64,000 bases of DNA from Anaerolineales bacterium (GTDB lineage: Bacteria > Chloroflexota > Anaerolineae > Anaerolineales > Villigracilaceae): assembly GCA_025056175.1 (NCBI GenBank), contig JANWWK010000056.1, positions 1-64,000 on the forward strand, in the 5' to 3' direction. Under the pieces are notes generated by a model that searched no databases, had not been told where the DNA came from, and saw nothing but the letters and a program-made list of their open reading frames with translations. Positions 1 through 64,000 of the stretch are shown here, piece by piece. The translations under genes were made by a program, and so were the position numbers. The stretch's first letter is position 1; each line of letters starts with the position of its first letter.

Positions 1-98
1 CCCTGGGAGAGGGCCGGGGTGAGGGCGCACCCCCTCTCCCCCTGGGAGAGGGCCGGGGTGAGGGCGCACCCCCTCTCCCCCTGGGAGAGGGGAGGGGG
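1..98 (+). repeat. 39-bp tandem repeat (13 codons, LGEGRGEGAPPLP) in frame within glycerate kinase
   Basis: CTGGGAGAGG starts at 3, 42 and 81, an exact 39-bp period; the encoded frame joins HLHIQPGGHPIPDQ without a stop. Confidence 0.9.
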
Positions 99-1223
99 GT
101 GAGGGAACACCTCCACATCCAACCCGGTGGCCATCCCATCCCGGACCAGAACAGCCTGCTGGCCGGACAAAAAGCCCGTGCGTTCGTTTCTGGCCTGACC
201 GAATGCGACCTGCTCATCTGCCTGATTTCCGGCGGTGGTTCAGCTCTGATGAGCGCCCCCCGTCAGGGAATTTCTCTTGATGAACTGCAACAACTCACCC
301 GTTCTCTGCTGGCTTGCGGCGCACGCATTGACGAAATCAACATCCTGCGCCGCCACCTGGATGAGCTCAAAGGGGGCGGACTGGCACGTCTCGCTGCTCC
401 GGCGCGCGTTGTCAGCCTTATCCTCTCTGATGTTGTCGGCAACTCGCTCGAAACAATTGCCTCTGGCCCCACCGCTCCCGACCCTTCTACACGCGCTGAC
501 GCCCTGATGGTTCTGCAAAAATATGGCCTGACCAAAAGCATTTCCCCTGCCATTTTACAAACGCTCCAGAACGCGCCTGAAACCCCAAAACCCGGCGAAC
601 CGCTTTTTGCGCGGGTACAAAACGTGATTGCGGGCAGCAACCGCCTGGCCGCCGAAGCCGCGCTCGAACAAGCCATCTGCGAAGGCTTCCACGCCCATTT
701 CCTGGGTGATGACTGGCAAGGCGAAGCGCGCGAAATTGCCAGACGCCTGTGCGCTTTCCTGCATTTCATCCCTTTTGCACGTCAAAGCCGGGGTGAGGGC
801 GCACCCCCTCTCCCCCTCGGAGAAGGGACAGGGGTGAGAGCAAATTTCTGCCTGATCGCCGGCGGTGAAACCACCGTCACCCTGCGTGGCAACGGACGTG
901 GCGGGCGCAACCAGGAACTGGCGCTGGCCGCCGTCCGCGAATTGAGCCAATTCTCCGGCAGTTTACTCATCACCCTTGCTACTGATGGCGAAGACGGCCC
1001 AACCGATGCTGCCGGCGCCGTTGTCAGCCCGGAGACGTTTGCGCGCGGCCTGGAACTGGGTCTCGACCCCGACCTATTCCTGGAAAACAACGACTCTTAC
1101 ACTTATTTCTCTGCACTGGACGACTTGATAAAAATCGGCCCAACAGGGACAAACGTCAATGATTTGACTTTTTTGTTTTTCGCATCAAAGGATAGGCCCG
1201 GAGCGTCCTGTAACATAGCATGA
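1..1223 (+). CDS. Glycerate 2-kinase (MOFRL/TtuD-GckA family), 5'-truncated by the window edge
   Basis: Protein has SGGGSALMSAP, HPIPDQNS, SDVVGN, ASGPTAPDPST, GGETTVTLRGNGRGGRNQELALA and DGEDGPTDAAGAVV. The frame stays open from base 3 through the tandem repeat, so M at 99 is probably not the real start. Confidence 0.9.
   Translation, partial: LGEGRGEGAPPLPLGEGRGEGAPPLPLGEGRGVREHLHIQPGGHPIPDQNSLLAGQKARAFVSGLTECDLLICLISGGGSALMSAPRQGISLDELQQLTRSLLACGARIDEINILRRHLDELKGGGLARLAAPARVVSLILSDVVGNSLETIASGPTAPDPSTRADALMVLQKYGLTKSISPAILQTLQNAPETPKPGEPLFARVQNVIAGSNRLAAEAALEQAICEGFHAHFLGDDWQGEAREIARRLCAFLHFIPFARQSRGEGAPPLPLGEGTGVRANFCLIAGGETTVTLRGNGRGGRNQELALAAVRELSQFSGSLLITLATDGEDGPTDAAGAVVSPETFARGLELGLDPDLFLENNDSYTYFSALDDLIKIGPTGTNVNDLTFLFFASKDRPGASCNIA
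787..838 (+). repeat. Single dispersed copy of the same GEGAPPLPLGEGxGVR element inside the glycerate kinase CDS
   Basis: ccggggtgagggcgcaccccctctccccctcggagaagggacaggggtgag matches the 1-98 repeat and is translated as RGEGAPPLPLGEGTGVRA. Confidence 0.88.
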
Positions 1224-1307
1224 AGGCAGACAATTCCCTGTAAAGAATCCAATCGTACCGAATGTGAAATGGATGTTTTGCCCTGCTTCTAAAAAGGAGA
1301 TAACATT

Positions 1308-1721
1308 ATGAAACAGTCTTCGGACGGGTTGTTGTTTGAAGAACCTGAAAAAGGCACGGTGGAACTGGAAGACTTGCCCGCTATCGTATTCTGTCCCACT
1401 TATTACCACGGCAGCGATAGTGGATACTCGAAGGACTCCTGGTCCATCGAGGAAATTTACGACTGCAACGGTAACGTGGTGGAGCCGGTTTTCAAGAAAA
1501 AATGGACCGAAATCGCTCCAGGCATTGCCACCCGCAATCCATCCAGAAACAAGCGCTGGGGCAGCGACCAGGAACTCTGTGAAGAAGCCATCCGCATCGC
1601 CCCCGAAGCCTGTCCTGTGCGAGTTGTTTTTGAGTATGTCAGCACTTACCAGGATTACGATGATTACCGTGAATCTTCAGAAGGCCACACAATCGTTGAG
1701 ATGACTTTCCAGCGCAAATGA
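1308..1721 (+). CDS. Hypothetical protein (137 aa)
   Basis: ORF with upstream AAAAGGAG ribosome-binding site; no family recognised. Confidence 0.6.
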   Translation: MKQSSDGLLFEEPEKGTVELEDLPAIVFCPTYYHGSDSGYSKDSWSIEEIYDCNGNVVEPVFKKKWTEIAPGIATRNPSRNKRWGSDQELCEEAIRIAPEACPVRVVFEYVSTYQDYDDYRESSEGHTIVEMTFQRK

Positions 1722-1981
1722 ACGCGCTTTCTAATCTCCTGCTCCTGCTCACGCAATCCAGCTGCTCCAGGAGGTCTTGATAGACGAGCAAAATCTGACC
1801 GCCAGTGGAAAAGTTACGCTTCAGGTGATTGCTCGTGATTTCGATTCCACGGAGCGCCTGGAACTGTTCAATCAGCCCATGTAACGTTTGCCTGCGGATA
1901 AAGCGCAAGGGTTGCTGATTGGCTGCACCGGCGGCCTTCCGCCAGAAATAAGGCGTTTGGAAGGATTTGGCGGTATTTTTC

Positions 1982-2545
1982 TCATTTCTGAAACGGAGAG
2001 AAAAGAAAGTACCGAAAGTTTTGCCCCAGCGACAGCATTCCATAGCCCAAAAGCACCCCCAGGGCGTTGAAGAAGGTATCGTTGATGTCCACCGTGCGGT
2101 AGTTGGAGCGGATGAGCAGTATAACCAGGAATTGGGCAGTTTCCGTACCGAGACCGACCAGCAGCGCCAGGAGCGGAATCCGCCGGGCGGGGAGGGGGCA
2201 CAGGAGCGGGTAGAGAACGCCGAAGGGGACGGTCATCAGGATGTTTTCGAGGATTCCGATGCGGCAGAGATGGGGCAAGTCCCAGCAGTTGCCGAAGGAG
2301 AACGGTATCAGGTTCAGGCCGTGATAGTGAATCAGGTGGTCTATCTGCGCCCAGGTCGAATCGTAAGTAAACCCCACGCCCGGCTCTGGCAGATAAATCG
2401 GAAATAGGACGGCGTTGACCAGCGCCAGCAGATAGACCCAAAAGGCGGTCAGGACGAGCAGGAAGCGCCACCCGCGCCGCCGCAGGGTGTAGAGGACGAA
2501 GGGCAGGGGCGCGAGGAGCAAGGAGAGGGGCAGGTCGAGGGGCAT
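1982..2545 (-). CDS. VanZ-like family membrane protein
   Basis: Multi-TM protein with NLIPF, ENILMTVPFGVLYPLL, GLGTETAQFL and VDINDTFFNALGVLLGY motifs; start at MPLDLPLSL. Confidence 0.75.
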   Translation of the reverse strand: MPLDLPLSLLLAPLPFVLYTLRRRGWRFLLVLTAFWVYLLALVNAVLFPIYLPEPGVGFTYDSTWAQIDHLIHYHGLNLIPFSFGNCWDLPHLCRIGILENILMTVPFGVLYPLLCPLPARRIPLLALLVGLGTETAQFLVILLIRSNYRTVDINDTFFNALGVLLGYGMLSLGQNFRYFLFSPFQK

Positions 2546-2549
2546 CAAT

Positions 2550-4023
2550 CTATTCTCCGGCAGCCTGAATCCGCACCAAAAACCAGACACCATCACGTCG
2601 CGCATAAAACAGCGCGCCATCGGTCAGCGGTTGAAAATCGTACAGGCCGGTTTCACAGCATACGTCTCCATGCGCGATGTCATCATATGTGAAGGGAAGT
2701 TCTTGTCCGTCATAGACCAGCACGAAACGGTCGGCGCGGCGAGCGGCGAACAAGGGTTTTTCGTTCACCAGATGCCAATCGAATATTTCGTCATATCCCC
2801 ATGTTCGATTTTTGATTTCGCCATCCACAAACAATGTGGAGCGAATTTCCATCACCCAATGCTCCTCCCAGTTCCACAAGCCGCGCGCAGGGGAACCGGC
2901 AGGCCACATTTGCGGAATGGAAATGATTTGAATCAATTGCCCATCTCCGAAGATTTCGATATTCGCAGGCGCGCCAACAGGGAAGAGTCACTTCTTGCCA
3001 GGCAACAGGCATTGGCGATGCAAACGACGTCTGACTGGTCACAGAGGGTTCATAACGAAGAATTTCTCCCTTCCCACCAAACCAAATCCTGCCATCCGGC
3101 GCGGCATAGGCGGAGACAACCCACTCATCCGCATAAGAAACGCGCCAGGTTTGTCCATCGAAGCGCGCGATGCCATTGGGCGTTCCACACCACAAACTGC
3201 CATCGGAGGCTACCGTGAGCGTCAGGACCGAATCGGCAGGCAGGCCATCTTGAACGGTGAATTGCCTCCATGCGCCATCGGTCAAACGAAACAGGCCTGC
3301 CTTTTCGGTGGCGAACCAGAGCGCGCCATCGGGGGTTTGGGCAACATCGAAAATGTAAGACTCCTTCAACGGCGAGGGGAGTTCCAACGTGTCCCACCCA
3401 TCGCGCCCGAAGCGTTTGAGCAGGGGGCGCGAGTCCTCGCTGATGCTGAATAAAACAGAACCATCGGCCAGGGGAGAAATTTGACCCACGTAGCCACGCC
3501 CAAACGTTTGCCAGGTTTTGCCCTCCAAACGCGCCAGACCGGTTTCTGCAAACCCAACCCAGGGGTTGCCCTGAAAATCAACCGCAATGGCGCGCGCATC
3601 ATTCTCTGGCAAGTCATTCGGGGCTTTCCAGTACTGCCATCCACCCGTTTTATCCAGCCGCGCTGTGCCGCAACAGAATGTTGCCACCCACAGGCTTCCA
3701 TCGGGCGCGGCAGCCAGCGAGGAGATTTCATCGGCAGGCAGGCCGCTTTGGGTGGTGTAGCGCGTCCAGTTTGTCCCATCGAAACGGTACAACCCGGTTC
3801 CGCTGGCTGCCGGGCCGCCCGCCGTCCCGAACCAGAGTGCGCCATCGGTTGCAGCCGCAATAGCCGTGACACTGACGGCCTCGCCGTTTTGCGTCCACTC
3901 CGGCGCGGAGAAGACCGTCCATGCGCCGTCCGTTTGGGTGTTCATGGGGGCAACAGGAGCGCGGCTGTGTGGCGCGCAGGCGGAGAGAAGCAGGGCGAAG
4001 GAGAGGAGGATGTTTCTGGTCAT
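2550..4023 (-). CDS. Lipoprotein with two-component-regulator-type propeller repeats; reading frame broken near 2980
   Basis: Lipobox LLLSACAP; repeated DGALWFGT/DGSLWVAT/GLPADEISSL units. ORF 2791-4023 continues sensibly only in the frame of ORF 2550-2936 after a one-base shift at the GGG run 2980-2982. Confidence 0.75.
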
Positions 4024-4074
4024 TACAGAGGAATTCCCAGGTTCGATTTAGGATTTCGGTTTAGCGGATGCCAA

Positions 4075-5880
4075 TTATCGGTCTGCGATAAACAACAACG
4101 TTCCCCAGGTAGTTGGATTTCCAGGTTCAAAAGGCAGAAACGTCAACTGCGGATGGTTTTGTTGGGGTTCTATTGCGCTTTCTCCGATAACTGCAAAACC
4201 TATCAGCGTACCCGCAGATGGGTAATATTCGGTAAAAACATTCCGTTCAAGATAAGGGGAATCGTATTCAGGGTGCAAACGGGGGCGTAACGCATATCCT
4301 GTTGTCGAGATGAGAGGCTGTTTCAGCCGCAGCCATTCGAGCGGAATGCGAAGTTCAACAATACAGACCGTATCCCATTCCGGCGAAGGCTGCGAGGCAA
4401 CTTCAATCGAAGCGAAACGCGGCCAGACAAGCGCCGTTTTGGTGAGCTGGCAAGAGGAGGCGTTTTCCTGATTCAATTCCACATGAAAAAGCAGGTCATC
4501 GTGGTTGAGCGTATCGCTCTCAAAATCACCCATCAAATCGGTATCCAACCCCAGCCAAATCCGGTTTTTTGGATTGGTTCGGAAAGCCAGATAAAGAAAT
4601 AAATCATCAAATGCAGCCTGAGTTTCGTACACACCCGGCAAACGTCCCCAGTTACCACGACCGTACCCACGCAATGAACGAATATATTCCACCTGATACC
4701 AATCATACAGACTGCCATCCAACACCAGGGAACGATTGACTCGCGCCGCATGAACGAAAAAATTTGCCGGGCGGATGCGTTGCAGATGTACACCATCGTA
4801 GAAGTGTGTAAGTTGATACTCTCGAGCAGGTTCATTCCAGGAAAAGACCAATTCACCAGGCAAAGAGACACTATAAAAAAGATAATTTCCGATATTTTCA
4901 GCATCATACCAACCGCTAAAATCGGCCCATTCGCTTGAGACACGCGAGAGCAAAAGGTCTCGTTCAGGCTGACCGGAAAGATGAAGAAACCGGATACGCT
5001 CGAACACCCCCCAGGAATTCGCCCAACCTACACGCCCACCGCCACTGTACTGCCAATTCCATATCGTTTTTAATTGCCCGTTCCGAAATTCATACATCCG
5101 CTGATAGATGCGCGGATAGATGCCAGAACCACTGGTCGTGGTTAGCAACTGGGTCAAGAGAAATGTTTTATCGTTAGAAACAGGAATTGCACGCACCTGG
5201 AAATACTCAGCATATTCCCCTTCTTCAAAATGAGAAGCCAGCGCAATAACCCGGTCAGCGCGGATAAGCGCAACGCCAAACTGCATAAAAGCAGGTTGGC
5301 CTAAAGAATAGAGCAAAGCCATTTCGGTCTGTCCATCACCGTCCCAATCAAATTCGAGCGCATCCCAGAAGCCGAAAACAGTATCCGTATCCACATAAAA
5401 TTGGTTTTGTTGGAACGAACTCAAAAGCGTTTCCTTAAGCATTTGCTGACGCTGGAGAGAAAAATCCATCACAGAATATCGCCTTCCCAGCCCAAAATCT
5501 GGAGGAAGGCTCTGGTTTCTGATAAGGTACGAATCCCGCAAGCGGGAAACCGGCGTTACGCTGGGTTCCACGCGCCACACGGTAGATGTAGGGCGTGGTG
5601 TAACCGTGGGGGTAACAGTGGGCGTAGCGAATAATGCAGAAGAGGGTGTTTCGCTGCGCGTCAGACGCGTGACCTGGGCTTCCGCTGTTGCAACCGCAGC
5701 CAACCACATGGCATCAAGCACGGCCTTTTCTGTTGGATTGGAAGAAGAAGGCAGCAAGCAATCGCAACAGGCGCGGGTAGGGGTAGCACAGAATGAGGGA
5801 GACGAAGACAGTTCATTGGGGCTACAGGCAACCAACGAAAACAGGAAAACCCCAGCGAATAACAGAACGATTGGTCTCAT
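4075..5880 (-). CDS. Predicted lipoprotein with a D-x-DGDG (VCBS/FG-GAP-like) segment and a CBM9/DOMON-like C-terminal domain
   Basis: Start MRPIVLLFAGVFLFSLVACSPN (lipobox); FDWDGDGQTEMALL; LDGSLYDWYQVEYI...DDLFLYLAFRTNP...LGLDTD. Confidence 0.6.
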   Translation of the reverse strand: MRPIVLLFAGVFLFSLVACSPNELSSSPSFCATPTRACCDCLLPSSSNPTEKAVLDAMWLAAVATAEAQVTRLTRSETPSSALFATPTVTPTVTPRPTSTVWRVEPSVTPVSRLRDSYLIRNQSLPPDFGLGRRYSVMDFSLQRQQMLKETLLSSFQQNQFYVDTDTVFGFWDALEFDWDGDGQTEMALLYSLGQPAFMQFGVALIRADRVIALASHFEEGEYAEYFQVRAIPVSNDKTFLLTQLLTTTSGSGIYPRIYQRMYEFRNGQLKTIWNWQYSGGGRVGWANSWGVFERIRFLHLSGQPERDLLLSRVSSEWADFSGWYDAENIGNYLFYSVSLPGELVFSWNEPAREYQLTHFYDGVHLQRIRPANFFVHAARVNRSLVLDGSLYDWYQVEYIRSLRGYGRGNWGRLPGVYETQAAFDDLFLYLAFRTNPKNRIWLGLDTDLMGDFESDTLNHDDLLFHVELNQENASSCQLTKTALVWPRFASIEVASQPSPEWDTVCIVELRIPLEWLRLKQPLISTTGYALRPRLHPEYDSPYLERNVFTEYYPSAGTLIGFAVIGESAIEPQQNHPQLTFLPFEPGNPTTWGTLLFIADR

Positions 5881-7286
5881 GGGAGGGAACAAGGATAAAA
5901 GCGGCGTTCCTGGGAGTGCCATTCCTGGCAATCGAAGGCGGGTTCTAGAGAAGAGTAACAACTTAAAGACGTTCGGCACGCTTCGTGGTTCCAAAAGGGT
6001 CGGCCTGTATAGAACAGAAAGCGTTCCCCGCGTTCTTCCCATTCGACGCCGCGAAAGTTTGGCTCTCGAAGGAAACCGGAAATCTGGCCGAGTTCATGCA
6101 CTTCCGGTGTAATCTGGAAGAAGCGCAGCGTTTCTCGAAAGTCATCCGTCGAAGAGACCCATGCTTCCGGCGCACCATCCGCAGTCAAATCTCTCCAGGT
6201 CAGAAGGATGGTATTGGGATTACAGGGAAAATCAGACCACCCAAGAATTTCAATTTCATCAACCGAGCCGATGACACGCCAATCGGGCTGTTTCCAGACC
6301 TGTAAACGACAACCCTGCCCCGCGCGCACAACTTCAAGGCCGATGCCAGCCTGGCTTCCGCTTGCAAGAGAAATAGGAGCAGACTCCCCACAAGGGGCCG
6401 GGTGTGGTGTTTCCAGGCCAAAGAAACGAAGAAAATCCTGTTCGATGCGGTCGGGAACAATCACGCCGGAGTACCAGCGGTCATGAAGTACGTGGAGCAA
6501 TGCCCTGAACAACGAAAAGTTTTTCTCTGACAGGGGCGTGATTGCCGCTTGTGGTCGCGTTTCGCGCCGGGAAATCTGCGTGAAGGATTGTCCATTCCAG
6601 CGATACACCGTGAGAATTTCAGGCCCAACATGCGTATAGGGTTGGAGAGAACTTATGCCCCATTTCGTACCGGTTTGGTCATAGCATGTCTGACGGTTCA
6701 AAGCCACGCCAGTTTGATAATAAGATTGTTCAAGCGTGGCCATATCGTCTTTGAACGAGACATGGGTCACTGTAACGGTTGTGTTCGTTTCGGCTTCTGA
6801 AGGGCCAAAAGAAAAGGCCCAGGAATAGCGCTCATATGGCAACGAAGCACAGGCCTGATTCGCGCAACGAATGAATTCTTCATGCAGGCTGGTGACGCGC
6901 ACATTTGAGCCGCCGTTTCTCTCCAGCCAGCGCAATCGAAGGCCATTTTCGAATGGTTCAAAATCCATCTCCAACGCATAATGGGACGTTTTACGGGTAA
7001 AAAACCATTCAATCAGATGGCCCGCTTGCGCGGAAACAATCAAAAAATCTCCGCTATTCTGCGTATCGGAAGTGAGCATGAAGGCAATTTCATCGCGTCC
7101 ATCACCGTCCAAATCGAGTTCAGCGCGTTTCCAGTGGATAGACTCTCGAAAGGTCGAAAACGAAAGCCCCTGCCAGGCATGGTTTTGCCACGCAAAACGG
7201 AGTAATTCTTCATCGCTTACGCGATGCAGTGGAACGCAAGAAACCAGGATGAAAAACGCCAAAGCAACAAAGAAACCTTTTTTCAT
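5877..7286 (-). CDS. Predicted lipoprotein, D-x-DGDG-containing, coupled to the downstream gene
   Basis: Start MKKGFFVALAFFILVSCVP (lipobox); LDLDGDGRDEIAFMLT; 4-bp ATGA overlap with the next gene. Confidence 0.6.
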   Translation of the reverse strand: MKKGFFVALAFFILVSCVPLHRVSDEELLRFAWQNHAWQGLSFSTFRESIHWKRAELDLDGDGRDEIAFMLTSDTQNSGDFLIVSAQAGHLIEWFFTRKTSHYALEMDFEPFENGLRLRWLERNGGSNVRVTSLHEEFIRCANQACASLPYERYSWAFSFGPSEAETNTTVTVTHVSFKDDMATLEQSYYQTGVALNRQTCYDQTGTKWGISSLQPYTHVGPEILTVYRWNGQSFTQISRRETRPQAAITPLSEKNFSLFRALLHVLHDRWYSGVIVPDRIEQDFLRFFGLETPHPAPCGESAPISLASGSQAGIGLEVVRAGQGCRLQVWKQPDWRVIGSVDEIEILGWSDFPCNPNTILLTWRDLTADGAPEAWVSSTDDFRETLRFFQITPEVHELGQISGFLREPNFRGVEWEERGERFLFYTGRPFWNHEACRTSLSCYSSLEPAFDCQEWHSQERRFYPCSLP

Positions 7287-7319
7287 GGGCGCTCCACATC
7301 CGATGAGATTGACTGCCAC

Positions 7320-7350
7320 CTGTGGCGCAAATCAGAGCTTTGCGCCACAG
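7320..7350. repeat. Intergenic hairpin repeat, copy A (CTGTGGCGCAAA-tcagagc-TTTGCGCCACAG)
   Basis: Perfect 12-bp stem with 7-nt loop; exact reverse complement of 11006-11036. Confidence 0.9.
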
Positions 7351-7353
7351 ATT

Positions 7354-10278
7354 TCAGGGCTGCCAGACGCGCGCTTGGCCCGTAAACGGCAGGGGGTAGA
7401 GCGGACAGCCGCCCGGCCATTCCGCAAGGGGGACAAGCGCGAGGGTGACGGGCGCATCCGACAGGTCGGTATTCATGATGCTGAAGGCCAGCCAGCGCGA
7501 ATCGGGGCTGAAAAGGGGGTTGAAGATGGCCCAGTGTTCCAACTGCGCCAGCAGACGCGGCTCGCCAGAAGGCAGGGATTTCAGGTACAGGCCGGGCATC
7601 ATCTTGCCGGGGACTGTTTCTAGGTAAGCCAGGGTTTTGCCATCCGGCGAAATGGCCGCTGTGGGAGAGCCGTAGGGTTGATAGCGCGTTTGGAGCAACA
7701 GACGGCGCGAACCATCGGCCACGTTCAGCAGTTCGATATTGGTGGCCTCCTGAAGGAGCAGGGTCTGGTTATCAGCCCAGCCGGAGAGGGCGGGATGGTT
7801 CGCCTGGTCGGTGAGCGGGCGCGAGGCGTTTTCTGCCAGGTTGAAGATGAAGACGTTTGACCCTTTGGCGGTCGTCCGCAAAAAGGCGATACGCGCGCCG
7901 TCCGGCGACCAGAGCGGGACGGAATCGGGCTGCGCGCCGTCGGTCAGGGCGGTTTCGGCGCCGGTGGCGAGGTCGCGCAGGATGAGGCGGTTTTGCTGGT
8001 CGGCATAGACGAGCGTGGAGCCATCAGGCGAGAGCGAACCATCTCCAAAGACGAGCGGAGTCTCTTTCCCGCTTGCCAGGTCGCGCAGGAAGAGGGAAGG
8101 CTCTGGGTAGAGCGCCCCGCGCATGAGCAGGATGCGGCCCATCAGCGGGGAGAGGGGCAGCGGGTTGGCAAACGCCGCTTTGACGGTATCCAGCGTCAGA
8201 CAGGTGTGCGGGGCGTAGAAGGGCGTGGCGCCCGCCGGGGGCGCGGGAGGAGTCCAACTGAGTGACCAGTCGCCTTTCAGCCGCAATTCGGTGGCCGTCA
8301 GGCGGAAGGGCATGAGCGGAGCCGGGTCGGTGGCGGCCTGCACGAGCAAATCGCCGCTTTGGGGGTCTCGGTAGGAGTTGCTCATCGCGCTGCCGCCATA
8401 GTCCATCTCGAAGACAATCCCATCCAGGCGTGGGTCGGCTTGAAACGCCAGTTCGAAGCCACGCAGTTCACCTTGCTGAAAGACCGTTGCCTTGTAAAGT
8501 TGCGCGCTCAGGGCGGGGAAATCGAGCGGAATCAGCCCGGTTTTGAAGGGCGTGCCAACCCGCGCAGTCTCGAAGGAAAAGCCAGCCGGACGCAGGTCGA
8601 GGATGAGCGGTACGGGCTGGGTCAGGCGGACGTTGATGGTATCCAACCGCAGGGTAATGCTGCCCTGGAAAGCCTGCCCATAGAGTTTGTATACCCAGGT
8701 GGATTCGTCCAGTTTTTCCGTCAGTTGCAGCACTTCGCCAAACGTGACCGTCTCCAGCGCCAGGCTGCGGCCGCTTTCATCAGTGGCGGTCGGCCAACCG
8801 GCAGGGACGGCTTTGGTAATGCGTCCATCACTCGCTTCAGTGTGACCAATCAAGTAGTAGCCATCCTTCAGCGGAATGAATTTATCCAGCACCAGGCGAA
8901 TGCCATAGAGCGGCCCGGCTTGTGGGGCGTTTTCGGGCTGCCATTGCAAAGACCAGGTTTCAAGCGGCCCTGCTACCGCAAGTTGGGACAAAACCACTCG
9001 CAGTTTGCCTTTGGGAAGCGTCTCGAACGTGAGCGCAACGGAAAACTCGCCATCCGCGCCGCCGCCCCCGCCGCCAATCGGCGTATAGCCTGGCAGTTCG
9101 ACCTGCAGGCCGGTAACATCCGACCCGGCGCGGAAATGGAATTGATAGCCGTTACGCGAATCGGCGGAGACCGACACCAGCATCACCGTCCGCCCGGAGA
9201 TTTCAATCTCCTGGTTGAGCGGCCATTCCTGCCCAGGCTGGGGGTTCTCTCCCGCGTCGAAGATGATTTCGGCGCTTCCGGGCAGGGTCGAAACCCGCGC
9301 GCCCTGCCAGGTGAGAGTCAGCGGGTAGGCTTGCGCGCTCTGGAATTCCACGCCCCAATCGAAAGGTGGTAGATTTGGCACGGTCGGCCAGATGGTGAAG
9401 ACTTCCTGCCCGTTGGCGTTCGTCACCCGTAAGGGAGCGCGCTGTTCTATCCAGGTTCCATCGCCGGGCTGAACGAACAAACCGAGCAGGATAGTTTTCT
9501 CGCCAATCTGCATGGCCTGGGTAATGACAAACGGAACTGGCTCGCTGGCAGCAGGCGGTTCCGCTCTCTGCGGCGCGGGCGTGGGGGTAGGAATCTCAAC
9601 CACCGGCACAATCGTCAGGTCAGGCGGGGCGGGGATGAAGCGCAGGGTCAGCCGCCAGTTTTCGGGAGCTTTGCCGGGCAGCGTCTCGCGGATGCAATCG
9701 AGCAGGAATTCGGCCTCGTTGAACTGGGGCGGGATGGCCGAATACTCCATGCGCGTTTCCCACTTACCATCCGCGCTCATGCCGCCTCCGCCGCTTTGCG
9801 GCGTGAGCAGAGAGCCGTTCGGCAGGCGGATTTGCCCTTCGGCATAACAGCCCGGCACATCCTCCTGGTGCGAGAGCGCCTCCCAGGGGACGTTTTCGAT
9901 GGTGTAGGTGAGGATGGTTTTATCGGGCGCGAGGGTGGCGCTGGTGACGGTGAGGGTAATCCCCTCGCGGGTGAGCGAGACCGGCTCGGCCAGCACACGC
10001 AGGGATGCGCCTTGTTCCACAATCCCCACGCCGGGGATGTAGCCCAGCGAGCGAGTGATGGCATAGGCAACGCCCGAAAGCAGGGCCAGGGCGAGCAGGA
10101 CGAGCAGGAAGGCAAGCGCAGGGCGGGCGCGCAGAGTTTGCATGAGGGTTCTCCGGTTATTGTTGGGCGAATGGTCAATTCGCCCTACGGCTTGCAAGAT
10201 GCGCGGGTACAGGTTCACATCAGCGGGGATACGCGTCCCGGCGGCAGTATCCAAGAGTTCACGCGGATTTTTTCTCAT
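7354..10278 (-). CDS. Large membrane-anchored protein: DUF4179/anti-sigma-like N-terminus and TolB/PD40 beta-propeller C-terminus
   Basis: Single TM segment (ALAFLLVLLALALLSGVAYAI) then GITLTVTSATLAPDKTILTYTIEN; C-terminus has DGSTLVYADQQNRLILRDLATG, SPDGARIAFLR, SPDSRWLAFSI. Overlaps the ECF sigma gene by 4 bp. Confidence 0.7.
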   Translation of the reverse strand: MRKNPRELLDTAAGTRIPADVNLYPRILQAVGRIDHSPNNNRRTLMQTLRARPALAFLLVLLALALLSGVAYAITRSLGYIPGVGIVEQGASLRVLAEPVSLTREGITLTVTSATLAPDKTILTYTIENVPWEALSHQEDVPGCYAEGQIRLPNGSLLTPQSGGGGMSADGKWETRMEYSAIPPQFNEAEFLLDCIRETLPGKAPENWRLTLRFIPAPPDLTIVPVVEIPTPTPAPQRAEPPAASEPVPFVITQAMQIGEKTILLGLFVQPGDGTWIEQRAPLRVTNANGQEVFTIWPTVPNLPPFDWGVEFQSAQAYPLTLTWQGARVSTLPGSAEIIFDAGENPQPGQEWPLNQEIEISGRTVMLVSVSADSRNGYQFHFRAGSDVTGLQVELPGYTPIGGGGGGADGEFSVALTFETLPKGKLRVVLSQLAVAGPLETWSLQWQPENAPQAGPLYGIRLVLDKFIPLKDGYYLIGHTEASDGRITKAVPAGWPTATDESGRSLALETVTFGEVLQLTEKLDESTWVYKLYGQAFQGSITLRLDTINVRLTQPVPLILDLRPAGFSFETARVGTPFKTGLIPLDFPALSAQLYKATVFQQGELRGFELAFQADPRLDGIVFEMDYGGSAMSNSYRDPQSGDLLVQAATDPAPLMPFRLTATELRLKGDWSLSWTPPAPPAGATPFYAPHTCLTLDTVKAAFANPLPLSPLMGRILLMRGALYPEPSLFLRDLASGKETPLVFGDGSLSPDGSTLVYADQQNRLILRDLATGAETALTDGAQPDSVPLWSPDGARIAFLRTTAKGSNVFIFNLAENASRPLTDQANHPALSGWADNQTLLLQEATNIELLNVADGSRRLLLQTRYQPYGSPTAAISPDGKTLAYLETVPGKMMPGLYLKSLPSGEPRLLAQLEHWAIFNPLFSPDSRWLAFSIMNTDLSDAPVTLALVPLAEWPGGCPLYPLPFTGQARVWQP

Positions 10279-10829
10279 TGGCTGCTCCTTTCCGGGTTCA
10301 AGATGTTGCGCAGGCGGGCGCGGGCGGCATTGAGCAGCCATTTGACCGTTCCCGGCGCTACGTCCAGACGTTCGGACATTTCTTTTTCGCCCATTTCGAG
10401 GTAGTAGCGCTGAACGATGGTTGCGCGCTGGCGGGGGGAGAGTTGCGCCAGCGCGGATAGAATTTCATCGGCGCGGGCGCGGGCTTCGGCCAGGCTTTCG
10501 GGGCTGGCATCGCCGGTCAGCAGTTGCTCGGCCAGGGCGGGGTTGCCTTCCAGCGAGGTCAGTTTTCGGTCGCGGCGGGCAAGATTCAGCGCGGCATGTA
10601 CCACGCTCTTGAGCAGGTATGGCTCAAAGGGCCGGGCTTCGTCGAAATGGCGGATGTTCCGGTAAAGTTTCAAAAAGACATCCTGAACCACATCCTGGGC
10701 CGCGGCTTCATCTTGCAAGATGAGAAAAGCCGTCCGCACTGCCCGAACTTGATGTTGCTCGACCAGCGTTTGTAACCCGCCAAGGTCACCCGCTTTCAGA
10801 CGGCGGATAGCGGTTTTGGTTTCATCCAT
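10275..10829 (-). CDS. ECF-type RNA polymerase sigma-70 factor
   Basis: DVVQDVFLKLYRNI (region 2) and LSPRQRATIVQRYYLEMGEKEMSERLDVAPGTVKWLLNAARARLR (region 4); start MDETKTAIRR. Confidence 0.88.
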   Translation of the reverse strand: MDETKTAIRRLKAGDLGGLQTLVEQHQVRAVRTAFLILQDEAAAQDVVQDVFLKLYRNIRHFDEARPFEPYLLKSVVHAALNLARRDRKLTSLEGNPALAEQLLTGDASPESLAEARARADEILSALAQLSPRQRATIVQRYYLEMGEKEMSERLDVAPGTVKWLLNAARARLRNILNPERSSQ

Positions 10830-10925
10830 GCGTTTCTCCAATGTTTGCGCGCGCTCATGTAAAATATACACAATCATACGCGAAAAGGTTGGGTGGCAGG
10901 AAGGAAAGGGGTTGCGCCCAGGTCT

Positions 10926-10967
10926 CACGAAAGCAGACGGCGACCGCCAGATAGGTGGTCGCCGCTT
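10926..10967. repeat. Dispersed hairpin repeat GGCGACC...GGTCGCC, copy 1
   Basis: cacgaaagcagacGGCGACCgccagatagGTGGTCGCCgct; near-identical to 14599-14640. Confidence 0.8.
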
Positions 10968-11004
10968 TGGATTGCATTCAGAGGTGCTGGTGTTGCAATA
11001 GTCA

Positions 11005-11037
11005 CCTGTGGCGCAAAGCTCTGATTTGCGCCACAGG
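11005..11037. repeat. Intergenic hairpin repeat, copy B (inverse orientation of copy A)
   Basis: CCTGTGGCGCAAA-gctctga-TTTGCGCCACAGG; perfect 13-bp stem. Confidence 0.9.
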
Positions 11038-11046
11038 GTACATCGT

Positions 11047-12456
11047 TTACAACGGCCTGGGGCGGGTGAGCAGTTCGGGGCGCAGAATTTCGTCCAGCCG
11101 TTCGGCGGTGAGCAGGCCGCGCGCCAGCACAATTTCGCGCACGCTTTTGCCGGTTTCGTGCGCTTCTTTGGCGACGGCGGTGGCGTTTTCGTAGCCGATA
11201 TACGGGTTGAGCGCCGTGACGATGCCAATGGAATGCTCCACCACATCGCGCAGCCGTTCGCGGTTGGCGGTGATGCCGCGCACGCAGCGTTCAGCCAGGG
11301 TCAGGCAGCCCTGCCGCAGGTAGAGCAGGCTGTTGAGCAGGTTGTGGGCGATAATTGGCTCGAAGGCGTTGAGTTGCAGTTGCCCGCCTTCCGCCGCAAA
11401 CGAAACGGTCACATCGTTGCCGATGACCTCGAAGGCAATCTGGTTCACCACTTCGGGAATGACCGGGTTAACTTTGCCCGGCATGATGGAGGAACCGGCC
11501 TGCACGGCAGGCAGGTTGATTTCCGCAAAGCCGGCGCGCGGCCCGGAGGACAGCAGGCGCAGGTCGTTGCTGGTTTTGGAGAGTTTGACGGCAATGCGCT
11601 TGAGGACGCCCGAAAGTTGTACGAACGCTCCGGCATCTTGCGTGGCTTCGACCAGGTTGCTGGCCGTGATGAAGGGGATGCCGGTCAGTTCGGTCAGGTT
11701 CTGACGCGCCAGGTCGGCGTAACCGGGCGGGGCATTGATGCCAGTGCCGATGGCTGTGGCCCCCAGGTTGATTTCCTGAATGAGCAGGGCGGCCTCGCGC
11801 AAACGCTGCTGGTCTTCCTCCAGCATCACAGCGTAGGTGCTGAATTCCTGCCCCAGCGTCATCGGCACGGCTTCTTGCAATTGGGTGCGCCCCATCTTGA
11901 GAATATCTGCGAACTCAGCGGCTTTGGCTTCGAAATCGGTGCGTAAAATGCCCATTGCCTCCAGCAGATGCTCAATTTCAAAGCGCAAGGCCAGCTTGAC
12001 AGCGGTTGGGTACACGTCGTTGGTACTCTGACTCATGTTGACGTGTTCCAGCGGGTGAAGCTCGCCGTATTGACCGCGCGACAGGCCAAGAATCTCCAAT
12101 GCGCGGTTGGCAATTACCTCGTTGGCGTTCATGTTGGTGGAGGTGCCGGCCCCGCCCTGGATGACATCTACGACGAACTGGTCGTGCCACTGCCCGGCGC
12201 GAATTTCTTCGCATGCCTGAACGATGGCGCGTGTTTTGCGCTCGTCTAACAGCCCGAGCTGGTGGTTCGAGAGGGCGCACGCCTGTTTGACACAGGCCAG
12301 GGCGCGAATCAGGCTGGGGTGGCTGGAGATGGGCGTGCCGCTGATGGGGAAATTTTCCAGCGCGCGCAGGGTGTGGATGCCGTAATAGGCTTCGGCGGGG
12401 ACAGGCCGCTCGCCGAGTAAATCATGTTCAAGGCGGAAAGGAGTGAAGGAGGTCAT
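11047..12456 (-). CDS. aspA: Aspartate ammonia-lyase
   Basis: Fumarase/aspartase family: GGAGTSTNMNANEVIANRALE, HVNMSQSTNDVYPTA, signature GSSIMPGKVNPV. Confidence 0.93.
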   Translation of the reverse strand: MTSFTPFRLEHDLLGERPVPAEAYYGIHTLRALENFPISGTPISSHPSLIRALACVKQACALSNHQLGLLDERKTRAIVQACEEIRAGQWHDQFVVDVIQGGAGTSTNMNANEVIANRALEILGLSRGQYGELHPLEHVNMSQSTNDVYPTAVKLALRFEIEHLLEAMGILRTDFEAKAAEFADILKMGRTQLQEAVPMTLGQEFSTYAVMLEEDQQRLREAALLIQEINLGATAIGTGINAPPGYADLARQNLTELTGIPFITASNLVEATQDAGAFVQLSGVLKRIAVKLSKTSNDLRLLSSGPRAGFAEINLPAVQAGSSIMPGKVNPVIPEVVNQIAFEVIGNDVTVSFAAEGGQLQLNAFEPIIAHNLLNSLLYLRQGCLTLAERCVRGITANRERLRDVVEHSIGIVTALNPYIGYENATAVAKEAHETGKSVREIVLARGLLTAERLDEILRPELLTRPRPL

Positions 12457-12573
12457 GCGTCAATTGTACTTCGCTGCACAAAAAAATAGGGGCATCGGTT
12501 TACAATTGTGTTGAGATTCAGACGGGGAAAAAGAGCGTATAATCGTTTTAATCAAACAAACGGAGGGAATACG

Positions 12574-12990
12574 ATGATGACAGGGCTGGCATACGAAATC
12601 GCACGCATTATAGTGGGCTTCTACCTTTTCTTTTGCTATCCGTTTTTTCTGTTCCCCTACCTGGCATACATACGCGAGCCACACCCGGCTTCAGACAAGA
12701 TGAAACGCACGGTTGTGTTCCTGTTGACGCCCATGTTTTTACCCTTCCTCTTGATATGGGGCATCTTGAGCGTGTTCGGCAGTGTTCTCCTGGTGTTCCT
12801 GTTCACATGGGTTTCGCTGCTGGCGTGGGTCTATACCCGCTTTCCATTTGGAAAGGTATTCAAAGCCTGGATGCGTTTTGGCAACAGGGTGTTCGATAGA
12901 ATCCAGAGCCTGCTGCCGTTTTTCGGGCTATCAAGTCCTGTTTCAGGCGAAAAGCGAGGGGTGGAATTTCGCCCTCTGCGGCAAATGTGA
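12574..12990 (+). CDS. Hypothetical small membrane protein
   Basis: Ribosome-binding site GGAGGG upstream of ATG 12574; hydrophobic segments. Confidence 0.5.
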   Translation: MMTGLAYEIARIIVGFYLFFCYPFFLFPYLAYIREPHPASDKMKRTVVFLLTPMFLPFLLIWGILSVFGSVLLVFLFTWVSLLAWVYTRFPFGKVFKAWMRFGNRVFDRIQSLLPFFGLSSPVSGEKRGVEFRPLRQM

Positions 12991-12993
12991 GAG

Positions 12994-13464
12994 TCAGGAG
13001 GTTCGTTCTTCTTTTTCTCTCCCTGGCGGAACGACCAGAATCATACCAAGCGCAATCAGCGCCATGCCAATTTGCACGCCAATGGCCTGCCAGGGACCGA
13101 AATAAGGCACTTTGGGGGTATCAGCAATCGTTGCACCGAAAATATCGGCCATGCCGGTAAAGACGGCGATGACATAGCCGGTGCTGATGAGCCGCAGACC
13201 AATATCGGCGGCAATGGTTTTTTCGCGCCCATTCCACAGCGCCGCCAGACTGATGTATCCGCCCAGGCAGAGAAAAGCCAAACCAATCAGAAACACAGTA
13301 ATTTGCACAAAACCAACCACCGGGCTGCGGTCTTGTCCAAACCATTCGGGTTTGGCGCCGAAAATGAACACAAGAAAGCCAAAAGCAGCCACCATCAGGC
13401 CAAAATAAACGCGGTCACGCTGGATACGCCCATTTGGCTCAGAAGAAACAGGGGAAGTAGTCAT
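12994..13464 (-). CDS. Hypothetical membrane protein (4 predicted TM)
   Basis: Hydrophobic segments; overlaps the dipeptidase gene by 4 bp. Confidence 0.55.
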   Translation of the reverse strand: MTTSPVSSEPNGRIQRDRVYFGLMVAAFGFLVFIFGAKPEWFGQDRSPVVGFVQITVFLIGLAFLCLGGYISLAALWNGREKTIAADIGLRLISTGYVIAVFTGMADIFGATIADTPKVPYFGPWQAIGVQIGMALIALGMILVVPPGREKEERTS

Positions 13465-14561
13465 GCAGGCAGGGTTCTCCGTAGATGTTCCAGCCAGTTA
13501 CCGCCCAAGATGGCAGCGATGTCTGTCTCTGAATAACCGCGTGTGGCCAGTAAGGGAGCCAGTTTTTGCAGGTCAGCAATGGTCTCCAGTTCGGGGGGGA
13601 TATGTTGCAAGCCGAACCCGCCGTCGAAATCAGTGCCAAGCCCAACGTGACGGGCATCGCCGGCGCGCTGGCAAATATAGTCAATATGAGCAACGACCAT
13701 GTCCAGCGGGCAGGCTTCGCGCGGGTCAGAATTCTTCCAACTCTGAATGAGAAAGCGGTTGAAGGGGACAATGCCGATGATTCCGCCGCGTTCGATGATG
13801 CCATCCACAATATCATCCGGCAGGAAACGGTTGCTTTCGCCGTGTTTGACCATTTTGAGCGGGTTGGAATGTGTGGCAACCAGCGCACCTTCGTAACGGT
13901 CCAGGGCTTCGCGGGCGGCTTCCCACGCCATGTGGCTCAAATCGAGGCTAAAGCCAAAGTCAGTCATGGCATCCAGCAGCTGGCGGCCTTCACGGGTGAG
14001 TGGGCCGGGTTCGCGCGTGCCGCCGCAAAAGCGCGTTCCCATCCAGGCCGGGCCGAGGATGCGGACGCCACGCTCCCACCACTCGGCCAGCTCATCCATC
14101 GTCCGAATGCCTTCTGCGCCTTCCATCAAGATGACAAGACCGGTTGGACGACCTGCCGGGTGGGCATCGTCTGGTTCCTTCCACAGGCGCAGGAGCGCAT
14201 CAAGTTGCACCTGGCGGTGAATGGGGCGAAACTTATCGGGATAATGGTCGAAGAGGCGGTCGTAGGCCTCCATTTGCCGCAGGTAGCATTTGCGTGCCTG
14301 TTCGGGAGTGGCATACACTTCGGTATCCCACGTTCCGGCCTGGGCGCGGATGGGAGCGGCGAACAGGGTGGCAAAGATGAGTGCCACGCGCCCGCGCTGA
14401 TACTCCGGCCAGCCCAAAACGGTATCGCCGTTGTTCTCACGGATATACGGTTGGGTGGCCTCGCGGCGGCGGGTTTCTTCTACCGATAGGGTGTAATCGC
14501 GCCCAAAGGTGAGCATGTTCCAGGCCAAATCCTGGTGCGCATCTACAATCAGATAGGACAT
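13461..14561 (-). CDS. Membrane dipeptidase (peptidase M19 family)
   Basis: MSYLIVDAHQDLAWN, DLSHMAWEAAREAL, VATHSNP, HVGLGTDFDGGFG. Confidence 0.9.
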   Translation of the reverse strand: MSYLIVDAHQDLAWNMLTFGRDYTLSVEETRRREATQPYIRENNGDTVLGWPEYQRGRVALIFATLFAAPIRAQAGTWDTEVYATPEQARKCYLRQMEAYDRLFDHYPDKFRPIHRQVQLDALLRLWKEPDDAHPAGRPTGLVILMEGAEGIRTMDELAEWWERGVRILGPAWMGTRFCGGTREPGPLTREGRQLLDAMTDFGFSLDLSHMAWEAAREALDRYEGALVATHSNPLKMVKHGESNRFLPDDIVDGIIERGGIIGIVPFNRFLIQSWKNSDPREACPLDMVVAHIDYICQRAGDARHVGLGTDFDGGFGLQHIPPELETIADLQKLAPLLATRGYSETDIAAILGGNWLEHLRRTLPA

Positions 14562-14598
14562 GATTTGTTTTACCACAAAATTTCGAGAACAGCCTCTG

Positions 14599-14640
14599 CA
14601 CGAAAGCGAGCGGCGACCGCCAGATTTGGTGGTCGCCGCC
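14599..14640. repeat. Dispersed hairpin repeat GGCGACC...GGTCGCC, copy 2
   Basis: cacgaaagcgagcGGCGACCgccagatttGGTGGTCGCCgcc; matches 10926-10967. Confidence 0.8.
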
Positions 14641-14712
14641 TTCTTTCTCCCTAGATATGCTGGCGAAAGGGCATTTCGCCCAATGATTTGGACAGCACTT
14701 TGAGAGGCGGGA

Positions 14713-15927
14713 TTACTCTTCTTCGTCGTCTTTGTTGAGTTCCGCTGCAAGTTCTTTCATGTCCAGGTCGGCATACGCGCCTGAATCCACTTTGCGCAGG
14801 CTCAGGCCGATGCGGCGCTGGTCAGCATCAATGCGAATGACACGCAGGGTCAGCACATCGCCTTCTTTGACGGCTTCTTTGGGGTGATTGATGCGATTTT
14901 CGCTCAATTCGGAGATGTGAATGAGGCCTTCGATGTCGCCTTCCAGACGGGCAAAGGCACCGAATTTGGTCAGGCGGGTGATGGTGCCCTCAACCAGCTG
15001 CCCCACTTTGAAGTGTTCAACTTTCTGGTGCCAGGGGTCACCCTGTAAGGCGCGGATAGACAGGCCAATGCGCTTCTTTTCCTTGTCAACGCTGATGACC
15101 TTGACTTTGACTTCCTGACCGACCGAAAGCACCTCGCTGGGATGTTGAATGCGTTCCCAGGAGATTTCGGAAAGGTGAACCAGGCCATCGGCGCCGTTGA
15201 CATTGACGAAGGCGCCAAAATCGGCGACCGAAGTCACGCGTCCGGTGTAAACCTGGCCTTCCTGCAGTTCTTCGATGACACGCTCTTTCAGCGATTGGCG
15301 CGTTTCCGGATTGGCAGCGCGCTCGGAGAGAATCAGACGGCGGCGGGCGCGGTCTACTTCGATGACACGCACGCTAATCGGCTCACCAATCATTTTCGCC
15401 CAGCGGTCGGGGGTATCACCCTGCGCCAGGCTGCGGCGGCTCATGGCAATTTGCGAAGCCGGGATGAAGCCGCGTAGTCCATGCACCAGCACAATCAGAC
15501 CGCCTTTGTTGTAGCCTTCGATTTTGCCTTCGTAGGTCTCGCCACTGGCCTGCATTGCTTCGACCAGTTCCCAGCCCATTGCTTCGCGTGCGCGAACATA
15601 AGAAAGAACAATGTTGCCGTTCTTGTCTTCCGGGTCCAGGACATAAACCGGAATTTCCTGCCCCACCGCGAGGCTCTCGCGTTCGGAAGCAGGAATTTGT
15701 TCGAGTTCGCGCCCGGTAATCACACCTTCGGATTTGGACCCGACGCTGACAAGAATTTGAGTGGGAGAAATGCTGGCGATTACGCCCTTGCGGATTTCGC
15801 CCTGGCTGGGGAACTCCAACCCGGCGTCTTCGGACCGCATGAGGCTTTCCATCGTTTCGTGATTGTTCTCAACCTGGAATTGGTCCTCGCGGCCCCCTTG
15901 CCCGTTCAGGGCGTCCTGTTCATGAAT
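14713..15927 (-). CDS. rpsA: 30S ribosomal protein S1 (four S1 repeats); exact start uncertain
   Basis: Tandem S1 motifs: GKIEGYNKGGLIVLVHGLRGFIPASQ, VTSVADFGAFVNVNGADGLVHLSEISWERI, ITRLTKFGAFARLEGDIEGLIHISELSENRI. Confidence 0.92.
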   Translation of the reverse strand: MHEQDALNGQGGREDQFQVENNHETMESLMRSEDAGLEFPSQGEIRKGVIASISPTQILVSVGSKSEGVITGRELEQIPASERESLAVGQEIPVYVLDPEDKNGNIVLSYVRAREAMGWELVEAMQASGETYEGKIEGYNKGGLIVLVHGLRGFIPASQIAMSRRSLAQGDTPDRWAKMIGEPISVRVIEVDRARRRLILSERAANPETRQSLKERVIEELQEGQVYTGRVTSVADFGAFVNVNGADGLVHLSEISWERIQHPSEVLSVGQEVKVKVISVDKEKKRIGLSIRALQGDPWHQKVEHFKVGQLVEGTITRLTKFGAFARLEGDIEGLIHISELSENRINHPKEAVKEGDVLTLRVIRIDADQRRIGLSLRKVDSGAYADLDMKELAAELNKDDEEE

Positions 15928-16002
15928 CATAACCGAATTGCTCCAATGCAAAGAGATTAGCGGGCATTATACAGGCGAATGCCCGGCTTGACAATACCTT
16001 TT

Positions 16003-17214
16003 TTACGGAGGCGGCAGGTAAGACCAGGGGTTGACTTTTCCGTATTGGGTGTGCATCATCTCGAAGTGCAAATGCGGCCCGGAGGAACGTCCGGTGCTGC
16101 CGATTAGCCCCAGCATCGCCCCCTGCCCCACGCTCATACCGCACACGACGTTGATGGTGCTGAGATGGGCATAGAGGGTTTGCCAGCCGTTGCCGTGGTC
16201 TACCACAACCATGTTGCCGTATCCCCAATCATTCCAGCCAGCATACACGATGACGCCGGCATCGGCAGCATAGGCGCCTTCGGTGGGGCTGCCGGCAATG
16301 TCAATGCCGCGGTGGTTGGTTTCGGGAGAGTAATCGAAGCCGGAAAGATAATGTCGGGTGGTAGGCCAGATGAACGAACCAAACCCAACAGCGCCATCTT
16401 TGACCACACCGCAGGCGCCCGGCCCCATCTGGCGGGCAACGCCGGGGTTATCGCGCGTGACGCCAATCGGCGCCGACCAGCTGATGAACGGACGCGAGCC
16501 ACCCGGCACCACCAGCCAGGTGCCAGGTTTGATGTTGGGGTTGGCGTAATCGCCAATTGTGGCCGGGTCCAGTCCATTGAGAGGGTAGTTGATGATGTCT
16601 TCGGGTTTAACCCCAAAGAAGCGCGCCACGGTGTTTAAGCCATCACCAGGCTGCCACTCGTAATACGCGCCATCTACCGGCAAGATGTTCAGTTTTTGGT
16701 CCGGTTGAAGGTTGTGGGGGTCGTCGCGCAGGGTGTAGTAATTTGCCCACAAAATGGTTTGGGGTTTCAGACCCCATTTTTCAGCAATGCCGAAAACCGT
16801 ATCTCCCGCCTGGACGGTGTATTTGACCACTTCCTGACGTGGACGGGAGGGGATGGTGGTGTGAATCAGCGCCTTGCGTTCAATCCCTTCTGGTAAGACG
16901 GGAATTTCCGGCAAATCGGATAAGCGAAACGGCGGCGTGGCGGTCGGTTGAGCAAGCGATGCCTGATTGGCTTCCGAGGCGGCCAGGGCTTCGGTATCAT
17001 AAAACAAACGCAACAGCCAAACCACCAGCAAAACCAGCACGAACGTCAGCACGCTTGACCCCAGACGGGCAACCGTTTCGCCCAGACCCAGCTGGGCAAG
17101 GAAATCGAACCAGGTGGGGGTGTTCTCTTGCCGTTTTTGGGTTTGGGTTGTTTCCACCGGCGTTTGGCTGGCTGGTTCAGACGCCGGCAAAGATTCATCA
17201 TAAGGGTCACTCAT
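16003..17214 (-). CDS. Membrane-anchored LysM-domain M23 metallopeptidase
   Basis: YTVQAGDTVFGIAEKWGLKPQTILWAN (LysM); HRGIDIAGSPTEGAYAADAG, VVVDHGNGWQTLYAHLS, SGPHLHFEMMH (M23). Confidence 0.92.
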   Translation of the reverse strand: MSDPYDESLPASEPASQTPVETTQTQKRQENTPTWFDFLAQLGLGETVARLGSSVLTFVLVLLVVWLLRLFYDTEALAASEANQASLAQPTATPPFRLSDLPEIPVLPEGIERKALIHTTIPSRPRQEVVKYTVQAGDTVFGIAEKWGLKPQTILWANYYTLRDDPHNLQPDQKLNILPVDGAYYEWQPGDGLNTVARFFGVKPEDIINYPLNGLDPATIGDYANPNIKPGTWLVVPGGSRPFISWSAPIGVTRDNPGVARQMGPGACGVVKDGAVGFGSFIWPTTRHYLSGFDYSPETNHRGIDIAGSPTEGAYAADAGVIVYAGWNDWGYGNMVVVDHGNGWQTLYAHLSTINVVCGMSVGQGAMLGLIGSTGRSSGPHLHFEMMHTQYGKVNPWSYLPPP

Positions 17215-17279
17215 AGAAAATCATCATAACACGCGCAAAAAGGAGCGTCAAGCAAGGGATTAAGCGCGCATGAGAACGG

Positions 17280-18542
17280 TCAGGCCACCCGCTGGCGAAT
17301 TTCCGGGTGACGGGCATGCACTGAGCCGATGAACGCCACGCAGGCCAGGCCACATAGCAAGAGCGCCGTGGGCAAGCCCCAATGTTGCGACATCCAGCCA
17401 ATCGCCAGGCTTCCGAGCGGAGCAACCCCCTGCAAGCCCCACAAGTAGGTGCTGAAGACCCTGCCGCGCAGTTCGTTCGGGACATCGAGCTGGATGAGGG
17501 TGTTGGTGGTTGCCAGCATGGTGACGGTTCCCCAGCCAACGAAGAGAATCAAGACCGCGGCCAGCGGAACGAGCCGATTGAACGAAAGCGCAATCAGGCT
17601 CAGGCTGAATGCCATTTGTCCGGCGGTCAACAGCCAGCCTTTACGTCGCGGGTTGAAGGCCGCCAGGGTCAGCGCTGCCGAGAGCGCCCCAACCCCTTGA
17701 AAGAAGAAGAGCAAACTGTTGCGCGCACCTTGCGCGGCTTGTGTATCGCCAGCCTGTCCCAACACATCGCGCGCAATGACGGGAATCTGCTGAACGAGAG
17801 GAAAGCCGATAAGACCGATAATGCTCGACATCAGAATCAACATGCCAACCACCGGTTTGGAGCGAATGTAGCGCTGTCCTTCGATAAACTCCTGCAACGC
17901 ACTCGCCTGACGCGCGGATGGGCGCGGCTCTTTGAACGGGGTCTGGACGAACAACAGACCAATCACCACAAACAGGTAACTGAGGCCATTTGCCAGAAAA
18001 GCCCAGCCTTCCCCGTTGCGTTCCACAAAGACCAGAAACGGTGCGGCGACCATTGGCCCCAAGACGCGCGCTGCGTTGAAGATAGTGGCCTGGAGTGCAA
18101 TTGCATTTGGGAGTCGTTCTTTGCCAACCAGTTCGATGAGCATGGACTGGCGGGCAGTGATTTCGATGGTGTTGGCAACCCCCAGCAAAAATGAAAGCAC
18201 AATCAGATGCCAGATTTGCACCTGTCCCGAAAGCGTCAGTGCCGCCAACGCCAGCGCCTGAAACATCATGATGGTCTGCAAGACGATGACCGTTTTGCGC
18301 TTATCAAGCCGCTCGACCAAAACGCCGCCCGGAAGTGCCAGTAAAAACGTGGGCAGGGTTGTGGCAAACCCAATCAGCCCTAAATCGAAGGGTTGGCCCG
18401 AAATGCGGTAGGCCAGGTAAGGCTGTGTGGTGCTTTGCATCCAGGAGCCAATCAGCGAAATGAATTGCCCAACCCAAAAGATGGCAAAATCGCGCGAGCC
18501 GAGAGCGGGGAAACGCCGAATGATGGATTCTTGAAGCGGCAT
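17280..18542 (-). CDS. MFS transporter (MFS_3/enterobactin-exporter-like)
   Basis: FAIFWVGQFISLIGSWMQSTTQPYLAYRISGQPFDLGLIGFATTLPTFLLALPGGVLVERLDKR. Confidence 0.88.
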   Translation of the reverse strand: MPLQESIIRRFPALGSRDFAIFWVGQFISLIGSWMQSTTQPYLAYRISGQPFDLGLIGFATTLPTFLLALPGGVLVERLDKRKTVIVLQTIMMFQALALAALTLSGQVQIWHLIVLSFLLGVANTIEITARQSMLIELVGKERLPNAIALQATIFNAARVLGPMVAAPFLVFVERNGEGWAFLANGLSYLFVVIGLLFVQTPFKEPRPSARQASALQEFIEGQRYIRSKPVVGMLILMSSIIGLIGFPLVQQIPVIARDVLGQAGDTQAAQGARNSLLFFFQGVGALSAALTLAAFNPRRKGWLLTAGQMAFSLSLIALSFNRLVPLAAVLILFVGWGTVTMLATTNTLIQLDVPNELRGRVFSTYLWGLQGVAPLGSLAIGWMSQHWGLPTALLLCGLACVAFIGSVHARHPEIRQRVA

Positions 18543-18549
18543 AGGTGGA

Positions 18550-19218
18550 TTACTGGGGCAGAATGAGTTCGGGACGGTCGTTTTCGGGGCGGTTAACCAG
18601 GGTAGAGACGGGGTAAGCGGTCATTTCTTCGGCAGGGTATGGGGCAAGAAGCGCTTGCAGGGTTTCCGGTTTATGCGGTGCCGGGTCCAGCCACTTTTCG
18701 CGCGCGGCTGAAGGTAGAATGACCGGCATCCGTTCGTGCAGAGTGCTCATCAACGCATTCGGGGTAGTGGTGATGATGACGCAAGACCGAATCAGCGAAC
18801 CATCGGCAGCGTGCCATTCGTCCCATAAGCCAGCAAAGGCAAAAGGCTCTCTGGTCTTGAGACGGATGAAGTAGGGCGTTTTGGCTTTCGTCCCTGGGGT
18901 GGTTTTCCACTCGTAGAAGCCATCCGCAAAAATGAGACAGCGCTTGTAGCGATAAGCGCTCCGAAAAGAGGGTTTTTCGGACAGCGTCTCGGCGCGGGCG
19001 TTAATGAGTCGTGCGCCCATGGCAGGGTCTTTAGCCCACGAGGGAATCAAGCCCCACAGGAAATACTCTGCCTTCAAGGCGGGCGTATTCGGAACAGCCA
19101 AAACCGGCTGACCCGGTGCAATGTTGAAGCGTGACTTTGCTTCCGCTGGAAAGGTGTATTGCGGAAAGGCTTGCTGTAAATCGGTGGGTTGAACGGTCAG
19201 GGTGAAACGTCCACACAT
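18550..19218 (-). CDS. SOS response-associated peptidase / abasic-site-processing protein (YedK/HMCES family)
   Basis: MCGRFTL N-terminus, ARAETLSEKPSFRSAYRYKRCLIFADGFYEWK, ERMPVILP. Confidence 0.95.
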   Translation of the reverse strand: MCGRFTLTVQPTDLQQAFPQYTFPAEAKSRFNIAPGQPVLAVPNTPALKAEYFLWGLIPSWAKDPAMGARLINARAETLSEKPSFRSAYRYKRCLIFADGFYEWKTTPGTKAKTPYFIRLKTREPFAFAGLWDEWHAADGSLIRSCVIITTTPNALMSTLHERMPVILPSAAREKWLDPAPHKPETLQALLAPYPAEEMTAYPVSTLVNRPENDRPELILPQ

Positions 19219-19247
19219 TACGGTCTCCTTATAGCTGGCTGACCAGA

Positions 19248-20588
19248 CTACCGCCTTTTCGGCGTGGGGCTGGGCTGAAAGCCAAACGGTGTAGGGGTTA
19301 GCGTAACCACACGCGGGGGGATAAAGAAAAAGAATTCCACCGTCTCACCGTTCTGACGATAGGCGCTCTCTGGATTAATGACCTGATAGAAGGTGACACC
19401 CGGTTGAAGCGGGATGGGGTTACGGTCTTTATCCACCAGTTGAATCGGCTGGTCGAGCCGGTCTCTCAGCCAGGCACCCAAAATCATACGCCCCTCGCGG
19501 AAGATATACGCCGTTCCTGCACCCACCAAACGGATGTTGAACACCTGGTCGGCACGGTCGAATTCGTTGTTGAATACGTGCGGCACAACCAGAACGACCA
19601 CATTTTGCGCTGAAATCTGCTGACCGTTCCACTGGTCAATATGCGGCTGATACACTTCGTTCACAGCAACGGCTTCGGCATCCTGTGCATCGGAAAACCG
19701 CCAGTATGTATAGTTGGTCGGGTCATACTCCCAATAGTTGTAACTGAATTCTGAATAGTGGGTGAAAATTTTGGTGATGACCGGATACGCGCCGGGCGAG
19801 AGCAGCGGCCCAAACGTCGTCTGTCGCAACTCTTGCCGGGAATTATCAGTGATTTTTGCACCCACGCCCGAAGTATCCACAAAGACGTTGTTGTACCCAC
19901 GGATGGCAGTATCGCGGCAAAGGGGTGGACAATTTTCGGGACGCGGAAGAAACAACAACGGTCTCAAGTCGGGCTGGTCTATCAGATAGGTTTCGACGCG
20001 CTCATCGGCATTGACAAACACCAGCACGGCATGATACATGCGCATAATATGCTCATCGAAGTACCGCCCGGAACGTACCGGGCCAGCACGCAGGGCATTC
20101 TGTCCGTAGAACACAGCGGCGAAGCGCGTCAGACCATCTTCAATGTAGTACTCATACACCACATCGGCCAGGCTCAGACCCGATTGATAAGCGCGCACGC
20201 CACGCGGGAATGTGCTGATTTTGACCGCCACTGGACGACGCTCCAGCAAATTTGGGTCGGCTAGCAGACCGGTGAGCGGGTTGGCGTTGGCAGCCGCATA
20301 AAACTGAGCAATCGAAAGGGTGGGAAACGGTGTGGCAGTGGGGGTAATGGGAGTAGGCGAAACCGACCTGGCGGTGGCCGAGGGAAGGTAAATCACCTGA
20401 CGAAACGGGGTGGGCGTGCGCGAGGGCGTAACGGTATAGAGCGCCCTGTGCGGAGTCTGGGCTGCGGACTGGCCCCACGTCGTAAAAATTCGGTCTTGTA
20501 ACATGAAGACAGCGGCCAACATCATCCCACATAACAGCACCCCTGTCCAGATGACCGCCGCAAGCAATCGGAGGCGTGACGTGTTCAT
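19248..20588 (-). CDS. DUF3048 (YerB-like) lipoprotein/membrane protein
   Basis: NPLTGLLADPNLLERRPVAVKISTFPRGVRAYQSGLSLADVVYEYYIEDGLTRFAAVFYGQ; GPVRSGRYFD. Confidence 0.88.
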   Translation of the reverse strand: MNTSRLRLLAAVIWTGVLLCGMMLAAVFMLQDRIFTTWGQSAAQTPHRALYTVTPSRTPTPFRQVIYLPSATARSVSPTPITPTATPFPTLSIAQFYAAANANPLTGLLADPNLLERRPVAVKISTFPRGVRAYQSGLSLADVVYEYYIEDGLTRFAAVFYGQNALRAGPVRSGRYFDEHIMRMYHAVLVFVNADERVETYLIDQPDLRPLLFLPRPENCPPLCRDTAIRGYNNVFVDTSGVGAKITDNSRQELRQTTFGPLLSPGAYPVITKIFTHYSEFSYNYWEYDPTNYTYWRFSDAQDAEAVAVNEVYQPHIDQWNGQQISAQNVVVLVVPHVFNNEFDRADQVFNIRLVGAGTAYIFREGRMILGAWLRDRLDQPIQLVDKDRNPIPLQPGVTFYQVINPESAYRQNGETVEFFFFIPPRVVTLTPTPFGFQPSPTPKRR

Positions 20589-20642
20589 CGCCAGGATTAT
20601 AAACCGTTTCGTAGCAAGCAAACCTGATAAAATAACTCCTGC

Positions 20643-22208
20643 ATGTTCATTCTGATTTCTTTAAGTATTTTGCTGGTTGCCTCGCTGGGAATGGGAAGTC
20701 TGCGCCTGACGCGCCGTCCAACAGCGCTTGCCTGGATAGCAGCAGCCACAGGCGCGCTGCTGACCTGGGTCAGCCTGCCACTCTGGCAGATAGAACTCCC
20801 CGCAAGTTTACCGCTGGAGCCGTGGATGCCGCTCACACTGTTCCGCCATACGCCGGTTTTCGAGGCCGATGCGTATGCCTGGCTGTATGCCTTCAGCCTG
20901 AGCGCCCTGGCAGCGGCTGTCATCCTGACTTCACCGGCGCGCGTGGCCGTGCTGAGCCCAATCTCATGGTTTGGGGCCATTGCGCTGGCGCTGGTGGCCT
21001 TGCTCGCCGTCATGGCCGATAACGTCCTGACGCTGGCGCTGGTCTGGACGGCGATTGACCTGCTGGAATACCTGAATACGTTACGAATAGCGCGCACGCC
21101 CTCCGTCAATGAACGGGCAGTAGTTTCGCTCTCGTTTCGCGCCGCTGGCACCGGTTTTGCGCTGTGGGCTGCAGTGGTTGGTGCGGCAGAAGGAGGCCTT
21201 GCCTCGCTTCAGGAAACCTCGTCCCAGGCGTGGCTGTTCCTGCTCCTGGCGGCAGGCTTGCGGTTGGGCGTCATCCCCCTGCATTTACCCTATCGGGAAG
21301 ACCCTGCCTTGCGGCGCGGCATCGGCTCTTCGCTCCGGCTGACGGCGGCGGCCACCAGCCTGGTGGTGCTGGCGCGCTTGCCAGCAGGCACGTTAGAAGG
21401 ACCGCTGCTGTTATTTTTGCTCTTTCTGGTTGCGTTAGCCGCTTTATATGCCGGCTGGAAGTGGCTCTCTCTGCCCGATGAACTCAACGCACGCCCATAT
21501 TGGATTATCGGCATGAGCGCTCTGGCACTGGCCGCAGCATTGCGCGGCAACCCACAAGGAAGCGCCGCCTGGGGCGCGGCGCTCGTCCTGTTTGGCGGGC
21601 TTTCGTTCCTGTACTCTTCGCGTCAGGTCTGGTTCACACGACTGCTGGTCGGCATGTCTCTGTTTCTGCTCTCGCTGCCCTTCACGCTGACTGCCTCCGG
21701 CTGGACAGGAAGTTTTCCATGGCCGGGCTTGTTCTGGCCGCTCTTCGTGAGCGCACATGCCATGCTGGTCGCTGGTTACGTTCGGCATCTGTTGCGGCGC
21801 GGCGATACGTCCTTCGAGGAACTACCACGTTGGGCGCAAGCGGCTTACCCCATCGGACTGGGGGTGTTGATTTTGACCATCCTGTTGACAGGACTATGGG
21901 GCTGGCCGGGCAGTTTACAAATCGGCGCATGGGGTCTCTCTCTTTTATTGACGGCGCTGGCCACTCTGGTTGGGCTGGCATTTTGGCGGCTCGGCCGCTT
22001 TGTGACCGTTCCCCAAGAAGTACCCTCTCCAGCGACCATTTCGCGCTTCGACCAATTCCAGGAATTTATGGCTGCCTGGTTATGGGGCCTCTACCGCCTG
22101 TTCGGTCGGCTCAATGGCTATCTGCTCGCGCTGCTGGAGGGCGATGGCGGCCTGCTGTGGACAATCCTTTTGCTTCTCATCTTTCTGACCGCTTTGCGAG
22201 GTCTGTGA
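20643..22208 (+). CDS. Proton-conducting membrane transporter (NuoL/M/N antiporter-like subunit)
   Basis: Many TM segments; LRLGVIPLHLPYREDPALRRG resembles the conserved antiporter region; first gene of a three-gene overlapping operon. Confidence 0.7.
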   Translation: MFILISLSILLVASLGMGSLRLTRRPTALAWIAAATGALLTWVSLPLWQIELPASLPLEPWMPLTLFRHTPVFEADAYAWLYAFSLSALAAAVILTSPARVAVLSPISWFGAIALALVALLAVMADNVLTLALVWTAIDLLEYLNTLRIARTPSVNERAVVSLSFRAAGTGFALWAAVVGAAEGGLASLQETSSQAWLFLLLAAGLRLGVIPLHLPYREDPALRRGIGSSLRLTAAATSLVVLARLPAGTLEGPLLLFLLFLVALAALYAGWKWLSLPDELNARPYWIIGMSALALAAALRGNPQGSAAWGAALVLFGGLSFLYSSRQVWFTRLLVGMSLFLLSLPFTLTASGWTGSFPWPGLFWPLFVSAHAMLVAGYVRHLLRRGDTSFEELPRWAQAAYPIGLGVLILTILLTGLWGWPGSLQIGAWGLSLLLTALATLVGLAFWRLGRFVTVPQEVPSPATISRFDQFQEFMAAWLWGLYRLFGRLNGYLLALLEGDGGLLWTILLLLIFLTALRGL

Positions 22209-22798
22209 TGCCTGGCGCGTTCTTGTGGTTCATCGTCTTCCTGCTCATCGTGACTTCCACCGGCCTGCTGGTCAGCCGGGAATGGCGTTGGAGCATTGCC
22301 CTGCTGGCGGGTCAATATGCGGCTGCCTTCTGGCTGGTAGAACAGCACTGGCCGCTGACGATGGCTGCAGCAAAACTCGTCACTGGCTGGATGGCCGCTG
22401 CCGTGCTGGGTATGACCCAAATCAACGTCAAGTCGTACCCGGCGGTTGAAACCTCCTGGCCACAAGGACGCACCTTTCGTCTGTTCTCCGCCGGGCTGGT
22501 TTTACTGGCAGTTTTCACGGTCTCTCCACAGATGACCGGCTGGCTGCCTGGGCTGGAACTTCCCAACGCTGCCGGAGCGCTGGTTCTCATCAGTCTGGGG
22601 CTGCTCCATCTGGGGATGACAGCCAACGCCCTGCGTGTAACGCTGGGATTACTGACCCTTCTCCTGGGCTTTGAGACACTTTACGCAACGGTCGAAAACT
22701 CGGTGCTGGTGGCGGGCTTGCTTTCTGCGGTGACATTAGGGTTAGCCTTGACCGGTTCGTACCTGGTGACTCTGACGACGGCGGAGGACGGTGCATGA
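22208..22798 (+). CDS. NuoK/HyfE-like small membrane subunit
   Basis: TGATG overlap with upstream and ATGA overlap with downstream gene; about six TM segments. Confidence 0.55.
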   Translation: MPGAFLWFIVFLLIVTSTGLLVSREWRWSIALLAGQYAAAFWLVEQHWPLTMAAAKLVTGWMAAAVLGMTQINVKSYPAVETSWPQGRTFRLFSAGLVLLAVFTVSPQMTGWLPGLELPNAAGALVLISLGLLHLGMTANALRVTLGLLTLLLGFETLYATVENSVLVAGLLSAVTLGLALTGSYLVTLTTAEDGA

Positions 22799-24207
22799 AC
22801 GCCCCCCTGCTCTGGATTGGCTTGCCCCTGGTGCTCTCGGCACTTTTCTTCCTGCTCCCGCGCGAACGGTGGATTACCTGGCTCAGCACGCTGACTGCCC
22901 TGACACTGGCGGCATTGGCGTATTGGCTTCCTCCTGGCACAGCCCAACGCATCGGTACTCTCTCCCTGCGCATCGAACCGTCCTTCAGCCTGCTTGGCCG
23001 CCAACTCACACTGGATGCCGGCGACCAGACCTTGCTCCTGCTGGTTTATGGCATGGCAGCCTTCTGGTTCTTCGGCACGCTAGCCGCAGGAGGTGCACGC
23101 CAGGTAGCCGGGCTGGGACTGGCAGTCATTGCTTTGCTGATGGCTTCACTGGCTGTACGGCCTTTTCTGTACGCCGCTCTTTTCATTGAAGTTGCCGTGC
23201 TGGTCGCCATTCCTCTGTTAGCGCCGCCCACCCCCAAGCAACGGGCAGGCCCAATGCGCGGTTTGCTCCGATTCCTGATTTCTCAAACCTTTGCCATGCC
23301 GTTCATCCTCCTGGCCGGGTTTTTGCTTTCCGGAGTTGAGGCCGGTCCCGCCGATGTAGCGCAGGTAGTGCAAGCCGGCATTTTGCTGCTCATCGGGTTT
23401 GCCTTTTTGCTGGCAGTCTTCCCACTCAACACCTGGATTCCGCTTCTGGCCGAAGAAGCCTCCCCCTATGCGCTGGGATTCCTGCTGACAATGTTGAATA
23501 CTTTCGGGCTGATTCTGGCATTGAACTTTATTGACCGCTTCTCCTGGCTGCGCAATTCGTCCCAGTTGCCCACCGTCCTGCAACTGGTCGGCATTGTGAC
23601 GTGCGTCACCGCGGGGGTGTGGGCAGCTTTTCAACGTCACCTTGGCCGTATCGCCGCTTATGCCCTGATTGCTGAGACCGGTGTTTCTCTGCTTGCCATC
23701 AGCCTGCCCGACCGCCAGACCGGCCTGCAAATTCTGTTCTATCTGTTCTTACCACGCGCCCTGGCGCTGGGAGTGTGGACGATGTCTATCAACATTCTGC
23801 AAGCAACAACAGGCGACCTGCGCTTTTCCGCCGTGCAGGGACTGGTGCGCCAGTATCCGGCGGCTACGGCAGGGGTGGTGTTTGCCAACCTGACACTGGC
23901 CGGAACGCCCTTGCTGGCCTCCTTCCCCGTGCGGCAAGCCTTGTGGGAACATCTCGCCGCGCAATCCCTGCCGCTGGCCTTCTGGTTCGGAATCGCCAGC
24001 CTGGGCCTGTGGCTGATGGCCTTTCGTTCATTGGCTGTTCTCACTCTGGATTCCTCTCAAACAGAGTGGAATTCGCGTGAAAGCTGGCCTGAGCGCATTT
24101 TGATAGGGCTTGGGTTGCTGGCCTTGTTCGTGTTGGGGCTTTTCCCACAGCTGGCTCAACCCTTACTTCACGGTTTTCCGGCGATGTTCGATTTTCTGGG
24201 CAAGTGA
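22795..24207 (+). CDS. Proton-conducting membrane transporter (NuoN/M-like)
   Basis: PLNTWIPLLAEEASPYALGFLLTMLNTFGLILALNF, FQRHLGRIAAYALIAETGVSLLAI. Confidence 0.75.
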   Translation: MNAPLLWIGLPLVLSALFFLLPRERWITWLSTLTALTLAALAYWLPPGTAQRIGTLSLRIEPSFSLLGRQLTLDAGDQTLLLLVYGMAAFWFFGTLAAGGARQVAGLGLAVIALLMASLAVRPFLYAALFIEVAVLVAIPLLAPPTPKQRAGPMRGLLRFLISQTFAMPFILLAGFLLSGVEAGPADVAQVVQAGILLLIGFAFLLAVFPLNTWIPLLAEEASPYALGFLLTMLNTFGLILALNFIDRFSWLRNSSQLPTVLQLVGIVTCVTAGVWAAFQRHLGRIAAYALIAETGVSLLAISLPDRQTGLQILFYLFLPRALALGVWTMSINILQATTGDLRFSAVQGLVRQYPAATAGVVFANLTLAGTPLLASFPVRQALWEHLAAQSLPLAFWFGIASLGLWLMAFRSLAVLTLDSSQTEWNSRESWPERILIGLGLLALFVLGLFPQLAQPLLHGFPAMFDFLGK

Positions 24208-24263
24208 ACACCGGAGAACGCCTTTGAGTATAATCACCAAAAGATTTCGTATCTGGAGCGTGC

Positions 24264-25454
24264 ATGATGGAACTCGATGACCTTGCGAAGCGGCTGGATT
24301 GGCTCGAACGCGAACACCGCAAAGACCATGCGTTAATTGCAGATTTGCAGAGCAAACTGACTGCCTACGAAGGAGAAGTGGAACGCCTGAAAGCACAAAT
24401 CAAAGAAACCGGCAGCGAAATTGCTCGCCTGACCCCGCTTTCGGCCCGTCTCGACCAGTTCGATGGCCTGGTGACGCAATACCGCAGTGAATTCAACAAA
24501 GCCATTGACGAAGTCGAAAAACGCCGGCTCAAACATGACCGAGAGGTAGAAGACCGCCGCCGCGCCGAAGTGGAAGCGCTCAACAAGTCCATTTACGAAA
24601 TTCGCACCAGCCTGGAGGCTTTCAATGAAATTCGGCGTGCGCTTCAAGCACGCGCCGAAGAAGATAGCCGTCTGGCGCGCCTGATTAGTGACCTGGAGAA
24701 GAAAATCAAAGACTTCAACCTGGTGGATGACGAACTGCGACGCGGAATTCGCATGGCAGAAGACGCGCGCAAACAAGACGCCAAACGCATTACCGACTTG
24801 CAGGGAGAACTGGCCGCCATCCGCAAGCGCGCCGATGAAGCCCGCGAACGCGCCGACCTGGTTGCCGATACCATTCGACAGCTCGACGCCCGCATCAACG
24901 AACTGATGGCTTCCGAAACCGACCGCCGCCTGGCCCAGATGCAGTTCATCGAACAACAAAACCTTGCTCAGGTAGACCGCGAACGCGGCTGGAAAGAAAT
25001 GCAGCTACGCTTCGAGGCCTTTGCCCGTCAGACTGCCACCCTCGACCAGCAATTGCTCGTCCTCGAAGAAACCCAACGCTCCGTCAAACGCTCTCAAGAA
25101 GCCTTTGATGAGATGAACACCCGCCTGGAACGGCGCATCAACGAAATTACCGAAATGCAGCGCCTGGCCGAAGAACGCTTCCGACAGGAGTGGGTCACCT
25201 TCAAGGCAGATGACCAGAAGCGCTGGACGAACTATACTCTGACCCAGGACGAACTCAACAAAGACCTGCATGAGGAACTGGAAAAACTCAGCCAGCACCT
25301 GGCCGCACTGGATGACGCCAACCAGACCATGCAAGACTTGTTGCAGCAAACCACGGAAGCCACCGAAACTCAATTACAAGAACTGATGAACTGGGCGCAC
25401 GCCTTTTTGACGAATTACGAACGTATCATGGGACGCACCCGACCCACCCGCTAA
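24264..25454 (+). CDS. Long coiled-coil protein of unknown function
   Basis: Heptad-rich charged sequence throughout; no catalytic motif seen. Confidence 0.65.
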   Translation: MMELDDLAKRLDWLEREHRKDHALIADLQSKLTAYEGEVERLKAQIKETGSEIARLTPLSARLDQFDGLVTQYRSEFNKAIDEVEKRRLKHDREVEDRRRAEVEALNKSIYEIRTSLEAFNEIRRALQARAEEDSRLARLISDLEKKIKDFNLVDDELRRGIRMAEDARKQDAKRITDLQGELAAIRKRADEARERADLVADTIRQLDARINELMASETDRRLAQMQFIEQQNLAQVDRERGWKEMQLRFEAFARQTATLDQQLLVLEETQRSVKRSQEAFDEMNTRLERRINEITEMQRLAEERFRQEWVTFKADDQKRWTNYTLTQDELNKDLHEELEKLSQHLAALDDANQTMQDLLQQTTEATETQLQELMNWAHAFLTNYERIMGRTRPTR

Positions 25455-25524
25455 CGCAGTTACGACGCCTGTCTGGCTGTTCCAGCCCTCAGCCACCCCT
25501 CCAAAACAACTCTGCAGGAGAACC

Positions 25525-27405
25525 ATGCGCGTTATCGGCACTGCCGGACATGTTGACCACGGCAAATCTACCCTCATCGCTGCCCTGACCGGTGTTCACC
25601 CCGACCGCCTTAAGGAAGAACAGGCGCGCGAGATGACCATCGAACTCGGTTTCGGCTGGCTGACCCTGCCTGGCGGTGAGGAAGTGGGCATGATTGACGT
25701 TCCCGGCCACCGTGATTTCATCGGCAACATGCTGGCGGGGGTGGGCGGCATTGACGCTGCGTTGCTGGTGATTGCCGCCGATGAAGGCGTGATGCCCCAA
25801 ACACGCGAACACCTCGCCATCCTGGACTTACTGCAAATCTCCAAAGGCGTTATCGTCCTCTCCAAAACAGACATGGTGGATGATGATGGATGGCTTGCGC
25901 TGGTCGAGGAAGACATCCGGCGCACGCTCACAGGCACCTGTCTGGAAGGCGCGCCGATGGTGCGCGTTTCGGCGCGCACCCGCACCGGGTTAGACAATCT
26001 GTTGCGGGTGCTGGAGCAGGTTCTGGGTGAAACCGCACCACGCCCCGACTGGGGGCGTCCGCGCCTGCCGATTGACCGCGTCTTTACCATGCCCGGCTTC
26101 GGTACCGTGGTCACCGGCACACTCAGCGATGGGCGTCTCTCCCTGGGCGACGAGGTGGAAATTCTCCCCTCCGGCAAGCGAGGGCGGATTCGCGGCCTGC
26201 AAACGCACAAGAAAAAAGAAAATGTTGCCATTCCAGGCAGCCGCACAGCGGTTAACATCAGTGGAATCGCGGTTGAAGAAATTGCGCGCGGCGATGTGCT
26301 GGTCATCCCGGGCCACTATCAACCCACCCGCCGCCTGGATGCACGTTTTCGCCTGTTGAAAGACGTTTCGGCTGCACTCACACATGGTACGGAAGTCAAA
26401 GTCTTTCTGGGCGCGGCAGAAGTGATCGCCACGTTGCGGTTACTGGGGGTGGAAGCACTTCATCCTGGGGAAGAAGGATGGATTCAGCTGGAACTGCGCG
26501 ACCCCCTGGTCGCCACGCGCGGCGACCGCTATATCCTGCGGCGTCCGTCTCCTTCCGAAACGCTGGGAGGCGGCCAGGTTGTGGACGCGCACCCCAAACA
26601 GCGGCACAAACGCTTCGACGCGAACGTTCTGCAGGGGTTAGAAATGCTTGCCCAAGGCACCCCGGCTGAAGTTTTGCTTGCAGCAGCCAACCGATTAGGG
26701 GCGGCTACCGCCCGCGAGATAGCCGCCAAAGCACAGCTGACGAGTGAGGCCGCTGCCAGCGCGCTGCGAGAGTGTCTGGAAAACGGCTTCTTGATTGCTC
26801 TTGAAGACGGCGAAATCTCCCCATCTGCTGATGTCTTGCTCATTTCCCACCCTTTGTGGATGGCGCTGAAGGATTCGGTGCTGGCGACGCTCTCCAACTA
26901 CCATAAAGCCTATCCGCTGCGACGTGGCATTCCGCGCGAGGAACTCAAAAGCCGCCTGAAACTGCCTCCCCGCCTGTTTCAGGCGGCGCTCAAGCGGCTA
27001 AACCTGGCCGAAGGCGGCAACTGGTCGGCCCTGCCGGACCATGAAATCCGTTTTTCGGCAGAACAAGAGGCAAAAGTCAGAGCCTTGCTCAAAAAATTTG
27101 CCGCTCAGCCGTATGCCCCGCCCTCGGTCAAAGAATGCCAGGCCGAAGCAGGCGAGGACGTGTATGCTGCACTGGTGGAATTGGGCGAACTGATACCGGT
27201 CTCTGCCGAGGTGGTCTTCCGCAAAAGCGATTACGACCAGATGGTCAACGCCGTGCGCGGCCTGCTCATGCAACAAGGACAGGCAACCGCTGCCGAAGTG
27301 CGTGACCTCTTCCAAACCAGCCGCAAATATGCCCTTGCCCTGCTCGAACATCTGGATTCGATGGGCATCACCCGCCGCGAGGGAGATGTTCGGCGGCTGA
27401 GGTAG
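25525..27405 (+). CDS. selB: Selenocysteine-specific translation elongation factor SelB
   Basis: GTPase motifs GTAGHVDHGKSTL, DVPGHRDFIGNM, SKTDMVDDD; SelB-type C-terminal winged-helix region. Confidence 0.93.
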   Translation: MRVIGTAGHVDHGKSTLIAALTGVHPDRLKEEQAREMTIELGFGWLTLPGGEEVGMIDVPGHRDFIGNMLAGVGGIDAALLVIAADEGVMPQTREHLAILDLLQISKGVIVLSKTDMVDDDGWLALVEEDIRRTLTGTCLEGAPMVRVSARTRTGLDNLLRVLEQVLGETAPRPDWGRPRLPIDRVFTMPGFGTVVTGTLSDGRLSLGDEVEILPSGKRGRIRGLQTHKKKENVAIPGSRTAVNISGIAVEEIARGDVLVIPGHYQPTRRLDARFRLLKDVSAALTHGTEVKVFLGAAEVIATLRLLGVEALHPGEEGWIQLELRDPLVATRGDRYILRRPSPSETLGGGQVVDAHPKQRHKRFDANVLQGLEMLAQGTPAEVLLAAANRLGAATAREIAAKAQLTSEAAASALRECLENGFLIALEDGEISPSADVLLISHPLWMALKDSVLATLSNYHKAYPLRRGIPREELKSRLKLPPRLFQAALKRLNLAEGGNWSALPDHEIRFSAEQEAKVRALLKKFAAQPYAPPSVKECQAEAGEDVYAALVELGELIPVSAEVVFRKSDYDQMVNAVRGLLMQQGQATAAEVRDLFQTSRKYALALLEHLDSMGITRREGDVRRLR

Positions 27406-27438
27406 AATGTTCTACAGGAATTGTGCTAAACTACCCAC

Positions 27439-27900
27439 ATGCCTCTAGACCCTACTTTGTTCAACAGCATTCTGCTTATCGCCACGGCCTTTGGCGGCGC
27501 ATTTTTGGCTGCGCTGTGGCTGGCGCTGGTTATCTGGACGTGGCGCGACATCCGTTCTCGCGCACGCGACCCGCTGGCGCACGTGTTGGCCGTGCTGGTA
27601 GTGGCGGCGCTCAATTTGCCGGGCATTCTGGTTTATTTGATTTTGCGTCCACCACGCACGTTGGAAGAAGATTATCAGCGCACGCTGGAAGAGGAAGCTC
27701 TGCTGGCTTCCATCGAAGACCAGGCACTCTGTCCAGGCTGTGAGCGCAGAATCCGCGAGGATTGGCAGGTTTGCCCGAATTGTCATACCCGTTTGAAAAA
27801 GACCTGTCCACACTGTGGAAAGTTGATGGAATTGCCCTGGAACATTTGCCCCTACTGCGGCACGCCCGCGCCAGGGCTGAAACGAGAAGCGGAAGTGTAG
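27439..27900 (+). CDS. Membrane protein with double zinc ribbon
   Basis: CPGCERRIREDWQVCPNCHTRLKKTCPHCGKLMELPWNICPYCGTP after a hydrophobic N-terminus. Confidence 0.8.
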   Translation: MPLDPTLFNSILLIATAFGGAFLAALWLALVIWTWRDIRSRARDPLAHVLAVLVVAALNLPGILVYLILRPPRTLEEDYQRTLEEEALLASIEDQALCPGCERRIREDWQVCPNCHTRLKKTCPHCGKLMELPWNICPYCGTPAPGLKREAEV

Positions 27901-27908
27901 CAAACCCT

Positions 27909-28772
27909 ATGGAAGAAAGACTGCAAAAGATACTGGCACAGGCCGGGCTGGGTTCCCGGCGCGATTGCGAAGAACTGATTCGCGCCGGACGGGTGCGCGT
28001 GGATGGCGCTGTGGCTGTGCTTGGACAAAAAGCCAATCCGGTAAGCGCCAAAATCACAGTGGATGGGCGACCGATTCAGCCGCCAGAACAAAAAGTGTAT
28101 ATCGCGCTGCATAAGCCACGCTTTGTGTTAACCACCGTTGAACCAGAGCCAGGTGATATGCGCCGCACGGTGCGCGACCTGATTCCGGTTTCGGAACGTT
28201 TATTTCCGGTCGGTCGGCTGGATTTCGACAGTGAAGGGTTGGTGCTGATGACCAACGATGGCGCGCTGGCTCAAAAACTCACCCATCCCTCGCACGGACA
28301 CGAGAAGGAGTACCGTGTTCTGGTCGCGCGGCACCCCGACCAGGAGCAATTGGAAATCTGGCGACGTGGGGTGGTGTTGGAGGATGGCTATAAAACCCAA
28401 CCGGCGGAGGTGCGCGTCGAATCGCAGGCCGGGAAGGGTATGTGGCTGCGGGTTATCATGAAGGAGGGTCGTAAGCGCCAAATCCGCGAGATTGGGGCAA
28501 AGCTGGGGTTGCCGGTCGTCCGCATTTTGCGGGTACGGATTGGGTCGCTGCGGCTTGGAACGTTGAAACCCGGAGAATGGCGCTACCTGACGCAACAGGA
28601 AGTTGCGGCGTTGAAGGGGGAACCGCCCGAGGGGCGAACCCGCGCAACACCGGCAAAACCACCCGTGACCAGACCCGTGTCCCCCAACGAAACGGTCACC
28701 CTGCGCAGGCCACGCCGCACGCCTGGGCGCGGCGAAACGCCCGGGCGCAAGACATCCGAAAAGAAGAGATAA
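27909..28772 (+). CDS. rRNA pseudouridine synthase (RsuA/RluB family) with S4 domain
   Basis: MEERLQKILAQAGLGSRRDCEELI (S4), FPVGRLDFDSEGLVLMTNDG, EGRKRQIREIGAKLGLPVVRILRVRIG. Confidence 0.92.
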   Translation: MEERLQKILAQAGLGSRRDCEELIRAGRVRVDGAVAVLGQKANPVSAKITVDGRPIQPPEQKVYIALHKPRFVLTTVEPEPGDMRRTVRDLIPVSERLFPVGRLDFDSEGLVLMTNDGALAQKLTHPSHGHEKEYRVLVARHPDQEQLEIWRRGVVLEDGYKTQPAEVRVESQAGKGMWLRVIMKEGRKRQIREIGAKLGLPVVRILRVRIGSLRLGTLKPGEWRYLTQQEVAALKGEPPEGRTRATPAKPPVTRPVSPNETVTLRRPRRTPGRGETPGRKTSEKKR

Positions 28773-28807
28773 AAAAACGCTCCCGAAGGTTGGTTCCTTT
28801 CGGGAGC
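28772..28807 (-). terminator. Intrinsic terminator of the CBS/ACT gene
   Basis: Minus strand GCTCCCGAAAGG-loop-CCTTCGGGAGC followed by TTTTTTT. Confidence 0.85.
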
Positions 28808-28816
28808 ATTCACACT

Positions 28817-29455
28817 TCAGGCGCGGATGTCTATGATTTGTTTGACGAGCGGTTGGAGGGTTTCGCGCACTTGCTCAGGCGTCAGTCCTTGAATTTTGCA
28901 GGTGAGCAATTTGTCGGCGGGCGTTTCGCCGGCAATCACGCCAAAGGCCACGAAGTTGCCACGTTTTTCGGCCACTGCTTCGGTGAAGCGCGCCAGTTGA
29001 CCGGGTTTGTCTTCGATAAGCGCAGTGACGCGTACACCGGTTTCGCGCGCGCCAAGCAGTTCCAGGAAGATTTTGAACAGGTCGGTTTCAGTGATGATGC
29101 CAACAACGTAGCCATCACGCATGACGGGCAGGCCGCCGATTTTGTTGTCGGCCATGATACGCGCCGCCTGTTCAATGGGGGTATCTTCGGTCACGGTCAG
29201 GACGTTTTTGGTCATCACTTCGGCAACTGTGATTTTGCTCAACAGGTAATTCATTTCCCAGATGCTCAGGGTGGTGACGGGCGAGGGCGAAGCGTTGAGC
29301 AGGTCGTCATCACACACAATGCCAACCAGTTTGCCGTCTTTGACGACCGGCGCACGGCGGATGCGCTCTTTTTTGAGCAGGTTAATGGCTTCGGGGATGG
29401 GTAAATCGGGAGAGATGGTGATGACGGGTTTGGACATTCGTTCGCCGACGAGCAT
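28817..29455 (-). CDS. CBS-domain pair plus ACT-like domain protein (AcuB-like)
   Basis: MLVGERMSKPVITISPDLPIPEAINLLKKERIRRAPVVKDGKLVGIV; VAEVMTKNVLTVTEDTPIEQAARIMADNKIGGLPVMRDG; C-terminal VRVTALIEDKPGQLARF. Confidence 0.88.
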   Translation of the reverse strand: MLVGERMSKPVITISPDLPIPEAINLLKKERIRRAPVVKDGKLVGIVCDDDLLNASPSPVTTLSIWEMNYLLSKITVAEVMTKNVLTVTEDTPIEQAARIMADNKIGGLPVMRDGYVVGIITETDLFKIFLELLGARETGVRVTALIEDKPGQLARFTEAVAEKRGNFVAFGVIAGETPADKLLTCKIQGLTPEQVRETLQPLVKQIIDIRA

Positions 29456-29495
29456 GGGAGCCTCCTTAATGGAATTTTGCGTTGAGTCAATTATA

Positions 29496-30113
29496 CTATC
29501 CAGTCAACCAGTTCAGGGAAAAGGAACCGGCAAAAGCGATGAAAGTCATTTTGAGAACCTGTGCAGCCCATACGGCCAGGAAGAATTTCCAGAAGGGCAT
29601 TTTCAGGGCCCCTGCCGCAATGCCAGCCAGGTCGAAGACGGGGTTTGGAATGGCACCCAGCACGAAGATGGCAAACGGTCCATACTTGACGATTTGGGGT
29701 TTGACGCGCCGGTAGAGGTCCATTCGTTCGATGACGGCACGCCCGCTGATGCCAGCCAGGTAGGCCGAGATTTCTCCCACTGCTGCGCCACTGCCAGCAG
29801 CCAGTGCCACGCCCAGCGGATGCAAAATTCCGCCCATTGTAAAGACGATTGCCAGACCCGGTCCAGGCACCAGGACGGTGGCGCTGGAAATCATGGCTGT
29901 TACAAAAATGCCCGGGTAGCCCACCCCGGCCAGTTGCTGAATTTGGGCGCGCTGTTGCAACAAGAAAAGGCTGACGATGACAACCAGCACCAGGACGAGC
30001 AGGCGCAACAGGTTGATTTTCCATCCGGCAGGCTGTTCGGACGGGGGAGTGACCCGGACGATGGCGGTGATTGGGGCAGGCGGGGTGGAGTCACCGGTGG
30101 AGGGTTCGTTCAT
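29496..30113 (-). CDS. VTT (SNARE-associated/DedA-like) membrane protein, paralog 1
   Basis: FVTAMISSATVLVPGPGLAIVFTMGGILHPLGVALAAGSGAAVGEISAYLAGISGRAVI. Confidence 0.82.
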   Translation of the reverse strand: MNEPSTGDSTPPAPITAIVRVTPPSEQPAGWKINLLRLLVLVLVVIVSLFLLQQRAQIQQLAGVGYPGIFVTAMISSATVLVPGPGLAIVFTMGGILHPLGVALAAGSGAAVGEISAYLAGISGRAVIERMDLYRRVKPQIVKYGPFAIFVLGAIPNPVFDLAGIAAGALKMPFWKFFLAVWAAQVLKMTFIAFAGSFSLNWLTG

Positions 30114-30160
30114 AAGATGGTTTACCTGTAAATATCTGCGCAAATCTCCAATTTACACCG

Positions 30161-31519
30161 CTATTTTGCAAATTCTTTCAGCACTCGCGCCATGTGGCGG
30201 GCATGTTTCAGATATAAATCCAGGCGGATGTTTTCATTGGGCGCATGGGCGCGGGTATCGGGGTAGCCCAGCCCGGCGGTGGCAACCGGCAGGTTGAGTT
30301 CATGAACGAAAGGATAGTTCGGCCCACTTCCACCGACCATCGGAATCAGTTCCATCGGATGTTCATAGACTTCTTCGGCAGTGGAGACGACCAGTTGAAT
30401 GAACGGGTCATCAGGGTTGGTGCGCGCCGCCGGGCCGCCGCCCAAAAATTCGATGTGAACATCTGAGAAACCTTCCTGGTCGAGGTGCTGGCGCAGGAGG
30501 GACAGGCAGCGTTCAATCGTCTGTCCTGGAACCAGGCGAAAATCTACTTTTGCCGAGGCCCTGGCGGGCAAAACCGTCTTGGAGCCAGGACCCTGATAGC
30601 CGCTCGTCAGACCGCAGATGGTGCAGGTTGGTTCAAAGACTTCCTGCATTGCCAGTTCCACACCACCATGAACGCCTTTGAGAAATTCACGCACGCCGTA
30701 GCGGTGCCTGTATTCTTCAGCCAGGTCTGGCTGACGGGCAAAGAGTTCGCGGTCGCGTTCGGTGGGAGGCAGGATACCCTCGTACCAGCCAGGAATGCGG
30801 ATGCGCTCATCGGGGCCTTTGAGGGAGTTGAGCGCCCAAACCAGTCGCCAGGCGGCGTTGGGAAAGATGCTCCCGCCCAGGCCACTGTGAACATCGGTTG
30901 CGGCGGTTTCGACCGAGAGTTCTACATAGCAAATCCCCCGCAGGCCAAGATACTGCATCGGAACTTCGCGGTGGTCCACCCCGCCGAATTCCCAAATGCA
31001 GGCATCGGCGGCCAGTTTTTCCTTGTTAGCGGTGATGAAGGCGGGCAGGTGAACGGAACCGGTCTCTTCTTCGCCTTCGATGAGGAATTTGACGTTACAG
31101 GGCAATTCGCCTTCGGTCTCCAGCAGAGCATCGAGCGCAAACAAGCGGGCGGTGATGTGGGCTTTGTCATCGCTGACACCACGTCCATACAGTTTGCCCT
31201 CACGGAGAGAGGGCTCAAACGGCGGCGTTTCCCACAATTCCAGGGGTTCGGGGGGTTGCACGTCGTAGTGGTTATAAAAGAGCAGGGTTTTTGCGGTGTT
31301 GCGGCCTTTCCGCTCACCCAAGACGACCGGCGCGCCGCCAGTGGGGAGAATTTGCGTCTCGAAACCGCGTTTTTGGAGCAGTTCGGCCACCAGGGCGGCG
31401 CATTCATCCAGCCCCCAGTTTTGTGCTCCAACCGAGGGCTGTGCCACCAGGCGGGAGAGTTCGGCGATGGAATGGTCGAGATGGGAGGTGAGATAAGAAT
31501 CGATTTCTGCGTAAGACAT
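30161..31519 (-). CDS. M20 family dipeptidase
   Basis: LFYNHYDVQPPEPLELWETPPFEP, GRGVSDDKAHI, LIEGEEETGS, GGSGPNYPF. Confidence 0.92.
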   Translation of the reverse strand: MSYAEIDSYLTSHLDHSIAELSRLVAQPSVGAQNWGLDECAALVAELLQKRGFETQILPTGGAPVVLGERKGRNTAKTLLFYNHYDVQPPEPLELWETPPFEPSLREGKLYGRGVSDDKAHITARLFALDALLETEGELPCNVKFLIEGEEETGSVHLPAFITANKEKLAADACIWEFGGVDHREVPMQYLGLRGICYVELSVETAATDVHSGLGGSIFPNAAWRLVWALNSLKGPDERIRIPGWYEGILPPTERDRELFARQPDLAEEYRHRYGVREFLKGVHGGVELAMQEVFEPTCTICGLTSGYQGPGSKTVLPARASAKVDFRLVPGQTIERCLSLLRQHLDQEGFSDVHIEFLGGGPAARTNPDDPFIQLVVSTAEEVYEHPMELIPMVGGSGPNYPFVHELNLPVATAGLGYPDTRAHAPNENIRLDLYLKHARHMARVLKEFAK

Positions 31520-31573
31520 TGGTTCTCCTTGTCTTCGGCTGCCTGGTTATCAGAACTGGATAGCCAGAGAAGG

Positions 31574-32122
31574 TTACTTCATCAACCAATCGAAAGAGAG
31601 CGCTCCGGCATAGGCAAACAGCATCATCTTCAAAATTTTTCCAATCGCGCAGGGGAGCAGGAACTGCCAGAGCGGAAGTTTGAGCGTGCCGGCGGCAAAT
31701 CCGGCAACATCAAAGAGGGGGTTGGGAATGAAGGCCAGCACCAGAATAGCAAGCATGTTCAGGCGCGGGTGGGTTTGCATCCAGGCGGTCAGTTTTTCGT
31801 AGAACGCGGTTTTTGCCACGATGCCCTGTCCGCTGAACCCCGCCAGATAGCCGGAGAGTTCGCCCAAAGCGGCGCCCAGCCCGGCTGCCACCGCCACACC
31901 CAACGGATGAAAGATGGCTCCCATTGCTGTTGTAATTGCAACTCCTGGCAGAGGGATAATAATGGTGGCATTGGCAGCAATAGAGAGCAGAAAAATGCCA
32001 AAATAGCCATATTGCTGGAGGGATTGTAACTCTTTGCGGTAAATGAATAACAAAACAATCAGCGCCGCAACACCAAACAGCGCCAGCAAGCGCAACAAGG
32101 TGTCGCGGCGCTCAGGGGTCAT
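31574..32122 (-). CDS. VTT (SNARE-associated/DedA-like) membrane protein, paralog 2
   Basis: AANATIIIPLPGVAITTAMGAIFHPLGVAVAAGLGAALGELSGYLAGFSGQGIV; parallels 29496-30113. Confidence 0.82.
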   Translation of the reverse strand: MTPERRDTLLRLLALFGVAALIVLLFIYRKELQSLQQYGYFGIFLLSIAANATIIIPLPGVAITTAMGAIFHPLGVAVAAGLGAALGELSGYLAGFSGQGIVAKTAFYEKLTAWMQTHPRLNMLAILVLAFIPNPLFDVAGFAAGTLKLPLWQFLLPCAIGKILKMMLFAYAGALSFDWLMK

Positions 32123-32128
32123 GCCGGC

Positions 32129-32638
32129 TTACTCACTTTCGGTGATGGTGATGGTTTTGATTTTGACACCGGGAGATTCGGGGCGCATTGGGTCACGCGG
32201 GGGGATGGAGAGCAAAACATCCATACCGGAGATAAGTTGCCCAAAGACGCTGTGTTTGTTATCAAGCCAGGGGGTAGGGACATGGGTAATGAAGAACTGC
32301 GAGCCGTTGGTGTTGGGGCCGGCATTTGCCATCGAGAGAATGCCGGGTTTGTTGTGCCGTAAAGAGGGATGAAATTCATCCTGAAAGCGGTAACCGGGGC
32401 CGCCGCGCCCCGTGCCAGTGGGGTCACCGCCCTGTGCCATGAAATCGGCAATCACACGGTGGAAAATCGTGCCGTCATAAAAGCCCTCGCGCGCCAAAAA
32501 GACGAAGTTGTTGACCGTGATGGGGGTTTTATCGGCAAACAGTTCCAGCACCATGTCACCCTTTTCCGTAGAGATGGTGGCGGTGTATTTCTTTTTGGGG
32601 TCAATTTGCATGGCGGGCGGGGTGTTCCATCGTTTCAT
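32129..32638 (-). CDS. Peptidyl-prolyl cis-trans isomerase (cyclophilin type)
   Basis: [62 protein letters not shown]. Confidence 0.95.
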
Positions 32639-32718
32639 ATCTCACTCCTGTGGATGAAAAGGGCGCGCCCGAAGCAGGGAACAGGTTCGTTTCGCATCGG
32701 GCGCGGTGGAGACGGAGT

Positions 32719-33345
32719 TCATCGCAGCATCTCTTCGATACGCGCTACAACCATATCGAGCGCAGGCAGATTGAAGCCGCCTTCGGGGATGATGATGTCG
32801 GCGTAGCGTTTGGATGGTTCGACGAACTCCAGGTGCATGGGTCGCACCGTCTTCAGGTACTGGTGAATGACCGACTCGGTGGTACGTCCGCGTTCGGTCA
32901 GGTCGCGCTGAAGCCGGCGAATGAAGCGCAAATCAGAATCGGTATCTACGAAGATACGGATATCGAACAGTTTGCGCAGTTCCGGTTCGGCGAAGATGAG
33001 AATGCCTTCGACCATGATGACGCGCTGGGGTTTGATGAGGATGGTTTGGGTCGTGCGGGTGTGAACGGAAAAGTCGTAAACCGGCAGTTCGATGGGTTGA
33101 TACTGTTTGAGTTGCAGGACGTGTTGAATGAGCAATTCCGTTTCGAGCGCGTTAGGATGGTCGAAGTTGACTTCAGCACGTTGAGCCGGCGGCAATCCGC
33201 TCAGGTCACGGTAATAGGCATCGTGCGGCAGGTAGGCGATGCGCGCCGGGCCCACACGGTTCAGAATTTCCTGGGCTACCGTAGTTTTGCCGGAACCGGA
33301 GCCGCCCGCAATCCCAATGACGATGGGCGTAGGCTGAAGAGTCAT
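32719..33345 (-). CDS. udk: Uridine kinase
   Basis: IGIAGGSGSGKTTVAQ, DAYYRDLS, NFDHPNALET, VEGILIFAEPELR, DLRFIRRLQRDLTERGR. Confidence 0.93.
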   Translation of the reverse strand: MTLQPTPIVIGIAGGSGSGKTTVAQEILNRVGPARIAYLPHDAYYRDLSGLPPAQRAEVNFDHPNALETELLIQHVLQLKQYQPIELPVYDFSVHTRTTQTILIKPQRVIMVEGILIFAEPELRKLFDIRIFVDTDSDLRFIRRLQRDLTERGRTTESVIHQYLKTVRPMHLEFVEPSKRYADIIIPEGGFNLPALDMVVARIEEMLR

Positions 33346-33359
33346 GCGGAGTATACCTG

Positions 33360-34214
33360 CTACGCGCCGGTCTGATAGGCCAGGCCAATTGTGCCGGGGC
33401 CGACGTGCGTACCGATGACCGGGCTGAGTTCGCTGGTGAAAGTCTCAGCAGGCCGCAGCTGCGCAGCGGCTTTTTGCAGCACCGCCTGGGCTTCGGCAGG
33501 AGAATTGGCGTGCAAGACGGCCAGGCGCTTCAGGGGACGGGCGTTTATTTGTTCGGTGACAATTGCAACCAGCCGTTCTAAGGCTTTGCTTTTGGCGCGC
33601 ACGCGTTCAACCGCTTCGACTTTTCCGTTTGCAATGGTGAGTATCGGTTTAAGATTCAACGCTGTGCCAAGAAAACGCTGCGCCCCACCAATTCGACCGC
33701 CGCGATGCAGGAATTCGAGCGTATCGAGAACAAAATACACGCCGCTTGTCTGGCGCGCCTGTTCCGCAGCCTGAATACACTCCTGCACCGAGGCACCCTG
33801 CACGGCGGTTTGGGCAGCGGCCAGCACCTGAAAACCCATTGCCATCGCGGTTGTCTGACTGTCGAAGATTTCAACGCGCCGGGTATCCTGCCCCAGCATA
33901 TCGCGCCCCTGAATGGCCGATTGCACAGTACCAGAGAGTTTGGATGAGATGAAAATCCCCAGTACGAATTCGGCCTGTTCGAGCAGGCGGCTAAAGGCTT
34001 CTTTCATCGCTCCAGCAGAAGGTTGAGACGTGCTGGGCATCACTTTGGCGCTCTGCAATTTCTGGTAGAACTCCGATGGCTGAATGGTCACACCATCAAG
34101 AAAAGTCTCTTCCCCCCAAATCACTTGCAACGGGATGGTGGCAATTTCGTACCGGGCCAGCACTTCGGCAGAAAGATAGGCCGTGCTGTCGGTCAGAATA
34201 GCAACGCGTTTCAT
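33360..34214 (-). CDS. DegV family protein
   Basis: VAILTDSTAYLSAEVLARYEIATIPLQVIWGEETFLDGVTI, TSQPSAGAMKEAF, IGTHVGPGTIGLAY. Confidence 0.93.
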   Translation of the reverse strand: MKRVAILTDSTAYLSAEVLARYEIATIPLQVIWGEETFLDGVTIQPSEFYQKLQSAKVMPSTSQPSAGAMKEAFSRLLEQAEFVLGIFISSKLSGTVQSAIQGRDMLGQDTRRVEIFDSQTTAMAMGFQVLAAAQTAVQGASVQECIQAAEQARQTSGVYFVLDTLEFLHRGGRIGGAQRFLGTALNLKPILTIANGKVEAVERVRAKSKALERLVAIVTEQINARPLKRLAVLHANSPAEAQAVLQKAAAQLRPAETFTSELSPVIGTHVGPGTIGLAYQTGA

Positions 34215-34255
34215 CAGGAAATCTCCTCGCTCGACAGGATAGTTCTCAGATTATA

Positions 34256-35377
34256 TCAATACTGAATAACAACCGGCGTTCCAACTTCAGCCCAGTCGTA
34301 CAAGAGTTGGGATTCATACGTTCCTAATACCACACAACCATACGAAACCGGTGCGCCGAGATAACCCGCCCAAAGCTGTTGACCGTTGGGAAGAATGGGC
34401 AAAGCATGAATGCCATTTTGCAAATGCCCCGACCAGTAAATGCCCAACCAGTTGGGCATCCAGATGTCCCATGTGGAGCCATACGCGTTGGGGATTTTGT
34501 TCAGCACACTGAAGGTGCCAACGCGCGTGCCGCCGTTCATGCCAGTCGAGACGACGAAGGTGTATATCAGTGTTCCGTCTTCGTAAACGTACATGCGCTG
34601 TTCGGAAATATCTACGAGGATGAGTTTGCCGCTCTCGTAATTTGGGGTGGGTTGTTGCGGGTCGGGTGTATCGGTGGGCAGGGGGGTCGGCCACACAGCC
34701 GTCTCTTCCGATACAAACGTGCTAAAGCGGGTCGTCTCTTCCGGCACAGGAGACGAAGCATAGAACGGCGAGGCTGCAACGGGGGTGGATAATCCATCGG
34801 TTTGCAGCGTAGCGGCAGTTGCGTGCGGCGTCTCTTGCGGAGAGGCCAACCTGCTGCCTGCGTTGAGAAATCCACGCGCCGGGGTGACCCGGGTAAGGAA
34901 CAGGATACTCAGAAGCCCAAAAAGCATCAGAAAGGCCACGGACACGAATCGGTTGGAAAACCAGCGCTTCAACAGGCCAAAGCCATCGAACCGGCTTTGT
35001 TCGGCGCGCGAAGCGATGCGCGGGGCTTCAGGGGCAGGAGATGCGCCGCGCGAGGGGGGAAGATTCACGCTTTGACTGGGAGAATCGGGCGCAGATAGGG
35101 ACGTTCCCGGCGCGGTGGGTGCTTCATCCAACCGCCGACGCGCCCACTCCAGGCCGCGTCTGGCGCGCTCACTGTTGGGATTGACCTGCAGCGCGCGTTG
35201 CAAGAACGCGATGCTGGCGCGCGGTGTTGAGACGGCGGCCAATAACAGCCAGGCTTCTTCCAGGTCGGCATCCTGCGCTAAGGCGTACCCGGCCCAGCGG
35301 CGGACGGCGCGCTTGTCTCCCCGTTTCCAGGCCTGTTGTGCCTCTTGAATGGCTTCTTCTACCGATGATGCACGCAT
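34256..35377 (-). CDS. TPR-like region, TM segment and C-terminal L,D-transpeptidase (YkuD) domain
   Basis: MRASSVEEAIQEAQQAWKRGDKRAVRRWAGYAL...; ILVDISEQRMYVYEDGTLIYTFVVSTG; GYLGAPVSYGCVVLGTYESQLLYDWAEVGTPVVI. Confidence 0.88.
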   Translation of the reverse strand: MRASSVEEAIQEAQQAWKRGDKRAVRRWAGYALAQDADLEEAWLLLAAVSTPRASIAFLQRALQVNPNSERARRGLEWARRRLDEAPTAPGTSLSAPDSPSQSVNLPPSRGASPAPEAPRIASRAEQSRFDGFGLLKRWFSNRFVSVAFLMLFGLLSILFLTRVTPARGFLNAGSRLASPQETPHATAATLQTDGLSTPVAASPFYASSPVPEETTRFSTFVSEETAVWPTPLPTDTPDPQQPTPNYESGKLILVDISEQRMYVYEDGTLIYTFVVSTGMNGGTRVGTFSVLNKIPNAYGSTWDIWMPNWLGIYWSGHLQNGIHALPILPNGQQLWAGYLGAPVSYGCVVLGTYESQLLYDWAEVGTPVVIQY

Positions 35378-35504
35378 ATCTGCGCGCAATTCTACGCCAG
35401 AATACGTGAAAGAAACAGAGTGGTTCGCTCCAAAAACGCTTTGGCGTGTAATATAATCTCCAGCGTCCGAACAGGCCGGTTTTTGTATCAGGCAGGAGGT
35501 AGAT

Positions 35505-36506
35505 ATGCAAACAACTGGCAAATTGGGGTTTGTGTTGGTCTGGCTGGCTGTGTGTCTCAGCGCCTGCGGGCTGCCCGGCACGAACCAGGAGAACGAGGCG
35601 CCCAACAGCCGCCCGCCGCTGGTGATTGCAGTCAACCCCTGGCCGGGTTTCATGCCGGCAGTGCTGGCAAAAGAAAAGGGGTTTTTCGAGGCCGAAGGAG
35701 TGAATGTCGAATACAGTCTGAACGAAAACAGCCGCCAACAGCGGTTGGAGTTCGAGGCCGGCGCGTATGACGGCATTACGCTTTCGCTTGGTTCGCTGAT
35801 TGCAGTCGGCGCCAAAGCACCCGATACACGTATCGTCATGCTGACCGATATTTCCACGACCGGAGACGCAGTAGTAGCACGCCCGGAAATCCAATCTGCT
35901 GCCGACCTGAAAGGCAAGCGCATTGTTTTGGGCGCGGCAGGATACGGCGAGGTGGTGGTGAGCGTAATGCTGCAAAAAGCAGGAGTGAGCGCCAGCGAGG
36001 TCATTTGGGTTCCAATGCAGACCGAAAAGGAAGCCCTGCAAATGCTGGCCGATGGGCGGGTAGATGCGTTCCAGACGTGGGAGCCGTTCGTTTCCCGCGC
36101 GGTTGCCAACGGGGCGCGAGTCATTTTCACAGGGGCCGATGTGCCAGGCCTGATTCCAGATGCCGTTGCCTTTCATGAACACGTCTTACAGAGTCGCCCT
36201 GAAGACGTGCGCGCCTTTTTGCGCGGCTGGTTCCGCGCGGTAGATTTCTGGCTCGCTCACCCACAAGAGGCTGAGCAAGTGATTTCGCAGGCCGTAAATC
36301 TGACCCCCGCCGAACTCTCTCTGGAAGGGCTGGAGTTGCTGACGCTGGAGCGCAACCGCCAGTTTTTCCGCAAAGGGAACGATTTTTCTTCGGTCTATTA
36401 TTCAGCGCAAGTGTATGTAGATTTTTTTCTCAAAAAGGGCGTGTTGAGCAAAGCGCTCAACCTCGATGAGTACATCGTTTCGTCCTTTCTTTATTCCTTA
36501 CCCTGA
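35505..36506 (+). CDS. ABC-type substrate-binding lipoprotein (NrtA/SsuA/ThiY-like)
   Basis: Lipobox VCLSACG; VIAVNPWPGFMPAVLAKEKGFFEAEGVNVEYSLNE; GRVDAFQTWEPFVSRAVANGA. Confidence 0.87.
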   Translation: MQTTGKLGFVLVWLAVCLSACGLPGTNQENEAPNSRPPLVIAVNPWPGFMPAVLAKEKGFFEAEGVNVEYSLNENSRQQRLEFEAGAYDGITLSLGSLIAVGAKAPDTRIVMLTDISTTGDAVVARPEIQSAADLKGKRIVLGAAGYGEVVVSVMLQKAGVSASEVIWVPMQTEKEALQMLADGRVDAFQTWEPFVSRAVANGARVIFTGADVPGLIPDAVAFHEHVLQSRPEDVRAFLRGWFRAVDFWLAHPQEAEQVISQAVNLTPAELSLEGLELLTLERNRQFFRKGNDFSSVYYSAQVYVDFFLKKGVLSKALNLDEYIVSSFLYSLP

Positions 36507-36512
36507 AACTTC

Positions 36513-38363
36513 ATGCGGCAATCGCTTCGCTTCAAACTCATCCTGGTCTTTCAACTGATGGCGCTCATTCCTCTAACGGTAATGGGCCTGTTGTATTTCG
36601 ATACGCTCTACAAAACCCTGCTGACCTCGGCAGAGCGGGAATTACAGGTCGGCGCGCAGCAAACCGCCTTGTGGCTCGATACGTTCTTCAACGAAACGAT
36701 TGTGAATTTACGCTCGCAGGCGCAACTGCCCATTTTTTCGTCTTTCCTTACCCGCAGTAAGGAATATCGGCAGATAAGCGAACCCGCCTTGAGCATTTTG
36801 TTCAAAGCATTGGGACGAACGACCAACCAGGCTTACATTCAATCTTATATGCTGATTGACCGCCAGGGCGAGGTGGTCTATGACCAGACCCGTCTAAACA
36901 CCCATCAAAACGTTGCCAAAGAAGCGTTCTTTCGCCAAACCATCCAGAGCGGAGAAGCACGAATCATAGTTACCGAACCGGACGAATCCGAAGCGCGTTT
37001 CATCTACTTTGCCGTGCCGGTTTGGAGCGAGGGCGGAGAAGCCGTCGGCGTGCTGGCGCTGCGCTACAACCTGTCCGTGGTGCAATTACTGGCGTGGGAA
37101 TCGGTCAATCTAGCCGGGCAGGGTTCCTTCCCAATCGTAGCAGATGAAGCCGGACGGGTGCTTTCGTGGAAACGGGAGGTCATCCCCTCCTTGAAACAAA
37201 TTGACCTGCATCTGTTGCAGGATACTCCCACCATTCGCCGCACGCAACTGGCCGGTTGGACGTACGCCGTCGCGCACCAGCGGTTACAGGGTGCCCCCCT
37301 GCATGTGTTATACGTCCAACCAGAAGCCGACATCGAAACATACATTGTCTCTCACATTTCGATGGTGCTGTTAATTTCGGCAGGGATACTGGCAACAACG
37401 CTGCTGGTGGCGCTGTGGGTAGCAAACCGCTTCTTCCATCCCATCCAGCGACTGACCGAAGCCGCCCGGCAGTTGATGAACGGAGATTTATCGGCGCGCG
37501 TTCAGGTCACGTCAGACGATGATGAAATTGGCTTGCTGGCGCGCACCTTCAACCAGATGGCCGCAGGCTTGCAGGAGGAGTTACAGGAAGTGCGGGCTGC
37601 AGAAGAACGCTACCGCCAGTTGAGCCTTTCGTTGGAGCAAATGGTCGAACAACGCACCGAACAGCTTCAAAAAGCCAACCAGGAATTGGAGTCGTTTTCG
37701 TATTCGGTCTCGCACGATTTGCGCGCCCCTCTGCGCGCCATTAACGGCTTTTCAGCCATTCTGGAAGAATCTGCCACGCTGGACGAGGAAGCGCGCCGGC
37801 ACCTGGCATACATTCGCGCGGAAGCCAGCCGCATGGGACAGTTAATTGACGGTCTGCTGGCACTCTCGCGCGTGGGCCGTCACACCTTGCGCATCCAAAC
37901 GGTGACTTCGGAGCAGCTGACCGACCTGGTGAACGAAAGCATCGAAAATCTGCGTTCGAGCGAACCCCACCGCCTGGTAGAGTGGAAAATCGGCTCGCTG
38001 CCTGGCTGCGCTGCTGACCCCACCCTGTTGCGCCAGGTGTTCATCAATCTGCTGAACAACGCCTTTAAATACAGCCGCGAACGGTCTCCGGCGGTCATCG
38101 AAATCGGTTTTCAGGATGGGGCGTATTTCATCCGCGATAACGGCACCGGCTTCGATATGCGTTATGCCGACCGGCTGTTTGGCGTTTTTCAGCGCCTGCA
38201 CACCGGCGACCGCTACGAAGGAACGGGGATTGGCCTGGCAACGGTCCGGCGCATCATCGAGCGGCACGGCGGACGCATTTGGGCGCAGGCCGAGCCAGGA
38301 CAGGGCGCGCAGTTCTGGTTCACCCTTCCGCCCGATATTTCTACCTTCGAGCAGTTGTCCTGA
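36513..38363 (+). CDS. Sensor histidine kinase (extracellular sensor, HAMP, HisKA, HATPase_c)
   Basis: Two TM segments, HAMP, SYSVSHDLRAPLRAINGFSAIL (H-box), RDNGTGFDMRYADRLFGVFQRLHTGDRYEGTGIGLATV (N/G/F boxes). Confidence 0.92.
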   Translation: MRQSLRFKLILVFQLMALIPLTVMGLLYFDTLYKTLLTSAERELQVGAQQTALWLDTFFNETIVNLRSQAQLPIFSSFLTRSKEYRQISEPALSILFKALGRTTNQAYIQSYMLIDRQGEVVYDQTRLNTHQNVAKEAFFRQTIQSGEARIIVTEPDESEARFIYFAVPVWSEGGEAVGVLALRYNLSVVQLLAWESVNLAGQGSFPIVADEAGRVLSWKREVIPSLKQIDLHLLQDTPTIRRTQLAGWTYAVAHQRLQGAPLHVLYVQPEADIETYIVSHISMVLLISAGILATTLLVALWVANRFFHPIQRLTEAARQLMNGDLSARVQVTSDDDEIGLLARTFNQMAAGLQEELQEVRAAEERYRQLSLSLEQMVEQRTEQLQKANQELESFSYSVSHDLRAPLRAINGFSAILEESATLDEEARRHLAYIRAEASRMGQLIDGLLALSRVGRHTLRIQTVTSEQLTDLVNESIENLRSSEPHRLVEWKIGSLPGCAADPTLLRQVFINLLNNAFKYSRERSPAVIEIGFQDGAYFIRDNGTGFDMRYADRLFGVFQRLHTGDRYEGTGIGLATVRRIIERHGGRIWAQAEPGQGAQFWFTLPPDISTFEQLS

Positions 38364-38368
38364 ATGAT

Positions 38369-39394
38369 ATGAAAGCCTATCGCCTGGTTTCTCCTGCTCC
38401 CATCGAACACAAGCCCCTGCTCCCCGCTGACCTGCCCCTGCCTGAACCCGCGCCGGGGCAGGTGCGGATTCAGGTCAGCGTATGCGGAGTCTGTCACACC
38501 GATTTACACATTGCCGAGGGCGATATTCTCCCGCCGCGTTTGCCGGTTACGCCGGGGCATCAGGTGGTGGGGATAGTGGACGCCCTGCTGCCTTCGCCCA
38601 CTCCCGGCAGGAAAGGGGAAGCCCCTGGCTTGAGAGTTGGAGCCAGGGTCGGCGTCCCCTGGCTGCATTGGGCCTGCGGCGAATGCGATTTTTGCCGGCG
38701 CGGCATGGAAAACCTGTGTCCGCAGGCGCAATTCACCGGTTTCAGCGTGGATGGCGGCTTCGCCGAGTACCTGCTGGCCGATTCGCGCTACGTCCTGCCC
38801 ATCCCCGCCGAAATCCCCGCTGAACAGGCCGCGCCGCTTTTGTGCGCAGGCATCGTCGGCTACCGGGCGCTTAAGAAGGCGGAAATCCAGCCCGGCGAGC
38901 GGGTGGGATTGTTCGGATTTGGGGCCAGCGCGCATTTGTGCATTCAAGTTTTGCGTCATTGGGGTTGCGAGGTTCACGTCTTCACGCGCTCGGCTTCGCA
39001 TCAACGGCACGCGCTGGAGTTGGGTGCGGTTCGAGCAACGGAAGCAGGCTCCAGCGCGGCCATGCTCGATAAGGCGGTAGTCTTTGCCCCGTCGGGAGAA
39101 ATCATCGTGCGCGCGCTGGAGTCCATTCGCCCCGGTGGCATCGTCTCTATCAACGCCATTCACGCGAGCGATATTCCCTCCTTCCCCTACGCCACATTGT
39201 GGGGAGAACGTCAACTGCGCTCGGTAGCCAATGCGACGTACCGCGATGGCGTGGAATTCCTGGCGCTGGCCGTTAAGGCGGGCATCCACGCTACCGTGCA
39301 GGTCTATCCGCTGGAGCAGGTGAACCAGGCCCTGGATGACCTGAAGCATAGCCGTTTTGATGGCGAAGCGGTGTTGGAGATGACAGGTGGCTAG
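38369..39394 (+). CDS. Zinc-dependent alcohol dehydrogenase family protein
   Basis: VCGVCHTDLHIAEGD, GHQVVG, CGECDFCRRGMENLCPQAQFTGF, LFGFGASAHLCIQVL. Confidence 0.92.
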   Translation: MKAYRLVSPAPIEHKPLLPADLPLPEPAPGQVRIQVSVCGVCHTDLHIAEGDILPPRLPVTPGHQVVGIVDALLPSPTPGRKGEAPGLRVGARVGVPWLHWACGECDFCRRGMENLCPQAQFTGFSVDGGFAEYLLADSRYVLPIPAEIPAEQAAPLLCAGIVGYRALKKAEIQPGERVGLFGFGASAHLCIQVLRHWGCEVHVFTRSASHQRHALELGAVRATEAGSSAAMLDKAVVFAPSGEIIVRALESIRPGGIVSINAIHASDIPSFPYATLWGERQLRSVANATYRDGVEFLALAVKAGIHATVQVYPLEQVNQALDDLKHSRFDGEAVLEMTGG

Positions 39395-39428
39395 GTGTCA
39401 GGTTGCAGGAGGATGCATGTCAGGTGTC
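39383..39428. repeat. Short degenerate heptamer-like array (AGGTGTC/AGGTTGC)
   Basis: caggtggctAGGTGTCAGGTTGCAGG...ATGTCAGGTGTCAC spanning the adh stop codon. Confidence 0.55.
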
Positions 39429-39585
39429 ACTTTGCCCGACGATTTCAGCATTGTATAATCGGTTTATTCGTACCCCAGAGTACGTCGCGCCTGAAAAAAT
39501 GAAACCAGCCAAACGGGAGCCTGCTTTGCCTGAGAAAGCCCCGCTCCCTGGCGCGACGCACACTGTATTCAGAGAGGATACCACC

Positions 39586-40461
39586 ATGACCGCCCAACTG
39601 ATTGACGGCAAAGCAATTGCCCAGCAAGTGCGCGAGCAAGTGGCCGCCGAAGTTGCCCGACGCACTGCGGCAGGCAAATCCAGGCCCACCCTTGCCACCG
39701 TCCTGGTCGGCGACCGGGTGGATTCGGCCACCTACGTTCGCGCGAAGAGAAAAGCCTGCGAGGAGTTGGGGATGGGGTCGGTGCATCACCATCTGCCAGC
39801 GGATGTTTCGCAGGAGGAACTGGAAAAACTCATCAAGAGCCTGAACCGCAGCAAGAAGGTCAACGGTATCCTGGTGCAGTTACCGCTCCCAGCCCACCTG
39901 GACGAGGAACGGATTTTGAGCCTCATCAGCATCGAAAAAGATGTGGATGGCTTCTCACCGCTCAACATAGGCCGTCTGGCCCAAAAGGGACGCGAGCCGC
40001 TCTTTGTGCCTTGCACGCCCTTTGGCTGCATCTACCTGCTCGAACAGTCTGGCGTCAAAATCGAGGGCGCCAATGCGGTTGTTCTGGGCCGCTCGAACAT
40101 CGTCGGCATGCCCGCCGCCCTGCTCCTGATTGGCAAGAACGCCACTGTGACGGTCTGCCACTCGCGCACGCGCGATTTGCCCGGCGTGGTGAGGCAAGCC
40201 GACATCCTGATTGCCGCCATCGGCAAAGCCGAATTCGTGCGCGGGGAGTGGATTAAACCCGGCGCGGCAGTGATTGACGTGGGCATCAACTCCAAACCGG
40301 ATGAGACCAAAAAGAGCGGCTACCGGCTGGTAGGCGATGTCAACTTCGACGAAGCGAAGGAAGTGGCCGGTTGGATTACCCCCGTCCCCGGCGGCGTGGG
40401 GCCAATGACAATTGCCATGCTGATGAAAAACACCCTGCGCGCAGCGGAGATTCAGCAGTGA
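39586..40461 (+). CDS. folD: Bifunctional methylenetetrahydrofolate dehydrogenase/cyclohydrolase
   Basis: DRVDSATYVRAKRKACEELGM, GILVQLPLPAHLDEERI, KDVDGFSPLNIGRL, VVLGRSNIVGMPAALLL, PVPGGVGPMTIAMLM. Confidence 0.96.
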   Translation: MTAQLIDGKAIAQQVREQVAAEVARRTAAGKSRPTLATVLVGDRVDSATYVRAKRKACEELGMGSVHHHLPADVSQEELEKLIKSLNRSKKVNGILVQLPLPAHLDEERILSLISIEKDVDGFSPLNIGRLAQKGREPLFVPCTPFGCIYLLEQSGVKIEGANAVVLGRSNIVGMPAALLLIGKNATVTVCHSRTRDLPGVVRQADILIAAIGKAEFVRGEWIKPGAAVIDVGINSKPDETKKSGYRLVGDVNFDEAKEVAGWITPVPGGVGPMTIAMLMKNTLRAAEIQQ

Positions 40462-40625
40462 GCAGTAATCAGTAATCAGTAATCAGTGAACAGTGAACAG
40501 TGAGGAGTGAGGAGTCACTGTATGCTAATGACTGATAACTGATAACTGACAACTGATAACTGATAACTGATAACTGATAACTGATTACTGATTACTGATG
40601 ACTGACAACTGATTACTGATAACTA
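40454..40625. repeat. Heptanucleotide tandem array with mirrored halves (CAGTAAT/CAGTGAA left; CTGATAA/CTGATTA right)
   Basis: Period-7 units visible; left unit CAGTAAT is the reverse complement of right unit ATTACTG; spans both convergent stop codons. Confidence 0.9.
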
Positions 40626-42535
40626 ACTTCCACCGGTTCAATCTCATCCGCCGGAGAGAAGCCGAAAATTTTCGCGTAAAAATAGAACTCCGCCTCGAAG
40701 GCGCGTCGGATGTTTTCGGCTTTGCGGAAGCCGTGCTGTTCACCCTCAAACAGGAGATAGGCGGTTGGCACGCCGCGCGCTTTGGCCGCCCGAAACATCG
40801 CTTCAGATTGGTTGGGCGGTACCACCGGGTCAGAGTCGCCCTGTAACAAGATGATGGGCGTGGAAAGACGGTCGGCATGGTGAATAGGGGAACGCGCGAG
40901 ATACAGGTCTCTGCGCTCCGGGTAGGGGCCAACCAGGCTGTCGAGATAGCGGCTCTCAAATTTATGCGTATCTCTGGCGAGGGCTTCCAGGTCACTGACG
41001 CCGTAATGACTGGCGCCAGCAGCAAAGACATCCTTGAAAACCAGCGCCGCCAGCGTAGTGAACCCGCCCGCGCTGCCGCCGGAAATCGCCATGCGCTTGC
41101 CGTCCACCAGCCCCTGCGCGGCCAGCCAGCGCGCGCCGTTACAGCAATCGTCCACATCCACAATGCCCCAGTTGCCGTTCAGGCGTTCGCGGTAAGCGCG
41201 CCCATAGCCGGTTGAGCCGCCATAATTGACATCCAGCACGGCAAAACCGCGGCTGGTCCAGTATTGAATGCGATAATTCAGGACGGCGTTGGTGGCAGCA
41301 GTTGGCCCGCCGTGACTGATGACGCGCAGAGGCGGCAGTTCGCCTTCGGGCGCGCGAAAATCGGGGTTGGTGGGTGGATAGAACAAAGCGTGCGCCGTCT
41401 GACCGTTTTCAGTAGGAAATTCCACCGGGCGAGGCGTGGAAAAGTAGCCGCGCGGAATCTCCGGCGCAAAGGAGAGTTTCAACGCCTCCAGCGCGCCGCT
41501 GCGCGGATGAAAGCGCCAAACGCCAAACGGCTGTTCGGGCGAACCGGCCAGGAAAACCACCGCTCCCTCTCCCACACAGACATCCGAAAAGGCAGTGAAA
41601 GGCAGGTCGAACGGCATGAGCGCTTTGCGGTCGGCCTCCAGGCGCGCCAGCGTCCATAGGCCGTTGCGGGTGAAGGCGCACGCCAGCTCGCGCGCGCCAA
41701 GAAAAGCATACGTCCGCATTCCAAAGACCCACTGGGGCATACCGAACTCAGCCTCGGCGGGATAGAGCGCTTCAGCCTCGTCCCCGTTCAGGCGGTAGAG
41801 ATTCCACCAACCGGTTCGGTCGCTGACGAAGTGCAGCACGCCTTCGGGAGACCATTCCGGCTGAAAGATGGATTCGGCCTTGCCCCCTGCCACCGGTTTC
41901 GACTGCCCCAGCGCGCCGTCTTCCCCTATCCGGGCCACCCACAGCGTGGTGCCATCCCAGGGCATGTTGGGATGATTCCAGGTCAGATAACACAATTGCG
42001 TTCCATCGGGGCTGAGACGCGGGTTGGAGAAAAAGTCGAAGCCGGAAACCAACACTTCGCCGCTGCTCCCCCCTGAGAGCGGAACGGCAACCAGCGTATT
42101 GACCGGTTCCCCACCGCCGGTATGGTCTTCACAGACGCAAATCAGGCGATTGCGGGCGCGGTCGAGCGCGAAATCAGCGTAGCGATAGCCTTCGGCGGGG
42201 GTCAGGGCTTCGGGCGCGCCGCCTGGCGTCAGCCGGTAGAGCCGCTGGTCTTTGAAATTGACGAAGAAAATCACGCCATCGAACACCGCATAGGCCCCAC
42301 CGCCATATTCATGGACTCGCGTGCGGACGTTGAACTCCGGCGGCAGGCATTCCACCGGTTCCGCACCCGGCACAGCCTTGACCAGCGCATTGCGCCCGCC
42401 TTCGAGCGGACGGCTTTCCAGCCAGTACACGTCGTTTCCATCGAGGCTCGCCTGCATCAGTCCGATGGTTTTGGCGGTCATCACTTCGGTGGTGATGGGA
42501 GATTTCCAACTTCCGTAAGGAGCAATTTGGGGCAT
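40613..42535 (-). CDS. S9 family peptidase (prolyl oligopeptidase/acylaminoacyl-peptidase type)
   Basis: Catalytic GGSAGGFTTLAALVF, LQGDSDPVVPPNQSEAM, FEGEQHGFRKAENI; N-terminal propeller. Confidence 0.92.
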   Translation of the reverse strand: MPQIAPYGSWKSPITTEVMTAKTIGLMQASLDGNDVYWLESRPLEGGRNALVKAVPGAEPVECLPPEFNVRTRVHEYGGGAYAVFDGVIFFVNFKDQRLYRLTPGGAPEALTPAEGYRYADFALDRARNRLICVCEDHTGGGEPVNTLVAVPLSGGSSGEVLVSGFDFFSNPRLSPDGTQLCYLTWNHPNMPWDGTTLWVARIGEDGALGQSKPVAGGKAESIFQPEWSPEGVLHFVSDRTGWWNLYRLNGDEAEALYPAEAEFGMPQWVFGMRTYAFLGARELACAFTRNGLWTLARLEADRKALMPFDLPFTAFSDVCVGEGAVVFLAGSPEQPFGVWRFHPRSGALEALKLSFAPEIPRGYFSTPRPVEFPTENGQTAHALFYPPTNPDFRAPEGELPPLRVISHGGPTAATNAVLNYRIQYWTSRGFAVLDVNYGGSTGYGRAYRERLNGNWGIVDVDDCCNGARWLAAQGLVDGKRMAISGGSAGGFTTLAALVFKDVFAAGASHYGVSDLEALARDTHKFESRYLDSLVGPYPERRDLYLARSPIHHADRLSTPIILLQGDSDPVVPPNQSEAMFRAAKARGVPTAYLLFEGEQHGFRKAENIRRAFEAEFYFYAKIFGFSPADEIEPVEVSYQ

Positions 42536-42799
42536 GTTTCCTCCGTTTTCCGACTTTCGCAATCACTATCTGGCGTCCATCACCCCCAGCCATTCTCCCT
42601 GGGAAAGCGGGGAGAAATTGGCCGGATTTGTGCTATTTTCGGTCACAAAATTGCTGCCTGGCAGCCGTTCTCCTCTCCTGCTTGCACTCGCAGGGGGCTG
42701 CGAGAGGGTTAGGGCGAGGGGGGAGAGTTACCTTTCGCACACAAAATGACTCAAAGAGAGTAAATCTACCTGGCTAATTATAGTCGGGAAGGATGGCCT

Positions 42800-42820
42800 G
42801 CACACAAGCAGACTGTGTGC
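42800..42820. promoter_or_regulatory. Operator-like inverted repeat GCACACA-N7-TGTGTGC abutting a -10-like TAAAAT (42821-42826)
   Basis: Perfect 7-bp arms, next to TAAAAT located 7 nt before an ATG. Confidence 0.55.
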
Positions 42821-42833
42821 TAAAATTAGAGTT

Positions 42834-42908
42834 ATGGAGTCCGTTTTTCTCTCCGCCCTCTTGCGGCTGCACGCCGTTCCCGAAGTCCTGATTGACCGCG
42901 AAGCCTGA
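42834..42908 (+). CDS. Possible leaderless short leader ORF (MESVFLSALLRLHAVPEVLIDREA)
   Basis: ATG at 42834 just after a -10-like TAAAAT; no Shine-Dalgarno; stop TGA followed by two hairpins; upstream of the Rieske gene. Confidence 0.4.
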   Translation: MESVFLSALLRLHAVPEVLIDREA

Positions 42909-42911
42909 CCC

Positions 42912-42978
42912 ACCCGGCGCCACTCTGGCCTGCCGGGTAACGTGACCGTAGGAATCTCTCTTGAGGCTCCTGCGGTCA
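42912..42978 (+). promoter_or_regulatory. Two consecutive RNA hairpins in the Rieske-gene leader (possible attenuator or cis-regulatory RNA)
   Basis: ACCCGGC-N13-GCCGGGT (42912-42938) and TGACCGTAGGA-N14-TCCTGCGGTCA (42943-42978; 11 bp with one G-U). Confidence 0.5.
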
Positions 42979-43056
42979 TTTGTTTAGGTTGGTTCTCAGG
43001 TTGTTCAGTCATTCGTTTCTTTCGTTCCCCATTCGTTTCCCAGAAAGGAGCCACCC

Positions 43057-44175
43057 ATGTCCACTTTCTTCAAAACCGCTGAAACCTTCATTCCCGGCGA
43101 AATGACCCTGCCCCAAAAATACTACACCTCGCCCGAAGTCTTCGCCCGTGAAAAAGAGCGCATCTTTGACCGCTACTGGTTCTGCGTTGGGCATCACAGC
43201 CGCATTGCCAACCCGGGCGAATACTTCCTGCAAGACATTTTGGGCGAAAACCTCATCATTTTACGTGACCGGCAGGGAGAAATTCGCGCCTTCTTCAACG
43301 TTTGTCGGCATCGCGGCACGCGCGTCTGCGAACAGCCGGAAGGCCGCTTCAAGAACAGCATCCAATGCGATTATCATGCCTGGACCTACGCTCTGGATGG
43401 CAAACTCATCGGCGCGCCGTTCATGAAAGACGTGCCGGGCTTTCGTTTCGAGGACTTCCCCCTGCGTGCAGCACATGTGCGTTTGTGGGCAGGCTTCATC
43501 TTCGTCAACACCAACCTGCAAAGCGAACCGCTGCCTTTCGATGAACTCTTTGCCCCCTTGCAGGGAAAACTCGACCGCTGGAACGCCCCCACCCTCAAGG
43601 TCATGCACCGTGAGCGTTACGAACTGGCCTCCAACTGGAAATACATCTTCCAGAACTTCAATGAGTGCTACCACTGCCCCACCATTCACCCGATGCTCAA
43701 TCAGTTCACCGACTATACCAGCGGAGCGAACGACCTTATCGAAGGACCCTTTCTCGGCGGCTACCTGGAATTGACCCAGCAGAGCATGACCGTCACCGGG
43801 CGGATTTGCGCCCTGCCGCTCGGTGACCTGACCGGCGGTGATGACAAACGCGCCTACTACTACTCTCTGCTCCCCAACCTGCTGCTCAACATCCATCCCG
43901 ATTACATCATGTATCACCTGATATTCCCCCACGACCCCGGCCATAGCACCATCATCAGCGAGTGGATGTTCCACCCCGAAGCCGCCTCCCGCCCCGGGTT
44001 CAACCCACAAGACGCCATCGATTTCTGGCACCAGACCAACCTGCAAGACTGGCACGTCTGCGAACTCAGCCAGCGTGGCGTGGAATCATCGGCCTACACT
44101 CCCGGCTGGTACACCCCGCGCGAAACGCTCCTCGCCGCCTTCGACCGCGACTATCTGAAGACGATGGGCGGGTAG
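43057..44175 (+). CDS. Rieske [2Fe-2S] aromatic-ring-hydroxylating/demethylase-type oxygenase alpha subunit
   Basis: CRHRGTRV...CDYHAWTYALDGKLIGAP (Rieske centre); NWKYIFQNFNECYHCPTIHP (mononuclear iron site). Confidence 0.93.
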   Translation: MSTFFKTAETFIPGEMTLPQKYYTSPEVFAREKERIFDRYWFCVGHHSRIANPGEYFLQDILGENLIILRDRQGEIRAFFNVCRHRGTRVCEQPEGRFKNSIQCDYHAWTYALDGKLIGAPFMKDVPGFRFEDFPLRAAHVRLWAGFIFVNTNLQSEPLPFDELFAPLQGKLDRWNAPTLKVMHRERYELASNWKYIFQNFNECYHCPTIHPMLNQFTDYTSGANDLIEGPFLGGYLELTQQSMTVTGRICALPLGDLTGGDDKRAYYYSLLPNLLLNIHPDYIMYHLIFPHDPGHSTIISEWMFHPEAASRPGFNPQDAIDFWHQTNLQDWHVCELSQRGVESSAYTPGWYTPRETLLAAFDRDYLKTMGG

Positions 44176-44210
44176 CATCGCATTCTCTGTCGGTTCTCTC
44201 AAACTGCCTC

Positions 44211-44266
44211 TTGACTTTTCTCACAAACGTCCTAAAATAGAATTAGAATTCTAATTCTGTTTTAGG
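44211..44266 (+). promoter_or_regulatory. Promoter TTGACT-N16-TAAAAT with a 36-bp near-perfect operator palindrome (44231-44266)
   Basis: CCTAAAATAGAATTAGAA|TTCTAATTCTGTTTTAGG, 17/18 complementary positions, overlapping the -10 element of the TetR gene. Confidence 0.8.
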
Positions 44267-44273
44267 GCGTATT

Positions 44274-44921
44274 ATGTCTTCCTCCCCCTACCTTGTTCAA
44301 CAACCCCAACAGGCCCGCAGCCGCGAGACCATGACCCAAATCCTGGACGCGGCAGCGCGCATCCTTGAGACCAAAACCTTCGAGGAGTTGACCATCTCCG
44401 AAGTCGTCCAGCACGCTGGCACTTCGGTCGGGGCATTCTATGGCCGCTTCAAGGACAAGGAGGGCCTGCTGCACGCCCTCGACGAGCGCTTCTTCGAGGA
44501 GTTCGAGCGCGGGGTGCGCGAGGTTCTCTCCCGGCCGGGCTTCCGGCAAGCGCCGCTTCCGCAAGTCGTGCGCGAAGTGACCTTCTTTCTGGCAAAGACC
44601 TACCAGCGTCAGCGCGGTCTTTTGCGTTCGCTTCACTTGAAGGCGCGGCTCTATGGCGATTCGCGCTTCAAAGAACGCGAGCGGCGTGCCTGGGACGAGT
44701 GGTTTCCCCAATTGCAAGACATCCTCTTACAACGTCAGGCCGAAATCCACCATCCCAACCCCGCTCTGGCGACTCATCTCGGCTTCCAGCAGTTGTTCTT
44801 CGCCCTGCGCGAGTTCCTGCTCTGGGAGCCGCTGCGCGCCGGGCAGACCTACCCGCTGGACGTGCTGGTGGACGAACTGACCCGCGCCTACCTGGCCTAC
44901 CTTGGCATTCAGGAGGAATGA
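44274..44921 (+). CDS. TetR/AcrR family transcriptional regulator
   Basis: SRETMTQILDAAARILETKTFEELTISEVVQHAGTSVGAFYGRFKDKEGLLHAL. Confidence 0.93.
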   Translation: MSSSPYLVQQPQQARSRETMTQILDAAARILETKTFEELTISEVVQHAGTSVGAFYGRFKDKEGLLHALDERFFEEFERGVREVLSRPGFRQAPLPQVVREVTFFLAKTYQRQRGLLRSLHLKARLYGDSRFKERERRAWDEWFPQLQDILLQRQAEIHHPNPALATHLGFQQLFFALREFLLWEPLRAGQTYPLDVLVDELTRAYLAYLGIQEE

Positions 44922-44922
44922 C

Positions 44923-46794
44923 ATGCCGCCTTCCCGTCCGATTTTGCGCCTGGGCGCGTTGGGCGCAACGCTTGCGGCCCTGCTCTTGCTTGCGATGGCC
45001 TTCGTCAGCCTGCCTGCCGGAATGTTCTACCCCGGCCTGGAAGCCCTGACCGGAGGCCTTTTGCTTTCCCCCGCCGAACAATCCGCTTACCTGACCGGAA
45101 TGCGCCTCTTGTTCGTGCTGGATGGCCTGTTCCTGGCCGGCTGGGTGCTGGCCTGGGTGGGAATTGGCGAACTCGTCCGCGCCCGCCAGCCGCTGCTGGG
45201 CTGGCTGACGCTCATCTTCGGTCTGGCCGGGGCGCTGTTCGATTTCAGCGAAAACAGCCTCATTTTGGGCGCGCTGCAAACCTTTCAGGCCGGGCAATTC
45301 ATGAGCGCGAACTGGGTCATCGCCTGGAAAGCCGTCCAGCATATCAGCTATTGGCTGCCCTTCTTGGCGGCGGCGCTGGCCGCCCCTGCCCTGTGGCAGG
45401 GCCGCTGGCCCGAAAAAGCTGCCGCGCTCACCGGTTCGCTCCTGCTCGTCCCGGCGGCCTTTGGCCTGTACTTCCCCGACCTGATTCTGCTCTCCGTCCT
45501 GTGGTTCCTGGTCTGGTTTGCCTTCAGCGCCCTGTCGCTCTGGCAGAACGCTGGACAACATGTTCCCCGCCCGATAGAAAGGAAGGTTTCTATGCCTGCA
45601 TCAAGCGTTCGTCCGTTACGGTTGTCCCTGTTTGCCGCCGTGTACTTCGTCGAGGGCGCAGTTCTCACCTACTTTTCGGCCTTCAACGTGTTGTATCTGC
45701 GCTCGTTTGAGTTGTCGTTTTCGCTCATCGGCATCGTGGGGGGCATCACGCTCCTGCCCTTCATTCTGAAAATCTTCGTCGGCCTGCTGAGCGACCGCGT
45801 CAATCTGTTCAAGCAGGGACACCGCAAGCCGTACATCGTGCTGGGGCTGGTTTTGCAAACCCTGGCCTTTGCGCTCATTCCACAGTTCAACCCCAGTCTG
45901 CAATTCGGCGCCTACCTGACCCTGATGGTGCTGGCGGCTGTGGGCATGTCCACCTACGACACCACCACCGACGGCCTTTCGATTGACACCACGCCCGAAG
46001 CCGACCGGGGACTGGTGCAGGGCCTGATGGTCGGCGGGCGCGCCGTGAGCGCCGTCCTGACCGCCGCGTTGATGGGAGTGTTCTCTCAAAATGGTCAATG
46101 GCCGTTGATTTTCTACATGATTGCCGCCCTTGGCCTGATGACGCTGATCCTGGCCTTCCTGGTGGAGGAGAAAAAAGAGCGCGCCCCCGAAATGCAGTTC
46201 TCCAAAGCCGCCTTCCGCGCTTTCAAGGATAAGGCTTTCCTGCTCTTCCTGGCGGTTGGAGTCATCTACCCGCTGGCGCTCTACAGCGCGCAGGGCATGG
46301 TCGGCGCGTACCTGAACGAGGGGTTGAACATCTCGCTCGGCATGGTCGGCCTGTACACGTCGGTCTTTGGCATCGGCACGGCGCTGGGCGGGCTGGTCGG
46401 CGGCCCGCTCATGCGAAAGTTCGGACAACGGACCAGCATCCTGGCGGCCTTGCTCATCACCTCAGCGGCGACCTTCATCCTGGCGCTCACCAGCTCCGCC
46501 GGGCTGATGTGGGCCATCGTCTTCCTGTTTGGTTTTGCCTTTGGCTACTACGAGACGGTGTACTTCGCCCTCGGCATGGCTTTCTCTGACCCGCGCATTG
46601 CCGCCTTCATGTTCTCGGTCATCATGGCGGTTGGCAACTTCGGTATCGCCGGCGGTCAACCCCTGGCGGGCGCGCTGGTCGATTCGCTCGGCTTCCAGCC
46701 CATGTTCATGATTTTCGCCGCCATTCATCTGCTGGCTCTGCCGCTGGTCTTCGTCATCTTCCGCGTCCGCAAACCGGCTCCAGTCGTGGCCTGA
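44923..46794 (+). CDS. MFS transporter (AmpG/PAT-like) with an additional ~220-aa multi-TM N-terminal domain
   Basis: AGGAGG before ATG 44923; MFS part from ~MPASSVRPLRLSLFAAVYFVEGAVLTYFSAFNVLYL; possible internal start at ATG 45592 with an AAGGAAGG Shine-Dalgarno. Confidence 0.82.
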   Translation: MPPSRPILRLGALGATLAALLLLAMAFVSLPAGMFYPGLEALTGGLLLSPAEQSAYLTGMRLLFVLDGLFLAGWVLAWVGIGELVRARQPLLGWLTLIFGLAGALFDFSENSLILGALQTFQAGQFMSANWVIAWKAVQHISYWLPFLAAALAAPALWQGRWPEKAAALTGSLLLVPAAFGLYFPDLILLSVLWFLVWFAFSALSLWQNAGQHVPRPIERKVSMPASSVRPLRLSLFAAVYFVEGAVLTYFSAFNVLYLRSFELSFSLIGIVGGITLLPFILKIFVGLLSDRVNLFKQGHRKPYIVLGLVLQTLAFALIPQFNPSLQFGAYLTLMVLAAVGMSTYDTTTDGLSIDTTPEADRGLVQGLMVGGRAVSAVLTAALMGVFSQNGQWPLIFYMIAALGLMTLILAFLVEEKKERAPEMQFSKAAFRAFKDKAFLLFLAVGVIYPLALYSAQGMVGAYLNEGLNISLGMVGLYTSVFGIGTALGGLVGGPLMRKFGQRTSILAALLITSAATFILALTSSAGLMWAIVFLFGFAFGYYETVYFALGMAFSDPRIAAFMFSVIMAVGNFGIAGGQPLAGALVDSLGFQPMFMIFAAIHLLALPLVFVIFRVRKPAPVVA

Positions 46795-46795
46795 T

Positions 46796-47866
46796 ATGCG
46801 CATCACCAACCTGGAAATTTCCCCCCTCGATCTGACGCTGGAAACTGCCCTGACAGTAGCCTACGGCAGTTACCCTGTCCTGAACTACGCCCTGCTCAAA
46901 ATCGTCACCGACGAGGGACTCATCGGGCTGGGCGAAGCCTCCCCCGACCCCGAAGTGACCGGCGAGACGCAAGAGACGGTGCTGGACGCCCTGGAGCGGG
47001 CGCGCCCGCTGCTGGTGGATGCCGACCCGCTCCAGGTGGAGCCACTCCTGCGCCGGTGCCGCGCCGCCATTCCAGCCTTCCCCGCCGCGCTGGCCGCGAT
47101 AGATATGGCGCTCTACGACCTGCTCGGTCAGGCGCTCGGCGCGCCGGTCCATCAATTGCTCGGCGGACTGGCGCGTCCTGCCATCGGCCTCTATCCGGTC
47201 ATCCCACTGGATGAACCGCCGGTGATGGCCGTCATGAGCGCCAGATTCGTGGAGATGGGCGCGCAAATCCTGAAGGTGAAACTCGGCTCATCCCCCGACC
47301 TCGACCTGCTGCGGCTCAACGAGATTCGCGCGGCTGTGGGCGATTCCGTCCTGCTGCGCCTCGACATCAACCAGGGCTGGCGCGATGCCGAAACCACCCT
47401 CTCGGTGCTTCGCCGCCTGGACGGATTCAACATCGAGTGGATTGAACAGCCCGTCCTCGCGGCCGACCTGACGGGGCTGGCCGCCGTCGCCGCCGCCACC
47501 GACATCCCCATCATGGCCGATGAGAGTTGCCACACCGCCGCCGACGCGCTGAAAATTGCCTGTCTGGGCGCGGCGGATATGCTCAACATCAAACTGATGA
47601 AGTGCGGCGGCCTGAGCGAAGCCCGCAAACTGCTGGCGGTGGCCGAATCTGCCGGTCTCCCCTGTATTCTCGGCTCGATGGGCGAGAGTTCCATCGGCAG
47701 CGCGGCGGGGCTGCACTTCGCCGCCGCGCACCCCTCCATCGTGGCCTGCGAGGTGATTGGGCCGCTTTTCATCACCAACGACCCGGCCGCCGGATACCAG
47801 GTCGAAATGTCCACGTTCCAGGCGCAGGTCTCGACTGCGCCGGGGTTGGGAGTGACGCTGAAATGA
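46796..47866 (+). CDS. Mandelate racemase/muconate-lactonizing (enolase superfamily) protein, dipeptide-epimerase-like
   Basis: GLGEASPDPEVTGET, LKVKLG (KxK), LRLDINQGW, WIEQP, MADESCHT, NIKLMKCGG. Confidence 0.9.
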   Translation: MRITNLEISPLDLTLETALTVAYGSYPVLNYALLKIVTDEGLIGLGEASPDPEVTGETQETVLDALERARPLLVDADPLQVEPLLRRCRAAIPAFPAALAAIDMALYDLLGQALGAPVHQLLGGLARPAIGLYPVIPLDEPPVMAVMSARFVEMGAQILKVKLGSSPDLDLLRLNEIRAAVGDSVLLRLDINQGWRDAETTLSVLRRLDGFNIEWIEQPVLAADLTGLAAVAAATDIPIMADESCHTAADALKIACLGAADMLNIKLMKCGGLSEARKLLAVAESAGLPCILGSMGESSIGSAAGLHFAAAHPSIVACEVIGPLFITNDPAAGYQVEMSTFQAQVSTAPGLGVTLK

Positions 47867-49188
47867 TTGACTGGGATGCCCTGACCACCGAAGCCGCCCA
47901 ACTGCTGAGCGGCTACCTGCAAATCCAATCGCTCAACCCGCCGGGCGATGAGCGCGCTGCCGCCGCGTTCCTGGCCGAACACTTGCGCTGGCGCGGCTTC
48001 GCGCCCAAAATCTACGAATCGGCCCCCCACCGCGCCAACCTGGTGGCGCGCCTGCCCGGAGACGGGACGAAAAAGCCCATTCTGCTCTACAACCACATGG
48101 ACGTGGTCGAAGCCGACCCCACCCGCTGGTCGCACGGCCCGTTCAGCGGTGACATCCGCGACGGGTACGTGTACGGGCGCGGCGCAATTGACATGAAGGG
48201 CATGGGCATCCTGCAACTCCTGGCGCTCGACCTGCTCCGCCAGACTCATCCCCAAAGAAGCCGCGACATCATCTTCTTCGCCGCCGCCGACGAGGAAAAG
48301 GGCGGCAAATTCGGCGCGCAGTGGATGATTGAACATCACTGGCCCGAACTCGAAGCCGAATACGTTTGGGACGAGGGCGGATTTGGCCTGCGCGATTTCT
48401 TTGGCCCGCAGCCGGTTTTTACGGTCTCGATAGCCGAGAAAAAAGACCTGTGGCTGAAGATGATTGCTCACGGCGACCCCGGTCACAGCGGTATGCCGCA
48501 CGAGAACAACGCCATCAACATTCTCTTGCGCGCACTCGACCGTCTTCGCAGCCTGGAAGCGGCTTATGAACTTCATCCCATCCCGCGCCGCATGTTCCGT
48601 GACCTGTCTGAGCGCATGCCTTTCCCCAAATCCTTCCTGCTCAAAAACCTGGACAACCCGCGCTTCTTCCGCCTGGCCCTGCCTGCGCTTACGGCCAATC
48701 ACACCATTGCCGCCATGCTCAAAGATACGATGAGCATCACCGTTTTGCAGGCCGGCGGCAAAGAGAACATCATCCCGGAACGCGCCGAAGCGACCCTTGA
48801 CCTGCGCCTGCTCCCCGACCGCGTCCCCGCCGAGGTGGTGGAAAAACTGAAGCGGCTGGTGGACGACCGGCGCATCGAGTTTCAAATCCTGCAAGCGCCC
48901 GAACCCGCCGCATCGTCGGACCCCGATTCGGAGTTCTTCCGCGTCCTCTCCGAGGTCTTGTTTGAACTCGTGCCAGATGGCCTCACCACTCCCATGCTCA
49001 GCCCCGGCACGACCGATTCGGCCTTCTTCCGGCAGAAGGGAGCGCAAAGTTACGGCCTGTTCCCCATCATCATCACTCCCGGCGAACTGGCGCGCTTCCA
49101 TGGGATAGACGAGCGCATCTCGCTCGACAATCTGCGGCTTGGACTGCAAATCACCTACCGCGTGCTGGAGACGATGACGCGGATGTAG
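47863..49188 (+). CDS. M20 family metallopeptidase (ArgE/DapE-like)
   Basis: LYNHMDVVEADPTRWSHGPFSGDI, GRGAIDMKGMG, AADEEKGGKFGAQWM, SPGTTDSAFFRQKG; ATGA overlap with the epimerase gene. Confidence 0.92.
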   Translation: MIDWDALTTEAAQLLSGYLQIQSLNPPGDERAAAAFLAEHLRWRGFAPKIYESAPHRANLVARLPGDGTKKPILLYNHMDVVEADPTRWSHGPFSGDIRDGYVYGRGAIDMKGMGILQLLALDLLRQTHPQRSRDIIFFAAADEEKGGKFGAQWMIEHHWPELEAEYVWDEGGFGLRDFFGPQPVFTVSIAEKKDLWLKMIAHGDPGHSGMPHENNAINILLRALDRLRSLEAAYELHPIPRRMFRDLSERMPFPKSFLLKNLDNPRFFRLALPALTANHTIAAMLKDTMSITVLQAGGKENIIPERAEATLDLRLLPDRVPAEVVEKLKRLVDDRRIEFQILQAPEPAASSDPDSEFFRVLSEVLFELVPDGLTTPMLSPGTTDSAFFRQKGAQSYGLFPIIITPGELARFHGIDERISLDNLRLGLQITYRVLETMTRM

Positions 49189-49212
49189 CGCAAATCGGAG
49201 ACTTGCGCTACA
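49184..49212. repeat. Related GCGCAAA hairpin, copy C, overlapping the stop codon of the M20 gene
   Basis: TGTAGCGCAAatcggagacTTGCGCTACA; 10-bp stem. Confidence 0.75.
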
Positions 49213-49225
49213 AATTTTCAAGAAA

Positions 49226-49801
49226 ATGAGGCAACTTATGCTGGAACGACTCTCCAAAACCCTGCATTCCTTTGCCAGAGGCTGGCTGGTGCTAGTCTTG
49301 CTCGCGCTGACGCTCTCGTTCGAGGGCTTCATCTTCCCCGCTCTCGACCAGGCGATAACCGCCGGGGGCGCCGGCCCGCTCGATTTGCTGTTCTTCTACA
49401 CCCCGCAGCAGGCGTATGAAAGGATAGCCGCCTACGGCCCGGCCGGCCGCGCCGCCTACCGCCTGACCGAACTGACCGCCGATGTTCTCTACCCTACCGT
49501 GTACAGCCTGTTTTTGGGCCTGCTGCTCTCCTGGCTGTTTCAGCGCGGCTTCCCGGCGCAGACCCGCATTCAGCGCTGGAACGTGATTCCGCTGGGCGCG
49601 TGGCTGTTCGATTTGCTCGAAAACCTCGGTATCGTCACCCTGCTCACCATCTATCCCGCTGCGCCCATCGGGCTGGCCTGGGTCACGGCGGTCTTTACGA
49701 TGATGAAGTGGTGTTTTGTGGGTATCAGTTTTGGCCTGGCTCTCGTTGGGGCGGCAGCGGCGATTTGGAAGGCTGTCACGCGTTCGTTTACAGTGGTCTA
49801 G
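49226..49801 (+). CDS. Multi-TM membrane protein of unknown function; start may be 49238
   Basis: Hydrophobic; WLFDLLENLGIV resembles LFDFSENSLI of the MFS fusion N-terminus. Confidence 0.7.
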   Translation: MRQLMLERLSKTLHSFARGWLVLVLLALTLSFEGFIFPALDQAITAGGAGPLDLLFFYTPQQAYERIAAYGPAGRAAYRLTELTADVLYPTVYSLFLGLLLSWLFQRGFPAQTRIQRWNVIPLGAWLFDLLENLGIVTLLTIYPAAPIGLAWVTAVFTMMKWCFVGISFGLALVGAAAAIWKAVTRSFTVV

Positions 49802-49867
49802 ATTCTAACCCTTCCTGGATGACTTGGACAACCATGGCTGGTAGTAAATTCTCTCCTGAAGGTCATC

Positions 49868-50422
49868 TCACCTGCGGGACGGTTTCATCCAGGGCGGGTC
49901 GAGCCGCGCCACCTCGGCATAGACCGGGCAATCGGGCGAGTGCGCCCCCGGCAGGTAGCCGGTGCTCATCAGGAACTCGTTCACAATCTCGCCGCCGGTA
50001 AAGACGAAAGTTTTTTTGAACAATTTCGTCCACGCCTCCTTCGTCAGCGGGTGGTGCGCGTCCAGCCAGCCCCGGAACGAGCCATAGTGCGGGTACAGCG
50101 CCAAAATCCGGCGCGCGTTTTCGATGGCCGCATTCACCTTCAGCCGGTTGCGGATGATACCGGGGTCGGCCAACAGCCGGGCGCGCTCGGCCTCGCCGTA
50201 ACCGGCCACCGTTGGCAGGTCGAAATTATCGTAGGCGCGCCGGAAATTCTCCGCTTTTTTGAGAATCGTAATCCACGACAACCCGGCCTGATTGATTTCC
50301 AGCACCAGCCGCTCGAACAGCAGGTTGTCATCGGTCAGCGGGAAGCCGTACTGCGTGGCGTGGTAAGCGTGGTTGAAGGTATCTTCGGGGTGCGCGTTGC
50401 AGTAATCGCAGTAAGTGGTCAT
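49868..50422 (-). CDS. tag: DNA-3-methyladenine glycosylase I
   Basis: LLFERLVLEINQAGLSWITILKKAENFRRAYDNFD; conserved Tag family layout; MSTGYLPGAHSPDCPVY. Confidence 0.92.
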   Translation of the reverse strand: MTTYCDYCNAHPEDTFNHAYHATQYGFPLTDDNLLFERLVLEINQAGLSWITILKKAENFRRAYDNFDLPTVAGYGEAERARLLADPGIIRNRLKVNAAIENARRILALYPHYGSFRGWLDAHHPLTKEAWTKLFKKTFVFTGGEIVNEFLMSTGYLPGAHSPDCPVYAEVARLDPPWMKPSRR

Positions 50423-51204
50423 TCCAGCAAATCTTCCAGTCTTTGATAAATGGGGATGGATTTTTCACCCGCCCAGGCCTCGATTCCCTCCCAGAACCGG
50501 TCGGCGGCCCGGGCAATTTGCGCGGGACTCTCCAGCCTGCCGCTGGTTACCAGTTCACAGAATTGGTCATAGCCTGAAGGTTTATCCGCTAAAACCCGGC
50601 TCTCGCTGAACATCGTCGCGGACGAAGTGTACAACGTCCGGTTCGCCAGCCCAATCAGGTACGCGCCGTATTGCGCCATCTCTACCGCCAGCGCGGACAG
50701 GTTTTCCGTTTCCCCGCTCGCCGCCGCATTGCGGATTTTGCCCAGGAACTCGTACAACTCCCCAACGATGACCCCGCGAATCAAGTCGTCGTACTCCTCG
50801 TCGGCGTGGTCGAAAACGTAGCCCTTGAGCGACTCGAAAAAACGAGTCGGGTCATACAGCGGAAGGATGTTCACGCAAGACCCGTGCGTGAGCGGCCAGA
50901 ACTCATCCAACTCGGCGGCCCAGGCAGTTAAAACCTCCGGGCTTTGGACGTTGACCTCGGCCTTCCAGTCGCCTTCCGACCATTCGTAATCCTCGTCAAT
51001 GCCCTCGCCGCGCACCACGCAGTACATCTCGATGTCGCTGAATGGCCCATCGGTGCCGCGCGCCAGCGAGCCGTACAGACCAATCGCCAACACGTCGAAA
51101 TGCGCCCGGAATGTTTCGGCAATTGCGCGGGCGCGGGACATTCTTTCAGCATGGGAGCAGGGTTGGGGGCCGGGCATAGGGTTTTTCGTGGCGTGATTTG
51201 CCAA
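50419..51204 (-). CDS. Kanamycin nucleotidyltransferase-like protein (ANT(4')-I family homolog)
   Basis: AIGLYGSLARGTDGPFSDIEMYCVV, EWSEGDWKAEVNVQSPEVL, FWPLTHGSCVNILPLYD and PSGYDQFCELVTSGRL parallel remembered ANT(4') sequences. Confidence 0.85.
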   Translation of the reverse strand: MANHATKNPMPGPQPCSHAERMSRARAIAETFRAHFDVLAIGLYGSLARGTDGPFSDIEMYCVVRGEGIDEDYEWSEGDWKAEVNVQSPEVLTAWAAELDEFWPLTHGSCVNILPLYDPTRFFESLKGYVFDHADEEYDDLIRGVIVGELYEFLGKIRNAAASGETENLSALAVEMAQYGAYLIGLANRTLYTSSATMFSESRVLADKPSGYDQFCELVTSGRLESPAQIARAADRFWEGIEAWAGEKSIPIYQRLEDLLE

Positions 51205-51210
51205 ATCGCG

Positions 51211-52344
51211 TTACTGACCCAAAAATTCATCCAACCGCGCCAGCGCTTCGGGCATATTTTTGCGCGCAAAGCCCAGGCGAAAATGGTGGTTGAGCGCAGT
51301 CGAGACAGGGTTGCCGGGGTGGTCGTACAGCGTTCCGGGCAGCAGCAACACGCCGCTTTCGTGGACGAGTTCATCGCAGAAGGTTTCCACCTTGCCGGAG
51401 AGCAGTTTGGGGAAACCGATTGGCCCGGCGTGGGGGCGCACCCACAAAAAACGGTCGCTGTGGCGGGCGAAAAAGTCATCGAGCAGGGCCAGGTTGCGGT
51501 GAATTATCCCCAAATTGCGGGCTGTCAGTTCTTTCCGATGGCGCAGGGCCAGTTCGGCCAGGAATTCGCTCGGCGCGCTGTTGCAGATGGTGGTGTAATC
51601 TTTGAGCGCGGCCATTTTTTGATAGATGCTTTCGTTGCGCGTGGCAACCCAGCCGATGCGCAGCCCGGCCAACCCGTAGGTTTTGGACATCACCCCCAGC
51701 GAGACGAAGTTTGGGTGCAGGTCACAGGCGGCGGGCAGGCGGTCTTGCGGGTCGTATTCCAGTTCGCGGTAGACTTCGTCAGAGAAGAGCAAAATGCCCC
51801 TCTCGCGGCAGACAAGCTCCAGCCGGGTCTGTTCCGCGCGGGACATTAACCAGCCGGTGGGATTGTGCGGGGTGTTGACCACAATCAGGCGGGTATCAGG
51901 CCGAATTATTCTTTCCAATTCATCGAAATCGAGCGCCCAATTGTTTTCCGCGCGCGCTTCCCAATACGAGATTTCCGCGCCCAGGCTCCTGGCAATCTCG
52001 AACAGCGATTGGTAGCACGGCCAGTGGACGATGACGTGGTCGCCGGGCTGGAGCGCGGCCTGCATGAACAGGGTGATGGCTTCCTGCGCGCCCGCGTGGA
52101 CGAGAACGTGTTCGGGGGCGATGGTTTCGTAGATGTTGGCAATTTCCCGCCGCAGAGAGGGCGCGCCGAGCGATTCGGTGTAGCCCAGCCAGTGGTTTTT
52201 GAAGGCCGTCTCCGCACCGGGTTCGAGGGCCAGCAACTCGGCAATCGTCAGCGATTCGCAGTCGGAACTGCACAACAGGTAGCGGGCGCTGAATTCGTAG
52301 CGGGCAAAGTAGCGCTCAAGGAGGAAGGGGGATGGGAGGAGCAT
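51211..52344 (-). CDS. Class I/II PLP-dependent aminotransferase
   Basis: VNTPHNPTGWLMSRAEQ, LLFSDEVYRELEYDP, SLGVMSKTYGLAGLRIGW (PLP lysine). Confidence 0.92.
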   Translation of the reverse strand: MLLPSPFLLERYFARYEFSARYLLCSSDCESLTIAELLALEPGAETAFKNHWLGYTESLGAPSLRREIANIYETIAPEHVLVHAGAQEAITLFMQAALQPGDHVIVHWPCYQSLFEIARSLGAEISYWEARAENNWALDFDELERIIRPDTRLIVVNTPHNPTGWLMSRAEQTRLELVCRERGILLFSDEVYRELEYDPQDRLPAACDLHPNFVSLGVMSKTYGLAGLRIGWVATRNESIYQKMAALKDYTTICNSAPSEFLAELALRHRKELTARNLGIIHRNLALLDDFFARHSDRFLWVRPHAGPIGFPKLLSGKVETFCDELVHESGVLLLPGTLYDHPGNPVSTALNHHFRLGFARKNMPEALARLDEFLGQ

Positions 52345-52367
52345 GGTAATTGGTGAGTGGTAGTTGG
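52345..52367. repeat. Short degenerate heptamer run GGTAATT-GGTGAGT-GGTAGTT
   Basis: Three consecutive 7-bp units starting at the aminotransferase start codon. Confidence 0.5.
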
Positions 52368-52512
52368 CTTGCTTTTTAGGCGCAACGTTACCTGAAAGTA
52401 GCCGCGCTGACGATAGAAAAAATATCTGCTCCATCGCGGATTTTTTGAAACAAATCAAGGTTGATTGTTCCACTTGGGTAGTTGGTTTTTTCTTGAATCA
52501 TAATCAGTTCAG

Positions 52513-52848
52513 TCAGTACCAGCAAAACTCTACGGAATATTCGCCATACTGGCTGAGCTTCTGAAATCGGGTTACATCAGAAGGCTTAAAAATCTGCAAA
52601 GACGGCGGGAATGTATCGGCTGGGGCAACTTTCAGGATAATATTTTGAATAATATGGTCAACCAGCGTATTTGTAAGCGTCAGATTGCCTGTTCGTTTTG
52701 CAAATAAGTCCACAACCAGATGAATATGCTTGGGTGTTCTTAATCTTTTGTTTGGTTCACGATATTTGACAATAAAATCATAAGGAGACTTGCTGCCACG
52801 TTCAACATGGATTTCAACCTGGTTGGAAGTAGTATAGACGATTGGCAT
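52513..52848 (-). CDS. Unknown 111-aa protein, downstream of and close to the XRE regulator
   Basis: 6-bp gap to the XRE gene; no recognised family; basic/aromatic-rich. Confidence 0.65.
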   Translation of the reverse strand: MPIVYTTSNQVEIHVERGSKSPYDFIVKYREPNKRLRTPKHIHLVVDLFAKRTGNLTLTNTLVDHIIQNIILKVAPADTFPPSLQIFKPSDVTRFQKLSQYGEYSVEFCWY

Positions 52849-52854
52849 TTTTAC

Positions 52855-53073
52855 TCAGTTCTGGTTGGATGACAGGAAATGTGAAATGGGCTTGCCGTAA
52901 AGTTTCGCAAATGCTTCAAGTTCAAAAATATCCAGGCGGCGCTTACCTGTTTCACAGCGCGAAACATAAGATTGAGTCTTATGCAGTTTTTCGGCAACTT
53001 CGCCTTGACTCAATCCTAGCGTCTCACGTAGTTCACGAAGTTTGGCGGCAATTTGATTATTCGTGTCGCTCAT
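52855..53073 (-). CDS. XRE-family HTH regulator (72 aa; controller-protein-sized)
   Basis: IAAKLRELRETLGLSQGEVAEKLHKTQSYVSRCETGKRRLDIFELEAFAKLYGKPI. Confidence 0.92.
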   Translation of the reverse strand: MSDTNNQIAAKLRELRETLGLSQGEVAEKLHKTQSYVSRCETGKRRLDIFELEAFAKLYGKPISHFLSSNQN

Positions 53074-53082
53074 GGCAAGACC

Positions 53083-53101
53083 TTATGCAAAAACTGCATA
53101 A
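53083..53101. promoter_or_regulatory. Operator-like inverted repeat TTATGCA-AAAAC-TGCATAA
   Basis: Perfect 7-bp arms, 9 bp upstream of the XRE start; same architecture as 54057-54075. Confidence 0.75.
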
Positions 53102-53103
53102 AT

Positions 53104-53134
53104 AAAAAATCGCCCCTTATAAGGAGCGATTTTT
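53104..53134. terminator. Terminator hairpin between methylase and XRE gene
   Basis: AAAAAATCGCcCCTTATAAGGaGCGATTTTT; T-tract on both strands. Confidence 0.8.
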
Positions 53135-53158
53135 GAGAACGGTGATAAGTCAGGTATT

Positions 53159-54043
53159 TTACGGCGCATAATTGATAACCACCAATTCGCTAATTTTTCC
53201 GCGCTTTTCTGGATTTGAATTAATGGCGCGAGAGGCCTTTACTTCGATACAAGTGAAGTCTTTGTACAAGTCTAGAACAGGTTTTACCCAAGAATTACTC
53301 AACATCACTTTACAGCCGCGACTATCTAATTGACGAAAAAGCGCAGCAAGTTCTATCTGTTCTCGCTCACCAAACGATTTTTCGGTGTAACTTGTAAAAC
53401 TAGATGTTTTCGATACGGGCGCATAGGGCGGGTCGAAATAAATAAAATCACCCGCTTGCGCCCAATTTAATGTGTCTTTAAAGTCACATGCAGCCAGTTC
53501 AACATCTTGCAAAGCCTGGCTTGCTGTTACCAACTCGTCAACGTCAAAAATCGCAGGGTCTTTGTAACTTCCCATTGGCACGTTAAATTGACCAGAACGA
53601 TTAACGCGATATAAACCATTAAAACAAGTTTTGTTGAGATAAATAAAACGCGCCGCTCTTTCAATATCTGTAAGTCTGCCGGGGCGTAGAGAACGGATTT
53701 GATAGTAATACTCTTTATTGTGACTTTTACGATGCGCTGCAAGGAGCTCTATCAATGCTCTTACATCGTCACGGACAATGCGATAAGTATTAATCAATTC
53801 TGCATTGCTATCTGTAATTCTGGCAGAGGTAAAACTAAGTTTTCCTTTTTCTCGCAGGCTAAAAATATGCCAATATACGGCAGCGCTTCCTGCAAATGGC
53901 TCGCAATATCGAGAAAAATCTTTAGGAAAAAAGTCAGTCAGTTGATCTATTAACTGGCTTTTCCCGCCCGCCCATTTTAGGAATGGTTTAGGAAAAATTC
54001 GTTTGGTCTGAATTTCAAATAATAAAGGCTGGTTGATTAACAT
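53159..54043 (-). CDS. D12-class (Dam-type) DNA adenine N6-methyltransferase
   Basis: PFLKWAGGKSQLI, YCEPFAGSAAVY, NKTCFNGLYRVNRSGQFNVPMGSYKDP, DFIYFDPPYAPVS. Confidence 0.95.
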   Translation of the reverse strand: MLINQPLLFEIQTKRIFPKPFLKWAGGKSQLIDQLTDFFPKDFSRYCEPFAGSAAVYWHIFSLREKGKLSFTSARITDSNAELINTYRIVRDDVRALIELLAAHRKSHNKEYYYQIRSLRPGRLTDIERAARFIYLNKTCFNGLYRVNRSGQFNVPMGSYKDPAIFDVDELVTASQALQDVELAACDFKDTLNWAQAGDFIYFDPPYAPVSKTSSFTSYTEKSFGEREQIELAALFRQLDSRGCKVMLSNSWVKPVLDLYKDFTCIEVKASRAINSNPEKRGKISELVVINYAP

Positions 54044-54056
54044 ATCACTGCCTGTT

Positions 54057-54075
54057 TTATGCAATTATCGCATAA
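54057..54075. promoter_or_regulatory. Operator-like inverted repeat TTATGCA-ATTAT-CGCATAA
   Basis: Same arms (one mismatch) and 5-bp spacer as 53083-53101; 13 bp upstream of the methylase start. Confidence 0.7.
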
Positions 54076-54276
54076 AGCCTGTTTTCTTACAAACGCTAAA
54101 TTGTCGAAGAGGGCAAGTCAACGGTTGGCTTCATCGGCGGGCGGGGGACTTGGCGGGAAAAAGCCAAAGGGCGAACCCGCCAAAGGCGCCGAATCCCCTC
54201 GAGCGGGGCGAACGCCCCCGCCCGTCTGGGTGCAAGCGGTGTTGGACGCGTTTTGAGGTACCAGAACCTATGCCCT

Positions 54277-54588
54277 TTACTGTTGTGCTTGCTGACCAGA
54301 CGATTTTTGATGCCTTACATGTGCTTCCATATATGCTCGAAGTAAGGAATTTATGCGCGTTTGATAGCCGCGCCCTTGCGACTTGAACCACGTCAAGACA
54401 TCCTGGTCAACCCGAATTGTTAACTGGGCTTTATTCTTTTTCACTTTCAAACCGCGCTTGACTACGGCTTTTGCAAACATTTCTGGAGTTAATTCGGGAA
54501 TATCGGACAAATCAATATTCTCATCATCCATTGCTTCAAGCCGTTCCCAATCAGTTTGAGATTTGTTGGAAATAGTAGATTTGCTCAT
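54277..54588 (-). CDS. brnA: BrnA-like antitoxin
   Basis: KAQLTIRVDQDVLTWFKSQGRGYQTRINSLLRAYMEAH; overlaps the BrnT gene. Confidence 0.9.
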   Translation of the reverse strand: MSKSTISNKSQTDWERLEAMDDENIDLSDIPELTPEMFAKAVVKRGLKVKKNKAQLTIRVDQDVLTWFKSQGRGYQTRINSLLRAYMEAHVRHQKSSGQQAQQ

Positions 54589-54826
54589 TTTTTGTCGCTT
54601 TTCTTGCCGAGATGATACGGATATTTTCGCCGCGTTCCGTATAGACTACGACAACAACCGTGCTTCTCAAGATGCCGATAACAATAAAACGGTTTTCGCC
54701 ATCGTCGAAACGCTCATCTGGGATGGTCACTATATCGCCGTCAAAGATTTCTTCGACATCGAGAAAATCAATACCATGCTTTTTGATATTGATTTGGCGT
54801 TTTTGCTCATCCCATTCGTAACTCAT
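54551..54826 (-). CDS. brnT: BrnT-like toxin
   Basis: YEWDEQKRQINIKKHGIDFLDVEEIF...RFVIGI-type core...RIISARKATKNEQIYY. Confidence 0.93.
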   Translation of the reverse strand: MSYEWDEQKRQINIKKHGIDFLDVEEIFDGDIVTIPDERFDDGENRFIVIGILRSTVVVVVYTERGENIRIISARKATKNEQIYYFQQISN

Positions 54827-54904
54827 ATTTATATTGTAAGTATTATGTGTAGTTACGTCAACTAATTGCGCCGAAAAATCGCCCCAATGGTTTGTAAAGG
54901 TTCG

Positions 54905-55174
54905 CTATGTTTTACTGCGCCAGCGCCCAACATTAATTTCGATGGCGTAGGGTTTGTGGCGGCCATGCCAGCCGAAGGATTGCCAGGTCCAGCGGACGAG
55001 CGGCAGGAAACTGGCGGTGAGCAGGTAGTTGTGGTCGAGGATTTCGCCGATGCTCCACGCTTTGGGGGCCGGGCGCTGCCAGATTTGGGACTCGCTCAAT
55101 CCGTTGAGCGTGGCGAAGGCAGCCTTGCGCTGGCGGTCGAGCAGGTCGAGGTAGGCGGGAACGACAGTTTGCAT
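54905..55174 (-). CDS. DinB-like protein, unusually short (89 aa), possibly 3'-truncated
   Basis: MQTVVPAYLDLLDRQRKAAFATLNGLSESQIWQRPAPKAWSIGEILDHNYLLTASFLPLV; ends at the island edge. Confidence 0.6.
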   Translation of the reverse strand: MQTVVPAYLDLLDRQRKAAFATLNGLSESQIWQRPAPKAWSIGEILDHNYLLTASFLPLVRWTWQSFGWHGRHKPYAIEINVGRWRSKT

Positions 55175-55192
55175 CACGTTCTCCTGATGAAT

Positions 55193-55244
55193 GACAATGG
55201 ACGATAGACCATTGACCACCGTCCATCGTCTATCGTCCATTGTC
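55193..55244. repeat. 17-bp perfect inverted repeat with heptamer-like periodicity
   Basis: GACAATGGACGATAGAC (55193-55209) and GTCTATCGTCCATTGTC (55228-55244); flanking units TCCATCG TCTATCG TCCATTG TCTGTAG TCTGTGG. Confidence 0.85.
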
Positions 55245-55262
55245 TGTAGTCTGTGGTCGGTT

Positions 55263-56375
55263 CTACCCCACCACGCGGATTTCGCGCGGCAGGTCGCTGA
55301 GCGATTCGGAACCAGTTTCGGTGATGACCAGGTTATCTTCGATGCGCACGCCGCCTTCGCCAGGCAGGTAGACGCCCGGTTCGACGGTGTAACACATGCC
55401 CGGTTCGAGCAGTTTTGGGTTATCGCCACGCATGTAAGGTTCTTCGTGGCCTTCCATCCCGATTCCATGCCCGGTGCGGTGCGTGAAGTACGCGCCGTAA
55501 CCGGATTTTTCGATGACTTCGCGAGCGGCTTTGTCCACGACGGCACAGGGTAGGCCAGGTTTGCCAGCGGCGCGCCCGGCGGCGTTGGCTTCCTGCACAA
55601 TTGCGTGAATCTGCTTCAGTTTGGGGTCTATCTCACCGACGGCGAAGGTGCGCGTCAGGTCAGAGATGTAGCCTTCGTATGCTGCGCCCCAGTCAAACAG
55701 GAGCAAATCCCCGGCCTGGATAGCGCGTTCCGAAGGCGAAGCGTGCGGATTGGCGCTGTTCGGCCCGGCGCATACGATGGGTGAGAAGGGCATTTCGGGC
55801 TGGGAACCGTGCCGCAGGAGTTGAATGACCAGTTCGTTGGCCAGTTCCTGCTCGGTCATCCCGATTTTGACGAGAGGGAGAGTGGCTTCGAGCGCGTCTT
55901 GAGCGATTTTGACGGCCCGGCGCATTTTTGCGATTTCGTCCGCATCTTTGCGGATTCGCAAGTCGGTCAACGCGGCTTCTGCCGAAACGATGTGCGCGCC
56001 GGGCGCGCCGTATTCCAGCAGACGCAATTCCAGCACACGCAGGGCGCGTGGTTCGACCCCAATGGTGCGTCCGAACAAATCCAGGCTGTGCAGGGCTTTA
56101 CGGAAGACCTGCGGCCAGGTTTCGGGGGTTTCGCCATACGGAAAGACGTGAACGGGGTAGGGCAGCGCGTTCACTTTCGGCAGTTCCAGTTCTGGCAGAA
56201 TGAAGGCCGGTTCTTTGCCGGGCGCCACGACCAGAACCACCGGACGCTCCATCAAATGAAAATGGAGGCCGGTCAGGTAGGTGAGGGTTGGGCTGGGGTT
56301 GAGGGCCGCGGCGTCCAGGTCATTGGCGGACAGCAGGTCGGCCAGGCGGGCAAGGCGTTGTGGATGGAGGCTCAT
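55263..56375 (-). CDS. Xaa-Pro peptidase (M24 family)
   Basis: DLLLFDWGAAYEGYISDLTRTFAVG, HRTGHGIGMEGHEEPYM, VEPGVYLPGEGGVRIED. Confidence 0.94.
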   Translation of the reverse strand: MSLHPQRLARLADLLSANDLDAAALNPSPTLTYLTGLHFHLMERPVVLVVAPGKEPAFILPELELPKVNALPYPVHVFPYGETPETWPQVFRKALHSLDLFGRTIGVEPRALRVLELRLLEYGAPGAHIVSAEAALTDLRIRKDADEIAKMRRAVKIAQDALEATLPLVKIGMTEQELANELVIQLLRHGSQPEMPFSPIVCAGPNSANPHASPSERAIQAGDLLLFDWGAAYEGYISDLTRTFAVGEIDPKLKQIHAIVQEANAAGRAAGKPGLPCAVVDKAAREVIEKSGYGAYFTHRTGHGIGMEGHEEPYMRGDNPKLLEPGMCYTVEPGVYLPGEGGVRIEDNLVITETGSESLSDLPREIRVVG

Positions 56376-56397
56376 GGTAAGTCCGGTGTTTCAGGGG

Positions 56398-57204
56398 TTA
56401 GCGATGGTACTTCTGGGTAAAGCCGATTTTCATTATCCAATCAACCAGCCAGGGCAGACGGTCATCGGCCCACAGGACGGGGCGAATCCACCAGGGGAGG
56501 ATGAGACGGCGGCGCGGGCGTTTGGCGACTTCGACCACTTGCCTGGCAACGTATTCGGAAGACATCGTCACCCAGGAGGGTTTTTGAAACAGGGCGTTCT
56601 CTTTCTGTCCGGTGTGCAGGCCAAATTCGGTGGCTGCCGGGCCGGGGTAAATGCCGCTGACGTGGATTCCGTACACGGAGACTTCGCGCCGCAACGAATC
56701 GGTAAACCCCCGCACGCCAAATTTGGTTGCTGAATAGATGGAATACATTGGTATTCCAATCCAGCCTGCGACGGAAGACATGTTGATAATGTGGCCGGAG
56801 CGTTGGGCAATCATGAAGGGCAACACGGCGCGGGTGACTTCAATGAGGCCGGTCAGGTTAACGGCAATTTGGGTTTCGATGTCACGTTCGGGGGTCAGGT
56901 TTTCGAGCCAGTCGAGCCGTCCGAACCCGGCATTGTTGAAGAGGATGTCCACGCGCCCATAGTTTTCCAGCACACTCTTGACCATGTTTTCGATGTCGGC
57001 GCGGTTGGTCACATCCACCGGTGTGGCCATCGCTTCGCCGCCCTGGGCATGGATGCGCGCGACTTCAGCCTGCATGCGCTCGATGCGGCGGGCGGCCAGC
57101 ACCACCGAAGCGCCTTCCATCGCAAACAACCTGGCAGCATCTTCTCCAAAGCCTGACGATGCGCCGGTAATGAGAACGACTTTTCCTTTGAGTTCAATTG
57201 CCAT
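56398..57204 (-). CDS. Short-chain dehydrogenase/reductase
   Basis: VVLITGASSGFGEDAARLFA, NNAGFG, YSATKFGVRGFTDSLRRE. Confidence 0.93.
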   Translation of the reverse strand: MAIELKGKVVLITGASSGFGEDAARLFAMEGASVVLAARRIERMQAEVARIHAQGGEAMATPVDVTNRADIENMVKSVLENYGRVDILFNNAGFGRLDWLENLTPERDIETQIAVNLTGLIEVTRAVLPFMIAQRSGHIINMSSVAGWIGIPMYSIYSATKFGVRGFTDSLRREVSVYGIHVSGIYPGPAATEFGLHTGQKENALFQKPSWVTMSSEYVARQVVEVAKRPRRRLILPWWIRPVLWADDRLPWLVDWIMKIGFTQKYHR

Positions 57205-57283
57205 AGTTGCTCCGGCAAGATGAGATGTTTCTAATTTTACATGATGTTTCGCATATTCCCTCAGATTCCGCCCAGAGATGTGG

Positions 57284-57314
57284 CAAAAAAAAGCCCGTGA
57301 AGCGCTTCACGGGC
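57284..57314 (-). terminator. Intrinsic terminator downstream of the pilin gene
   Basis: Perfect 22-bp palindrome GCCCGTGAAGCGCTTCACGGGC followed by T8 on the minus strand. Confidence 0.9.
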
Positions 57315-57324
57315 AAATCGTTTC

Positions 57325-57471
57325 TTACAAACTGGCGTTGACGGAACTGAACAGATTTCTCACGAGCGGGCCCATAGCGGTCAACGCAATAACAACGACA
57401 ACTGCAACCAAAACGAGAATCATGCCGTATTCCGCCATCCCCTGGCCTCGTTCTCTGAGAAAGAACAACAT
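57325..57471 (-). CDS. Flp/Fap-type pilin (48 aa), absent from the ORF track
   Basis: MLFFLRERGQGMAEYGMILVLVAVVVVIALTAMGPLVRNLFSSVNASL; G-QGMAEY fits the Flp prepilin G/XXXXEY site; AAGGAGG upstream; strong terminator. Confidence 0.9.
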   Translation of the reverse strand: MLFFLRERGQGMAEYGMILVLVAVVVVIALTAMGPLVRNLFSSVNASL

Positions 57472-57636
57472 GGGTTTCACCTCCTTTCCGGGAAAATTGG
57501 ATGCCCCACAACTGGCCTCAATTCATTATATAACACCGCCGAAGGAACGCAAATCGTGTAATCTACCACGTGTGGATTTTCGCACGTTTGATGAGCGTTT
57601 CTTGCAAATTGATACTTGAAATTGCGCAAAAACTTG

Positions 57637-57906
57637 CTACAGTTGCGATTGATAACGATTGTTTTTGAGCGAATATCTCTCTGCAAATGCGCGCGCCGGG
57701 TGCGACAGGTTTTGCGTTGAGTGAAACCAGGGCCAATGTTTCTTTCCAATCAGCCCTTCTCGCCCTGCTGCACGGGGTTTTCTCCAGGCGTTTTTGGCAA
57801 TCAAGGCTTGCATCAAGGCCTGCTCAGGCGCACTTCCAAAGGCAGAACAATGTTCTAAATCAGGGATACCGGCAAGATAGCCGCCATCCTCGTCGCTATA
57901 AAACAT
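57637..57906 (-). CDS. HicB-like solitary protein, C-terminus degenerate or unrecognised
   Basis: MFYSDEDGGYLAGIPDLEHCSAFGSAPEQALMQALIAKNAW matches the HicB antitoxin core; no HicA seen. Confidence 0.6.
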   Translation of the reverse strand: MFYSDEDGGYLAGIPDLEHCSAFGSAPEQALMQALIAKNAWRKPRAAGREGLIGKKHWPWFHSTQNLSHPARAFAERYSLKNNRYQSQL

Positions 57907-57998
57907 ATTTTTGAACCGGAAAGAACTTTATCAAGAATTTTCTTGAACGTCGTCATCGAAGATATGATACAGCCAATCTTGACACCGGAGTTTTCGTT

Positions 57999-58943
57999 AT
58001 GACAACCCTCTCCATCGGAAAGCTACGCGGCTTGCAAACCTGTGCTTCCCCGCGCGGCACGTTCACCTTCCTCGCCCTCGACCATCGCCAGAACCTGCGC
58101 AAGGCCAATCCGCGCTTCCAGGACGATGCCGAACTCAGCCGCTTCAAACTGGAAGTGACCACCGAACTCGCGTCCCACGCCACCGCCGTCCTGCTCGACC
58201 CGGAAGTCTCCGCCGCGCAGGCCATCGCCGCCGGCGCGCTGCCCGGCGACCGGGGGCTGGTGGTCGCCCTCGAATCGACCGGCTACACCGGCGAGCCAAC
58301 CGCCCGCCGCGCCCAAATCATCTTCGGCTGGAGCGTAGAAAAGGCCAAACGCATGGGCGCGCAAATGGTGAAACTGCTCGTCTACTACCACCCCGATTCG
58401 CCCGCCGCCACCGAAATCGAAAACTTCACCGCCAGCGTAGCCGTCGAATGCCAGAAGCACGACCTGTCCCTGATGCTTGAACCGCTCTCCTACCCGCTCG
58501 AAGGCGACAAACTCTCCGCCGCGGAGAAACGCCGCGTGGTGGTCGAAACCGCCCGCCGCCTGACCGCGCTCCCCGGCGTGGATTTGCTGAAGGCCGAATT
58601 TCCCCTCGCCGCCGACTCGCCGGAATCCGAGTGGGCTGCCGCCTGCGCCGACCTGAACGCCGCCAGCCGCGTTCCGTGGATTGTCCTCTCCGCCGCCGTT
58701 TCTTTCGACCGGTATCTGAAACAGGTCATCGCTGCCTGCCAGTCCGGGGCGAGCGGCATTGCCGTTGGCCGCGCCGTATGGCAGGAAGCCGTTCCCCTGG
58801 AAGGCCAGGCGCGTCTCGACTTTCTGCGCAGCGCAGCCCGTGAGCGTCTCCAACGGCTGAATGCCCTCTGCGCAGCGCTGGCGCGCCCCTGGAGTGAATT
58901 CTTCACCGCCAAGGCACCGTTCGATTGGTACAAGACGTATTAA
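57999..58943 (+). CDS. Class I aldolase of the LacD (tagatose-1,6-bisphosphate/related) family
   Basis: FTFLALDHRQNLRK, GWSVEKAKRMGAQMVKLLVYYHPD, MLEPLSYPLEG, DLLKAEFP, VPWIVLSAAVSFDRY, GASGIAVGRAVWQEA. Confidence 0.85.
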   Translation: MTTLSIGKLRGLQTCASPRGTFTFLALDHRQNLRKANPRFQDDAELSRFKLEVTTELASHATAVLLDPEVSAAQAIAAGALPGDRGLVVALESTGYTGEPTARRAQIIFGWSVEKAKRMGAQMVKLLVYYHPDSPAATEIENFTASVAVECQKHDLSLMLEPLSYPLEGDKLSAAEKRRVVVETARRLTALPGVDLLKAEFPLAADSPESEWAAACADLNAASRVPWIVLSAAVSFDRYLKQVIAACQSGASGIAVGRAVWQEAVPLEGQARLDFLRSAARERLQRLNALCAALARPWSEFFTAKAPFDWYKTY

Positions 58944-59053
58944 TGCTTTATGTTCTTACCTGCCCATGTTTTGAGCGATGCAACGCAAAAATTGTAACCA
59001 GCCTGTCTCACCCCACCAGGCAGAGAGTCAGGGTCAGGAAAATGAGCGGCGCA

Positions 59054-60628
59054 TCAATCCTTCAGGCCGAATTTTTTCGCAATCTCAAGCGTCTCTGGTG
59101 AAAATGCGCTTTCGGCACGTTTGAAAACAGCGGCAACCATATCACGCGAGAGTGTGTTACGGGCATACTCAGTCAGCGCATCGAGAATGCTCCCATAGAC
59201 GTTTGGTTCAGGTGAGCGTTTTACTTTGATTGTGCCGTGTTTGAAGGAAAGCAAAGCGTTTTCCTGGCTTGCAGACGCTTGAAACAGGCTCTCAAAAGCA
59301 CTCGCGACTGTGTTTCCACCCATTTCGGTCAACGCCACATACAGCGCATAGACTATGTGGCTGAAATAATCCAGCAGTATCTTGTGTTCCTGAGAGTCAA
59401 ACATCAGCGTGCCATGCGAAATCAGCAATCGCTCCCGTAAGCCCGCACTTGAAGCATTGGGCGACCGTGACTGTAACTCACAGACAATATCCGCTCCGGT
59501 ATATTCCCGCAAGTCATTGAAATTGGCCTGTCCGCGCAGCCAGCCTTCAATCTCTACACCATCCTCGCGGTATTCAGCAAGATACTTTTCGATACGCCCG
59601 CGTCGTGCGTTGTGCAGTTCGGTCAACAGCGCATGTTCGTCCTGACTGGAAAGCCCCAGCGTGTCTCCCAGGGACATCCCTGCCACGCTGGTTTTTGCTT
59701 CGCGCAATAGCCGCAAAAGATTTTGGTTCGCAAACACCACCTTATCAGCAGAGTCGATGAAAATCATCACCTTTTGCGCTTCCAACGGCACATTTTCTTC
59801 CTGAACAAACGATTGATTGGGACTGCCTTTACCGGAGAGCAACCGTTGATTGAGCAACATGCCATGAGCAATCAAAACATAAGCGAACAGATTGCTCATA
59901 TCCACCAGCGCGGTCAGCCAGGTCAGATGTCCATCAGGGGTATAGAGACCGTTGGCGTCAGAGTAAATAAATAAAATGTCGGAAAGAGAAAGCGTCGCCA
60001 GGCCAGCGGCAAGCACCTTCCAGGGGGTAGAAAATCGCCCTCCGGCCAACGAAAGCGCCAGCATCAGCGCGGCAAACAACACCATCAAATCAGCAATCGG
60101 ATAGAACAGATTCAACAACAACACCAGCAGGCTTTCGGCCCCCTGCAGCAGGACAGGCACAATAACCAGCACAAAAACGGCCAACAAAATCAACAAGAAC
60201 GCTGCCAGCAAAACACGGCTTCGTCTCGCATTCCACTCAATGCGGAATGCGCGATAACGCATGGCAGCAGAGGCAATGATCATCACGTAGCCCGGGACCC
60301 AAAACGCATCAGCAACCGAAGGATAGGGCGTTTCCCGCAAGGTGTAAGATAAAAACGCCCACAACAATTCGGCCATTGTCCATAATCCAATGCCAACACT
60401 GAAAAGCGTCCATTCTCTGCGTCCGGGGTCGTTTTCTGCAAGCAACATCCACCCTGAAATTGCCAGCCACGTTGCCAGGAGCGCAAACCCTGAAGTCAGC
60501 AGGTTCGTTTCAGTCTCAACCGGGTTGGGTTCGCCAATGTGCAGAAGATAGACGGTGGTCATGCCCCCCACCAGCAAAATGCTCACGGCCTCGAACAACG
60601 CCACCGGCCAGTTCTGCTTCCAGTTCAT
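59054..60628 (-). CDS. Multi-TM sensor-like protein with PAS-like and uncharacterised C-terminal domains
   Basis: About eight TM segments, then QKVMIFIDSADKVVFANQNLLRLL (PAS-like) and a soluble C-terminal region lacking histidine kinase motifs. Confidence 0.6.
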   Translation of the reverse strand: MNWKQNWPVALFEAVSILLVGGMTTVYLLHIGEPNPVETETNLLTSGFALLATWLAISGWMLLAENDPGRREWTLFSVGIGLWTMAELLWAFLSYTLRETPYPSVADAFWVPGYVMIIASAAMRYRAFRIEWNARRSRVLLAAFLLILLAVFVLVIVPVLLQGAESLLVLLLNLFYPIADLMVLFAALMLALSLAGGRFSTPWKVLAAGLATLSLSDILFIYSDANGLYTPDGHLTWLTALVDMSNLFAYVLIAHGMLLNQRLLSGKGSPNQSFVQEENVPLEAQKVMIFIDSADKVVFANQNLLRLLREAKTSVAGMSLGDTLGLSSQDEHALLTELHNARRGRIEKYLAEYREDGVEIEGWLRGQANFNDLREYTGADIVCELQSRSPNASSAGLRERLLISHGTLMFDSQEHKILLDYFSHIVYALYVALTEMGGNTVASAFESLFQASASQENALLSFKHGTIKVKRSPEPNVYGSILDALTEYARNTLSRDMVAAVFKRAESAFSPETLEIAKKFGLKD

Positions 60629-60635
60629 TCTGGCC

Positions 60636-60953
60636 TCATTCGCTTTCTGAATGCCCTTTCAGCCTGGCTTTCACGCTGGCAACTTTATCGGCCATGCGTT
60701 GGGGCTTATCGGTGCGCGTGCCGAGCTTGATGACCGTGTACAGGCGCGGCGCACCTTTGGCATGCAGGGTTTCATGGCATTGACGGATGACGCCAAAAAC
60801 GGTCTCCCATTCCCCCTCCACGTTCGTCCCGTTGGCGTGAAGTTCGTAATTTAGCCCCGATTGTGCCAGGATGCGCTCGCACTCGGCCACGTATTCCGAA
60901 AGGGATACTCCAACCCCGATAGGAACAATCGAAAATTCAACGATGACATTCAT
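60636..60953 (-). CDS. MTH1187/UPF0045 thiamine-binding family protein
   Basis: VIVEFSIVPIGVGVSLSEYVAECERILAQSGLNYELHANGTNVEGEWETVFGVI. Confidence 0.9.
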   Translation of the reverse strand: MNVIVEFSIVPIGVGVSLSEYVAECERILAQSGLNYELHANGTNVEGEWETVFGVIRQCHETLHAKGAPRLYTVIKLGTRTDKPQRMADKVASVKARLKGHSESE

Positions 60954-60984
60954 AAGATTATTTTACGAAAAAGTAGCGGGTTGG

Positions 60985-62487
60985 TCAATTCGTATTTTGT
61001 TCTATGCGAAGTTGCCGCTCAAGTTCGGCGCGCACCACCTGGGGATTGGCGCGCCCGCCGGCTTTTCGCATCACCTGTCCAAACAGCCAGTTCGATACGG
61101 TCACCTTTCCGGCACGGTAACTTGCCACCTCGTTGGGGTGTTCGGCCAGAGTTTCGGCCACCAGGCTGGAAAGGAAATCAGCATCCGAAACCTGTGTCAG
61201 TCCTTTTTCCGCCACAATCGCCGCTGCCGATTTGCCGCTCTCGAACATTTCGCCCAACACAGTTTTGCCGGTTTGCTGGTTGATTTTGCCCGCGCGCATC
61301 AGTTCCAGCAGGGCAGCCAGTTCTATTGCCGAAACGGGACAGGTCTCGAACCCTTTGCCCGATGCGTTCAGAAGCGACAAGAGTTCGCCCATGACCCAGG
61401 CATAAACCGTCCGAACCCCGCTGGAGCCGGCCTTCAGCGCCGCTTCAAAGTACAGCGCGGCCATGCGCTCCTGCGCCAGTCCCCACGCTTCGGCGCGGCT
61501 CAAGCCGTATTCGTCCACAAACCGGCGATAAATTTGCCAGGGCAATTCAGGCAGGTTCTCCCGCACACGGTTCATCCAGGCCTGGCTGACCACCAGCGGT
61601 GGCAGGTCTGGTTCGGGAAAGTAGCGGTAATCGTGGGCATCTTCCTTGCTGCGCTGGCTGAAGGTTGCCTGGCGGGTTTCATCCCACCCCACCGTCTCCT
61701 GCGCCACCGTGCCGCCTGCTTCCAGAATGGCGATATGACGCTTGATTTCGTAAGCCACTCCGCGCTCGAGGGCGCGAAAACTGTTGAGATTTTTAATTTC
61801 GACCTTGGTTCCCAGCGCACTCTCTCCCATCCGCCGCACCGAGATATTCGGTTCGATACGCATCACACCTTTTTCCAGGTCGCCGCTGTTGACGCCAAGG
61901 TAGCGCACCAGGGCGCGCAACTGCTCGGCATACGCACGCACTTCCTCAGCAGAACGAAAATCCGGCTCGGTGACGATTTCAAGCAGTGGCACGCCCGCCC
62001 GGTTCAAATCTACCAGGCTGTACGCTGTTTGTGAGGATGCGGTTGCTTCGTTCCTCCGCTCCTCTGCTTCCCCATTTGCTTCCACGTGCGTCAATTTGCC
62101 CGTATCTTCTTCCAGGTGCACGCGTCGAATACGAATCACCTTCTCGCCCTGCGCGGTTTCGATGGTTATTTTGCCGTTCAGGGCCAGCGGTTGTTCGTAT
62201 TGAGAAATCTGATACCCTTTGGGAATATCGGGATAGAAATAGTTTTTACGTGCAAAGATACTGACCGGATTAATCGTACACCCCAGCGCAATTGCCACGC
62301 GCAAGGCATATTCAACAGCCTGTGCATTGACCACCGGCAAGGTGCCAGGGTGCCCGGCACAGATGGGGCAGACGGCGGTATTCGGTTCAGCAGAGACCGA
62401 ATCCACCACCGGACAGGCGCAAAACATTTTGGATTGCGTCTGCATTTCGATATGAACTTCCAGGCCGATGACGGGTTCGTAAGTCAT
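60985..62487 (-). CDS. gatB: Asp/Glu-tRNA(Asn/Gln) amidotransferase subunit B
   Basis: EPVIGLEVHIEMQTQSKMFC, CPICAGHPGTLPVVN, KNYFYPDIPKGYQISQYEQPL, RSKEDAHDYRYFPEPDLPPL. Confidence 0.97.
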   Translation of the reverse strand: MTYEPVIGLEVHIEMQTQSKMFCACPVVDSVSAEPNTAVCPICAGHPGTLPVVNAQAVEYALRVAIALGCTINPVSIFARKNYFYPDIPKGYQISQYEQPLALNGKITIETAQGEKVIRIRRVHLEEDTGKLTHVEANGEAEERRNEATASSQTAYSLVDLNRAGVPLLEIVTEPDFRSAEEVRAYAEQLRALVRYLGVNSGDLEKGVMRIEPNISVRRMGESALGTKVEIKNLNSFRALERGVAYEIKRHIAILEAGGTVAQETVGWDETRQATFSQRSKEDAHDYRYFPEPDLPPLVVSQAWMNRVRENLPELPWQIYRRFVDEYGLSRAEAWGLAQERMAALYFEAALKAGSSGVRTVYAWVMGELLSLLNASGKGFETCPVSAIELAALLELMRAGKINQQTGKTVLGEMFESGKSAAAIVAEKGLTQVSDADFLSSLVAETLAEHPNEVASYRAGKVTVSNWLFGQVMRKAGGRANPQVVRAELERQLRIEQNTN

Positions 62488-62544
62488 TGTTTGATTGAGA
62501 GATTGAAGGTTTGGAGCATTGAGAAGGCAAAGCGCAGAAGAAAA

Positions 62545-63312
62545 TTAAAACTTCGGCGACCTTTTTTCCAAAAAGGCCGCTATCCCTTCCCGGTGTTCGG
62601 GGCTTTTAGAGGCAATTTCCTGGATATGTGCTTCGTAATCGAGCATTTCTTCCAGGTTGGGCAGCACAGCGTGGTTGAACAGGCGTTTCGATAACCCAAA
62701 CACCCCAACCGCTCCGGCGGCCAGATGCACGGCGGTTTGGCGTGTTTCGGCCATCAAATTATCGAACGGAACGATGCGATTGACCAGTCCCCATTCGAGC
62801 GCTTTTTCGGCAGAAAGGGGTTGATTGCCGAACGTCAGCTCGGTTGCACGCCCCAAACCAACCAGCGCCGGAAGCAACAAAGAGACGCCCGAATCGGGCG
62901 CCAGGCCAATTCCGTTGAACCCGACCACAAATCTGGCCGAATCTGCCGCAAAGCGCAGGTCACAGGCCAGGGCAATGCCAAGCGAAGCGCCGGCGCAGGT
63001 GCCGTTAATGGCGGCAATCACCGGTCGGGGAAGGTTCCGGATTTGCAAAATGAGCGGGTTATAGGTTTCGAGCAAATGTCGGCGATAGGAAATGGTCTCG
63101 CCGCTGGCTTTCATCTCGGTGATGTCTTGTCCGGCACTGAAGACTTTCCCTGCTCCGGTCAGCACCACCACGCGCGTCTGCGAATCGCGCCCGGCCTGAC
63201 GAAAGGCAGAGAGCAGTTCTTCAATCAACGATAGGTTGAACGCATTCGCTGGCGGGCGTTCGATGGTCAGGGTGAGAATGCCTTCGCGCAGGTCGGTGTT
63301 TAGAAAAGGCAT
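62545..63312 (-). CDS. Enoyl-CoA hydratase/isomerase family protein
   Basis: FSAGQDITEM, RPVIAAINGTCAGASLGIALACDLRFAADSARF. Confidence 0.93.
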   Translation of the reverse strand: MPFLNTDLREGILTLTIERPPANAFNLSLIEELLSAFRQAGRDSQTRVVVLTGAGKVFSAGQDITEMKASGETISYRRHLLETYNPLILQIRNLPRPVIAAINGTCAGASLGIALACDLRFAADSARFVVGFNGIGLAPDSGVSLLLPALVGLGRATELTFGNQPLSAEKALEWGLVNRIVPFDNLMAETRQTAVHLAAGAVGVFGLSKRLFNHAVLPNLEEMLDYEAHIQEIASKSPEHREGIAAFLEKRSPKF

Positions 63313-63345
63313 CGCTACCTCCGCAGGCACAATCAAGCCTGCATA

Positions 63346-63382
63346 TAAAAAATGCGTAATCCGCCGTCAAAACGGATTACGC
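63346..63382 (-). terminator. Intrinsic terminator of the 63405-63776 gene
   Basis: GCGTAATCCG-loop-CGGATTACGC followed by a T6 tract on the minus strand. Confidence 0.88.
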
Positions 63383-63404
63383 ACGGGCAATCATGTTCCC
63401 GGTT

Positions 63405-63776
63405 TCACTCCATCAAGTCCATGTCATCATCCGCCGCATCGTCATCGCGGGCATTGATTTCCAGTTCCATGTCGCTGCGTTCGATGTGCAGCCATAACAA
63501 CAAGACCTGCCCCTCATCGGTTTCGACCGAACGGGCAGCCAAAATGGGAGCTGTGGCCTCCAACCCCATTTCGTCGCGATAATGCAGTTTGATGGATTGA
63601 TTGTTGCGCCAGCGACGGTAACATCGCTCCACCAGGCCTGGCCCGTTGAAGGTCCGCAGGCGGGTGAGCGCAGTATGCGAAAAACGGCGGGTTTCGTTCA
63701 ACCCAAGCGCCCAGCCATCCTGCACGGGTTCGAGCAGGGGGGTGGGACCTTCGATGATGGTAATTCTATCTTCCAT
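63405..63776 (-). CDS. Hypothetical protein (123 aa)
   Basis: ORF with its own terminator; no recognised family. Confidence 0.6.
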   Translation of the reverse strand: MEDRITIIEGPTPLLEPVQDGWALGLNETRRFSHTALTRLRTFNGPGLVERCYRRWRNNQSIKLHYRDEMGLEATAPILAARSVETDEGQVLLLWLHIERSDMELEINARDDDAADDDMDLME

Positions 63777-63866
63777 AAGGCATTTCCTGAATGAATGCCC
63801 AAATCATACCATAACTGCTGCGCGCTTCCAGGTGAAAAAGGTGGGAAAAAGGTAGGAAAAAGATTT

Positions 63867-64000
63867 CTACCCGAACTTGTAAGAAACCCCATACCCACCG
63901 CGCGGCAGTTTCCAGAACACGTTCCTGGGCGGACACATCACCCGGCAAGTACCGCATTCCACACAGGCCTGATAGGCAATCTGCACAGTACCGCCTTCCT
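63867..64000 (-). CDS. fixX: FixX-type ferredoxin-like protein, C-terminal part (runs off the window); absent from the ORF track
   Basis: Reads EGGTVQIAYQACVECGTCRVMCPPRNVFWKLPRGGYGVSYKFG-stop, the typical FixX/ETF-QO ferredoxin C-terminus. Confidence 0.88.
   Translation of the reverse strand, partial: EGGTVQIAYQACVECGTCRVMCPPRNVFWKLPRGGYGVSYKFG

Follow-up and report, generated by a model that had tools for sequence, protein, structure and literature searches.

A probable controller-regulated, GATC-specific restriction–modification system with a candidate endonuclease of an undescribed small family in Anaerolineae

An AT-rich segment in a 64-kb stretch of DNA from an Anaerolineales bacterium (the whole stretch is referred to here as the window) carries a Dam-type methylase, a small XRE regulator and a 111-aa open reading frame, which raises the question of what the last of these does. 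A preliminary description proposed that it may serve as a small effector of restriction or as a new partner in a methylase–controller system. Our analysis favors a specific form of that proposal, namely that the methylase, the regulator and a ~153-aa gene constitute a mobile module encoding a controller-regulated, GATC-specific Type II restriction–modification (R-M) system, the endonuclease of which represents an undescribed small family and was recently inactivated in the window genome. We assign a probability of roughly three in four to this reading as a whole, the mobility of the module included.

An inserted island carrying a methylase and a probable controller

All five reading frames of the preliminary description are present at the positions it gave. 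The features of the island are as follows.

52370–54960 (approximate ends), no strand: AT-rich inserted island carrying the module and brnTA, delimited by the GC profile and by the empty site in the sister species (G986, locus L066)
52513–52848, minus strand: 111-aa open reading frame, covering the N-terminal part of the candidate endonuclease gene of ~153 aa, with relatives 74–95% identical
52855–53073, minus strand: 72-aa XRE/HTH regulator, probable controller (HTH_31, E=8.6e-16)
53083–53101, no strand: operator-like palindrome TTATGC-N7-GCATAA ahead of the XRE gene, conserved in L003, L004 and L019
53105–53134, minus strand: terminator-like hairpin (inverted repeat I5) between methylase and XRE gene, with counterparts in L003, L004 and L019
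53159–54043, minus strand: D12/Dam-class adenine methylase, nearest to DpnM (PF02086, E=9.6e-64; TIGR00571, E=1.7e-85)
54057–54075, no strand: second operator-like palindrome of the form TTATGC-N7-GCATAA, lying across the methylase −10 box, conserved in L003, L004 and L019
54064–54069 and 54087–54092: −10 box and −35-like TTGTAA of the methylase promoter
54277–54588, minus strand: BrnA antitoxin (PF14384, E=6.7e-19), island passenger outside the module
54551–54826, minus strand: BrnT toxin (PF04365, E=7.9e-30), island passenger outside the module
54905–55174: DinB-like gene cut short by the island but complete, with 179 aa, in the sister species (L066, 1717–2256)

In the sister species the insertion site is empty, with an aminotransferase gene and the intact DinB-like gene lying 27 bp apart; in the window the island has replaced the 3' part of the DinB-like gene, which has lost ~110 codons. 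The GC content is 40.5% in the module and 41% in brnTA compared with ~60% in the flanks, and the earlier statement that the genes are all AT-richer than their surroundings thus holds for the island as a whole, but not for a 150-bp patch of 66% GC between methylase and brnA (~54110–54260), which contains an inverted repeat (54138–54154 and 54208–54224). The order methylase, terminator, XRE gene, 153-aa gene is common to the window and three other loci (L003, L004 and L019); in all four the module lies ~14–20 percentage points of GC below its surroundings, and in the three other loci its neighbors differ.

The brnT/brnA assignment is upheld: the toxin gene comes first, the genes overlap by 38 bp, and both products score above the Pfam cut-offs, as is characteristic of BrnT/BrnA toxin–antitoxin systems. 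The pair had been grouped with the methylase in a single defense-like island, and the two do share an insertion; however, brnTA is missing from L003, L004 and L019, which carry the same module, and we therefore rejected it as part of the system. BrnT/BrnA is an ordinary toxin–antitoxin pair, a passenger of the same insertion.

The methylase and regulator assignments likewise stand. The closest structure to the methylase in the PDB is DpnM of the DpnII system (2dpm, E=4.7e-68), with Escherichia coli Dam at E ~6e-36, and its reading frame is apparently intact in the window; a separate DNA methylase gene, as in Type II systems, is recognized by both the Pfam and the TIGRFAM profile. The XRE protein shows weak similarity to PADLOC control proteins. 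The palindrome TTATGC-N7-GCATAA occurs exactly twice in the whole 3.57-Mb genome, both times at the module, and in all four D12-linked loci the −10 box of the methylase promoter (GATAAT, CATAAT or AATAAT) is placed at the palindrome center, 17 bp from the −35-like hexamer.

This arrangement resembles that of C-regulated Type II systems such as Esp1396I, PvuII and Csp231I, in which a small HTH regulator precedes the nuclease gene in an operon, the methylase has a separate promoter, and operators are present at both. At all four loci the regulator shares a predicted operon with the candidate endonuclease, the methylase is placed on its own promoter, and operator-like palindromes mark the putative methylase and controller promoters. 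C.Esp1396I acts on the operators of both the methylase and the endonuclease genes (PMC3758141); the usual C-boxes are tandem GACTtatAGTC sequences, whereas the C.Csp231I operator is CTAAG-N5-CTTAG (PMC3115060). The present module differs from both in having a single TTATGC-N7-GCATAA per promoter, and no classical C-box was found at these promoters. We therefore file the XRE protein as C-like rather than as a classical C protein. The simplest reading is that it acts as a controller that would repress the methylase and set the level at which it is itself expressed together with the 153-aa gene.

A small gene family found beside DNA methylases

The 111-aa reading frame is not a complete protein. 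Its relatives in L003 and L004 have 153 residues and are ~75% identical over the shared part, and DNA alignment shows that a T-run in the window lacks one base relative to L002, L003 and L004. The frame is thereby shifted and ~45 residues are removed, so that the 111-aa frame represents the first two-thirds of a ~153-aa protein, of which the remainder can still be read in another frame. The preliminary description was thus correct on the position of the frame and its spacing of 6 bp downstream of the XRE gene, but what it took for an uncharacterized 111-aa protein is a frameshift-truncated piece of a longer gene. The lost part includes the conserved segment ELxxIQEKTNYPxG, and the window copy of the candidate endonuclease is probably truncated and dead. 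The features concerned, together with broken or very distant family members elsewhere, are as follows.

52524–52527, minus strand: T-run (four T on the coding strand), the frameshift site
52391–52531, minus strand: out-of-frame remainder of the ~153-aa gene, family residues 107–153 (profile match, E=7.8e-20)
L023, 6631–7135: family copy with a broken frame, adjoining an intact methylase
L024, 6671–6931: family copy with an internal part missing, adjoining an intact methylase
L039, 3559–4098, and L040, 5065–5604: very distant relatives of 179 aa, neither of them next to a DNA methylase

In the readable part of the 153-aa gene dN/dS is 0.07–0.09, similar to that of the methylase, which indicates purifying selection and implies either a recent loss or, for the window copy, perhaps a mistake in the sequence. 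If the sequence or its assembly were wrong and the gene intact in the organism, this would concern the window copy only and would be compatible with the R-M reading; the single-base length difference within a homopolymer and the strong purifying selection both speak for such an error. Against it stand independent lesions in L002, the nearest relative of the window, from the same genus and the same chromosomal site: the start codon is changed from ATG to ACG, a second T-run is lengthened, the XRE gene lacks its first ~42 residues, and a search of the genome gave no match to the D12 methylase. Decay is therefore under way in the genus of the window, and we consider the error explanation rather doubtful, at about one chance in four.

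The pattern of decay is asymmetric. In the window, L023 and L024 the candidate nuclease gene is broken beside a methylase with an open frame, and in L002 the nuclease gene is broken and the D12 methylase gone; among close relatives, no intact copy is demonstrably without a methylase (L020 ends at a contig edge). Small as the numbers are, this is the asymmetry that would be expected of a toxic nuclease and a protecting methylase.

The 153-aa family has no match in Pfam, NCBIfam, PADLOC or PHROGs, and a profile search against the PDB returned weak, chance-like matches (best E=0.045); it thus belongs to no known unrelated family that would contradict the proposed role. No relatives were found in plasmid, phage and IMG/VR collections, and no nuclease fold or motif was recognized. 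Two structure predictions, run on 3–4 sequences each, were of low confidence (pLDDT 45 and 46), too low for use in a fold search. The family is rare, being found in 7 of 396 Anaerolineae, in 5 of 400 genomes phylum-wide, and in 8 of the 294 genomes from the class to which G531 belongs.

Its members with readable flanks all lie beside a DNA methylase of one of three types, except the very distant L039 and L040 (in L002 and L020 the contig breaks off before the neighbor can be read). A D12 methylase adjoins the family member in the window, L003, L004 and L019, the last three of which retain the same methylase/XRE pair, in line with the co-occurrence anticipated earlier. The neighbor is an N6_N4 methylase in L005, L021–L026 and L036, and a convergent CcrM/DpnA-type methylase in L027 and L038. 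While the D12 and N6_N4 methylases do not match each other, the 153-aa proteins of D12-linked members are 54–63% identical to those of L020, L021, L022 and L026. No other nuclease candidate is adjacent to the module in the four D12 loci, and the sole candidate for the endonuclease of a Type II system is consequently the 153-aa family, which matches no known fold or family.

Most of the N6_N4 methylases (among them L021, 4993–6582; L022, 7048–8850; L005, 3180–4823; L036, 6058–7677) have an N-terminal segment that, from our reading of the sequences, is zinc-finger-like (CPIC...H...H) and HTH-like; this segment may replace the separate XRE protein of the D12 version. In L025 (3885–6825), a methylase and a 185-aa relative are flanked by what look like fragments of a different restriction system, a 116-aa frame resembling an N-terminal portion of Mod and a PD-(D/E)XK-like 118-aa frame, as if an insertion had split them. 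G944, the genome of L039, has a full DpnII-type endonuclease gene elsewhere.

Loss of GATC sites and the nature of the small protein

A probable footprint of restriction is seen in the base composition. In the window, GATC occurs 6 times compared with 250 expected from 2- and 3-mers, and in samples of 15–104 kb from each of the five genomes in which the module or a remnant of it is present, the observed and expected counts are 13/402, 4/95, 3/103, 4/156 and 0/48 (ratios 0.00–0.04). These values are wholly separate from those of 28 Anaerolineae lacking the module, 0.27–1.43, a set that consists of 16 Anaerolineae (0.69–1.43) and 12 more genomes, 7 of them from the family of G143 (0.27–0.92), picked by contig availability rather than at random, with several genomes being incomplete assemblies. 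Since G000 and G987 share one insertion, four events are counted against the 28 controls, and complete separation has a probability of ~3e-5 if the genomes are taken as independent, relatedness being ignored. The sister species with the empty site has a ratio of 0.69. No 4-base palindrome other than GATC has a ratio below 0.05 in every one of the five; in the window and two further samples of G000 (L073, L074), AGCT (0.24) and CTAG (0.29) as well as GGWCC and TTCGAA are also under-represented. GATC depletion in Dehalococcoidia was dropped as support, as G401 is depleted as well and lacks the family.

Methylation alone does not account for the loss. Six Anaerolineae (G234, G254, G363, G340, G369 and G286) have orphan Dam-type methylases of the same family, 54–63% identical to that of the module, with no XRE gene, operator or 153-aa gene nearby, and their GATC ratios of 0.60–0.95 are not comparable with the depletion seen here; the methylase by itself thus does not remove GATC. 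Known GATC nucleases were rejected as the cause as well: MutH/Sau3AI-type nucleases are absent from all five genomes, and DpnII (PF04556) is absent from G987, G983, G984 and G143. G000, the window genome, has a partial DpnII-superfamily match of 30 bits elsewhere, beside an N6_N4 methylase (G000:C29:46760–47921; loci L113 and L051), which is probably a second, unrelated restriction system.

The footprint does not extend uniformly to the rest of the family. The N6_N4-linked relatives, 54–63% identical, show no consistent GATC depletion (0.44–0.96 in Anaerolineae), and hence either their specificity must differ or the link between family and site is less direct. The search for their site by palindrome depletion was inconsistent, pointing to TCGA and AGCT in genus g57 and to CTAG, GGCC and GATC in G545, with nothing clear in G531 and G059. 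In the genus of L021, L022 and L024 (G077, G121 and G045), which has the N6_N4-linked version, TCGA and AGCT are strongly depleted; one of them might be the target of that version, or the depletion might reflect other systems.

The conserved operators and the module-tied loss of GATC argue for a restriction system, and the DpnM-like methylase and the depletion agree on GATC as the putative site at which, in a Type II system, methylase and endonuclease would both act. We propose that the DpnM-like methylase would mark GATC, that the XRE protein would bind the two TTATGC-N7-GCATAA palindromes, at the methylase −10 box and in front of the operon to which it belongs, and so balance methylase and nuclease expression, and that the 153-aa protein would act as the endonuclease cutting unmethylated GATC. 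In the window genome, the endonuclease gene would recently have lost its reading frame, with methylase and regulator apparently intact. The earlier suggestion of a restriction effector is supported by the same evidence, nuclease activity being the predicted part. The lack of a recognized nuclease fold or motif, the low-confidence models, the N6_N4-linked relatives without consistent depletion, and the occurrence of L039 and L040 without a methylase count against the R-M reading, and a GATC nuclease of another family may be present elsewhere in the module genomes.

Such a nuclease is the premise of a different, unlikely explanation, in which the 153-aa protein would assist DNA methylases by binding DNA or through regulation, and GATC would be depleted by an unrecognized enzyme. 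That no nuclease motif or fold is recognized in the protein, that it accompanies several methylase types, and that G000 has a partial DpnII-like gene would all fit; however, depletion tracks the module at four separately inserted loci and is missing with the methylase alone, the DpnII and MutH families are absent from the four other genomes, and it is the 153-aa gene that decays while the methylase stays intact. A toxin with another target (for example RNA), restrained by methylase and regulator as in a toxin–antitoxin or abortive system, is very improbable: the small size, the operon with an XRE regulator and the broken gene in L002, where the methylase is missing, are in keeping with it, but the genes it is paired with encode several classes of DNA methylase and no typical antitoxin, and the near-complete loss of GATC would be left unexplained.

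Relation to known systems and implications

As a GATC system, the module is most readily compared with DpnII-type systems (DpnM, DpnA and the DpnII endonuclease), to which it is linked by DpnM, the solved structure nearest to its methylase, and by the predicted target. It differs in that the 153-aa candidate has no match to PF04556 and is about half the length of that model (153 aa versus 278 positions), in that no DpnA-type second methylase lies alongside, and in the presence of the XRE regulator and operator-like palindromes. The kind of system is thus known, while the apparent novelty lies in the endonuclease family and the type of operator; a literature search, with REBASE outside its scope, found no description of either. 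A farther-reaching proposal, which we regard as tentative and less likely than not, at just under one in three, is that the ~150-aa family forms a new structural class of restriction endonuclease with none of the known nuclease folds, paired with three classes of DNA methylase and recognizing sites that differ by pairing.

PvuII has 157 residues. If the R-M reading is correct, it would add an endonuclease family that is absent from current family libraries, is about the size of PvuII, and has a length at which annotation labels proteins hypothetical. The target site of an uncharacterized methylase partner would be assignable from genome-wide site loss, with a sister species that lacks the insertion and the orphan-methylase genomes serving as controls. 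The other methylases that adjoin the family in Chloroflexota would become candidates for further specificities, and there would be a cause for the near-complete lack of GATC in these Anaerolineae.
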